From IMG/VR virus record IMGVR_UViG_3300025598_001183, positions 1 to 41,103 of that record: 41,103 nucleotides of DNA; one strand, written 5' to 3'. Of the stretch, positions 1 through 41,103 are shown in pieces; the stretch's first letter is position 1; every line of letters begins with the position of its first letter. The notes below the pieces were generated by a model. The model was not told where the DNA came from. It saw only the letters and a list, made by a program, of their open reading frames with translations, and made no database searches. This stretch comes from a virus. The translations under genes and the position numbers were made by a program.

Positions 1-2
1 GT

Positions 3-2177
3 ATAACTCTTACATATCCATTTGATCCAGGGGTTTATGGAACTACAACTAATACTGTTATAACTCGAGAAGTTACCAGTGCAACTAGTAGCAGTAATGG
101 TATTGGTAAACCATTTAGCACTAGTACCGCAGTGCAGACCAATTTACGTCTTGGTTATTCAGCTAACAGCGGTGGACAAATTACTGTTAAAATTAGTACT
201 TGCCGTGCAACTGGACACGACTTTTTGAGTATTGGTACTGGTGGTTATAACACCAGTAACTATCCATTCCAAATTTATGGTAACCCAGCAATTCCTGTTG
301 ATTCAAGTAAACAGATTTTAGAAGAAACTGTTGGTCGTGTGTTCTATGTTTCAACTGACGAAAACGGTATTTTCCGAGTTGGTAAATTCTTTAGCGTTGA
401 CCAAGGTACTGGTACAGTTACATTCTCAGCGTCAATTGCGTTGAGTAACTTGGACGGTTTGGGATTCAAGAAAGGTGTGGTTGTTGCTGAGTTTAGTACA
501 GATGGTACTATGGCAAACAACGCATCCGATGTGGTACCTGTGCAAAGTGCGATACGTAGTTTTATTGATGCACGTTTAGGATTAACATATGGCGGTACTC
601 CAACTGCTTTAAGTAATCTGATTGGTCCAGGCTATCTAGCCTTAGATGGTTCATTGGCCATGAAGAACACCATCAACATGGCTGGTTTCAAAATAACTAA
701 CTTAGGTACTCCTACAAATACTACAGATGCTGTTACCAAAGCCTATGTGGATTCGTCTGCTGTCAGTTATAATGCCATAAGCAAATTATCAGATGTCACT
801 ATAACATCAGCCGCTAGTGGTCAGTTATTAATTTATAGTGGAACTAAGTGGGTAAATGCTACCAGCTACTCAGGTGGTGCTATATCAGTCACTTACAACA
901 GTACAAATGGTATTGTAACAGCATACAATGCTGGATCAATTACTAACACAGCAGTTAGTGCCACAGCGGCTATCGCACAAAGTAAACTGGCAATGAACGT
1001 TGCTAAATCATTAGCAACTAATACAAGTGGTAGTGGTACATTAGGTGCTATTGTTCAAGCAGACTTGGGTCTGGCAGTTTTCAATAGCAATCAATTTAAC
1101 GTCAGTGCTACTGGTTGGGTAACTCACGCAACAAGTACAAGTACTTCTACAGGTGTTCCATTATCTAGTATCCAATATATACCAGCAGGTACACTATTGT
1201 TTAACAATACAGGAGCCGCTGCCGCACCAACTGCACAGACACCAGCTACGGTGGTAAGTTCAGCTGGTGGTATTCTAAACAGCAGTTTTGGTCTTACTGG
1301 TATAATGACTGTGACCTACAACGGTGTAAGCACTGCGGGTAACACTTATGGTGTGACTGCCATTAGTGTTGCTAATGCCGCAAGTAGTATTGTACAAAGT
1401 GCCTCTGATAAGAGTGTAGACGTTGGTAGTTTGAAGATTGCTACTTATAGCACACTAACTATCACTACAGGTGCTACTCCTACACTAAATCATTATACAC
1501 CTGGTGGTGTAAACTTTATGACTGCTTCAGGTAGTACACCAGGTAATACCGCTATTACTACAACAGGTACATTAGACACTAGCGGTGGTACACTAAAAGC
1601 TACAACATTTACTACTGGATCAACTACAGCTACAGCAAGTATGACTGGTAAGTATCAAGTACAAAGTGGTAGTTTTATTGACTTGTATACATATGGTGGT
1701 ACACTATTAACATCAACATTGTCAACTGGTCTAGCAACTAACAGCGGTACAATTACTGGTAACTGGAGTCTAGCAGGCGCAAGTCAACTGCAAGCTACTT
1801 ATAGTGACTTGGCCGAATGGTATCGTGCTGATGCAGAATATGAACCTGGTACTGTACTAGTATTTGGCGGTGATGCTGAGGTTACAACAACCAGCACAAT
1901 AAACGATACCCGTGCGGCTGGTATTGTAACAACTGCACCAGCATATACTATGAACGCAGAACTAGAAGGTGTCAAGGCTTGTCTTGCACTGGCCGGAAGA
2001 GTTCCATGTCGTGTTGTTGGTCGTGTTAAGAAAGGCGACATGTTGACCACAAGTGCTACACCTGGATGTGCAGTAAGAGCAAGTACACCGACGTTGGGTG
2101 CCATTATTGGAAAAGCCTTAGAAGACAAGGACTACGGTGAAGTCGGAGTCATTGAAGTTGCTGTAGGGAGAATATAA
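3..2177 (+). CDS. Tail-fibre-like structural protein, 5' partial
   Basis: The reading frame is open to the left edge of the window, so the gene begins upstream and the GTG at 132 is not its start. The protein is rich in Gly, Ser, Thr and Asn, as expected of a beta-structured virion fibre. Around bases 640-760 it has the phage-fibre pattern of a 'LALDGSLAMKNTINM' stretch followed by 'TDAVTKAYVD'. The last ~130 residues start at 'YSDLAEWY' (near base 1800) and continue through 'EPGTVLVFGG' to the end. This resembles C-terminal domains of phage fibres that act as intramolecular chaperones (Peptidase_G2/IMC-like). That link is by pattern only; cleavage is not shown. The stop overlaps the next start by one base (TAATG). 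It probably serves as a tail fibre or decoration protein in host recognition; the exact virion position is unknown. Confidence 0.7.
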   Translation: MTLTYPFDPGVYGTTTNTVITREVTSATSSSNGIGKPFSTSTAVQTNLRLGYSANSGGQITVKISTCRATGHDFLSIGTGGYNTSNYPFQIYGNPAIPVDSSKQILEETVGRVFYVSTDENGIFRVGKFFSVDQGTGTVTFSASIALSNLDGLGFKKGVVVAEFSTDGTMANNASDVVPVQSAIRSFIDARLGLTYGGTPTALSNLIGPGYLALDGSLAMKNTINMAGFKITNLGTPTNTTDAVTKAYVDSSAVSYNAISKLSDVTITSAASGQLLIYSGTKWVNATSYSGGAISVTYNSTNGIVTAYNAGSITNTAVSATAAIAQSKLAMNVAKSLATNTSGSGTLGAIVQADLGLAVFNSNQFNVSATGWVTHATSTSTSTGVPLSSIQYIPAGTLLFNNTGAAAAPTAQTPATVVSSAGGILNSSFGLTGIMTVTYNGVSTAGNTYGVTAISVANAASSIVQSASDKSVDVGSLKIATYSTLTITTGATPTLNHYTPGGVNFMTASGSTPGNTAITTTGTLDTSGGTLKATTFTTGSTTATASMTGKYQVQSGSFIDLYTYGGTLLTSTLSTGLATNSGTITGNWSLAGASQLQATYSDLAEWYRADAEYEPGTVLVFGGDAEVTTTSTINDTRAAGIVTTAPAYTMNAELEGVKACLALAGRVPCRVVGRVKKGDMLTTSATPGCAVRASTPTLGAIIGKALEDKDYGEVGVIEVAVGRI

Positions 2178-4141
2178 TGGCTCAATTAACTGTTAATGTT
2201 GGCGCAAGCGCAAATGATAAAACTGGCGATACGCTACGTGCCGCGTTTACCAAGGTAAATTCTAATTTTACAGAGTTGTATTCACTATCTAGTGCTAATG
2301 TTCAAATACCAGCACAGACTAATAACGGTGGAAAATATTTAACTACTAACGGTACGACATTAAGTTGGTCAACATCTAATCAATTAGTTAATGGTAGTTA
2401 CAATCTAGTATTAGGAGCCGATGGCACGGTAAATTTACCTCAAGCACCGTCAGCAGGAGCGGCTGTAATACAACCTTCAAGTACAACTTATGGTATTAAA
2501 CTTGTAGCTAATGGTAACATATGGACTCTTGGTACTAATGGTAGTTTAACATTTCCAGATACTAGCGTACAAACAACGGCGTGGTTAGGCTACGTTAATC
2601 AGGTCAACAGTCCGGGTGGTTCTAGCTATACCCCACTTAGTGTAAACAGCGACCACACAGTATCGTTACCTATATCTAACAGCCAAAATTTTACCAGCAT
2701 TATCGACGGAAGCGACAACAGTCAGCTGACCATAGCCAAATTTTCAGGATCATACAACCGTAATAATCAAGGAGGAGTACAAAGTTCTTCTGTGGCAACT
2801 AGTGCTATCAATTTGTTTAGAGACGGACATATTACCCTTACTACCAACGATGGTAATACTCCGGTTCCTGCTTTCACTACTTATACTTTTAGCAACACAG
2901 GAAATTTCACAGTTCCTACTTCTATAACATTTAGTGGCGATAGTAGTGTACAAACAACGGCGTGGACTGGTATATTGCCTAGCCCAACTTATAGTGGAAG
3001 CAATAGTATAGGCAATGTAACTCCTGCTCCGTTAAATCTAAACAATACCGGCAGTGCTGGACAGATTAAAACACAGCTTACTTTAATTAATACTGTGGGC
3101 AACGCAGGTACTGGTAGTGCTATTGATTACTTTACCTATGTTGGTCAAGGTAACGGTTTACCTGGTGCTAGACTACAGGCCGTAGATGATAATAATTATA
3201 GTGCTAATTTCAGTATAGCATTAAAGGGTAAAGGAAACACTGGCAATAACGGATTAACAACAGTATGGACCTTTGGCGCCGACGCTAGCTTAACTTTTCC
3301 TGACACTAGTGTACAAACTACCGCTTATACGGCAACCGCAGTTAAAGGATTGTTTAGTGTAACAACAAATTCAGCTAGTGGTAGCGGCAGTCTAAGTTAT
3401 TCAAACGGCGTGTTTTCATTCACACCGCCAGTTATTCCTACAGTACCTACATATACTGTATCTACTGCGGCGGCAAGTGGTGTTGGTAGTTTAAGTCTAA
3501 GTGGTACAGTATTTACATTTACACCTGCCGCAACAGTAACCGCTGGTACACTAACCGGTACAACACTAAATTCTACCGTAGTAACTTTTGCATCAACAAA
3601 TACAACACAAACTGTAAGTATTGCAGGCGGTGCAACAGCTAACGCACAAACTAATACAATACAGATTGGTAACGGTGGTGTTGCTGGTTCAACAACTGCT
3701 ATTACCATCGGTAGTGCAAGTGGTACTAGTACAATTCAGTTCAACGGTTCTAGTACTTTTGCTAGTCCTGTTAAATTTAACGGTGCATTACAAAGTGGTG
3801 GCGGTGCTACTAACATTACATTGACCAACAACGGTCCAACTATGAATGGTACTACAACAATGGGTATAGTTGCTACAGCACAGACAGCTGGAACCATTGC
3901 TAGTGCCGCTACGATTGCTCCTACAAACCCAATCACATTTATATCAGGAACAGTACAAATTACAACAATTACAGCACCAAGTGGTATTACAACTTATGGC
4001 GGACAAATTACATTAATTCCAACCGGTGCATTTACTACTGGAACCAGCGGAAATATTGCTCTAGCAACTACAGCAGTTGTTAACAAAGCCTTAATTATGA
4101 CCTATGATGCTGGTACAACTAAATGGTATCCTAGCTATTAA
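2177..4141 (+). CDS. Repetitive tail-fibre-like structural protein
   Basis: The protein has 654 residues and starts at the ATG overlapping the previous stop. The first ~37 residues form a module shared with the next gene: an 'ND.(T/S)GD.LR.AF.KVN.NF' core seen in fibre proteins of aquatic T4-like phages. The body is Ser/Thr/Gly/Asn-rich and contains a repeated short motif, 'LTFPDTSVQTTAW' and variants, near bases 2545, 2930 and 3290. This suggests tandem beta units of one fibre shaft. The C-terminal third is low-complexity Thr/Gly/Ala. No enzymatic motif was seen. Together with the flanking genes it forms a block of fibre or baseplate-associated structural genes. A host-interaction role is inferred from composition and context. 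Confidence 0.65.
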   Translation: MAQLTVNVGASANDKTGDTLRAAFTKVNSNFTELYSLSSANVQIPAQTNNGGKYLTTNGTTLSWSTSNQLVNGSYNLVLGADGTVNLPQAPSAGAAVIQPSSTTYGIKLVANGNIWTLGTNGSLTFPDTSVQTTAWLGYVNQVNSPGGSSYTPLSVNSDHTVSLPISNSQNFTSIIDGSDNSQLTIAKFSGSYNRNNQGGVQSSSVATSAINLFRDGHITLTTNDGNTPVPAFTTYTFSNTGNFTVPTSITFSGDSSVQTTAWTGILPSPTYSGSNSIGNVTPAPLNLNNTGSAGQIKTQLTLINTVGNAGTGSAIDYFTYVGQGNGLPGARLQAVDDNNYSANFSIALKGKGNTGNNGLTTVWTFGADASLTFPDTSVQTTAYTATAVKGLFSVTTNSASGSGSLSYSNGVFSFTPPVIPTVPTYTVSTAAASGVGSLSLSGTVFTFTPAATVTAGTLTGTTLNSTVVTFASTNTTQTVSIAGGATANAQTNTIQIGNGGVAGSTTAITIGSASGTSTIQFNGSSTFASPVKFNGALQSGGGATNITLTNNGPTMNGTTTMGIVATAQTAGTIASAATIAPTNPITFISGTVQITTITAPSGITTYGGQITLIPTGAFTTGTSGNIALATTAVVNKALIMTYDAGTTKWYPSY

Positions 4142-4147
4142 TAAATA
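4140..4147 (+). promoter_or_regulatory. Candidate late promoter (AATAAATA)
   Basis: The octamer AATAAATA overlaps the preceding stop and lies about 19 bases before the next ATG. It matches six to seven positions of the T4 late promoter TATAAATA, and similar motifs precede four other gene groups in the window. In an AT-rich genome it may be chance. Confidence 0.3.
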
Positions 4148-4165
4148 TTAAAAGAGATTAACAAA

Positions 4166-6181
4166 ATGACCATACAAACAATTAATATAGGATCATACGC
4201 AAATGATGGATCAGGCGATGATCTACGTACCGCGTTTGAAAAAGTTAATAATAACTTTAACATGTTGTTCAGTACATCTAGTGTACTTAGCGGTGTTAAT
4301 TTAGGCAATGGCGTTGCAGTTTTATCTCAAAAGAATCCTAACACACTAAATTTAGAATTCAAAACATTCACTAGCAATGACACAAGTGTAGTTTTTAATA
4401 GTACCAGCAATGGAATAGATCTATCAGCCAAGACTGTTGTACAAAACGATGCTAATCCGACACTAGGAAATAATCTAAACCTAAACAATCATTATATCTA
4501 CGGCGGCGACACACAAACCACAGTATTTGGTTTAGATGTTCCTGTTGCTAATAATTTACTTTCAGCACTCATAAGCAGTAGCAATCCAACTGTAGACATG
4601 GGCAGTATTGTTGCTCCTGTTGGTTATCCAAGTTTTCCCAGAGGATATACTATAGATTTTAATGGAACTGGTGGCACAGGATTCTTAAATCCAGTAGGCA
4701 ATGATTACGATTTTGGATCATTATCTGTAGCAGGCAGTTTACAAGTGGGCGGAAATTTTCTAACACTAGGTGGCAATCTTATAACCAGTGGCGGAAGTGT
4801 TACATTTAATACTAGTGGCACTAGTAATGTAGTTTTACCTAACTCAGGTACATTGGCAACTACCGGTCTAACACTTGATCAATTTGCCAGTACAACTAGT
4901 TCTTCATTGGCCACAGTTATATCGGATGAAACCGGAACCGGCCAACTGGTATTCAATACTAATCCAACACTAGCAGGAACGGTATCTATTCAAACAGGCG
5001 GATCTATATCGTTCAGCGATGGATCAACACTGACTAGTGCCGCAGGACTGGGCGGTTCAAGTTCAATTAAAAACGGATCATATACTGTAAGTTTAGACAG
5101 TAATGGTATATTAAACTTACCAGTTAGTTTAAGATTTCAAGATGGCACAATACTATCTACTACAAATGGTATTATTCCAGCGCAAGGATCAAGTGCTGGA
5201 TTGTTTTTAACTACTAACGGATCAGCGGTCAGCTGGGGCAATCCACTGGGAACCAGTACTGTATATGCTGGAACAAATGCAACAACAAATAGCACACTAA
5301 GCATATATGGCAACGGCACTAGTGGTACCGCTACATTGACTAGTAATGTAACTACAGGAACCGCAAATTTATTTGCTGGTGTAACTGGAACTATAAATGT
5401 TGGTGGTATTACTTGGACAGGTGCTAATAATACTGCGCTAATTATTAATAATGGTGCTTTGCAATTTAGTTCAGCAAATAGTGTAGCAGCCGCTGGTACA
5501 AATCAAGGAACAGCTACACAGTTATATGCTGACAATAATTTTGTAACTAGTGGCACCGGTGGAGTTGTATTACCAGCGGCAACTACAGGTCGAGAAGTAT
5601 CAGTCACTAATAATACAGGCGCATCTATTAATGTATATCCGCAGGGCACTCATACTATTGAAAGCGGCACAGGAGGTATTCCAACAGTATTACCTAATCT
5701 AGCCACTATTACTGTTGTAGCCAAATCTGGTAATAACTGGTGGACTATGCAACCGGTATACAATTCTACAGGACCAGTAGCCATAACACAAAGCGCCAAC
5801 GGAACTGTAACATGGGGAATTGGTGCCGGAGCACTATCGGTAGCTACAGCATCTAGTACAGCATCTAGTGTAGGCTATTTGGGCATGCCGGTTAATAGCC
5901 AAAGTGGATCAACTTATGCAGTAGTGGTGGGCGACTTAGGTAAAGTAATTTATTTTTCAGCAACTTGTACCGCAACTATTCCTGCCAGCTTGCCAGTTGG
6001 ATCAAGTATTGCATTTGTAGCAGGCACAGGTGCAACAATTACAATAGCACAAGCATCGGATAGTATGTACTTAGGAGGAACAGGAACGACAGGTTCACGC
6101 ACATTGGCAGCTTACGGAATGGCTACAGCAATTAAGATGGCCGCGACTGTGTGGTTCATCAATGGTACAGGACTAACCTAA
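4166..6181 (+). CDS. Tail-fibre-like structural protein with shared N-terminal module
   Basis: The protein has 671 residues. Its N-terminus repeats the module of the preceding gene (NDGSGDDLRTAFEKVNNNF at residues ~13-31). This suggests a common attachment or trimerisation element carried by several fibre-like proteins. The body is Gly/Ser/Thr/Asn-rich with a 'ISFSDGSTLTS' segment related to the 'DTSVQTTAW' repeats upstream. The C-terminal ~200 residues contain beta-rich stretches such as 'VVLPAATTGREVSVTNNTG' and 'VYPQGTHTIESG', typical of phage fibre heads. Start: ATG 24 bases after the upstream stop with an AAAGAG purine stretch. It is predicted to be a virion fibre or adhesin; its precise position is unknown. 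Confidence 0.65.
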   Translation: MTIQTINIGSYANDGSGDDLRTAFEKVNNNFNMLFSTSSVLSGVNLGNGVAVLSQKNPNTLNLEFKTFTSNDTSVVFNSTSNGIDLSAKTVVQNDANPTLGNNLNLNNHYIYGGDTQTTVFGLDVPVANNLLSALISSSNPTVDMGSIVAPVGYPSFPRGYTIDFNGTGGTGFLNPVGNDYDFGSLSVAGSLQVGGNFLTLGGNLITSGGSVTFNTSGTSNVVLPNSGTLATTGLTLDQFASTTSSSLATVISDETGTGQLVFNTNPTLAGTVSIQTGGSISFSDGSTLTSAAGLGGSSSIKNGSYTVSLDSNGILNLPVSLRFQDGTILSTTNGIIPAQGSSAGLFLTTNGSAVSWGNPLGTSTVYAGTNATTNSTLSIYGNGTSGTATLTSNVTTGTANLFAGVTGTINVGGITWTGANNTALIINNGALQFSSANSVAAAGTNQGTATQLYADNNFVTSGTGGVVLPAATTGREVSVTNNTGASINVYPQGTHTIESGTGGIPTVLPNLATITVVAKSGNNWWTMQPVYNSTGPVAITQSANGTVTWGIGAGALSVATASSTASSVGYLGMPVNSQSGSTYAVVVGDLGKVIYFSATCTATIPASLPVGSSIAFVAGTGATITIAQASDSMYLGGTGTTGSRTLAAYGMATAIKMAATVWFINGTGLT

Positions 6182-6182
6182 A

Positions 6183-9017
6183 ATGGCATTAAACATCTGG
6201 ACACATCCGTCAGGTTACAGTTTAGGTACTATACAAGAACAAGTGACAACTAGTATTGCACTACCATTAGCTAGTGCAGTAGGTTTAACATTTTCTATTA
6301 TATCAGGTGCATTGCCTAGTGGACTATACCTTAAAGGATCGACAATACTAGGCAGTCCTTATATAGTTGCCAATCAGACTACCTATACATTTTGTATTAG
6401 AGCTACCAATGGTACTGATATTAGCGACAGAACATTTACCATAGATATAGTAGGGTTCAATCCTCCTACATTTGTAACACCGTCTGGTTATTTGCCCCTG
6501 GGTCCTAATAATCAATTATATACTGCCGATCAAACATATATTTCCTATCAACTTGAAGTTACAGATTTGAATTTATCATTAGGAAATAATTTAACATTCA
6601 GTATACTGTCAGGCGACGGAGAATTACCGCCAGGGTTAACTCTAAGTCCCAGCGGATTGATTAGCGGATATATTGCGCCAGCACCAGTGGTGAGCGTTAA
6701 TGCCAATGATGGTAGTTTTGACAACAGTAAATTTGATGAGACAGCTTACGATTTTGGACTAGTTCCAACTAATGGTTACGACAGTTATGCATACGATGAT
6801 GTAATTTTTGATTATTTTACTCCTACTCGAGTGACACAAACTCTTAGTCTAAATTATCAATTTAGAGTTACTGTTACAGACGGCCTAAATTATACACAAA
6901 GAGTTTTCAAAATATTTGTAGCCGGTACCGACGAATTCCGTGCAGACAGTACTACCCCGGACGGCAAGGCAGATGCTTTTACTGCTGACAGTAGTTATGT
7001 AAGACCTCCAGTATGGTTAACTAATAACAACCTAGGCGTTTTTAGAGCAAACAATTATTTGACCATACCTGTTGCTTTGTATAATAATTACAATGTTGTA
7101 TTTAGGCTAGACACGATCAATCATGACGTTTATGCAGTTGCCTATCAAATTGCATCAACTGACAACATAATTGGAGATGGTACAGTTGCTAGTACTATTA
7201 CTATAGAGCATGCATCTAAAGCACCTACCCCAGGTCAGTATTTGACTTTTAACTATTATGTTTCAAACGCCACTGAACAAATATATAAAATCATGTCTGT
7301 GGAATCTCTTACAGATACTAGATATCGCCTTACTATAGACACACCTTTATTAATTAATATACCAAACAATACAGCATTTTATATTGGATCAAAAAGCCTG
7401 TTACCAACTGGGGTAAAATTTGATCCAGATACTGGTACTATTTACGGATCAGTTCCTTACCAGCCAATTGTAACAGAACAATTTATTATTACCATTGTTG
7501 CTAGCCGCCCAGGTGATATAGCTGATGAAATTGTAAGTACCAGTAGAACTTTTAATTTTATAATTTTAGGATCTGTTAATAGTGTAATTACATGGAATAC
7601 TAATTCTGATCTTGGTACTGTAGAAGCTGATTATATTTGTACAGCATCAATAAGCGCATCTACTACTGTTTCAAATGCTGTGGTAAATTATCGATTAATT
7701 AGTGGGGCATTGCCTCCAGGCATAAGTTTAACCAGTGACGGCGAACTAACTGGAGTAATTAATCAATATGCTAGTACAGTATCAATTGTTAATGTCAGCA
7801 GTTATGGAAATACTGCAACGTTGAAGTTTTCAACACAAAAATTTTTAATTTTCAATCCAGGATCTACTATTGTAGTGTCCGGAGTAACACCATCCGGATA
7901 CAATGGGACTTATACTGTAATTAATTCAGGTCCTGATTTTGTAATGTATCGCACTTCTGGTATTAATTTAGGAAGTACTGGGTTCACGTCTGGCACTATT
8001 ATCGGTGCATTTGGTTTACTATCATTTGATCGCACACCTAATAGTAGTCCTACAACATTTGATCAAGATTTGTGTACCTTTGATAGAACTTATACATTTA
8101 CTATACAGGCATATGATCAATTTGGTTATAGTGCAATTTTAAGAACATTTACTATAAAAGTTAACACACCAAATTTAGAAACGTACAGTAACATTACAGC
8201 AAGGCCTTTCCTAGTATCTGATCAAAGAACCAGTTTCAGTACTTTTATTAATAATACAAAAATATTCACCCCAACTAGTATCTATAGACCCAATGATATT
8301 AATTTTGGTATTCAGTCCAATCTGACCATGTTAATATGCGCAGGTATTCCTACCGTTGACACTGCCGCATATATTGGAGCTATGGGTTTGAACGTAAAAC
8401 GTAAACGTTTTAATTTTGGGGATTACAAATCAGCAGTAGCTTATGATCCTACAACTAATTTGCCAGTATACGAAGTAGTGTATGTGCAAATGTATGATCC
8501 ATTAGAGCCTAACGGAAAACATTTGCCGCCAAGCGTTCGAGGAACTGGACTAGCTTCAGAAACTATTACTGTAGATAATAGTAATTCTATATGGGGCAAT
8601 AACTCAGATACATTATTGGCCGACGGGGAATCTGCTGTACGCCCTGACTATAATATAACAATAGACAGTACAGGTTATCAAGTTAGTAACCCAAACACCG
8701 ATCAGTATTATACAAACAGTATAACTAACTGGCAATCTAGATTTAATGCAGTTGGAACTTCTGAAAGAAACTATTTGCCTTTATGGATGCGCAGTATTCA
8801 AGCAGGTCAGAAACAACAACTAGGCTATATATTGGCTGTTCCTTTATGTTTCTGCAAAGTAGGTACAAGTGCAAAAATACTATCAAATATTAAAAATTAC
8901 AGTACATTTGACTTCAAATCATTAGATTTTACCATAGATAGATTCACAATTACCAGTTTAGCAGGTTATACAAGTGATAAATACCTTGTATTCAGAAACG
9001 ATAGGATAACCGTATGA
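6183..9017 (+). CDS. Large structural protein with Ig-like (He_PIG-type) repeats
   Basis: The protein has 944 residues. At least four copies of a motif of the form 'LP.G(L/I/V)...G.(I/L).G' occur near residues 41-59, 145-165, 404-424 and 506-525 ('ALPSGLYLKGSTILGS', 'LPPGLTLSPSGLISGY', 'LPTGVKFDPDTGTIYGS', 'LPPGISLTSDGELTG'). This is the signature of putative Ig/cadherin-like (He_PIG) domains found in phage tail and adhesin proteins. No signal peptide or membrane segment is present, consistent with a virion component. The gene starts two bases after the upstream stop, and its own stop overlaps the next start (ATGA). A role in surface adhesion or tail decoration is inferred from the domain type. 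Confidence 0.65.
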   Translation: MALNIWTHPSGYSLGTIQEQVTTSIALPLASAVGLTFSIISGALPSGLYLKGSTILGSPYIVANQTTYTFCIRATNGTDISDRTFTIDIVGFNPPTFVTPSGYLPLGPNNQLYTADQTYISYQLEVTDLNLSLGNNLTFSILSGDGELPPGLTLSPSGLISGYIAPAPVVSVNANDGSFDNSKFDETAYDFGLVPTNGYDSYAYDDVIFDYFTPTRVTQTLSLNYQFRVTVTDGLNYTQRVFKIFVAGTDEFRADSTTPDGKADAFTADSSYVRPPVWLTNNNLGVFRANNYLTIPVALYNNYNVVFRLDTINHDVYAVAYQIASTDNIIGDGTVASTITIEHASKAPTPGQYLTFNYYVSNATEQIYKIMSVESLTDTRYRLTIDTPLLINIPNNTAFYIGSKSLLPTGVKFDPDTGTIYGSVPYQPIVTEQFIITIVASRPGDIADEIVSTSRTFNFIILGSVNSVITWNTNSDLGTVEADYICTASISASTTVSNAVVNYRLISGALPPGISLTSDGELTGVINQYASTVSIVNVSSYGNTATLKFSTQKFLIFNPGSTIVVSGVTPSGYNGTYTVINSGPDFVMYRTSGINLGSTGFTSGTIIGAFGLLSFDRTPNSSPTTFDQDLCTFDRTYTFTIQAYDQFGYSAILRTFTIKVNTPNLETYSNITARPFLVSDQRTSFSTFINNTKIFTPTSIYRPNDINFGIQSNLTMLICAGIPTVDTAAYIGAMGLNVKRKRFNFGDYKSAVAYDPTTNLPVYEVVYVQMYDPLEPNGKHLPPSVRGTGLASETITVDNSNSIWGNNSDTLLADGESAVRPDYNITIDSTGYQVSNPNTDQYYTNSITNWQSRFNAVGTSERNYLPLWMRSIQAGQKQQLGYILAVPLCFCKVGTSAKILSNIKNYSTFDFKSLDFTIDRFTITSLAGYTSDKYLVFRNDRITV

Positions 9018-9622
9018 CAAGTGCAATAAATTACTCAGCAATAAACACCTCTTACCCTGTAGCTGGTCAAGACAATAACAGCCAGGGATTTCGTGATAAC
9101 TTCACAGCTATTAGTTCTGGACTTGCTATAGCAAAGGCAGAAATTACTGCACTTCAACAAAATTCAGTTATTGTACAAGACCTAGCCACTAGCTCAACTA
9201 CAGTAGTAAATAATTTGCTTGGTAGTACTGTATCAAACGGATTGTATAGTCAGTTTAATCCTGTTGTTTATAACATAGGAAATATTACTAGTTCTGGTAC
9301 ATTGATCAATATCAATAACGGTCCAGTACAACAAGTAAGGCTAACAGCTAATGCTACTATAACTTTTCAAAACTGGGGTGCAAGTGGATCTTATTCTGCC
9401 GTTAGACTGATAATTTCAGGCGACCAAGCATCAAGCAGAACAGCAACACTTGCCACAGTTAATTCTGGAATTATGCGTACTGCTACTGTCTGGACTGGCG
9501 GTACTAGCCCAATAACAGTAGTTATCGGAACAAATAATTTGTTTGAAGTGATCGAAGCATGGACCGTAGACGGTGGTGCTCACGTGTACTTGAAAAATGT
9601 TGGCGAATACAGTTTAGTATAA
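9014..9622 (+). CDS. Small tail-fibre/structural protein
   Basis: The protein has 202 residues and starts at an ATGA overlap with the Ig-like gene. Residues ~17-36 (GQDNNSQGFRDNFTAISSGL) are a divergent form of the 'LR.AF.KVN.NF' module at the start of the two fibre genes further upstream. The middle is beta-rich, with 'VQQVRLTANATITFQNWG' and the C-terminal 'VYLKNVGEYSLV' resembling end domains of cyanophage structural proteins. It is probably the last gene of the tail-fibre-like cluster. Virion association is inferred from the shared module and context. Confidence 0.55.
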   Translation: MTSAINYSAINTSYPVAGQDNNSQGFRDNFTAISSGLAIAKAEITALQQNSVIVQDLATSSTTVVNNLLGSTVSNGLYSQFNPVVYNIGNITSSGTLININNGPVQQVRLTANATITFQNWGASGSYSAVRLIISGDQASSRTATLATVNSGIMRTATVWTGGTSPITVVIGTNNLFEVIEAWTVDGGAHVYLKNVGEYSLV

Positions 9623-9846
9623 TGCACCCACTAGCTGGTAATCTTTCAGAAATAAAATTATCTGACTTAGAAAGTAAGGTAACAGATCTTACTAAAAAAT
9701 ACTTCATGACTCAAAACATGGAGGCACGTAAGCAAATCAGTATGCTTTTAGATTCATATAAAAGCGAGCTTAATCAAAGACAACAGGCCGCTTTGAAAAA
9801 AATAATGGATGATAAAAGCCTTGACAAATTGATCAAGGTCAATTAA
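9622..9846 (+). CDS. Small conserved phage protein, predicted helical
   Basis: The start is the ATG overlapping the previous stop (TAATG), giving 74 residues; a longer in-frame extension would run inside the upstream gene and is rejected. The sequence is charged and helical ('KLSDLESKVTDLTKKYFMT', 'EARKQISMLLDSYKSEL') with heptad-like spacing, so it may form a coiled coil. I recall similar short proteins in aquatic T4-like phages but assign no function. It sits between the fibre block and the DnaE-palm-like gene. Confidence 0.6.
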   Translation: MHPLAGNLSEIKLSDLESKVTDLTKKYFMTQNMEARKQISMLLDSYKSELNQRQQAALKKIMDDKSLDKLIKVN

Positions 9847-9856
9847 AATATAGGCT

Positions 9857-10366
9857 ATGCGCCTAGATAAATTCGGTAATCCTATTTTTAATTCACAAGA
9901 TATATTCAAAATTCTCTATCAGGGAAAAGTTTCCAATCTCAAAGACATCACAGTAGACTATAGTGATGACATTGCTGAATTGGAAAAGATTGCTGGCTTC
10001 ACATTTCAAAGATTTAATGAACAATTAGAAGAAATCGATATTGCAGATTTTGATCAGGCATTACAAAGTGATTGGTTCATGCCTTCTGAATATAGAGATT
10101 TTGATGTAGAAGAATGGTGTTTAGAACGTTGCACTACACAAGAACAACAAAATAGAGTTATAGCAGAAATGGTTGCATATCGTGAACGAGGTATGATTCC
10201 GTTACTACAATGGACTAAGCATTTCGTGGATACTTGTAATGAAAATAATATTGTTTGGGGTGTTGGCAGAGGATCAAGCGTAGCTAGCTTTGTATTATTC
10301 TTACTAGGTGTACACCAAATAGATTCAGTCAAATATAATTTAGACTGGCAGGAATTCCTGAGATAA
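9857..10366 (+). CDS. Orphan fragment resembling the DnaE (Pol III alpha) palm
   Basis: The protein has 169 residues. The final ~80 resemble the start of the palm domain of bacterial replicative DNA polymerase III alpha. 'IPLLQWTKHFVDTCNENN' matches the helix before the motif. 'VWGVGRGSSVASFVLFLLG' parallels the DnaE 'GPGRGS.AGSLVAY.LGI' motif. 'IDSVKYNLDWQEFLR' parallels 'DPLKYNLLFERFL'. The protein stops exactly there, before the segment that carries the catalytic aspartates of DnaE, so it cannot be an active polymerase. Similar short proteins are, to my recollection, conserved in cyanomyoviruses. The first 90 residues (acidic, with 'DWFMPSEYRDFDVEEW') match nothing I know. It may bind DNA or nucleotides or act on the host replisome; function unknown. 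Confidence 0.6.
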   Translation: MRLDKFGNPIFNSQDIFKILYQGKVSNLKDITVDYSDDIAELEKIAGFTFQRFNEQLEEIDIADFDQALQSDWFMPSEYRDFDVEEWCLERCTTQEQQNRVIAEMVAYRERGMIPLLQWTKHFVDTCNENNIVWGVGRGSSVASFVLFLLGVHQIDSVKYNLDWQEFLR

Positions 10367-10392
10367 GTACTAACATAATCTAGGAGATTAAC

Positions 10393-10680
10393 ATGGCAGT
10401 ATATAAAACAGCTAAAGGTAGAGAAATCGATATGGGCAAACTAATGGGGCAAAATGAGCTTTTGCCTGCTGTTGGTAATGCCAAGGTAAATGCACGTGGC
10501 GATAAATTAGGTCCAAACGGGCAAATAGTTCAACGTAGAGAAGAACGATATACAGACACAGGTGTTCCAAATCAAGTTAACGTAAGAGAAACAACACCAG
10601 CACCGACAGTGGCTACACCAGTAACTGCGGCGCCAGCAAAAAAAGACGTTAGCAAAATGGATCCGGAAGGAAACGAGTAA
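10393..10680 (+). CDS. Conserved T4-like phage protein of unknown function
   Basis: The protein has 95 residues and is preceded by the ribosome binding site 'TAGGAG' (about 6 bases before ATG). The N-terminal pattern 'GREIDMGKLMGQNELLPAVG' followed by 'KVNARGDKLGPNGQIV' is one I recognise from conserved hypothetical proteins of aquatic T4-like phages. The C-terminal third is Thr/Ala/Pro/Lys-rich and likely disordered. The stop overlaps the next start by one base (TAATG), so it is translationally coupled to the GroES-like gene. Possibly a small virion or assembly protein, but nothing shows this directly. Confidence 0.6.
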   Translation: MAVYKTAKGREIDMGKLMGQNELLPAVGNAKVNARGDKLGPNGQIVQRREERYTDTGVPNQVNVRETTPAPTVATPVTAAPAKKDVSKMDPEGNE

Positions 10681-11075
10681 TGTCAAAAGTAACAGGTAAA
10701 CTAAAACCAATACGTGATAATATTATTATTACGGATATGGAGTTTGGGGAAACTCGAACTAAAGGCGGACTTGTTCTTCTCAGCGACGATGGTAAAGCCG
10801 AAGGTGTTAAACATCGTTGGGGTCGTGTTTGGGCAATTGGTCCTGAACAAAAAGACGTAAGTGTAGGCGAATGGATTTTGCTAGAACATGGTCGTTGGAC
10901 TCGAGGCGTAACGTATGTTGACGAAGATGGTACAGAGATAACGATTCGACGTGCCGATGTAAAAGCAATTCTAGCAGTAGCTGATGAACGGCCAAGCGAA
11001 GATGGTTTTGGTAAACATAGTACAGTTACACACGCTACCGTTGACCCAAGCACATTTATGCAACGCTCATTCTAA
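10680..11075 (+). CDS. GroES-like co-chaperonin
   Basis: The protein has 131 residues. 'LKPIRDNIIITDMEFGETRT' matches the Cpn10 start ('.PL.DRV.V.' then an acidic/Thr stretch), followed by 'KGGLVLLSDDGKAEG', the mobile-loop region with the GG-hydrophobic patch that docks on GroEL. 'WGRVWAIGPEQKDVSVGEWI' matches the 'G.V.AVG.G......VGD.V' core. T4 gp31 is the functional analogue that lets host GroEL fold the major capsid protein; the same role is inferred here. The ~30-residue C-terminal extension (DGFGKHSTVTHATVDPSTF) is not part of classical GroES. A clear terminator follows the gene. Confidence 0.8.
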   Translation: MSKVTGKLKPIRDNIIITDMEFGETRTKGGLVLLSDDGKAEGVKHRWGRVWAIGPEQKDVSVGEWILLEHGRWTRGVTYVDEDGTEITIRRADVKAILAVADERPSEDGFGKHSTVTHATVDPSTFMQRSF

Positions 11076-11088
11076 TATTATTCGAGCA

Positions 11089-11115
11089 ACAGGCCTCTAG
11101 ACAAGGCCTGTTTTC
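11089..11115 (+). terminator. Rho-independent terminator after the groES-like gene
   Basis: The inverted repeat ACAGGCC / GGCCTGT (7 bp, extended by an A-T pair) with a 9-base loop is followed by TTTT. It separates the groES-like unit from the clamp-loader gene. Confidence 0.8.
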
Positions 11116-11146
11116 ACCTGTACAATAAACAAAACTGAGGAATATT

Positions 11147-12061
11147 ATGAAAGAATTATGGGTAGAGAAATATCGTCCTAGTACAGTAGCAGGCTACGTA
11201 TTTCGAGACAGTCATCAAAAAACGCAAGTCCAATCTTGGATCAAAGAAAAATCAATTCCGCATTTGTTGTTTAGTGGAAGTGCAGGTATTGGAAAAACTA
11301 CTCTAGCTAAGATTCTATTCAACGAGCTTGAAATAAATGATTTAGACATATTAGAAATTAATGCTAGTCGTACTAACTCAGTTGACGACGTTAGAGATAA
11401 AATCATTAACTTTGTACAAATGATTCCGTTTGGTGATTTCAAAGTTGTACTACTAGACGAGGCCGATTATCTAAGTCCTAACGCACAGGCCGCATTACGT
11501 GGTGTTATGGAAGAATATCATCATACTGCTAGATTTATTTTGACATGCAACTATCCTAATAAAATTATTCCAGCTATTCATAGTCGTTGTCAAGGCTTCC
11601 ATGTAGCAAAAACAGATCAAACTGAATTCACTGCTCGAGTAGCCGAGATACTTATTAGCGAAGGAGTACAGTTTGAAATTGATACATTGGATAGTTTTGT
11701 AAAAGCAACGTATCCAGATTTGCGTAAGTGTATCAATACTGTTCAGATGAACTGTGGGGACGGTGTATTGCACAGTCCTGAAAAAGGAGACACAGGCGAA
11801 GCTGACTATAAATTTAAGATGGTTGAACTTTTTAAGTCTGGAAAAATTTCAGAAGCACGTAAGTTGTTGTGTAGTCAAGCTCGTCCAGAAGAGATGGACG
11901 AAATTTATCGCTGGCTGTACGATAATGTTGAAATCTTTGGAGATGAAGACAAACAAAACAAGGCAATTCTTATTATTAAGCAAGGTCTAGTAGATCATAC
12001 ATTGGTAATCGACCCAGAAATTAATTTGTCAGCTACACTAATAAGATTAGGCAACTTATAA
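11147..12061 (+). CDS. 44: Clamp loader large subunit, gp44-like AAA+ ATPase
   Basis: The protein has 304 residues (T4 gp44 is about 319). It opens with 'LWVEKYRPSTVAGYV', typical of clamp loaders/RFC. Walker A is GSAGIGKTT (residues 44-52) and Walker B is 'VVLLDEAD' (DEAD at 104-107). The 'SRC' motif with the arginine finger in trans is at 146-148. It loads the sliding clamp (gp45-like, encoded at 35.9 kb) on DNA. The start has the upstream 'TGAGGA' ribosome binding site. It stands apart from the polymerase and clamp genes, unlike the 45-44-62-43 cluster of T4, and no gene 62 (small subunit) was recognised in the window. Confidence 0.9.
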   Translation: MKELWVEKYRPSTVAGYVFRDSHQKTQVQSWIKEKSIPHLLFSGSAGIGKTTLAKILFNELEINDLDILEINASRTNSVDDVRDKIINFVQMIPFGDFKVVLLDEADYLSPNAQAALRGVMEEYHHTARFILTCNYPNKIIPAIHSRCQGFHVAKTDQTEFTARVAEILISEGVQFEIDTLDSFVKATYPDLRKCINTVQMNCGDGVLHSPEKGDTGEADYKFKMVELFKSGKISEARKLLCSQARPEEMDEIYRWLYDNVEIFGDEDKQNKAILIIKQGLVDHTLVIDPEINLSATLIRLGNL

Positions 12062-12063
12062 AC

Positions 12064-12090
12064 AAAAAAGGACCCGAAGGTCCTTTTTTT
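12064..12090. terminator. Bidirectional terminator between gp44 and phoH
   Basis: The hairpin GGACC-CGAA-GGTCC is flanked by six As on the left and seven Ts on the right. It can end transcription from both sides between the convergent clamp loader (+) and phoH (-) genes. Confidence 0.85.
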
Positions 12091-12098
12091 ACATCCCT

Positions 12099-12818
12099 TT
12101 ATTCTCCATAAACCGCTAACACCTCCTTCACGGCATTATGGCGTTCGATGTCCTGAGTTTCAAATTGAATAATATCAATATGCTCTAAATATTCTTTTTC
12201 GTTGATAAGATTGCAAAAGTCAATCAATCCGTTGTCGCTCAAACGGTCTGCTTGCGCCAAATCTCCAGTAACTACCATTTTAGACCCCTCCCCAAGTCTA
12301 GTTAGTAGCATTTTCATTTGATTTACTGTTGTGTTTTGGCATTCATCTGCAACAATGTATGCGTTCTTAAATGTGCGTCCACGCATATACGCAAGTGGGC
12401 TTATTTCGATAACACCTTCCTCTAGCATCTTGGCTATTTCTTTGGTTTGGTAATATTCTCCAAAAACATCAAATATAGGACGGGTCCACGGTGCCATCTT
12501 TTCATTCAAGTCACCTGGTAAAAATCCTAAATCTTCATCTACGGAAACGGCGGGTCTTGTCACAATGATCTTGTCAACTTTGCCTTCCTGAAACAATTTA
12601 ATACCAAACTGTACTGCTAACATGGTTTTACCCGTGCCGGCTGGACCAATAGCAAGTACTATGCTCTTGGTTTCATCGTATAGTTTAGTGAGATAAAGTT
12701 TCTGATTAGCACTGCGAGCTTGAATGCTCACACGCTGTTTTTTTGCCGGAAGATATGGCTGAAAGTCAATTATGTTAACTTCTGATGTAAAACGCTTTTT
12801 CACTCGTTGTTTACTCAT
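12099..12818 (-). CDS. phoH: PhoH-like ATPase
   Basis: The protein has 239 residues. The core 'IGPAGTGKTMLAVQFG' (Walker A at residues 58-65), 'KIIVTRPAVSVDEDLGFLPG' and 'AYIVADECQNTT' (Walker B-like) are diagnostic of the PhoH family. 'MVVTGDLAQADR' is the further motif with the sensor residue. PhoH proteins are RNA-associated P-loop ATPases of poorly defined role and are very common in aquatic phages. This is the only gene on the - strand, with its own leader and a candidate promoter, and it faces the clamp loader gene across a shared terminator. SD 'AGGAG' lies 8 bases before the ATG. Confidence 0.9.
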   Translation of the reverse strand: MSKQRVKKRFTSEVNIIDFQPYLPAKKQRVSIQARSANQKLYLTKLYDETKSIVLAIGPAGTGKTMLAVQFGIKLFQEGKVDKIIVTRPAVSVDEDLGFLPGDLNEKMAPWTRPIFDVFGEYYQTKEIAKMLEEGVIEISPLAYMRGRTFKNAYIVADECQNTTVNQMKMLLTRLGEGSKMVVTGDLAQADRLSDNGLIDFCNLINEKEYLEHIDIIQFETQDIERHNAVKEVLAVYGE

Positions 12819-12830
12819 TAAAGTTGCTCC

Positions 12831-12848
12831 TACTTTACTGTTAAAGTA
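12831..12848 (-). promoter_or_regulatory. Hairpin abutting the phoH ribosome binding site
   Basis: A perfect inverted repeat TACTTTA / TAAAGTA with a 4-base loop lies in the phoH leader, and its last base overlaps the AGGAG ribosome binding site (12827-12831). It may modulate access of ribosomes or bind a protein. The function is inferred from position only. Confidence 0.4.
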
Positions 12849-12892
12849 AGACTTGTAGTGACCGCCTTTGATAACTACAGAGGTCCTACACT

Positions 12893-12921
12893 ATTATTTA
12901 ATGTATTCCTAGAAAAGTAAA
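12893..12921 (-). promoter_or_regulatory. Candidate sigma-70-type promoter for phoH
   Basis: On the - strand TTTACT and AATAAT are spaced by 17 bases, giving 4/6 and 5/6 matches to the -35 and -10 consensus. Transcription would begin near 12886, leaving a ~68-base leader that contains the hairpin. The match is moderate. Confidence 0.4.
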
Positions 12922-12945
12922 CTGATACGTTATGATTTCAGCCCG

Positions 12946-12953
12946 GCTAAATA
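12946..12953 (+). promoter_or_regulatory. Candidate late promoter (GCTAAATA)
   Basis: GCTAAATA lies 19 bases before the ATG at 12972, in the intergenic region divergent from phoH. The core TAAATA recurs before other late-type genes. The ribosome binding site AGAGG follows at 12959-12963. Confidence 0.4.
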
Positions 12954-12971
12954 AGTATAGAGGAACCTATC

Positions 12972-13544
12972 ATGCACCACGACATATTAGACGTCATACG
13001 TAATATACAAGAACTTTACGAAAATAACAGCAGTCTAGCTGTATTAAAGGACTTCGAACGAGTTCTAGAAGAAACCGACATGTATGTCTATGAAAACTGG
13101 GAGGACGGTGAACTAGCATACGGCCCTAAAGTTGACCGTCATTGGATTACAGCTGGTTTTATGTGGGAACACGCAAAGATGCCTAACCCAGTTGCTGCCA
13201 AGCGACTGACAGAACTAGGCTGTAAAGTCAAATATCAAAAAACACATTTAGTTGAACCTCGCAAGATTAAAACAGAATCGGACCTACGTCCAGGTACAAA
13301 GAAGGGTAAATTAGATCGCAAACCTATATGGGTTGTAGAAATTGTTATGCCAAAGAAACTGGCATTTGACATCTATAAAGGCTACATGGACAAGATGAAG
13401 AACGATGAAAAAGAAACAGCCACTCTAACTGATTCTGCGGCGGCACCGGGAGCACCAGCGCCAACTGCTCCGGCGGCACCTCCAGCGCCAGCGGCAGGCG
13501 GAGCTCCAGCGGCGGCACCAGCGGCAGGCGGAGCTCCAGCATGA
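12972..13544 (+). CDS. Conserved T4-like phage protein with Ala/Pro/Gly-rich tail
   Basis: The protein has 190 residues. Residues 1-150 ('HHDILDVIRNIQELYENNSS', 'MYVYENWEDGEL', 'FRHW'-like 'DRHWITAGFMWEH', 'RKIKTESDLRPGTKKGKLDR') form a domain I recognise from conserved hypothetical proteins of cyanomyoviruses. Its function is unknown to me, though such genes usually lie among structural genes. The last ~45 residues are a low-complexity Ala/Pro/Gly tail encoded by imperfect direct repeats ('PAAGGAPA' twice), likely disordered. The stop overlaps the next start (ATGA), so both are probably co-translated. The start is the ATG with AGAGG eight bases upstream. Confidence 0.65.
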   Translation: MHHDILDVIRNIQELYENNSSLAVLKDFERVLEETDMYVYENWEDGELAYGPKVDRHWITAGFMWEHAKMPNPVAAKRLTELGCKVKYQKTHLVEPRKIKTESDLRPGTKKGKLDRKPIWVVEIVMPKKLAFDIYKGYMDKMKNDEKETATLTDSAAAPGAPAPTAPAAPPAPAAGGAPAAAPAAGGAPA

Positions 13545-14275
13545 AGTTAACAGAAACACTACGAGCAGGTGATCTTAGAGACCTAGTAAAAAAAGTCATT
13601 GAGATTGACAGCTTCAAAAGTAAGATAGGTAAAGATGAAGATGTTTGCGTATTAACCTTTACTGTTGACCAAGAAGATGCTGCCAAGGATTTAGAAAAAT
13701 TCTTTGAAATGGGTTACAATTTTATTCTTGATGCAGATTGTACTCCTGGTGAAATGGATGATGGCAAGTATCGTGTATACGTAGAAATAGAACGTAGTCG
13801 ACATATTGGCGAGCAAGTCTACGAATTATTAGAAGGCGTTAAGAAAATAACTAATCTTGAAAATTTAAGATTCCGTTATTTTAAGAGTTTCAAAAGCGAA
13901 CCGGCTACTTTAGAAAATCTAAAAGCCGCTATACCTCAAAATAAAGAAGCGTATGAAATTGCCACTAAAAGACATCATCTAGATAATTTTAGTAATTTCT
14001 TCAGCAACAGCTATGCTGATAGTCTCAGTGTAGTTAATGAAAATATAAGTTTTACAAGACCTTATAGTGGAACTGTAACATTTGAAATTATAAATAGTGG
14101 TAATAAACAACAAATATATGATAGTATTAAAGGACCTATTGTACTAGAAACTAAGAACATGGCAGAAGTTATGTTTTTAACTAAAGTTATAGGCAATTAT
14201 AATATTACTAAAATCGGTGATACCTTTATATTTGAAAATAAAGATTGGGCCGTAGCACTTAAAAGGATACAGTAA
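13541..14275 (+). CDS. Conserved T4-like phage protein of unknown function
   Basis: The protein has 244 residues. The N-terminal half ('AGDLRDLVKKVIEIDSFKSK', 'DEDVCVLTFTVDQEDAAKDL', 'FILDADCTPGEMDDGKYRVY') follows a pattern I recall from conserved proteins of aquatic T4-like phages. The C-terminal half is a separate domain of mixed alpha/beta character, with no known motif. It is coupled on both sides: ATGA overlap with the gene before and TAATG overlap with the endolysin gene after. It has no signal peptide or membrane segment. Possibly a virion or assembly protein; function unknown. Confidence 0.6.
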   Translation: MKLTETLRAGDLRDLVKKVIEIDSFKSKIGKDEDVCVLTFTVDQEDAAKDLEKFFEMGYNFILDADCTPGEMDDGKYRVYVEIERSRHIGEQVYELLEGVKKITNLENLRFRYFKSFKSEPATLENLKAAIPQNKEAYEIATKRHHLDNFSNFFSNSYADSLSVVNENISFTRPYSGTVTFEIINSGNKQQIYDSIKGPIVLETKNMAEVMFLTKVIGNYNITKIGDTFIFENKDWAVALKRIQ

Positions 14276-14904
14276 TGGCAGATTTTACATTTGATTTCAC
14301 AGTTGATAAACTAGCGGCTTGCCTACAAGGCAATCCATATGTCGACCACTGGCACGAAGCCTTGGCAAATATATTGCCAGACTATGATATTAACACACCA
14401 CAACGTGTGGGTGCATTTTTAGCACAAACTGCACATGAATCTGGCGGATATAAAATATTAACAGAAAACTTAAACTATCGTCCAGAAACACTATGCAAGA
14501 TTTGGCCTCGATATTTCCCTAGTATGGATGTAGCTAATTCATATGCACATCAACCAGAACGCATTGCCAACAGAGCTTATGCAAATCGTATGGGTAATGG
14601 TCCAGAGGAATCAGGAGATGGTTTCAAATATTGCGGTCGTGGTCTTATTCAATTGACTGGTAAACAAAACTACAGTAAATTTGCTGAAAGCATTGATACA
14701 CCAGTAGAAGAAATTCCTGAATTTTTAGGAACATTTGAAGGTGCTATTCAATCAGCTTGCTGGTTTTGGGAAACAAATAATCTAAACGATCTTGCAGACA
14801 AAGGCGACATTCTTACCATGACCAAGAAAATTAATGGTGGCACTTTAGGTTTAGAAGAACGTCAACAGCATTATCAACACTTCATGCAAGTACTACAAGG
14901 TTAA
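14275..14904 (+). CDS. GH19 endolysin (chitinase-like muramidase)
   Basis: The protein has 209 residues and is a single glycoside hydrolase family 19 domain. 'VGAFLAQTAHESGGYKILTE' holds the two expected catalytic glutamates, E55 in AHESGGY and E64 in the TENLNY that follows. Downstream are 'ANRMGNGPEESGDGFKYCGR' and 'GLIQLTGKQNY', conserved in phage GH19 lysins. It lacks a signal peptide, so release to the periplasm would need a holin. In phages such enzymes cleave the peptidoglycan glycan strand at lysis. It sits next to the membrane/coiled-coil and lipoprotein genes, forming a lysis module. Confidence 0.85.
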   Translation: MADFTFDFTVDKLAACLQGNPYVDHWHEALANILPDYDINTPQRVGAFLAQTAHESGGYKILTENLNYRPETLCKIWPRYFPSMDVANSYAHQPERIANRAYANRMGNGPEESGDGFKYCGRGLIQLTGKQNYSKFAESIDTPVEEIPEFLGTFEGAIQSACWFWETNNLNDLADKGDILTMTKKINGGTLGLEERQQHYQHFMQVLQG

Positions 14905-14906
14905 TT

Positions 14907-15398
14907 ATGTTTGCATGGCTCATACAACAGATTATAGGCGATTTGCCCAGTTGGTTATGGCCAGCGATTGCAGGCGGTGGATTTGCAATATATTTCTTTT
15001 CAGGAGTATTAAGTCATTTTCCACAAATAAAACCATATACATTTTTACTTAGACCCGCAGGGCTGGCATTAACAATATTTGGAATTTTCATGTATGGCGG
15101 TGCAGGTGTAAGTGCTATCTATCGTGAACAAATACAAGAAATGGAAGCAAAAATGGCAGTTGCACAACAAGCTAGCAAAGACACTAATGTTTTAGTTGAA
15201 CAAAAACATCAACAAAAAGTTAAAGTAATACACGATACTAAAATTGTTGTGCAAAAAGAAATACAAACAGTTGAAAAACGCATTGATGCAGAATGTAAAT
15301 TAGATCCGGCGGTAGTTAAAATTATCAATGAGGCTGCTAAAAATCCTAATACTACTAAAGGTACAGTTAGTGTAGAAGTCACTGGAGATAAAAAATGA
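14907..15398 (+). CDS. Membrane protein with coiled coil: holin- or i-spanin-like
   Basis: The protein has 163 residues. Two hydrophobic segments at about residues 16-36 and 49-70 are followed by a long charged, heptad-like region (residues ~75-130, 'EQIQEMEAKMAVAQQASKD' and 'KIVVQKEIQTVEKRIDAEC'). It lies between an endolysin and an overlapping small lipoprotein gene, the arrangement of Rz/Rz1. It may combine a holin-like membrane part with an inner-membrane spanin coiled coil. Classical Rz has one N-terminal membrane segment, so the two segments here are unusual. Assignment rests on topology and context, not on family similarity. Confidence 0.6.
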   Translation: MFAWLIQQIIGDLPSWLWPAIAGGGFAIYFFSGVLSHFPQIKPYTFLLRPAGLALTIFGIFMYGGAGVSAIYREQIQEMEAKMAVAQQASKDTNVLVEQKHQQKVKVIHDTKIVVQKEIQTVEKRIDAECKLDPAVVKIINEAAKNPNTTKGTVSVEVTGDKK

Positions 15399-15673
15399 GA
15401 TTAATTAGTGTATTATTAGTTTCATTAATACTTACAGCATGTGCTACCAATAATTCTAAAGTGTTAGTTCAAATGAAATTTCCAGATGTTCCTCCAGAGT
15501 TGTTAATCGAATGTCCGGATCTTGCACAAGTTGATACGTCAACTAGCAAATTAAGTGATGTGTTGGAAACTGTCACAGATAACTACAGTGATTATTACGA
15601 ATGTAAAGACAAAGTAGATACGTGGGTAGATTGGTATACAAAACAGAAGCAGATTTTTGATAACATAAAATAA
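15395..15673 (+). CDS. Rz1-like outer-membrane lipoprotein (o-spanin candidate)
   Basis: The protein has 92 residues and begins at an ATGA overlap with the membrane/coiled-coil gene. It has a short lipoprotein signal peptide ending in the lipobox L-T-A-C, Cys16, so the mature protein would be lipid-anchored. After it come 'FPDVPPELLIECPDLAQVD' and 'LSDVLETVTDNYSDYYECKD', a pattern seen in phage Rz1-like lysis lipoproteins. With the upstream protein it would span the periplasm and fuse the membranes at lysis. The exact pairing is inferred from overlap and order. Confidence 0.7.
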   Translation: MRLISVLLVSLILTACATNNSKVLVQMKFPDVPPELLIECPDLAQVDTSTSKLSDVLETVTDNYSDYYECKDKVDTWVDWYTKQKQIFDNIK

Positions 15674-15684
15674 AGGATATTATC

Positions 15685-16068
15685 ATGGGATTTTTTACTA
15701 AAATAGAACAACTAACTGCTAGCAAATTAAAAAATATTTTTTTAGATGCCGACAAATTAGTTGAAGATTCAGAAAACACGATTGCGGCTTTAGAGGCAAA
15801 ACTGATTGCAGAAAAATCTAAAGTAGCAGAGTTAGCGTCTAAAGCACATGCGGCGGCAGTTGCGGCGGCAGAAAAAGCTCAAGAAGAAGCAGAAACTCTA
15901 GTATTAGAAGCAAAAGAAGCGGCCGAACGTGCGGCTCAACACTTAGCTAATGTACCATCAGCAATTGAAGGTAAAGTTAAAGTTGTTGAAACATTTAATC
16001 AAGTCGAACCTACATTGGGAGATATTGTCCCAAACGAAGTGTCAGCCCCGTCTCCACAAACTCCGTAA
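15685..16068 (+). CDS. Ala/Glu/Lys-rich coiled-coil protein
   Basis: The protein has 127 residues. After a short start ('MGFFTKIEQLTASKLKNIF') there is a long continuous coiled coil (residues ~25-90) rich in Ala, Glu and Lys ('AALEAKLIAEKSKVAELASK', 'AEKAQEEAETLVLEAKEAAE'), then a Pro/Val-rich tail. There is no signal peptide or membrane segment. It lies in the lysis region, 11 bases after the lipoprotein gene, but could also be structural. I recognise no family. It has an 'AAGGA'-type ribosome binding site (TAAAGGATATTATC before ATG). Confidence 0.5.
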   Translation: MGFFTKIEQLTASKLKNIFLDADKLVEDSENTIAALEAKLIAEKSKVAELASKAHAAAVAAAEKAQEEAETLVLEAKEAAERAAQHLANVPSAIEGKVKVVETFNQVEPTLGDIVPNEVSAPSPQTP

Positions 16069-16074
16069 TAAATA
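16067..16074 (+). promoter_or_regulatory. Candidate late promoter (AATAAATA)
   Basis: AATAAATA followed by CG lies 27 bases before the ATG of the holin-like gene, overlapping the upstream stop. It resembles the T4 late promoter TATAAATA. A good ribosome binding site, AAAGGAG, follows. Confidence 0.4.
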
Positions 16075-16100
16075 CGTATATAAAGACAAAGGAGCGAACA

Positions 16101-16739
16101 ATGTCAAAAGAGAAAGATAGTAACTGGATGCAAACCCTATGGCGTCCAATGATGGGCTGGATGTATATGCTTATCTGTCTGTTAGACATGGCAGTATTTC
16201 CAGTACTATGGGCATTATGGCAAGGTATCAATCATGCACCAATTACTCAATGGAATCCATTAACACTACAAGGTGCAGGATTATTCCACATTGCAATGGG
16301 CGCAGTACTAGGTATTAGTGCGTTTGGTCGTACACAAGAAAAACTAGCAGGAACAGCCGCAAATCCAACTGCTACAAGTCAAACTATCACTAACAATCAA
16401 AACATGTCAGGCAATGTAGCTGGCGGGTTTGGTAGTAATCAAGGTGGTATGGGCGGTATGGGCGGTATGAGTGGCGGCTTTGGAGGAGCATCAAGTGGCG
16501 GCTTTGGAGGAGCATCAAGTGGCGGATTCGGTTCATCAACAGGCGGGGCTTCAGCATTTGGCGCACCTGCAACAGGAGGCTTCGGCTCATCTACCGGTGG
16601 TTTTGGTTCAACGACAGCACCAGCCACAAGTGGCTTTGGCGGAGGCGGCTTTGGAAGCACACCTGCACCAACAACAGCACCAGCAGTAAACGCAAAAGGA
16701 CTCAAGGTAATTCCTCAAGATCCTCAACCAGCACTATAA
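16101..16739 (+). CDS. Holin-like membrane protein with Gly-rich repeat tail
   Basis: The protein has 212 residues. 'WRPMMGWMYMLICLLDMAVF' and the following residues to ~41 form one hydrophobic segment; a second lies at ~56-75 ('GAGLFHIAMGAVLGISAFG'). The 'RP..GW' start and spacing recall the GTA-type three-TM holin family (by pattern; medium confidence). Residues ~105-200 are a Gly/Ser/Phe low-complexity tail of 'GGFGSS'-like repeats, unusual for a holin. It could deliver the pore for the GH19 enzyme. Its start has the SD AAAGGAG. A 24-base direct duplication lies in the repeat region. Confidence 0.6.
   Translation: MSKEKDSNWMQTLWRPMMGWMYMLICLLDMAVFPVLWALWQGINHAPITQWNPLTLQGAGLFHIAMGAVLGISAFGRTQEKLAGTAANPTATSQTITNNQNMSGNVAGGFGSNQGGMGGMGGMSGGFGGASSGGFGGASSGGFGSSTGGASAFGAPATGGFGSSTGGFGSTTAPATSGFGGGGFGSTPAPTTAPAVNAKGLKVIPQDPQPAL
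16470..16517 (+). repeat. 24-base tandem duplication in the holin-like gene
   Basis: Two perfect 24-base copies in tandem, at 16470-16493 and 16494-16517, encode the residues 'SGGFGGAS' twice. Exact identity at DNA level suggests recent slippage or recombination. Confidence 0.8.
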
Positions 16740-16749
16740 GGAAAATATT

Positions 16750-16920
16750 ATGAAAAAATTATTAGCATTATTAGTTGTAGCTGTATTTGCTAGTTCGGCC
16801 ATGGCAGCTGAACCAGCTAAAAAGAAAGAAGCACCAGCTAAAAAAGAAGTTAAACATCACAAGAAATTTGAAGGTGAAAAAGTTCCAGAAAAGGCACCAG
16901 CACCAGCTAAGAAAAAGTAA
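16750..16920 (+). CDS. Secreted Lys/Ala/Pro-rich mini-protein
   Basis: This 56-residue protein starts at the ATG 11 bases after the holin-like stop, after 'AAGGAAAATATT'. The first ~20 residues are a classical Sec signal peptide: MKK start, hydrophobic core 'LLALLVVAVFASS' and an AMA-A-type cleavage site. The predicted mature part is ~36 residues, strongly basic and Pro/Ala-rich ('EPAKKKEAPAKKEV', 'APAPAKKK'). Bacteria, including betaproteobacteria, encode similar short secreted Lys/Ala/Pro proteins, so host acquisition is plausible. No function is known; a periplasmic role at lysis or in envelope modification is only a guess. Confidence 0.7.
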   Translation: MKKLLALLVVAVFASSAMAAEPAKKKEAPAKKEVKHHKKFEGEKVPEKAPAPAKKK

Positions 16921-16928
16921 TCAAATCT

Positions 16929-16957
16929 TTGACAAGCTCTATTAAAGATAGTATAAT
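16929..16957 (+). promoter_or_regulatory. Consensus sigma-70-type promoter for the dnaJ operon
   Basis: TTGACA (16929-16934) and TATAAT (16952-16957) are separated by 17 bases, a perfect consensus match. Transcription would begin near 16964. The -10 box lies inside the loop region of an overlapping terminator-like hairpin. Confidence 0.85.
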
Positions 16958-16981
16958 TACTATTATTAATGGAGCTTTTTT
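16934..16981 (+). terminator. Long terminator-like hairpin containing the dnaJ promoter
   Basis: The outer stem AAGCTCTATTAA / TTAATGGAGCTT has 12 pairs including one G-U. The inner stem ATAGTA / TACTAT has a TAAT loop. The run TTTTTT follows at 16976-16981. Readthrough transcripts from upstream would form the hairpin. Transcripts starting at ~16964 lack the left arm. The GGAG at 16971-16974, the likely dnaJ ribosome binding site, lies in the right arm. Confidence 0.75.
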
Positions 16982-16987
16982 ACGACT

Positions 16988-17848
16988 ATGATTGATTATT
17001 ACCAAACACTAGGCGTTAGCGAAGGTGCTAGCCCAGATGAAATTAAACGAGCATACAGATCTTTGGCTAATAAACATCATCCGGACAAGGGTGGGGACCA
17101 AGCCAAATTCAAAGATATTAGTGTTGCCTACGACAACCTAAGCGACCCACAGAAGAAAGCCGAATACGATCAACGTCGTCAGTTTGGCGATCAACCACAA
17201 TTCCATTTCCATACAGGTCAGGGCGGATTTGATCCTTTTGCACAGATGTTTGGCGGCGGACATCCGTTTGGAGATATCTTTGGCCAAATGCGTGGACACC
17301 CAGGACAGGGTAGACGCAATAGAGATCTAAACATACAATGTCAAATTACACTATTAGAATCATTTACTGGTAAACAGGTTGAAGCTAGTTTTCAATTACC
17401 TAGCGGACGTCAACAAACTGTAATGATAAACTTGCCAGAGGGTGTAATACATGGAGACACTATTCGTTATCAAGGACTAGGAGATGACAGCGTACCACAA
17501 CTGCCTAGAGGTAACCTTAATGTTACAGTAGTTGTTCAACCAGATCCAAACTTTGAACGTAGAGGCGACGACTTATTTACTAATGTAAAAATTACACCTA
17601 TCGAAGCTATGATTGGTTGTAAAAAGACCGTGGCTACACTTGCAGGAGATTCGCTTGAACTAGATATTAGAGCAGGCGTAGAAACTGGAACTGAATATGC
17701 TAGTCATGGCAACGGTTTTAGAAATGTCAACAGCGGTCGTAAAGGCAGATTTGTTGGTGTTATTTACATTGTAACTCCTAAGGTTACTGATCCTACACTA
17801 ATAACACAACTTAAAGAACTCGATGCTAAAATTAGTAACCGCACCTAA
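16988..17848 (+). CDS. dnaJ: DnaJ/CbpA-like co-chaperone (type II J-domain)
   Basis: The protein has 286 residues. The J domain (residues 1-60) carries the HPD motif at 31-33 that stimulates Hsp70 ATPase, in 'KHHPDKGGDQAKFKDISVAY'. A Gly/Phe-rich linker ('GGHPFGDIFGQMRGHPGQG', ~85-105) and two C-terminal beta domains follow. The Cys-rich zinc-finger domain of DnaJ is absent, so this is a CbpA/DjlA-like type II protein. It would work with host DnaK; phages need such helpers for replication or assembly. It overlaps the deformylase gene by 26 bases and is the first gene of the proteostasis operon. Confidence 0.9.
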   Translation: MIDYYQTLGVSEGASPDEIKRAYRSLANKHHPDKGGDQAKFKDISVAYDNLSDPQKKAEYDQRRQFGDQPQFHFHTGQGGFDPFAQMFGGGHPFGDIFGQMRGHPGQGRRNRDLNIQCQITLLESFTGKQVEASFQLPSGRQQTVMINLPEGVIHGDTIRYQGLGDDSVPQLPRGNLNVTVVVQPDPNFERRGDDLFTNVKITPIEAMIGCKKTVATLAGDSLELDIRAGVETGTEYASHGNGFRNVNSGRKGRFVGVIYIVTPKVTDPTLITQLKELDAKISNRT

Positions 17849-18329
17849 TAAGATATTAAAAACTCCTGCTGAAGACTGGCAATTTAGTAACGAGCAAGAC
17901 CGTGCAGATGCTTCTAGCACGGAACAAGCCATGATTGCTGTCATGCAAGCAGAGCGTGGGCGAGGTCTAGCCGCTCAACAAGTTGGTCTTTTGAAACGAG
18001 TGTTTGTTCTTTATATAGAAGAAACTAAACAAACACTGGCCATGTTCAATCCAAAAATATTAAACGCTAGTGAATTCATGCAGGTCGGTGAGGAAGGTTG
18101 TTTAAGTTTCCCCGACCTATGGCTAGAGGTCAAACGTCCTAGTAGTATTGAAGCCGAATATTTTGACACACAGGGAAATAAGTGTATAATAACATTAACA
18201 GGCATTGATGCAAGATGCTTCTGTCATGAACTAGACCACTTAAATGGCGTTTGTTTTACAGACAATATTAGTCCGTTAAAACTGGCAATGGCAATCAAGA
18301 AACAACGTAAACAACAAAGGAAAAAATGA
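17823..18329 (+). CDS. def: Peptide deformylase
   Basis: The protein has 168 residues with all three deformylase motifs: GRGLAAQQVG (residues 46-55), EGCLSFP (91-97, with the metal-binding Cys) and HELDH (135-139, two His ligands and the catalytic Glu). It removes the formyl group from N-terminal Met of nascent proteins. Aquatic phages often carry it, presumably to sustain phage or host protein turnover. The start overlaps the dnaJ end by 26 bases in another frame, and its own stop overlaps the clpA start (ATGA), so the three are translationally coupled. Confidence 0.9.
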   Translation: MLKLVTAPNKILKTPAEDWQFSNEQDRADASSTEQAMIAVMQAERGRGLAAQQVGLLKRVFVLYIEETKQTLAMFNPKILNASEFMQVGEEGCLSFPDLWLEVKRPSSIEAEYFDTQGNKCIITLTGIDARCFCHELDHLNGVCFTDNISPLKLAMAIKKQRKQQRKK

Positions 18330-20602
18330 TGGTTGAACCAAGTGATAATTTACAAGCAGTGTTTGAACGAGCAATCGAAACTGCAAAAAAACTACATCAC
18401 GAATATCTAACAATAGAACATTTGTTGTTTGCTATGTTATCGGATCCTTCGTTTGGAGAATCTATAGAAGGGTTTGGTGCAAATTTAGAAAATCTTAAAC
18501 AAGACTTATCAGATTACTTACAAAATAAATGTGCTGAAATTACAGTAGAAGATGTAGTAGTTAAACCTCGTAAGACACAAGCTGTAGAACGTGTACTCAA
18601 TCGCGCATTCACACAAGTGTTATTCAACGGTCGTCAACGTATCGAACCCACTGATGTATTCCTTGCAATGATTGGTGAAAAACGCAGTTGGAGTCATTAC
18701 TATATCCAAAAAGCAAACATTGATAAAGACAAATTCAATGACTACATTAACAATACTGTAGAAGAAGCAGAGGACGAACCACAAGATCAACAAGGTGATC
18801 GTGCATTAAAAGCCTTTACTAGCAATCTTAACGATCTAGTACAAAAACAAAAGATTGATCCAGTTATTGGTCGTGTAGATGAACTAGAAAACATCGCATT
18901 GGCATTGGGTCGACGCAGTAAGAACAACGTAATCTTAGTTGGAGATCCCGGTGTTGGTAAAACTGCCATTGCAGAAGGACTGGCATACAACATTGTTAAT
19001 GGTGCTGTTCCAGAATTCCTTAAAGATTACAAAGTCTACAGTTTAGACATTTCAGCTATGTTAGCTGGTAGTAAGTATCGTGGAGACTTTGAAGAACGTT
19101 TCAAATTCGTTATCAAAGCACTACAGAAGAAAGGTAAGACAGTATTGTTTATCGACGAAGCACACATGATCAGTGGTGCTGGTTCAGCAAGCAACTCTGC
19201 TAACGATCTTGCTAACATGATGAAACCTGCGCTCAGTCGTGGCAACATCAAAGTAGTTGCATCAACTACATGGGAAGAATATCGTAAACACTTTGAAAAG
19301 GATCGTGCTTTGATGCGTCGTTTCCAACGCATCACTGTTGATGAGCCAACTATGGAAGTTACTCGACAGATTCTTAAAGGTATTAAGAAATACTATGAAG
19401 GTTTCCATAAAGTTAAAATTCGTGATGATGCCATTGATTCTGCTATTAAGTTGTCTATCAAATATCAAACAGATAAGAAGCTTCCAGATAAGGCAATTGA
19501 CTTGATTGACGTAGCATGTTCACGTTTTAACTTAAAACTTGCAGATGAACGAATCATTGGAGAACGTGAAATTCAATACGAACTTGCTAAAATGATTCAA
19601 ATGCCTGAAGAAAAGATTATGGAAACTGAATCCAGTAATCTTTCTAGTTTGCAAGACAATCTACAAAAAGAAGTCTATGGGCAAGATCTTGCTATTGAAG
19701 AAATTGTAGATAAAATTATGGTTGCACAAGCTGGATTGAAATCAGAGAACAAACCTATCGGGTCATTTGTGTTTATGGGGCCAACTGGTTGCGGTAAGAC
19801 CGAAACTGCCAAGAGTCTTGCTAAGAACTTGGGTGTCAAACTACTACGTTTCGACATGTCAGAATACCAGGAGAAGCATAGCATCTCCAAGCTAATCGGT
19901 AGTCCTCCAGGCTATGTTGGTTTTGAAGAAAATGCAGGCTTGTTGATTACACAGATTCAAGAGAATCCAAATGCTGTTTTGTTGTTTGACGAAGTAGAAA
20001 AATCGCATCCAGATGTTACAACTGTACTGTTGCAAATGATGGATAATGGATTTATTACTGGTTCAAATGGCAAACGTGCAGATTGCCGCAATTTAATCTT
20101 GATTCTTACAACTAATGCTGGTGCCCAAGATGCTGAAAAGAATACAATTGGCTTTGGTACGCAAGAAAAAGAATACAGTGATAAAGACTTGAAGAAGTTC
20201 TTCACTCCTGAATTCCGCAATCGCTTAGACGGCATTATGACATTTAACAAGTTGGGCAAAGAAGCAATGACTAAAGTTGTTGTTAAATTTATTGATGAAC
20301 TTCGCGGCCAAATTAAAGAAAAAGGCATCAAGATCAAACTAGATAAGGAAAGTACTAATTGGCTTATTGCCAAAGGATTCGATCCTAAGATGGGTGCTCG
20401 TCCGTTACAACGTGTAATTGATAAAGAAATTAAACGTCCGTTATCTAAATTGATGTTGTTTGGTGATTTGAAAAATGGTGGTTTATTAAATATCACTGTG
20501 CAAAATGATAAGTTATTATTAGTTGCAGTTCCTAAAGAACCTAAAGTGCAACTATTAAGTGTAGATCCAGTAGTATCATTATTAGACGAAAATGCTTTAT
20601 AA
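18326..20602 (+). CDS. clpA: ClpA-like AAA+ unfoldase
   Basis: The protein has 758 residues, the length of E. coli ClpA. An N-domain (~1-145) precedes two AAA+ modules with Walker A 'GDPGVGKT' (~206) and 'GPTGCGKT' (~486), Walker B 'VLFIDEAH' and 'VLLFDEVE', and 'TPEFRNRLD'. Near residue 608 the tripeptide IGF occupies the loop that docks ClpA/ClpX into ClpP. The phage encodes no ClpP in this window, so it probably drives host ClpP. The N-domain that binds the adaptor ClpS is kept. The likely role is targeted degradation of host or phage proteins. It follows deformylase without a gap (ATGATG start). Confidence 0.9.
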   Translation: MMVEPSDNLQAVFERAIETAKKLHHEYLTIEHLLFAMLSDPSFGESIEGFGANLENLKQDLSDYLQNKCAEITVEDVVVKPRKTQAVERVLNRAFTQVLFNGRQRIEPTDVFLAMIGEKRSWSHYYIQKANIDKDKFNDYINNTVEEAEDEPQDQQGDRALKAFTSNLNDLVQKQKIDPVIGRVDELENIALALGRRSKNNVILVGDPGVGKTAIAEGLAYNIVNGAVPEFLKDYKVYSLDISAMLAGSKYRGDFEERFKFVIKALQKKGKTVLFIDEAHMISGAGSASNSANDLANMMKPALSRGNIKVVASTTWEEYRKHFEKDRALMRRFQRITVDEPTMEVTRQILKGIKKYYEGFHKVKIRDDAIDSAIKLSIKYQTDKKLPDKAIDLIDVACSRFNLKLADERIIGEREIQYELAKMIQMPEEKIMETESSNLSSLQDNLQKEVYGQDLAIEEIVDKIMVAQAGLKSENKPIGSFVFMGPTGCGKTETAKSLAKNLGVKLLRFDMSEYQEKHSISKLIGSPPGYVGFEENAGLLITQIQENPNAVLLFDEVEKSHPDVTTVLLQMMDNGFITGSNGKRADCRNLILILTTNAGAQDAEKNTIGFGTQEKEYSDKDLKKFFTPEFRNRLDGIMTFNKLGKEAMTKVVVKFIDELRGQIKEKGIKIKLDKESTNWLIAKGFDPKMGARPLQRVIDKEIKRPLSKLMLFGDLKNGGLLNITVQNDKLLLVAVPKEPKVQLLSVDPVVSLLDENAL

Positions 20603-21218
20603 AACAACTACACGGCTATTCAAAGGACTATATCAGTACAAAATTGTGCTGGTATGTCCTGCCGCAAGTTGGTTTAGAAATGGCATGGAGGATGCACTAA
20701 CAAATTTACAGCAAGTGGATCTTAAGAAACCATTGCTTAACTCTTATCGAAATACATATATCAAGACTCAAGATCAATTAGATTATGCTCTCAAGTTACA
20801 CGCAACATTGAACAGCATGTCTGATATTGATATCAGAGTCGAAAGTCCGTGGATTAGCGTTTATACTAATAGTAAAACCGATATAGATAAACTTGCAAAA
20901 GTAGATCCTGCACAAGTAAAATACATTACCGAACCAGCCAACAACATCAAACCTGCTGATGGCGAAGTTATAATGCCAAAAATGCCGTTTGATTATCGTT
21001 GTACCTTGGGTAAAACTACTCACGAGCATGATGCATTTGTAACTTGGGCGGAATCTAATAAAAAGCTCAAGCTGACCAAGAGTTGTAAACGAGATCTATT
21101 GAAACCTCGCAGTTGGGGTGGTACTCACTTTTATGTAGCTGGTGATAACAACTTATTGCTGGCAAAAATGCACTTAGGCGGGTCTATATCCAAGGTCGAA
21201 CGCATAATCAAAGCCTAG
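20592..21218 (+). CDS. Conserved phage protein of unknown function
   Basis: The protein has 208 residues and overlaps the clpA end by 11 bases. It begins 'MLYKTTTRLFKGLYQYKIVL' and contains a Trp/Arg-rich tail ('RDLLKPRSWGGTHFYVAGDN') and 'TLNSMSDIDIRVESPWISVY'. It has no signal peptide, membrane segment or known catalytic motif. It is encoded as the fourth gene of the dnaJ-def-clpA unit, so it could be a substrate adaptor for the unfoldase. That is a guess from gene order only. Confidence 0.5.
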   Translation: MLYKTTTRLFKGLYQYKIVLVCPAASWFRNGMEDALTNLQQVDLKKPLLNSYRNTYIKTQDQLDYALKLHATLNSMSDIDIRVESPWISVYTNSKTDIDKLAKVDPAQVKYITEPANNIKPADGEVIMPKMPFDYRCTLGKTTHEHDAFVTWAESNKKLKLTKSCKRDLLKPRSWGGTHFYVAGDNNLLLAKMHLGGSISKVERIIKA

Positions 21219-21236
21219 TTTGTTCGTGCTAAAAGC

Positions 21237-21244
21237 GATAAATA
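21237..21244 (+). promoter_or_regulatory. Candidate late promoter (GATAAATA)
   Basis: GATAAATA followed by CT is the closest match in the window to the T4 late element TATAAATA. It lies at the start of the intergenic region before the block of candidate head-internal proteins, 46 bases upstream of the first ATG. Confidence 0.5.
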
Positions 21245-21262
21245 CTCTAAATACAGAGTATT
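21241..21262 (+). repeat. Perfect 8-bp inverted repeat before the head-protein block
   Basis: AATACTCT and AGAGTATT flank the 6-base loop AAATAC. It overlaps the candidate late promoter and is not followed by a T-run, so it is not a standard terminator. It could be a transcript 5' hairpin protecting the message or a protein-binding site. Confidence 0.5.
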
Positions 21263-21289
21263 CTGTTATACATTTATTACGGGCAATTT

Positions 21290-21661
21290 ATGCGAATCCA
21301 AGAATTATTAGAAAACGCGAATTTCAAACAAGAAGATTTCGTTAAAAAAACAGGCGACAAGGAAGAAATAGATTTCGATTTGCCTGACGATCTAGTACAC
21401 TTCATGCACAATGACGATCATGCCTATCGTCGTCATATCTACCCCGTAATTTCACAATGCACTATACTAATTAAGAAAAAGAAACCAACACAAAGTAAAA
21501 TGTTTGCAGAAGCCATCAAAGAGTGCTATAAAATCTATTCTAAAAAATTCCCTATACGAGCATTGCCTGACGAGTTAGATGAAGAACAGCTAGAAGAAAC
21601 TTGTAATAAAATACATGATGAATTTATCAAGCATGTAAAAGAAGGCAAATACAAGGATTAA
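21290..21661 (+). CDS. Putative head-associated protein, unknown function
   Basis: The protein has 123 residues. Its first residues MRIQELLENANF fit the pattern M-x-x-(K/R/Q)-(E/D)-(F/L)-(L/I) shared by several neighbours and resembling the T4 internal-protein capsid-targeting start (MKTYQEFIAE). The rest is charged and helical ('DDLVHFMHNDDHAYRRHIYP' etc.) with no known motif. It opens the block of candidate head-internal proteins after a late-type promoter and a hairpin. The stop is followed by the next ATG one base later. Head targeting is inferred only from the N-terminus. Confidence 0.5.
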   Translation: MRIQELLENANFKQEDFVKKTGDKEEIDFDLPDDLVHFMHNDDHAYRRHIYPVISQCTILIKKKKPTQSKMFAEAIKECYKIYSKKFPIRALPDELDEEQLEETCNKIHDEFIKHVKEGKYKD

Positions 21662-21662
21662 T

Positions 21663-23519
21663 ATGCTGTTACGTGAATTATTCCTTAATGTTAGGAAACC
21701 TATTAATGAAGGCGGCAATATATGGCCAGAGTCTGAAAACTTTGATCAAGCTATTGCTCAACATCTTGCGCATGAGACCAACAGATATCTAAGCGGTGTC
21801 AAAACAAGTGTACATTTAATCGGTAGTGCCGCAACTCCTACTCCCGGAAAGATGAGCGGAGATTTAGACGTCATGGTAGATCTTAATCAACTGATGCAAC
21901 AGTTTGGTACTAAAGACGGAAAAACTACTCGTGTTGAATTAGAAAAATATTTGCAATCAAAAGGACTACAAACTAAAAAAACCGGAGTGACTGTACACAT
22001 TTTGTTACCGTACAAGAACAAGTTTTATCAGGTTGATATTAAGGCAGTCGGTAATGCTGAGAAGGTACATTTATTCCACCATCATAACATACCTGCTGGC
22101 AGCCCTTATAAAGGTGTCCACAAACAAATGATGATGAACGCACTAGCAAGTAGTCAGGGTATGCTATGGAGTCCAGACGAAGGACTGTATGCTCGCAACG
22201 AACTAGGTAAAAAAGCTGACTTTATCAGTGATGACCTGAATGTAATTGCTAAAAAGTTATTGGGTAAACATGCCAAAGGATCTGATTTAGGCAGTGTAGA
22301 AAGTATACTAGCCGCTATTCCAGATGAAGCCCGTCGTAATGAAATTTTCCAACAGGCCAGCAGTGGTGCAAGTTGGCAAGCAGTTAGCCCGACTCCAATA
22401 ACTGAAGCGGCAGCTCCGACAGTTGGCCGTAAATATCAACACGTCGAAGACCTAGTGTTTACCGGTATTCCTAGTAAAGGCATACCTGCTGGATCCAAGG
22501 CAGGCATACATGCCATAAGAATATTAAAGACCATGTCCCATGTTGGCAAAGGTATAGAATTAAAATGGGACGGCAGTCCAGTAATATATTGGGGTCGAGA
22601 CGAGAATGGAGTATTCCACATGTATCCTAAAAATGCTTGGGATTATATGAAACGTGGTACTACTCATACCAAGAGTGGTGTTACTACCATGATGAATGAT
22701 CCAGATGATGTTGCTATGTTTATTTTAGGTACAGGAAAAACAGAGCCTGGACAAGAAGAACAACGCAGAGCATTTGCTCAAGGGCTTGCAGATTTATGGC
22801 CGTTGTTTGAAAGTATTAGTCCCAAAAAAGGTTTTATTGAAGGCGGTATATTATTCAGTCCACTGAAGCCAGCCGAACTAAATCCCGACACTAACGAATA
22901 TGATTTTCAACCTAATATAACTAAATTCCATATACCAGCTAAAAGCAAATTAGGTATTAGAATTGGAAAAGCACAAATGATGGTAGCCGCTACAGGTTAC
23001 TATACACATATCGGTGCTGACGAAACAAGATATCCTGAAGCTGAAAAATTATCAAATGCTCAAGTAATTGTGCAAGGTACAACATACACTGAAAATGCAG
23101 CCAAAGTTGACCAGGAAGGAATAAAACATGCAGAAACATTTATTAATCAAAATAAAGCCGCTATCGATAGTTTTGTTGCCGGTCAACCTGGTTTAAGTAA
23201 ACCTGGCGATGTACTCTATACTTTCTATAATCAACATTTACGTATTGCTGGAGTAAAACAAAAATTCCAAGAATGGGCTATGGGTAAACTCAGTAATACA
23301 CAAGCACAAAAAATTCTAAGTCATCCAGGACTGGATGCAATACTAACTGCGGTAGAATTATTGTCTCATGAAAAGATGAAAATTATTTCAGTATTAAGTA
23401 GTGGCACTCATCAAAATATTAGACAAACTAATCCTGAAGGATATGTATATCAAGATCCTGATACCGGACAGTTTGTCAAAGCTATCGACCAAGCCAATTG
23501 GGCTCCAAGGAAAGACTAA
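21663..23519 (+). CDS. Pol-beta nucleotidyltransferase fused to a ligase-like KWDG domain
   Basis: The protein has 618 residues. The N-terminal domain (~40-180) has the Pol-beta superfamily signature: G54-S55 followed after 11 residues by D67-x-D69 ('GKMSGDLDVMVD') and a third Asp, D125, in 'YQVDIKAVG'. The C-terminal region has 'IELKWDGSPVIYWGRD' with K301-x-D303-G304, the motif I lysine of ATP-dependent ligases and capping enzymes, plus 'GFIEGGILFSP' that may be a later ligase motif. Similar KWDG-type proteins occur in cyanomyoviruses. The start 'MLLRELFLNVRKPINEGG' resembles a capsid-targeting sequence with a gp21-type cleavage site (IN-E/G). It might be a virion-packaged RNA or DNA end-repair enzyme; activity is not proven. 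Confidence 0.65.
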   Translation: MLLRELFLNVRKPINEGGNIWPESENFDQAIAQHLAHETNRYLSGVKTSVHLIGSAATPTPGKMSGDLDVMVDLNQLMQQFGTKDGKTTRVELEKYLQSKGLQTKKTGVTVHILLPYKNKFYQVDIKAVGNAEKVHLFHHHNIPAGSPYKGVHKQMMMNALASSQGMLWSPDEGLYARNELGKKADFISDDLNVIAKKLLGKHAKGSDLGSVESILAAIPDEARRNEIFQQASSGASWQAVSPTPITEAAAPTVGRKYQHVEDLVFTGIPSKGIPAGSKAGIHAIRILKTMSHVGKGIELKWDGSPVIYWGRDENGVFHMYPKNAWDYMKRGTTHTKSGVTTMMNDPDDVAMFILGTGKTEPGQEEQRRAFAQGLADLWPLFESISPKKGFIEGGILFSPLKPAELNPDTNEYDFQPNITKFHIPAKSKLGIRIGKAQMMVAATGYYTHIGADETRYPEAEKLSNAQVIVQGTTYTENAAKVDQEGIKHAETFINQNKAAIDSFVAGQPGLSKPGDVLYTFYNQHLRIAGVKQKFQEWAMGKLSNTQAQKILSHPGLDAILTAVELLSHEKMKIISVLSSGTHQNIRQTNPEGYVYQDPDTGQFVKAIDQANWAPRKD

Positions 23520-24808
23520 TGTTATTACGTGAATTTCTTAATCGTACCGGAGAAGGCAAGGCCGCAGTAGTTGGTTGGGGGCGAGGCATGGGTCACAAAG
23601 GACACATGTTCTTGGCCAGTAGTGTCCTTACACAGGCAAAAGATACAGGTGCAGATCCTTATTTTGTTGTTAGCAGAACTATTGGCAAGGACGATCCAAT
23701 CACTCCAGAAGAAAAATTATCAATCTACAAACGAGTATTTCCCAAGCACGGACATATTTTTCATACTGCTACAGACGAAATGCCAGATTTAACTCGTGTG
23801 TTGCAACAATTAAGTAAACATGGTTATACTGATGTTACAGTTGTTGTAGGTGCAGATCAAGTCAAGGCATTGAGCTACGTAAAACAATATAATGGACATC
23901 CAGATAAAGCAGGGAATATCCCATACAGTTTCAACAGCCTAAATGTTATTGCACGTCAAGAAACAAATGATCCTAGCAAAGAACAAGAAGGTCCACGTGC
24001 CACTCCAATGCGAGCTATACTGCAAGATCCCAATGCTACAGAAGAAGAAAAGTTTGCGGCATGGCGTGATGCTATGAGTCCAGAACTCAGTGATGACGAA
24101 GTACGTGATTTAATGCACAAAGCACAACAGCGCATGAGTGATCCTTCATTTGGTAAGACACCGAAAAAACCTAAAAAAGAAAAAGTTGCAGATGAAAGCA
24201 TGATGGGTTTTTTGGCAAAAACTACTAAGCCTGCTGTTAAAAAAACATCAACTAGTGCAGAAGAAATGCGAAAGTATTTTGAAAAAGAAAAAGCTAACGA
24301 ATTACCTAAAGTTGTCAGTGATTTAGATAAGAAAAAAATCCAACGAGTACATACTAGATCAGATGAAAATTCGATTAAATATGCTAATAAACTAATAAGA
24401 GAAATGAGAGCAAAAGAATTTACAAGACAACATCTGTCAGAACTTAGCGTTAAGCCAGCTATGCCCATACATCCAGAACTTGATCAACACGGTCAGGGTG
24501 CGTATCTAGCACGTGACGTTGGAGGGTACGATCGTGTGTACCACATGAATCGTCTATGGATGGCTATGGCCATGGCTGACGGAAAATCATCCGGAAAAAT
24601 TCCAGGCGCAAATGCATCCAGTTGGAGTGAGAAATATAATACTATACACCCTTTTAGTGATGCAGATGATTTGAAAATACAAGCGGCCCTAAAAACTGTG
24701 CCTAGTGATCACGGACATATTGCAAAAGATCACAAGAGCAAAGAACATGATGATGTTAATAAAACTAGCCCTGTGGCTAAACCTAAACGTAACAAGTACG
24801 GTGTATAA
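23519..24808 (+). CDS. Cytidylyltransferase-like protein fused to a second phage domain
   Basis: The start is the ATG overlapping the upstream stop (TAATG); an earlier in-frame codon lies inside the previous gene and is rejected. The protein has 429 residues. 'GRGMGHKGHMFL' contains the HxGH motif of nucleotidyltransferases (H26, H29) and 'VVVGADQV' and 'GPRATPMRAIL' fit the rest of the fold, as in cyanophage cytidylyltransferase-like proteins. Their substrate is unknown. From about residue 296 (base 24404) a second domain begins with 'MRAKEF', matching the start of the following gene, and both end in the same 13-residue tail (SPVAKPKRNKYGV). This suggests fusion of a paralogue. It has a capsid-targeting-like N-terminus (MLLREFLNR). 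Confidence 0.65.
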   Translation: MLLREFLNRTGEGKAAVVGWGRGMGHKGHMFLASSVLTQAKDTGADPYFVVSRTIGKDDPITPEEKLSIYKRVFPKHGHIFHTATDEMPDLTRVLQQLSKHGYTDVTVVVGADQVKALSYVKQYNGHPDKAGNIPYSFNSLNVIARQETNDPSKEQEGPRATPMRAILQDPNATEEEKFAAWRDAMSPELSDDEVRDLMHKAQQRMSDPSFGKTPKKPKKEKVADESMMGFLAKTTKPAVKKTSTSAEEMRKYFEKEKANELPKVVSDLDKKKIQRVHTRSDENSIKYANKLIREMRAKEFTRQHLSELSVKPAMPIHPELDQHGQGAYLARDVGGYDRVYHMNRLWMAMAMADGKSSGKIPGANASSWSEKYNTIHPFSDADDLKIQAALKTVPSDHGHIAKDHKSKEHDDVNKTSPVAKPKRNKYGV

Positions 24809-24810
24809 TG
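24767..24810 (+). repeat. Direct repeat copy 1 encoding a shared C-terminal tail
   Basis: A 44-base segment encodes 'SPVAKPKRNKYGV', the stop and the overlapping ATG of the next gene. It recurs at 25297-25340 with two mismatches. Identity over the stop and start junction points to duplication of a whole gene end. Confidence 0.8.
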
Positions 24811-25338
24811 AGAGCTAAAGAATTTATTACAGAATCAGAAAAGGCCGTCTTGCTACGTAAAACTATTGCTCAATCTGAAAAAGAGGGTAAGAAAACTCAG
24901 CCAGCTGTTCCTTATAAAGCCAAGCATTATAAATCAGGTAGATACGGTGTGCCAACTGGCGTAGATCCACACGATGTACACAGTCAAACACAAGGCCCAG
25001 ATGAATATGGTAGTCTAAGGGGAGAAGTTCCATTGGAAGCGCAGGCCGCTATGCCAGGAGCATTTAGTATAGAAGATTTGCCAAGCGACTTCTATGGAGT
25101 GTACAGATTAGGGCTAGGACTTGCGGCAGGTGATCGTAATATTGCCGCTGCCGATAATTTTGGTAAGCACCCATTTATTATGCCGTTTGCACCTGAAGAG
25201 CATGCCAAGTTTGAAAAAGAAATTAAACGTCAAGGTCACAAGACCAAGTTGAGAACAACTAAAGACAGTTTAGAACTGTCAACTAACAATACTGTCAGCC
25301 CGGTGGCTAAACCAAAACGTAACAAGTACGGTGTATAA
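24808..25338 (+). CDS. Putative head-associated protein, paralogue of preceding C-terminal domain
   Basis: The protein has 176 residues. It starts MRAKEFITESEK, close to the T4 capsid-targeting motif (EFI.E) with IT-E/S as a potential prohead-protease site. The middle ('DFYGVYRLGLGLAAGDRN', then 'HPFIMPFAPEEHAKFEKEIK') parallels 'YDRVYHMNRLWMAMAMADG' and 'NTIHPFSDADDLKIQAAL' in the preceding gene, a fold pattern I also recall from cyanophage proteins. The C-terminal 13 residues are identical to those of its upstream neighbour. It overlaps both neighbours by one base (TAATG). Its function is unknown; a virion role is inferred. Confidence 0.55.
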   Translation: MRAKEFITESEKAVLLRKTIAQSEKEGKKTQPAVPYKAKHYKSGRYGVPTGVDPHDVHSQTQGPDEYGSLRGEVPLEAQAAMPGAFSIEDLPSDFYGVYRLGLGLAAGDRNIAAADNFGKHPFIMPFAPEEHAKFEKEIKRQGHKTKLRTTKDSLELSTNNTVSPVAKPKRNKYGV

Positions 25339-25340
25339 TG
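25297..25340 (+). repeat. Direct repeat copy 2 encoding a shared C-terminal tail
   Basis: Second copy of the 44-base segment at 24767-24810 (42/44 identical). It ends the 176-residue gene and overlaps the start of the Dps-like gene. Confidence 0.8.
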
Positions 25341-25778
25341 GAACACGACAAATATCATCTAGCATTAAAAACAGCATTTGCTTCTGAGTTCAGCTTTTAT
25401 CTTAAAAGTCATAACTTCCATTGGAATGTTGAAGGACCATTGTTTGGTCAATTACACGAATTATTTGAAAGAATTTATACAGAAGTATATGGTAGTATCG
25501 ATACGTTTGCCGAACACCTACGTGCTTTACAAATATACACACCTGCCAGTTTACAAAAATTCAGTATGTTGACCACTGTAGAAGACGAGAATCATGTTCC
25601 AGATTGGAGTGGCATGCTGGAAGAATTATTATTAGATAGCGACCGCATGGCAGAAATATTCCGTATTACATTTGATATGGCAGAAGCACACGGTGATCAT
25701 GGACTAAGTAACTTTTTAGCCGATCGTCAAGATGCACATAAAAAACACAGTTGGATGCTACGAGCGAGTTTGAAATAA
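25338..25778 (+). CDS. dps: Dps-like ferritin protein
   Basis: The protein has 146 residues. 'YLKSHNFHWNVEGPLFGQLH' and the following 'ELFERIYTEVYGSIDTFAEH' match the ferroxidase-centre signature of Dps (H-x-x-H-W-N-V-x-G, then D/E and H). The C-terminal 'DRQDAHKKHSWMLRASLK' matches the Dps end. Dps proteins form 12-mers that oxidise iron and bind or protect DNA. Length is close to the usual ~155-170. It lacks the Lys-rich N-terminal tail used by E. coli Dps to bind DNA. It sits inside the head-protein block, so it might protect packaged or incoming phage DNA from oxidation. That is inference. Confidence 0.75.
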   Translation: MEHDKYHLALKTAFASEFSFYLKSHNFHWNVEGPLFGQLHELFERIYTEVYGSIDTFAEHLRALQIYTPASLQKFSMLTTVEDENHVPDWSGMLEELLLDSDRMAEIFRITFDMAEAHGDHGLSNFLADRQDAHKKHSWMLRASLK

Positions 25779-26008
25779 TGGATGAACTAGCACGTCTTAA
25801 GAAGTTAGCAGGCCTTAATGAATTTAAGGGTCTGCAACCTTATGGCGGAAGCAATATCAGTATAACTGGTACAGAGAAACGAATTATAGAACGTGAACAA
25901 AACATACAACCTGGAACTGAAGAATGGTTCAAATTGTGGTTTAGTTTACCTAAATTTATGAATGGAGAACGTGCTGTAGGCACAGGCTTTAGAGGAATTA
26001 AAAAATGA
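25778..26008 (+). CDS. Small conserved phage protein
   Basis: The start is the ATG overlapping the Dps-like stop (TAATG), giving 76 residues; an ATG 27 bases earlier would lie inside the Dps-like gene. The first residues 'MDELARLKKLAGLNEF' match a short helical motif I have seen at the ends of other aquatic T4-like phage proteins. A related pattern occurs twice at the end of the 532-residue protein downstream ('EIDRLRQLTGRL', 'EVDQIRALTKRL'). The motif may be a common docking helix. The stop overlaps the next gene (ATGA). Function unknown. Confidence 0.55.
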   Translation: MDELARLKKLAGLNEFKGLQPYGGSNISITGTEKRIIEREQNIQPGTEEWFKLWFSLPKFMNGERAVGTGFRGIKK

Positions 26009-27033
26009 AAATAAAAGATCTAGTGGGATATACTCCTGGGCAACTGATTGCCGAAAGTTACTACGAGTCTAAAATGCTCAAGGAAGAAGAATCTGATTAC
26101 TACAGAGACTATCAAAATGGGTTAATTTCTTATGAAGAATATAAAGATCTAGTTAGACAATTCCAAGGAAGATCGGGACATCGTCATCATTCTTCTAACA
26201 ACAGTCGACCTGTAATGACTGGTATGTATTTTTATAATGTCAAACCTGGTGAGGAAGATGCTGCCGACTTGATGGGAGTTAAAAAGACCAAGAGTGGTAA
26301 ATGGGCTCTGGTTCAATACAATACTAGCGGTCACACATTTAATTGGAACAAACAAAGAGCTGATCAAAGATTTGGTACTGGTAAGTTCTGGTCACCTAAA
26401 AAAGAAAGTGTATCGGAGGTTATATCCGAAACTGCTAATCCTGTAAGTAAAAAACAAGACTGGAAACAGTCTGTTTTAGATAAACACCCTGATGCAACTT
26501 TTAAGGATCCAAGAGATCCACGCAAAATTCCAAAAGATGGATCATATCATATAGTAGCAATGGTAGATGGCAAAGTTGTAGATGAAATTAAAGGTAATCT
26601 ATTCACTGATAAGAAACGTATGTCAGAATCAAATGCTGTAAATAGCAAGAAAGAAGCTCCTAAACCACGAAACTTTGTTGCTAAGAACGCCATTAACAGT
26701 GGCGCTGGCGCACATAAAGACAAAAAGAAAGCGGCCAAACAGGGCGAAGTAAAACATAAAAAACAATTAGAACTAGCAGAAACAGCCACAGCAGGTGCTA
26801 CTAGTGCCGCTAATATCGGTACTGTGGACAATCCTAGCATTAGTCCAGGAAAAGCACGTGGTAAGAAAAGCTATATAGGTAGTCCAGGACATAGTGGTAA
26901 AAAGGCGCCACCGCAACCCATGGTTGTACAACCTAAAAAGTCAGACGGAACCGCAGTTAACGGACTTGATATAAAAGGTTCTAGCCTGTTTGGTGGGCCA
27001 AAGAACACAGCCAAAGTAATCAAAAGACGCTAA
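26005..27033 (+). CDS. Putative head-associated basic protein
   Basis: The protein has 342 residues. It starts MKIKDLVGY, fitting the shared N-terminal pattern, with 'QLIAESYYES' offering an IA-E/S prohead-protease-like site. The N-terminal half is folded and the C-terminal half (~200 on) is very Lys/Ala/Gly-rich ('KKEAPKPRNFVAKNAINSG', 'AGAHKDKKKAAKQGEVKHKK'), consistent with a DNA-binding or disordered tail. 'VKPGEEDAADLMGVKKTKS' and 'KWALVQYNTSGHTFNWNKQ' are structured segments without known family. It overlaps the small upstream gene by 4 bases. A basic internal head protein that helps neutralise packaged DNA is a reasonable guess. Confidence 0.5.
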   Translation: MKIKDLVGYTPGQLIAESYYESKMLKEEESDYYRDYQNGLISYEEYKDLVRQFQGRSGHRHHSSNNSRPVMTGMYFYNVKPGEEDAADLMGVKKTKSGKWALVQYNTSGHTFNWNKQRADQRFGTGKFWSPKKESVSEVISETANPVSKKQDWKQSVLDKHPDATFKDPRDPRKIPKDGSYHIVAMVDGKVVDEIKGNLFTDKKRMSESNAVNSKKEAPKPRNFVAKNAINSGAGAHKDKKKAAKQGEVKHKKQLELAETATAGATSAANIGTVDNPSISPGKARGKKSYIGSPGHSGKKAPPQPMVVQPKKSDGTAVNGLDIKGSSLFGGPKNTAKVIKRR

Positions 27034-27036
27034 ATA
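27029..27036 (+). promoter_or_regulatory. Candidate late promoter (GCTAAATA)
   Basis: GCTAAATA overlaps the stop of the upstream gene and lies 24 bases before the next ATG. A TATA stretch follows, then ribosome binding site CGGAG at 27048-27052. Confidence 0.4.
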
Positions 27037-27059
27037 TATAAAGATAACGGAGTATACTC

Positions 27060-28658
27060 ATGCCAGCAAATTTAGATAATCTAGACCCAGAAATGGATCA
27101 ATCAGCAGAAATGGATGCACCAGCGGACGAACCGATGGATGCAGAACCTGCTGGTGACGTAATTGGAGCACACGGACAAACAGATCGCGAAGGCGCAATG
27201 GCCAAGGCTGATTTGTTCAAGCTAGCCAACTATGCTCACAAACTGTATGAAAAATTACAGGACGATGATCAATTAGAAGCATGGGTACAGGCTAAAATTA
27301 CCAAAGCTGCCGATTACATGGCCAGTGTATATCATTATTTAGAATACGAAATGAAGTTTAGTGAATACGGTCATCATTTGGATAACAGCGATACACTAAG
27401 CGAAAGCCAAAAACGTGTATTAAAATTCCGTCTCAACGAAGCTAAAGAAAAGATGAAAGAACTTAAAAAGAGCCAAGCTGAGAAAATGAAAGAAAAGAAA
27501 GTTGAAGAAGGTATTTTGAGTGGTGGACATGCTGATTGTCATCACTGCGGTGGTACTGGTAAAGTATACGAAGAGCCAAAACAAGTTCCTAGTCACGTTA
27601 AATCTAAAGTTAAAAGCTACAACCGTATGGTTAATGCAGTTAAGGCCGCACACAACCGTATGGAAGAAGAAGATGTAGAAGTAGACGAAGAATTTAACGA
27701 CAAATCAAAAGTTGGTGACAGCTACAAAACTAAACGTGGCGGTACAGTAATTAAAACTGAACTAGGTCGTAAGCACATAAAAGGCGATTACGATGACGAA
27801 GACTACAAAGCTCCTCCAAGTCCTCCAAAGAGTCATGCTAAGGCACGTTCAGCCGCTGACAAAGCAGGTGACAAAGCCGCTGACAAAGCTCAGGAAAAAG
27901 ACAGCAAAGACTGGGAAAAGAAATATCCTGGTACAGTAACTAAAGTAGTTGCTGGTAAGAAAGTTGATCCGAACGCTCCAAAGAAAAAGAAGTCGGAAGA
28001 CGATGACCTAGATGAGAATATGTATGGTCAAGGTGTTTACGAAGCCAAATCTAAAATGGCTAAGAAAGACTACGACCAAGACGGCAAAATTGAAAGTGGT
28101 AAAGACGAGTACTTAGGTAGCCGTATCCGTGCCGCTAAGAAAGCTGGCAAGTTAAAAGAAGCTGTAAAAATGTGCAAAGAGTGCGAACTGAAAATGTCAG
28201 AGTGTTCTTGCAAGCCAATGAAAGAAAGTGCAAAGCCAAGCGCAGGTCTAAGCAAAGCTAAGAAGTCTGCTACAGTTAAGAAAGCTAAAGCCGGTGGCGA
28301 TATTGGTAAGCCAGGTAAAGGTTTTGCTAAACTAGCTAAAAAAGCTGGTGGCGGTGAGAAAGGTGAGAAGATTGCCGCAGCCGCTATGTGGAAGAACATC
28401 AAAGAAACTACTGCATACATTGCTGAAAAAGCCAAAGCTACTAAGCCAGACTATATTGATTTAGACAAAGATGGCGACAAATCAGAGCCGATGAAAAAAG
28501 CGGCCGCTGATAAAAAGAAAGAAACAGTTAAAGAGTCATCTGAGATCGATCGTTTACGTCAGTTAACTGGTCGTTTGAATCAAGCTGAAAAACCAGCACT
28601 AGTTGAAAACCGCGAGGTAGATCAAATTCGTGCATTGACAAAGCGTCTACTAGGATAA
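27060..28658 (+). CDS. Lys/Asp/Glu-rich head- or scaffold-like protein with EF-hand-like loops
   Basis: The protein has 532 residues. An acidic start is followed by long charged helices, with 'CHHCGGTGKV' (~160, a CxxCxGxG zinc-knuckle-like motif as in DnaJ zinc fingers) and a second Cys cluster 'CKECELKMSECSCK' (~377). Two calcium-binding-loop-like motifs follow: 'DYDQDGKIESGKDEY' (~338-352) and 'DLDKDGDKSEPMKKA' (~466-480). The C-terminus repeats 'EIDRLRQLTGRL' and 'EVDQIRALTKRL'. Such patches recur in cyanophage virion proteins to my recollection. The composition is that of a flexible scaffold or internal head protein. No enzymatic function is evident. It does not carry the MxxxEFL N-terminus of its neighbours. 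Confidence 0.55.
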   Translation: MPANLDNLDPEMDQSAEMDAPADEPMDAEPAGDVIGAHGQTDREGAMAKADLFKLANYAHKLYEKLQDDDQLEAWVQAKITKAADYMASVYHYLEYEMKFSEYGHHLDNSDTLSESQKRVLKFRLNEAKEKMKELKKSQAEKMKEKKVEEGILSGGHADCHHCGGTGKVYEEPKQVPSHVKSKVKSYNRMVNAVKAAHNRMEEEDVEVDEEFNDKSKVGDSYKTKRGGTVIKTELGRKHIKGDYDDEDYKAPPSPPKSHAKARSAADKAGDKAADKAQEKDSKDWEKKYPGTVTKVVAGKKVDPNAPKKKKSEDDDLDENMYGQGVYEAKSKMAKKDYDQDGKIESGKDEYLGSRIRAAKKAGKLKEAVKMCKECELKMSECSCKPMKESAKPSAGLSKAKKSATVKKAKAGGDIGKPGKGFAKLAKKAGGGEKGEKIAAAAMWKNIKETTAYIAEKAKATKPDYIDLDKDGDKSEPMKKAAADKKKETVKESSEIDRLRQLTGRLNQAEKPALVENREVDQIRALTKRLLG

Positions 28659-28662
28659 TCCT

Positions 28663-29619
28663 ATGGACATGAAGCGCATACTACAGGCGATGGATGGGGC
28701 ATCTTCAAAGCCTGTAGAAGGCGCCAATAGTATGGCTAAGTTTTTATCTATTGTAGACAAAAACGCCAATGTGCAAATTCTGCAAGAAGGTAAAAGTCCA
28801 CACAAGGTAACTTTGCCTGTTCAAATGGCCATGCAACACTATCAACAAAAAGAAGAAAAGCCACTAGCCCGTGTGGGCAGAACAAGTGTTGTTGGTAAAT
28901 ATTTTCACGATGTTGAACAAGAATTTGAAGAACAACAAACAAACAAACGTCAATTGATCAATCAGTATGCTAGTACCATTGCTGAACGTGTCATGATGAA
29001 AGAGTCTATACAAAAAGACCCCATTGAACAAATTGCCAAACGTAAAGTATTACAATCATTAGATTCCTCTCTATACAAAAATCATAAAAAGAAAAAGAAT
29101 GTAAAAACATTTGCCGAAAATGAAATTCCAGATCACAGTATGGGATTTACCGGAGGTGCAGGTCCAGGCATTATGCCAAATGAAGAAGTTACAGAAACAC
29201 CAATAGACTTTAACAAAGATGATCCAATGGGCAGTGAAATACATAGTCATCAAGGTGTAAATCCTGCCAGTATTAGAACACGCATGATGCGAGCTAGCAG
29301 ACAAATGGCTGAACTAGCTGAAATGGCCAAGAGCGATGATCCGCGCATATGGCAACATCTTGCTAACTTATTTCCAGAACTAGCCATGAACATTGAACAA
29401 GTTAAACACGGCATTGAACAGCTAGCAGAAATTAAAAGTAAGGGCGGACGTAGATCAGCTAATATACCTAGCGGATTAGATAAACCTAATCCAATCAAAG
29501 AAGCCAATGCTAAAAAGAAAACATTGAAGAATTCAAACCCATGTTGGAAGGATTATCATCCCGTGGGGACTAAAAAGAAAGGCGGACGCACAGTGCCCAA
29601 TTGTGTACCCAACGAATAA
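28663..29619 (+). CDS. Putative head-associated protein with NC.P tail motif
   Basis: The protein has 318 residues. The start MDMKRILQAMD loosely fits the shared N-terminal pattern, and 'QILQEGKSP' (LQ-E/G) is a prohead-protease-like site. Most of it is charged helix. Near residue 190-260 are 'RMMRASRQMAELAEMAKSDD' and 'LFPELAMNIEQVKHGIEQLA'. The end 'NPCWKDYHPVGTKKKGGR' followed by 'TVPNCVPNE' is a small Cys/Lys/Gly module that I recall at the ends of other aquatic phage proteins, where two Cys may bind metal. Function unknown; late expression and head location are inferred from context. Confidence 0.5.
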   Translation: MDMKRILQAMDGASSKPVEGANSMAKFLSIVDKNANVQILQEGKSPHKVTLPVQMAMQHYQQKEEKPLARVGRTSVVGKYFHDVEQEFEEQQTNKRQLINQYASTIAERVMMKESIQKDPIEQIAKRKVLQSLDSSLYKNHKKKKNVKTFAENEIPDHSMGFTGGAGPGIMPNEEVTETPIDFNKDDPMGSEIHSHQGVNPASIRTRMMRASRQMAELAEMAKSDDPRIWQHLANLFPELAMNIEQVKHGIEQLAEIKSKGGRRSANIPSGLDKPNPIKEANAKKKTLKNSNPCWKDYHPVGTKKKGGRTVPNCVPNE

Positions 29620-29631
29620 GAGGAAAACAAC

Positions 29632-31971
29632 ATGAATATTAGAGACTTATTAAATAGACTTGAAACATTAGAAGAAGGCTTGACCATGAAAGATGTCAAT
29701 GCCGCTGTTCAAGGTATGACCAGTGATCAAGATCGTGCAACAGCACTGGCAGGCCTGGCAACACAAAACCAACTAGGCGGATTATACGATCCAGTATCTG
29801 GTTATTTTGTCAGTTCAAGTGGACAAATTAGTTCTACAGCAGACAAGAACACAGACTTCAAATTGTCTAACATGGGGTTAATTCCTAGTAATGCTCATAC
29901 ATCAACCATGTTAGGTAGAATATTTGGTACTTCTGGTAAAGACTACGATGCTCAACTAAGAGCTCAAAGCGGTAAAGTTAATGCCGATAGAACTAGTCAA
30001 GAAGTTAATCAAGCAAACTTAAAGAAACTATTCACACTAGTTGATCAACTAAAAGCAGTTAAGCCAGCGCCTAGTCAAGACACTGCGCCAGCAACTATTA
30101 CAAAACCAGAAGTCAAACCTGATCCAACTAAACCAGAAGTCAAACCTGATCCAACTAAACCAGAAGTCAAACCTGGACCACATCCAACGGGTGCCGATAC
30201 TAGTTTAACTCCTGGTCAAAAATTAGGTATTGGTGCTGGCATTGGTGCAGGTGCATTGGGCGGAGCCGCACTGGCTAGAAAAGCAGGTATGGGTGCATTA
30301 GGTCAATTAGGCGCAGGTGCCGTTGGTGGTGCCGTTGGCGGTTTAGGTGCTAGAGCAATGCAAAACGAAGGCATCGAATTCAAGTCAAGTATTGCTCAGT
30401 CTTTAACAGAAAGTTTTGGTTATGACTACGAAGGTGAACAGTTAGACGAATACAGCATGAATCAATTTGGCCAAGATGCAGGTGATGCACTTCGCGGTGC
30501 GGCCAATGGTGCAACATTAGGAACATACGATAATATTGCCGCTGGTGTTCAAAGTGCATTTGGTAAAGATACATACAAACAAGCACTTGCAAAACAAACA
30601 GCCGCAAGCAAAGAAGCAGAAACACGTAGCCCATGGTTATACAATGCAGGTAATATTGCTGGTTCATTTGCCGCTCCAATTCCTGGAGGCGCTATTGCTG
30701 CCGGTGTAGGAAAATTAGGTGGTGGTATGCTGGCAAAAGGTGCGGCCGCTCTTGGTACTAACCTTGCCGCACAATATGGTGTTGATAAACTTAAACAAAA
30801 CGTTGATACAAAGACATTGGGTTACGATCCAAGCAAGTACCCAACTACCAAAGCAGAAATTATGGCTTTCCAAAAAGCCAACGGTTTAGGTGTAGACGGT
30901 ATCATTGGACCTAAGACTAAAGCAGTATTAACTAAAATGGGACTTGCTCCAGAAGCGGCTCCTACAGTCGCAGAAAGTATTAAATCATTACAAAATCGTT
31001 TGGCCATGATTGAATCTGGTGCTGATGACTATCATGTATGGTTAATGGAAGATGGTACTGTTGTTGATCAGCAAGGCACGATTGTTACAGATACTGCTAC
31101 ATTAGAATCAATCAAATGGACATCAGCAGTTAGTCAAGAATTATTAAATGAAATTAGTTTTAGTGGAATTGGTAAAGGTCTTGCTAATATCGGTAAAAAC
31201 TTTAGTGGTGGACTTGGTGGCAAAGCCGCACAACAAATGCGCAAACTTACTCCTGCTGGTAAATCAGTAAATGCAGGATTTGCTCCAGGTGCTAAAATAG
31301 CAAACAAAGTAGGCGGAGCTATTGCTAGAAATCCAGGTAAGACTGCATTAGGTGCGGCGGCACTTGGAGCAGGCGGAATGTATGCGGCTAACTCATTAGC
31401 CGGTGAACCTGGAACAGATACCATGCCAGCAACCGGTGGCGGTGGTGGCGGTGGTGGTGGCGGTGGTGGTGGCGGTGGTGGTGGCGGGGGCTCTAGCGCA
31501 GATCAAGCTGGAGGAACTACAGGACAAGCAGGAGAAACTCCAGCAACTACAACTCCAGCAACTACAACTCCAGCAGGTCCAAGTCCAGAACAACAAGCTA
31601 TTATTGATCAAATTAGAGAAGTAATGGGTCAATTGGCAGATGTTGAAGACGTAGGTATTCAAAGAGCTCTTTCTGATGCGCAGGCAACAATTGATGCTGT
31701 ATCAAAACAAGCACCAGCAAAACCAGAAGCAGGTGGTGGTGGAATGAAACCTCCCCCAGCAACAGGTGCTACAGGTAACAGTGCTACGCCGCCGGCTGTA
31801 CAAAAATCAATGGATGCTGTAGCAGGTGCTCCTACTCAAGGCAAAGATGCTAAAGGCAATCCATTATATACTGACAAGTCCGGTATTACATATGATGCTA
31901 GCGGCAAGTCGTTAACTCCAGAAAGTGCAGAAGCAGAACTAGCTCGTTGGCTTAAAATAGCTCGCGGTTAA
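29632..31971 (+). CDS. Giant putative ejection/internal head protein with peptidoglycan-binding domain
   Basis: The protein has 779 residues. The start MNIRDLLNRLETLEEGLTMK has the shared head-targeting pattern and an LE-E/G cleavage-like site. A 'TKPEVKPDP' triple repeat (~158-183) is followed by glycine-zipper-like hydrophobic segments ('GIGAGIGAGALGGAALARKA', 'GAGAVGGAVGGLGARAM', ~200-245) and more hydrophobic runs (~345-385). A peptidoglycan-binding-1-like domain follows at ~408-444 ('YPTTKAEIMAFQKANGLGVD', 'GIIGPKTKAVLTKMG'). Another hydrophobic stretch is at ~560-590, then a run of 19 Gly (~602-620) and a disordered Pro/Thr/Gln tail. Membrane-active segments plus wall-binding suggest injection with the DNA. 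Ribosome binding site AGAGGAAA lies before the ATG. Confidence 0.6.
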   Translation: MNIRDLLNRLETLEEGLTMKDVNAAVQGMTSDQDRATALAGLATQNQLGGLYDPVSGYFVSSSGQISSTADKNTDFKLSNMGLIPSNAHTSTMLGRIFGTSGKDYDAQLRAQSGKVNADRTSQEVNQANLKKLFTLVDQLKAVKPAPSQDTAPATITKPEVKPDPTKPEVKPDPTKPEVKPGPHPTGADTSLTPGQKLGIGAGIGAGALGGAALARKAGMGALGQLGAGAVGGAVGGLGARAMQNEGIEFKSSIAQSLTESFGYDYEGEQLDEYSMNQFGQDAGDALRGAANGATLGTYDNIAAGVQSAFGKDTYKQALAKQTAASKEAETRSPWLYNAGNIAGSFAAPIPGGAIAAGVGKLGGGMLAKGAAALGTNLAAQYGVDKLKQNVDTKTLGYDPSKYPTTKAEIMAFQKANGLGVDGIIGPKTKAVLTKMGLAPEAAPTVAESIKSLQNRLAMIESGADDYHVWLMEDGTVVDQQGTIVTDTATLESIKWTSAVSQELLNEISFSGIGKGLANIGKNFSGGLGGKAAQQMRKLTPAGKSVNAGFAPGAKIANKVGGAIARNPGKTALGAAALGAGGMYAANSLAGEPGTDTMPATGGGGGGGGGGGGGGGGGGGSSADQAGGTTGQAGETPATTTPATTTPAGPSPEQQAIIDQIREVMGQLADVEDVGIQRALSDAQATIDAVSKQAPAKPEAGGGGMKPPPATGATGNSATPPAVQKSMDAVAGAPTQGKDAKGNPLYTDKSGITYDASGKSLTPESAEAELARWLKIARG
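30103..30179 (+). repeat. 27-base tandem repeats encoding KPEVKPDPT units
   Basis: Two perfect 27-base copies (30103-30129 and 30130-30156) are followed by a partial third copy to 30175-30179. They encode a Lys/Pro/Glu-rich spacer. Identical codons suggest recent slippage expansion. Confidence 0.85.
31435..31491 (+). repeat. 19-codon poly-glycine tract (GGT/GGC microsatellite)
   Basis: The tract is a run of GGT/GGC codons with a 12-base period of one GGC and three GGT, encoding 19 consecutive glycines. It is in frame and ends with GGG-GGC before Ser. It is a likely hypervariable flexible linker. Confidence 0.85.
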
Positions 31972-31978
31972 TCAAACA

Positions 31979-32006
31979 AAATGGCAGATTTATTTCTGCC
32001 ATTTCC
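31979..32006 (+). terminator. Terminator-like hairpin after the 779-residue gene
   Basis: The perfect 9-bp inverted repeat AAATGGCAG / CTGCCATTT with an 8-base loop lies eight bases after the stop. The T-run is short, so strength is uncertain. Confidence 0.6.
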
Positions 32007-32017
32007 ACCTCTAAAGG

Positions 32018-32046
32018 TTGAGTTTTTAAGATAATTAGTTTATAAT
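32018..32046 (+). promoter_or_regulatory. Sigma-70-type promoter for the dsbA-like/polymerase unit
   Basis: TTGAGT (32018-32023) and TATAAT (32041-32046) are separated by 17 bases. The -10 is consensus and the -35 matches four of six. It lies just after the terminator hairpin and 20 bases before the dsbA-like ATG, whose ribosome binding site is TAGGAG. Confidence 0.7.
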
Positions 32047-32066
32047 AGGCAATATAGGAGAGATTT

Positions 32067-32324
32067 ATGTCAGGACGCTCATACGGTGCAGAAGAAAAGG
32101 CAAAATTAGAAAGATTAATCAGCGAAGGTTCTACAGTATTACGTGAAGTAGAAGATTTGCAAGAAGGCTTAAAAGAAACAGTTAAGGCAGTTGCGGAAGA
32201 ATTACAAATCAAACCCAGCATTATTAATCGTGCAATCAAAATTGCACATAAAGGTGATTGGCAAAATCATAATGCAGATTGGGAAGAAATTGAAGCTATT
32301 TTGGATATCACTAAACGTATCTAA
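32067..32324 (+). CDS. dsbA: DsbA-like late-promoter DNA-binding protein
   Basis: The protein has 85 residues, predicted mostly helical. The pattern 'EEKAKLERLISEGSTVLREV' followed by 'VKAVAEELQIKPSIINRAIK' and 'IAHKGDW' resembles the T4 DsbA family, small double-stranded DNA-binding proteins that bind late promoters and enhance their transcription (T4 DsbA is 89 residues). The helix-turn-helix-like C-terminal half supports DNA binding. It has its own promoter and TAGGAG ribosome binding site and precedes the polymerase gene by 82 bases, so it may be co-transcribed with it. Confidence 0.65.
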   Translation: MSGRSYGAEEKAKLERLISEGSTVLREVEDLQEGLKETVKAVAEELQIKPSIINRAIKIAHKGDWQNHNADWEEIEAILDITKRI

Positions 32325-32346
32325 TAAGTATAAAAGAGAAAGGTCG

Positions 32347-32391
32347 GCGGGCCATAAACCGCATGAAGGTATTTGCAAGCCCTAAATTGCA
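32347..32391 (+). promoter_or_regulatory. Tandem hairpins with near-identical loops in the polymerase leader
   Basis: Hairpin 1 is GCGG-GCCATAAA-CCGC (32347-32362). Hairpin 2 is TGCAA-GCCCTAAA-TTGCA (32374-32391), ending one base before the GGAG ribosome binding site (32393-32396). The two 8-base loops differ at one base while the stems differ fully, the pattern of a protein-recognised RNA element. The T4 gene 43 operator is likewise a hairpin with an 8-base loop next to the ribosome binding site. Confidence 0.55.
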
Positions 32392-32406
32392 TGGAGAATA
32401 AAATTT

Positions 32407-35076
32407 ATGTCTTATGTAGACGCATGGTTTGACCGCGAGAATGATATCATTAAAGTGGTTGAACGCAATAAGAAAGGTGAAAGGGAATTTAGAGATATTC
32501 CTGTACGCCACACATTTTATGTAAAAGATCCCCGAGGAAAATTTACGTCAATCTACGGTGAAGAATTAACCCGTATCGTTTGTAAAAACACAAAAGAACT
32601 GCGCAAAGAACAGGCCATTAATAGTGGTAAGACTCTATACGAGTCAGACATTAATCCTATTTTTGTTACACTAAGCGAACACTATATCAATCAAGATGCT
32701 CCAAAATTAAATGTAGCGTTTTTCGATATTGAGGTAGACTTTGATCCAGAACGTGGCTATGCTAGTCCAGACGATGCATTCATGCCAATTACTGCGATTG
32801 CCGTCTACCTACAGTGGCTAGAGACTATGGTATGTTTGGCAATCCCTCCTAAAAAAGTCAGCATGGAGGAGGCCAAGGAAATGGTCAAGGACTTTCCTAA
32901 CACATATCTGTTTGATAACGAAGCAGACTTGTTGGACATGTTCTTGGACTTGATCAAAGATGCAGATGTTATCAGTGGTTGGAATAGTGAAGGATTTGAT
33001 ATTCCCTATACTACAAATCGCGTTACAAAAGTTCTAAGCAAAGAGGACACAAGACGGTTCTGTTTGTTTGACCAATTGCCTAAACGTCGTGAATACGAAA
33101 AATATGGTCGTACTAGTACAACTTATGACTACATTGGTCGTGTGCATTTAGATTATCTTGAACTGTACCGCAAGTACACATATGAAGAACGCCATACATA
33201 TAGATTAGATGCCATTGCAGAATATGAGCTAGGCAAACGTAAAACACAATACGAAGGCACACTAGATCAACTATACAACAACGACTTCCGTACATTTGTA
33301 GAATACAACATTAATGACTGTAAACTACTGGACGACCTGGACAAAAAATTAAAATTCATGGATCTTGCCAACACACTGGCACATGAAAATACAGTACTAC
33401 TACAAACTACAATGGGTGCGGTTGCTGTAACTGAGCAGGCTATTATTAACGAGGCACATCGCAGAGGTTTTCAAGTTCCTAATCGTACCAAGATGAGTGA
33501 ACGTGAAGACAATGAAGGTGCGGCTGGTGCGTATGTGGCGTATCCTAAAGAAGGATTACAAGATTGGGTAGGATCGTTGGATATTAACAGTCTATATCCG
33601 TCAGCTATTCGTGCGCTTAACATGGGGCCAGAAACTATTATCGGTCAGTTGCGTCAAACAATGACTGAAGAATATATAGAATTACAAATGGCCAAAGGCA
33701 AATCATTTGCGGCCGCTTGGGAAGGTGTCTTTGGGTCCTTAGAATACACAGCAGTAATGAATCAAGAAATCGGCACAGACATTGCTATCGACTGGGAAGA
33801 TGGATCTAGTGATGTACTCAGTGCCGCCGAAGTATATAGATTAATATTTGAAAGCAATCAGCCTTGGATGCTTTCAAGTAACGGTACTATCTTCACCCAT
33901 GAAAAAGAAGGTATTATTCCAGGGCTACTAAAACGCTGGTATGCTGAACGTAAAGAGATGCAGGCCAAACTAAAGGAGGCTATAAATGCTGGAAACAAAA
34001 TTGAAGAAGAATACTGGGATAAGCGACAACTTGTTAAGAAGATTAATCTTAACAGCCTGTATGGTGCTATTCTTAATAGCGGCTGTAGATTCTTTGATAA
34101 ACGAATCGGACAATCAACAACGCTGGTCGGTCGTCAAATCGCAAAACATATGGCGAGTAAAGTAAATGAGATCATTACCGGAGAGTATGATCACGTAGGA
34201 AAGGCAGTAATTTATGGTGACACTGATAGTTGTTATTTTAGTGCTTATCGCACTCTACAGAAGGACATTGAGGCCGGACGAATTCCCTGGACGAAAGAAA
34301 CAGTAATTCAACTTTATGATACAATTGGCGAAGAAGTAAATCAAACATTCCCACAGTTTATGTTAGATAGTTTTCATTGTCCTAAGACACGTGGAGAAGT
34401 TATCAAAGCAGGTCGCGAAATTGTTGGCAGTAAGAGTTTGTTTATTACTAAGAAACGTTATGCTGTATTGTATTACGACAAAGAAGGCAAACGTGCTGAC
34501 ATAGATGGAAAAGCTGGCAAGATAAAGGCCATGGGCTTGGATCTTAAACGCAGTGATACGCCAGAATTTATTCAAGACTTTTTAAGTGAAGTTCTTGAAA
34601 TGGTTCTCATGGGTAAGCCTGAACAAGAAGTTTTGGATCATATAAGTCAATTCCGTATTAAATTCAAAGGTCGACCTGGTTGGGAAAAAGGTTCGCCAAA
34701 ACGTGCCAACAACATTACTGATTATCAAGCCAAGGAAGCCAAAGCTGGTAAAACAAATATGCCTGGTCATGTTAGAGCAAGTATTAATTGGAACACGCTC
34801 AAGCGTATGTACAATGACAAGTATTCTATGGGTATTACAGACGGTGCTAAAGTTATTGTTTGTAAACTCAAACCTAATCCGTTAGGTTTTACATCAGTTG
34901 CTTATCCAGTGGATGAACTGAGATTACCGCAGTGGTTCAAGGATTTGCCTTTTGATCATGCAGAGATGGAAGCTACCATCATTGATAAAAAGTTAGATAA
35001 CTTGATTGGTGTTCTTAAATGGGACCTCAACAGCACTGAAGAAAAAAATACATTCAACAGTTTATTTGAGTTTTAA
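32407..35076 (+). CDS. 43: Family B DNA polymerase, gp43-like
   Basis: The protein has 889 residues, near the 898 of T4 gp43. Proofreading exonuclease motifs are FFDIEVDF (D107, E109), 'SGWNSEGFDIPY' and 'YNINDCKLLDDL' (Y-x3-D). The palm carries 'LDINSLYPS' (D392) as motif A, 'KKINLNSLYG' (N549 in motif B) and 'YGDTDS' (Y603-S608) as motif C. All catalytic residues are present, so it should be an active, proofreading replicative polymerase working with the gp45-like clamp. Its start has GGAG ten bases upstream and two hairpins before that, suggesting autoregulation as in T4. The next gene's ATG follows one base after the stop. Confidence 0.95.
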   Translation: MSYVDAWFDRENDIIKVVERNKKGEREFRDIPVRHTFYVKDPRGKFTSIYGEELTRIVCKNTKELRKEQAINSGKTLYESDINPIFVTLSEHYINQDAPKLNVAFFDIEVDFDPERGYASPDDAFMPITAIAVYLQWLETMVCLAIPPKKVSMEEAKEMVKDFPNTYLFDNEADLLDMFLDLIKDADVISGWNSEGFDIPYTTNRVTKVLSKEDTRRFCLFDQLPKRREYEKYGRTSTTYDYIGRVHLDYLELYRKYTYEERHTYRLDAIAEYELGKRKTQYEGTLDQLYNNDFRTFVEYNINDCKLLDDLDKKLKFMDLANTLAHENTVLLQTTMGAVAVTEQAIINEAHRRGFQVPNRTKMSEREDNEGAAGAYVAYPKEGLQDWVGSLDINSLYPSAIRALNMGPETIIGQLRQTMTEEYIELQMAKGKSFAAAWEGVFGSLEYTAVMNQEIGTDIAIDWEDGSSDVLSAAEVYRLIFESNQPWMLSSNGTIFTHEKEGIIPGLLKRWYAERKEMQAKLKEAINAGNKIEEEYWDKRQLVKKINLNSLYGAILNSGCRFFDKRIGQSTTLVGRQIAKHMASKVNEIITGEYDHVGKAVIYGDTDSCYFSAYRTLQKDIEAGRIPWTKETVIQLYDTIGEEVNQTFPQFMLDSFHCPKTRGEVIKAGREIVGSKSLFITKKRYAVLYYDKEGKRADIDGKAGKIKAMGLDLKRSDTPEFIQDFLSEVLEMVLMGKPEQEVLDHISQFRIKFKGRPGWEKGSPKRANNITDYQAKEAKAGKTNMPGHVRASINWNTLKRMYNDKYSMGITDGAKVIVCKLKPNPLGFTSVAYPVDELRLPQWFKDLPFDHAEMEATIIDKKLDNLIGVLKWDLNSTEEKNTFNSLFEF

Positions 35077-35077
35077 T

Positions 35078-35854
35078 ATGGAAATTATAATTGCAGGATA
35101 TGGGTTTGTTGGCAAGGCTGTTGGCCGTGCTATTGAGCATAGAAATATTGTACATATTGTTGATCCAAAAATTAACGATACCATTGTTTCAGATTATAGA
35201 TATGCAGAAGGTGTTATTATTTGTGTAGGAACGCCTAGTACAGAATTAGGTGATTGTGATGTCAGTCAAATTTATAGTGTGATGGACACAGTTCCCGAGA
35301 CATTGCCAGTACTAATAAAATGTACAGTAAGGCCCGATTACCTAAATAGATTACTAGTAAACTATCCCAACCATAATATTTGTTACAGTCCAGAATTTTT
35401 ACGGGCGGCAACAGCCGATGAGGATTTTGCTAATCAAACATATATGATATTAGGCGGTGAAGATCCCAACGATATTTGGGGAGAATTATTTATGAGTTCT
35501 CTTAAAAACCTAAATACAATCGAATATTGCACACTGACAGAAGCAAGTATGTTGAAATATGCCACTAACTGTTTCCTAAGTGTCAAAGTAGCGTTCTTTA
35601 ATCAAATTTATGACATGTGCCATCTAAACGGTGCTGACTATAATAAAGTTATTGAACTGTTAAAGATGGATGAGCGTATTGGGTCAAGCCATATGCAGGT
35701 TCCAGGGCCAGACGGAAGTCGTGGATTTGGGGGTGCTTGTTTCCCTAAAGATACAAATGCGTTTATACATTATGCCGATAAAATTGGATTGATACACACA
35801 CTGGTAGAATCGGCAATAAAATATAACAAGAAAGTAAGAAAAACATTGACATAG
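35078..35854 (+). CDS. Short UDP-glucose/GDP-mannose dehydrogenase-like protein
   Basis: The start is the ATG one base after the polymerase stop, giving 258 residues; a longer in-frame extension would lie inside the polymerase gene. 'IIIAGYGFVGKAVG' is the NAD-binding G-x-G-x-x-G fold. 'CYSPEFLRAATADEDF' matches the family 'PEFLREG.A..D'. 'GFGGACFPKDTNAF' contains the catalytic cysteine, C221. The family usually has 390-450 residues with a C-terminal UDP-binding domain, which is absent here. It keeps both the NAD-binding domain and the catalytic Cys. It might oxidise a nucleotide sugar poorly, or act on a different substrate. It lies between the polymerase and clamp genes. Confidence 0.7.
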   Translation: MEIIIAGYGFVGKAVGRAIEHRNIVHIVDPKINDTIVSDYRYAEGVIICVGTPSTELGDCDVSQIYSVMDTVPETLPVLIKCTVRPDYLNRLLVNYPNHNICYSPEFLRAATADEDFANQTYMILGGEDPNDIWGELFMSSLKNLNTIEYCTLTEASMLKYATNCFLSVKVAFFNQIYDMCHLNGADYNKVIELLKMDERIGSSHMQVPGPDGSRGFGGACFPKDTNAFIHYADKIGLIHTLVESAIKYNKKVRKTLT

Positions 35855-35873
35855 TCATAAAAACCTATATAAT
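35846..35873 (+). promoter_or_regulatory. Consensus sigma-70-type promoter for the sliding clamp
   Basis: TTGACA (35846-35851) and TATAAT (35868-35873) are separated by 16 bases, both perfect consensus matches. It overlaps the end of the dehydrogenase-like gene. Transcription would start near 35880, leaving a very short leader before the clamp ATG. Confidence 0.85.
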
Positions 35874-35893
35874 AAACAAACATGGAGAATCAT

Positions 35894-36625
35894 ATGAAAG
35901 ACTTTTTACAAGACCTAGTAACACATACGCATAGCCTAGGCTTTTTGCCATTGGTTAAAGTTACTGCTACAGATAAAAGTGTAGCTATCGAATCAAGAGC
36001 AGAAGATCATAGCGTTATCCTTAACGCTAAAACTAAAGAAGCTATCGAAGACTTTGAAGGTGTATTTGGTATGCCTAACTTAAACAAGTTGGACATTCTA
36101 TTAAAATGCCCAGAGTACAAAGAAAATTTCACTATTGAAGTAGTTAAACAGGAACGTGACGGAGAAGAAATTCCTACAGGTTTACATTTTTCTAACGGTG
36201 CTGGTGACTTTGAAAACGATTATCGTTTTATGAATTCTAGCATTATCAATGAAAAATTGAAAACTGTTAAATTCAAGGGTGCAACTTGGGATGTTGAATT
36301 CAAGCCATCAATGGCCGCTATTCAAAGATTCAAGTTTCAAGCATCAGCACATACAGAAGATCCTGTATTCCAAATTTCAACAAAAGATAACAATCTAGTG
36401 TTTAATTTTGGCGATGCTAATACCCATGCTGGAAGTTTTGTATTCCAAAGTGATATTGGTGGTAAATTGAAATCAACTTGGTGCTGGCCAGTAAATGCAA
36501 TTCAAAGCATCTTAAATCTTCCCGGAGATGTTACTATGCGTATTGCAGATGCAGGTGCTCTACAAATTACTGTAGACAGCGGAATTGCTGAATACGACTA
36601 CATCCTTCCAGCACAAAGCAAATAA
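35894..36625 (+). CDS. 45: Sliding clamp, gp45-like
   Basis: Two in-frame ATGs exist, at 35882 and 35894. The second is preferred because the GGAG ribosome binding site (35884-35887) sits six bases before it and would otherwise lie inside the coding region. The protein has 243 residues (T4 gp45 is 228). It begins 'MKDFLQDLVTHTHSLGFLPL', continues with 'FGMPNLNKLDILLK' and 'FMNSSIINEKLKTVKFKGA' and ends 'QITVDSGIAEYDYILPAQSK', typical of phage clamps with repeated alpha/beta folds. It encircles DNA and tethers the polymerase; in T4 it also activates late transcription. It follows a strong promoter and is coupled to the next gene (TAATG). Confidence 0.85.
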   Translation: MKDFLQDLVTHTHSLGFLPLVKVTATDKSVAIESRAEDHSVILNAKTKEAIEDFEGVFGMPNLNKLDILLKCPEYKENFTIEVVKQERDGEEIPTGLHFSNGAGDFENDYRFMNSSIINEKLKTVKFKGATWDVEFKPSMAAIQRFKFQASAHTEDPVFQISTKDNNLVFNFGDANTHAGSFVFQSDIGGKLKSTWCWPVNAIQSILNLPGDVTMRIADAGALQITVDSGIAEYDYILPAQSK

Positions 36626-36804
36626 TGGTCGAACTTCATAAACGTACCGTACTAAGAGCATTAAGTTATAGAATAGTAGCATTACTGATAACTGCTGTCT
36701 GGACTGGTTTAAGCGATGCAGTTATAATACATGTTATCCTAACTGCGGTACATTACGTTATGGAACGAGCATGGTTAAAAATAAAATGGGGCAAAATTGA
36801 ATAG
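36625..36804 (+). CDS. DUF2061-like small membrane protein
   Basis: This 59-residue protein starts at the TAATG overlap with the clamp gene. The pattern 'KRTVLRALSYRIVALLITAV' then 'VIIHVILTAVHYVMERAW' matches the short DUF2061 family (K-R..L.K..S.R, hydrophobic core and a 'Y..HER.W' end). Two short hydrophobic stretches suggest a small inner-membrane protein. Members occur in bacteria and aquatic phages with unknown function. The next gene starts inside its end. Confidence 0.6.
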   Translation: MVELHKRTVLRALSYRIVALLITAVWTGLSDAVIIHVILTAVHYVMERAWLKIKWGKIE

Positions 36805-38353
36805 AAATCTAACAGCAACGCAAAACGACTATGCGTACTTTCTGCCGGCAACGTCAGGATTTTATAGTACCTATATAGGTAAACAACGTCACGGTAACTA
36901 TGTAGACCCGGCTCGTATCCCCGCGAGCTTTGGTCCAATGGGCATTGAGGCTATGAATTATCTAGATCCCAATGCGGCATTTTATTATGACCATTGTTTA
37001 TATAGTGCAGGACATGCTAATTTAGATCTTAACAAACCAGATCCTAGCGAAGACATGTTCCGTAATCGAAATCGTGCAACTAGTTGGGTACTAGGTGATT
37101 CAGGCGGATTCCAAATTGGTAAAGGCAAGTGGGAAGGTGATTGGAAAGATCCTAACTGTCCAAAAGCAATGAAGAAGCGTACACAAGTATTGGCCTGGAT
37201 GGATGCACTCATGGACTATGGTATGTGTCTTGATGTTCCGGCTTGGGTGGCTCGTAGTCCGGCAGGAGCCAAGGCTACAGGAATTAGTACCTACGCTGAA
37301 GCTGTTCAGGCAACTTTTATCAATAATGATTATTTTATTAATAATCGTAACGGTAATTGTAAATTCCTTAATGTATTACAAGGTGAAAATCACAAGGATG
37401 CTGAGGGTTGGTATCAGCACATGAAGAAATATTGTGATCCAAAACAATATCCTGGTCGGCATTTTAACGGTTGGGGCATGGGTGGACAGAATATGTGTGA
37501 CATTCACTTGACCTTAAAACGTCTAGTAGCGTTACGCTTTGACGGGCTTCTTGAAAAAGGAGAACAAGACTGGATGCACTTCTTAGGCACCAGTAAATTA
37601 GAATGGGCATTAATCTTAACTGACATACAAAGGGCCGTAAGGAAATATCACAATGACCAATTTACCATATCTTTTGACTGCGCCTCACCGTTCCTTGCAA
37701 CCGCAAACGGTCAAATCTACGTCCAAACAGAAATTACCGACAGAGAAAAATGGCTCTACCGCATGTTGCCGTCTCTTGACAACAAAAAATACGCCCAAGA
37801 TACTCGTCTCTTCCAAGACGTAGTAGTACAAGATAAACACTTTGCCAACTTTGAAACAAGTCCGTTAATGGATGGTGTCAAAGTTAACGAAATTTGTATC
37901 TATGGCCCAAATGATGTTAACAAGATTGGCAAAGTAGGTAAGACGAGCTGGGATAGTTTCACTTATGCTATTATGATGGGGCATAATGTTTGGATGCATA
38001 TCAATGCTGTACAAGAAGCTAATCGTCAATATGATGCCGGATTATGTCCTACAATGTTAGTACAAGAAAAATTTGATAGACTATATGCTAAAGATGTAAT
38101 CGAAGCCATATTTGCTACAAGTGATCGCGGTACTGCCGATGCTATTGTTGATGAGTTTAGTCGTTTTTGGATGGCTATCCCGGGTACACGAGGCTATACT
38201 GGTAAACGAACAGTTAACGCAAGTACCAAGTTTTTCGAATTGTTTGACGAAGTAGAAGAAGATAGTGTACAATTAGATGAAGAACCAGACTTCGATGACG
38301 AAGTTTCCGATAAACTAGACGCTTTAGAGGCTAGTGTGCATGACGTTACCTGA
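36797..38353 (+). CDS. dpdA: TGT-fold transglycosylase, DpdA-like
   Basis: The protein has 518 residues and an unusual TTG start, the first initiator after an in-frame stop, with GGGG five bases upstream. It carries the tRNA-guanine transglycosylase residues: 'LGDSGGFQ' (D101), 'CLDVPAW' (D146), 'GWGMGG' (225-230) and 'ISFDCASPFLATANG' with nucleophile D294. Bacterial TGT is ~375 residues and has a CxCxxC zinc site; none is seen here, and about 140 extra residues form an acidic C-terminal tail. Phage DpdA proteins have this fold and insert 7-deazaguanine derivatives into DNA. A role in DNA modification and restriction evasion is inferred. No queC/D/E genes lie in the window. Confidence 0.75.
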   Translation: MNRNLTATQNDYAYFLPATSGFYSTYIGKQRHGNYVDPARIPASFGPMGIEAMNYLDPNAAFYYDHCLYSAGHANLDLNKPDPSEDMFRNRNRATSWVLGDSGGFQIGKGKWEGDWKDPNCPKAMKKRTQVLAWMDALMDYGMCLDVPAWVARSPAGAKATGISTYAEAVQATFINNDYFINNRNGNCKFLNVLQGENHKDAEGWYQHMKKYCDPKQYPGRHFNGWGMGGQNMCDIHLTLKRLVALRFDGLLEKGEQDWMHFLGTSKLEWALILTDIQRAVRKYHNDQFTISFDCASPFLATANGQIYVQTEITDREKWLYRMLPSLDNKKYAQDTRLFQDVVVQDKHFANFETSPLMDGVKVNEICIYGPNDVNKIGKVGKTSWDSFTYAIMMGHNVWMHINAVQEANRQYDAGLCPTMLVQEKFDRLYAKDVIEAIFATSDRGTADAIVDEFSRFWMAIPGTRGYTGKRTVNASTKFFELFDEVEEDSVQLDEEPDFDDEVSDKLDALEASVHDVT

Positions 38354-38600
38354 TGAACGCTTTAGAAGTATTCAACGAACAGAAGAATTTTTACAGGATC
38401 TAATGAATCCGCAAAAGACTCCACGTATTCCAAAAAGCATACGTGAACAAGCTCGTTGGTGTTTGCGACATTATCCTAGTTATCATAATTTGAAAGAATT
38501 AGAACGTGCGGCTCCAGAGGTTGTAACAGAACGAATGGAAGATGTACAGCGTATGATCAAGTACTGGGAAGAAGGGAAAAAGTTTACAAATGAAAACTAG
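38340..38600 (+). CDS. BPSL0761-like small protein
   Basis: The start is the ATG at 38340, inside the end of the DpdA-like gene; an in-frame GTG six bases earlier is less likely because this family starts directly with 'MT.P.ER'. The protein has 86 residues. 'MTLPDERFRSIQRTEEFLQD', then 'PRIPKSIREQARWCLRHYPS', matches by pattern the BPSL0761 family of short proteins found in betaproteobacteria and others. Its function is unknown. It is likely helical and basic. Its overlap with the DpdA-like gene suggests translational coupling. Confidence 0.55.
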   Translation: MTLPDERFRSIQRTEEFLQDLMNPQKTPRIPKSIREQARWCLRHYPSYHNLKELERAAPEVVTERMEDVQRMIKYWEEGKKFTNEN

Positions 38601-39471
38601 TCTTGTAGTAGGAATGGGTATAGGCAATTTGTATGCCACTGTGCTGGATAAACTTGGACACGGTGTTATTACTGTTGACCAAGACTCTTCGAAAGGCGCA
38701 GATTTTATAAGTGTAGATGATGCCATTGCTAAATGTCATATGTTTGATACTGCACACGTTTGCACACCCAATTTTACACACGAAGACATTGCCCGCAAAC
38801 TTGCACCGGTGACTAAAATAGTTTTTATTGAAAAACCCGGTGTTATTAATACCAAATCATGGATGAAAATGATTACGGATTTTCCGCAAACACGTTTCAT
38901 GATGGTTAAAAATAACATGTGGCGTGAGAACATTAGTGAATTAAAAGATCTAGCTACTAAAGCCAAAATAGTAAACATTGAATGGATTAGAAAGAATTGT
39001 ATTCCTAGTCCAGGCAGTTGGTTTACAACACGCAAACTAGCGTTTGGCGGTGTTAGTCGTGATTTAATGCCACACCTTTTGAGTCTTTATATTGCTATGA
39101 ATCCAGCATGGCGTAAAGAACAAGTTAACGGCAACGCAACTATACAGAATTGGTTATTAGAAGACATTGAAAGTACAGAATACGGAGTGGTAAACTCCAA
39201 CGGTACATATGATGTAGATGATCAATGTGATATTTCATTTGGCAATAAATGGAATTGTCGTGCTAACTGGCGTAGTATGACACACGAAAATAGTGCCATT
39301 GAATTTATAATGCAGGACAATAGTATAGAACGATTTGAATTAGGTTGGTGCCCCGAAGAAGCCTATTTCAATATGATTAAAAATGCTATAGATAATATAG
39401 ACAACTATCAGTTCTGGTTAGAACAATTTGATATAGATACATGGATACATGAAAGAATAGAGAATCTATGA
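38590..39471 (+). CDS. Gfo/Idh/MocA-family NAD(P)-dependent oxidoreductase
   Basis: The protein has 293 residues. 'MKTSLVVGMGIGNLYATVLD' is the Rossmann G-x-G-x-x-G start. 'DTAHVCTPNFTHEDIARK' and 'FIEKPGVINT' (E-K-P at 81-83) are family hallmarks, and 'GGVSRDLMPHLLSLY' fits the catalytic Asp/His segment. Such enzymes oxidise or reduce sugars or sugar nucleotides. The length is close to the small family members. It overlaps the BPSL0761-like gene by 11 bases and the next dehydrogenase by 4, so the three form one translational unit. Substrate unknown. Confidence 0.75.
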   Translation: MKTSLVVGMGIGNLYATVLDKLGHGVITVDQDSSKGADFISVDDAIAKCHMFDTAHVCTPNFTHEDIARKLAPVTKIVFIEKPGVINTKSWMKMITDFPQTRFMMVKNNMWRENISELKDLATKAKIVNIEWIRKNCIPSPGSWFTTRKLAFGGVSRDLMPHLLSLYIAMNPAWRKEQVNGNATIQNWLLEDIESTEYGVVNSNGTYDVDDQCDISFGNKWNCRANWRSMTHENSAIEFIMQDNSIERFELGWCPEEAYFNMIKNAIDNIDNYQFWLEQFDIDTWIHERIENL

Positions 39472-40373
39472 AGGTAAAGTGTTTACAAACAACAGGCAAA
39501 GGCTATTTCGAAGAAGTTGATTACGAAATTGGACCTTGGGCACAGGATAGTATCTATGTTAAGGCTATAATGACTGGTGTATGTCGTAGCGACATAGACA
39601 TGATGATGGGCGACTTTGGTCCGCTACCCTTACACATGCAAGGACACGAAGGTATTGGACAAGTCATGTCTGTAGGTGCGGCATGTAATGATGTAAAAGT
39701 AGGCGATTATGTTGCAACACGCGGTGAGCCTGCTTATGCTGACCAGTATACTGTACGTCAAGGAGAATATGTAAAGATTCCCGAAGCACATCCCCGTTAT
39801 ATTTTAGAACCAGTTGCTTGCGGTATTAATCTTATTGAACAGGCCAAAGAATATTTGCAGGATCGACAAGGCAGACACGAAAACAATCGTATGCTTATTA
39901 TTGGTAGTGGATTCCTTGCCTGGGTTGCCTATCACACCATGCGTCTAAATGGATATATCTTCCATGTAGATGTATTGGGTCACAGTAATAAAGAGCTTTG
40001 GGGAGATCGAATTCAGTCTAGTACTATCGAAAACTACGATGTGGTTATTGATCTTAGCGGTAATTATGAGCTAGGTACACAGATCAACCTAAATAATAAT
40101 GCAGTGATTATAGATGGAGTAGGAAAAGCAGTAAGCAAACAAGAAGCACAGGCTCAACTTTGGAAAGCTGTTACCACTGTCAAGCCTAGTCCCCGTAATC
40201 CTGAGTTTATCGATTGCATGCATATAGCCAAGTACTGGATTGAAAACGGCTATCTAGAGGTTGATAGTTTTTGGACTAGAGGTTATAATCGTAGTACAGA
40301 ATGGCAACAAGCGTTTGCGGACGGCGTTAATCGTCCGAGTGGTTATAGTAGAGGTTATATTAAATGGGACTAA
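39468..40373 (+). CDS. Zinc-type MDR dehydrogenase (alcohol dehydrogenase-like)
   Basis: The protein has 301 residues. 'GVCRSDIDMMMGDF' (C39) and 'GHEGIGQVMSVG' (H60, E61) are the catalytic-zinc ligands of the medium-chain dehydrogenase family. 'VKVGDYVATRG' and 'LIIGSGFLAWVAYHTM' are the following MDR segments, the last being the dinucleotide-binding loop. It is shorter than the usual ~340 and lacks the structural-zinc four-Cys loop. It overlaps the Gfo/Idh/MocA gene upstream and the next gene by 10 bases. It may work in sequence with that enzyme on one sugar or alcohol. Substrate unknown. Confidence 0.75.
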   Translation: MKVKCLQTTGKGYFEEVDYEIGPWAQDSIYVKAIMTGVCRSDIDMMMGDFGPLPLHMQGHEGIGQVMSVGAACNDVKVGDYVATRGEPAYADQYTVRQGEYVKIPEAHPRYILEPVACGINLIEQAKEYLQDRQGRHENNRMLIIGSGFLAWVAYHTMRLNGYIFHVDVLGHSNKELWGDRIQSSTIENYDVVIDLSGNYELGTQINLNNNAVIIDGVGKAVSKQEAQAQLWKAVTTVKPSPRNPEFIDCMHIAKYWIENGYLEVDSFWTRGYNRSTEWQQAFADGVNRPSGYSRGYIKWD

Positions 40374-40903
40374 ACACTGAAGAACGACAAGGTGTCGTTT
40401 ACTTTACAGGTTATGAAGTCGAACATACGATTTGTCATGGTATGTACACATTATTTGTAGTGGGCACACCGCCTGTAGAAGATATACTACGTATTGCAGA
40501 CGACAGTCAAGCATACTTAGACGAGTCTAAGCGTATCCGACATATCTACTTTGGTACTAGTCAGAGCTTTAACCCTAAAAGCATCACGCATGAAGAATAT
40601 AAAGCATGGGATGATGTTATTATTCCATGTTTGAAGAAAGATTATTGGGTGACATTGGACTTTGATGTTAGTCACTCGGAAGGTGTACTTGAATCTTGTT
40701 ATAGTGAATATCCAAGATTCGTACCTATGATTAGTGTTAAACTACCCTACATTAATCAACATAACTATAACGCCACACTTAAACTGGATGATCGTACCTG
40801 GGGTGCTACCAATCCAGGTGTGTGGACTCATCAACTACATGATCTAATGCGTATGGACAAATATACACATTGGGATCAATATACACAAGACACACCAGCA
40901 TGA
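40364..40903 (+). CDS. Unrecognised phage protein
   Basis: The protein has 179 residues and overlaps the MDR gene by 10 bases. Features: 'GYEVEHTICHGMYTLFVVG', 'IADDSQAYLDESKRIRHIYF', 'YWVTLDFDVSHSEGVLESCY' and 'PMISVKLPYINQHNYNATLK', an aromatic/His-rich, probably soluble alpha/beta protein. No family is recognised. It ends in an ATGA overlap with the last gene. The paired position with the last gene and the oxidoreductases suggests a shared pathway, possibly the DpdA-related one. Confidence 0.5.
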   Translation: MGLNTEERQGVVYFTGYEVEHTICHGMYTLFVVGTPPVEDILRIADDSQAYLDESKRIRHIYFGTSQSFNPKSITHEEYKAWDDVIIPCLKKDYWVTLDFDVSHSEGVLESCYSEYPRFVPMISVKLPYINQHNYNATLKLDDRTWGATNPGVWTHQLHDLMRMDKYTHWDQYTQDTPA

Positions 40904-41103
40904 TAGAAAATGTATTACGCCAAGATTGGCGCCCAAACAAGATGATCTGGGTCACCTTCCAAAAAGAAGGCATCCATGCTTATCCAGCGGCCGCAACTGA
41001 TCCAAACTTAGCAACAGGAGATGAATATGATGTATCGTTTTTGGCTACTCCTCATCGTCATATATTCCATTTTCGCGTTTGGCTTTCAGTTACCCACAAC
41101 GAC
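40900..41103 (+). CDS. Unrecognised phage protein, 3' partial
   Basis: The gene starts at the ATG overlapping the previous stop (ATGA) and runs off the window end without a stop, so 68 codons are seen. 'MIWVTFQKEGIHAYPAAATD', 'PNLATGDEYDVSFLATPHRH' and 'IFHFRVWLSVTHND' follow a pattern I recall from conserved proteins of aquatic T4-like phages. The 'H.H..HF.V' stretch superficially resembles the zinc-binding region of 6-carboxytetrahydropterin synthase (QueD), but the match is too weak to claim. Function unknown. Confidence 0.55.
   Translation, partial: MIENVLRQDWRPNKMIWVTFQKEGIHAYPAAATDPNLATGDEYDVSFLATPHRHIFHFRVWLSVTHND

Follow-up and report, generated by a model that had tools for sequence, protein, structure and literature searches.

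Why should proteins of different families, encoded side by side in one phage, start with the same short sequence? The question arises in a 41,103-nt virus record, IMGVR_UViG_3300025598_001183, analysed here at its full length (the window), which is a fragment of a freshwater phage of the T4 superfamily. A sequence-only reading had singled out the genes at 21290-31971 (the block) as encoding candidates for proteins that are packed into the head and processed there. This proposal is supported by the protease, gp23 and scaffold genes of relatives, by invariant sites in disordered segments, by a late promoter, and by homologues of the NMNAT-like protein in virions. Judging from the sequences, the block is probably a late operon of head-packaged, protease-processed and probably injected proteins, i.e., a system like that of the T4 internal proteins.

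Head-assembly genes and probable late expression

A 345-kb relative is colinear with most of the window, so the phage of the window may, by extension, be a jumbo phage. Relatives of 345, 161 and 98 kb all encode a prohead protease of the gp21 family (Peptidase_S77). In the 345-kb relative this gene adjoins those of the gp23 capsid protein (2.9e-98) and of a gp22-like coiled scaffold; both were identified in that genome and read in the 161-kb relative, at loci outside the window fragment. The capsid protein of the 345-kb relative contains YLME/SPTAGATSAG (slashes mark known or predicted cuts), and T4 gp23 has FLTE/AEIGG...AGQTSGAV at the equivalent place. Hence, [LI]-x-E followed by a small residue is a plausible cut site in this clade. 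Searches of phage records with the DNA of the block, and with the protein of ORF 21663, gave no match, and PADLOC found no defence family.

The late promoter of T4 is TATAAATA. The element ATAAATAC (GATAAATAC in context; 21238..21245, + strand), 52 nt before the first start of the block, was read as a T4-type late promoter because of its likeness to this sequence. The sequence NATAAATA precedes the first gene at all 55 of the orthologous loci. Of the 28 copies of ATAAATAC in the 345-kb relative, 22 have a start on the same strand no more than 70 nt downstream (median of 5% for permuted 8-mers), and many stand before apparent structural genes. Used as a search word, exact TATAAATA was uninformative, and ATAAATAC was informative through its position, not its count. 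Given this element and the abutting same-strand genes that follow it, the block looks like one late operon.

A shared N-terminal leader

The starts quoted in the sequence-only reading are all encoded: MRIQELLEN (21290), MLLRELF (21663), MLLREFL (23519), MRAKEFITE (24808), MKIKDLV (26005) and MNIRDLL (29632), together with MDMKRIL at 28663, rightly called loose. The strict pattern M-x-x-[KRQ]-[ED]-[FL]-[LIV] occurs in 5 of the 10 proteins of the block, on a hand-made list of its ORFs, and in none of the 29 proteins encoded in the rest of the window (Fisher, 4e-4). Admitting F at the last position raises the count to 6/10 (Fisher, 6e-5). Both P values are post hoc because the pattern was derived from this window. 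The Dps-like 25338, 25778 and 27060 have no leader. Shuffling of N-termini, computed on a mechanical ORF list that omits 24808, leads one to expect about 0.03 leaders in the block, and the base rate of the pattern after internal methionines in the relatives is 3/2580. When every ATG with a Shine-Dalgarno sequence was scanned on both strands, the heptad-type leaders fell inside the block in 4/4 cases in the window, 6/7 in the 161-kb relative, 4/4 in the 98-kb relative and 4/9 in the 345-kb relative. Leaders persist across divergent orthologues, which are not independent trials and whose gene calls are mechanical in the relatives.

The starts had been likened to that of a T4 internal protein, MKTYQEFIAE. 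The spacing Phi-x-[ED]-[FL]-Phi is indeed kept, but the leader of the block is shorter than that of T4 by one residue (AKEFITE, against YQEFIAE in T4). When a position-specific matrix was built from the T4 internal proteins and the leaders of cyanophages, the proteins of the block, taken together, did not stand out under it (P 0.08-0.22). In T4 IPIII, targeting depends on residues 4 and 7, and processing on residues 8 and 10 (PMC9026906). The hydrophobic residues of the leader are found at i and i+3 in six proteins of the block (I3/L6, L3/F6, A3/F6, L3/L6), one residue earlier than the 4/7 of T4. On these comparisons, the block leader and the T4-form leader are related, non-identical forms.

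The T4 proteins IPI, IPII and IPIII similarly combine unrelated mature bodies with a short N-terminal leader whose hydrophobic positions are i and i+3 (PMC9026906, PMC3012670); they also share [IL]xE/A, at residue 10 or 19 in T4 (IPI MKTFKEFT...ITE/A). In the block, by contrast, six or more families encoded in a single late operon carry the leader, which is also found inside fused proteins and has passengers that include enzyme-like domains. A closer match is T4 gp24, in which INELLRE resembles IKELLTE and IQELLE, although gp24 is a capsid vertex protein and not an internal protein. Its cleavage is given in the record annotation, and we take the exact site to be MAKINELLRE/S.

Predicted protease sites

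All the E/G and E/S sites quoted in the earlier reading are present, i.e., INE/GG, ITE/S, LIAE/S, LEE/G and LQE/G. After the leader, [IL]xE followed by a small residue is found in 21663, 24808 (copy of the window), 26005, 28663 (LQE/G, 28780-28791, + strand) and 29632 (LEE/G, 29668-29679, + strand). Among orthologues, the Glu of [ILV]-x-E/[GAS] is invariant and the neighbouring residues vary. The site of 28663 is present in 15/15 orthologues. In sets of distinct N-termini that were selected for their start pattern and not solely for homology, it is present in 11/11, that of 29632 in 9/9 of its leader type, and [LVIM]xE within about 20 residues in 19/20 for the leader type of 26005, whose set includes other families. 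The leader of 21290 ends in LLE/N, and P1' is often N in its family; in orthologues of 24808, P1' is often H, R or Q. The N-terminus of ORF 23519 contains no [LIV]xE and no clear cut site.

Five sites in families of the block (two in 21663, two in 27060, one in 28663) combine an invariant Glu with a P2 position that takes four or more types of residue, and none does in six control families. The controls (shuffling, internal methionines, start scan and control families) led us to reject a chance origin of the pattern of leaders and sites. The leader could also be a docking peptide for some other late complex, or a translation-friendly helix, with coincidental E/G and E/S sites. MKIKELL-like starts do occur on a few proteins beyond the block, and the packaging use of such leaders is demonstrated in T4 only. 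Yet this explanation accounts poorly for an invariant Glu beside a free P2, in disordered linkers, that is absent from control families, or for a T4-form leader on an experimentally found virion protein of cyanophage S-SCSM1 (see below), and we regard it as very improbable.

Passenger domains and possibly modular leaders

The first gene encodes a 123-aa protein with leader MRIQELLE/N (21290..21661, + strand). In its family, residues 2-8 are conserved at 90% and the following 12 at only 59%; profile searches of families with this protein gave no usable match.

The second gene (21663..23519, + strand) encodes a 618-aa protein composed of the leader MLLRELF, a cut site, a nucleotidyltransferase, another cut site and a DUF6267 domain. 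Site 1 (INE/G, residues 14-17, 21702..21713, + strand) has the form [LIV]xE[GAS] in 28/28 orthologues, and in 30/30 of a second set, with variants such as INE/G, LLE/G, IFE/G, VVE/A and LKE/S; the stretch between leader and site varies in sequence and length. Site 2 (ITE/A, residues 246-249, 22398..22409, + strand) lies in the inter-domain linker. It has the form [LIV]xE[GASE] in 28/28 orthologues, two of them with E/E, and [LIVM]xE[GAS] in 28/31 of the second set, with seven residue types at P2 (variants ITE/A, INE/A, LAE/A, LLE/A and VSE/A). AlphaFold2 placed both sites in low-confidence disordered segments (9-17, pLDDT <50, and 240-258).

The earlier reading also held that the passengers include enzymes, and enzyme-like domains were found (nucleotidyltransferase, NMNAT-like). 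Residues 20-213 of ORF 21663 (21720..22301, + strand) form a polymerase-beta-like nucleotidyltransferase domain: structural alignment (VIA-align) with DNA polymerases beta and lambda covered 166-187 residues at a Z of about 12, and the motif GS...DxD is present as GSAAT...GDLDVMVD, with G54, S55, D67 and D69 invariant. The match to NTP_transf_2 was below cut-off, and a sequence search of solved structures with this ORF gave nothing credible. The DUF6267 domain (22419..23516, + strand; PF19782, 2.7e-9) has invariant KWDGSP and PEGY. Its fold search gave no significant match; ATP-dependent ligases recurred at Z 3.6-4.7, the best being T4 DNA ligase (Z 4.7), below the reliability level of the tool. 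The domain is possibly ligase-like, KWDGSP being reminiscent of KxDG ligases. That these two domains might repair or modify nucleic acids at an early stage is a conjecture.

The third gene (23519..24808, + strand) encodes an NMNAT/cytidylyltransferase-like protein (phrog_3041, 3e-23) with leader MLLREFL and the HxGH motif as HKGH. Its residues 296-309 contain an internal copy of the leader, MRAKEFTRQHLSEL (24404..24445, + strand), and orthologues bear MRAQEFMRKQLAE/G, MRAKEFVAE/G and similar sequences at internal positions 229-866. The fourth gene encodes a 176-aa protein (24808..25338, + strand) with leader MRAKEFITE/S, whose C-terminus SPVAKPKRNKYGV is common to 23519. The same element, MRA[KQ]EF then [ILV]xE, opens ORF 24808 and its relatives and is also found internally in cytidylyltransferase ORFs and longer fusions, mostly within this range of positions. 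The internal copies and the inter-domain site of 21663 suggest that fused packaged proteins are separated in the head. The leader and cut site may thus be a portable module, placed at N-termini and between domains, such that fused enzymes would reach the head as polyproteins, to be split there by the protease before injection; from the sequences, we give this extension slightly less than an even chance. T4 Alt resembles ORF 21663 as proposed here, since it is an ejected protein with more than one gp21 site (ITE-6, LTE-619; PMC5694885). Unlike in Alt, no ADP-ribosyltransferase was found in the block.

The Dps/ferritin-like protein (25338..25778, + strand; PF00210, 2.5e-21; phrog_3636) is conceivably a packaged DNA-binding or iron-handling protein. 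It is followed by a 76-aa protein, MDELARLKKLAGLNE (25778..26008, + strand), which resembles the scaffold C-terminus DIRKLAGL, and by a 342-aa protein (26005..27033, + strand) with leader MKIKDLV then LIAE/S, in which DUF7230 is embedded (match below cut-off). ORF 27060 (27060..28658, + strand) encodes a 532-aa low-complexity protein with predicted cut sites at E115, E127, E150 and E492, conserved in 12-14 of 14 orthologues. The 318-aa protein with the loose leader MDMKRIL (28663..29619, + strand) ends in a module NPCW...VPNCVP, found in phrog_4359/9737. Phage proteins that have nothing else in common also contain this module, NPCWxxY...KKKGGRxVPNCVP, as does S-PM2p145 in L102. The last gene encodes a 779-aa protein with leader MNIRDLL, a peptidoglycan-binding domain (PF01471, 2.7e-7) and glycine-rich hydrophobic stretches (29632..31971, + strand), a domain make-up that would suit an ejected, envelope-acting protein. 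It contains a run of 19 glycines (residues 602-620, 31435-31491 of the window).

Some of these features might fit a purely structural role, in which the proteins enter the prohead core and are processed, but serve assembly only and are mostly degraded or expelled instead of injected. The T4 core proteins gp22, gp67 and gp68 are cut into short fragments (PMC5694885), and ORF 27060 combines low complexity and several predicted sites with a C-terminus, VDQIRALTKRLLG, that resembles the scaffold sequence VDIRRLAGLKF. The folded enzyme-like domains of 21663 and 23519, with their conserved motifs, and the occurrence of NMNAT-like relatives in finished virions speak against it. We therefore consider an assembly-only role unlikely, and favour packaging with subsequent injection.

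A motif [IVL]xxRxL(A/T)(G/K)(L/R) is common to the scaffold C-terminus DNIIDIRKLAGLKI (L071 10127-11218), to ORF 25778 and to the C-terminus of the 27060 family, where it is invariant. This motif, defined post hoc, is possibly a second core-binding signal.

Homologues in cyanophage virions

The NMNAT-like family of ORF 23519 was detected by mass spectrometry in virions of S-SM1 (PMC3037559), of S-SCSM1 and S-CBWM1 (PMC9602691), and of S-CREM2 and S-SZBM1 (PMC10665884). ORF 23519 matches the detected S-SCSM1 protein (blastp, 9e-12) and is homologous to the cyanophage family T4-GC190 (tblastn). In S-PM2 and Syn33, a KWDGAP gene of DUF6267 type stands directly upstream of T4-GC190, as 21663 does here; in those phages it is a gene of its own, whereas in the window the domain is fused to a nucleotidyltransferase. 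The T4-GC190 leaders, where present, have the exact T4 spacing: S-SCSM1 MKSFLQFLKEA, Syn33 MKKFSAFLTEA, S-SM2 MKSFFQFLSEA, P-SSM2 MKSFSQFLTET and S-H34 MKGFSNFLIEA (T4 reference MKTYQEFIAEA). The members of S-PM2 and ACG-2014e lack a T4-form leader, and leaderless homologues exist in K64-1, PA5oct and UB. In PA5oct the NMNAT-like gene has no ESI-MS/MS note, whereas its immediate neighbours have one. This one example is in keeping with the idea of a leader.

In the genome of S-SCSM1, two ORFs stand out with a T4-form leader: the first encodes the NMNAT-like protein, and the other, of 106 aa, is flanked by virion genes. The genes adjoining the former are also annotated as virion proteins. Most virion proteins of this cassette have no leader, which is thus not necessary there. 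A 33-aa module of ORF 27060 is 64% identical to gp280 of S-SCSM1, an annotated virion protein. Another virion protein of this phage, gp279 (L104 8808-9017), ends in RTFKEFLEYIE, like the start MKTFKEFT of T4 IPI, and this end is a possible C-terminal copy of the targeting sequence.

The authors of the S-CREM2 study caution about co-purification with virions (PMC10665884), and the proteins might indeed be abundant late products that merely accompany the particles. However, members of the NMNAT-like family have been detected in the virions of five or more cyanophages, and co-purification leaves the conserved cut sites unexplained; we consider it extremely unlikely. Mass spectrometry repeatedly finds enzymes in cyanophage virions, and authors have left undecided whether these are cargo or contaminants. 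The T4-form leader and prohead-protease sites of these families offer a mechanism and predict exact mature N-termini. Judged by title and abstract, none of the 15 papers that use the term "capsid targeting sequence" in the open-access library searched dealt with cyanophages or freshwater jumbo phages.

The 345-kb relative also encodes candidates away from the block. One protein has an exact T4-form leader, MKSFKNYLTE/S, behind ATAAATAC and weakly matches a virion-structural PHROG (L068 11765-12280, minus strand). Its gene lies near the likely terminase gene. A 136-aa protein starting with MKIKELLTE/S (L083 16907-17314, minus strand) contains HELVH, weakly matches a metallo-protease PHROG and is a candidate packaged protease of this phage.

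Proposed mechanism

In the packaging model, the leader Phi-x-[ED]-[FL]-Phi would bind the core of the scaffold, as that of T4 IPIII does, and so recruit the products to the assembling prohead. The gp21-family protease would then cut after the Glu of [ILV]-x-E/[GAS] and free the leader, with an additional cut between domains in ORF 21663 and probably also in 23519. The mature nucleotidyltransferase, DUF6267, NMNAT-like, peptidoglycan-binding and small proteins would be retained in the head, and may be ejected with the DNA to act, presumably as enzymes, at the start of infection. The ejection proteins of the jumbo phages phiKZ and SPN3US are comparable head proteins, which a prohead protease cleaves behind a Glu (PMC5694885). 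The site is A-x-E in SPN3US and the phiKZ-type protease belongs to family S80, whereas the clade of the window has S77 and [ILV]-x-E. The combination of leader and site provides a sequence rule to search for injected proteins in uncultured T4-like phages.

Outside the block, the window encodes a stand-alone 169-aa protein (9857-10366) that partially matches a DNA polymerase III alpha domain (PF07733, 4e-11; phrog_11127). The same phage has a DNA polymerase-like ORF at 32407.
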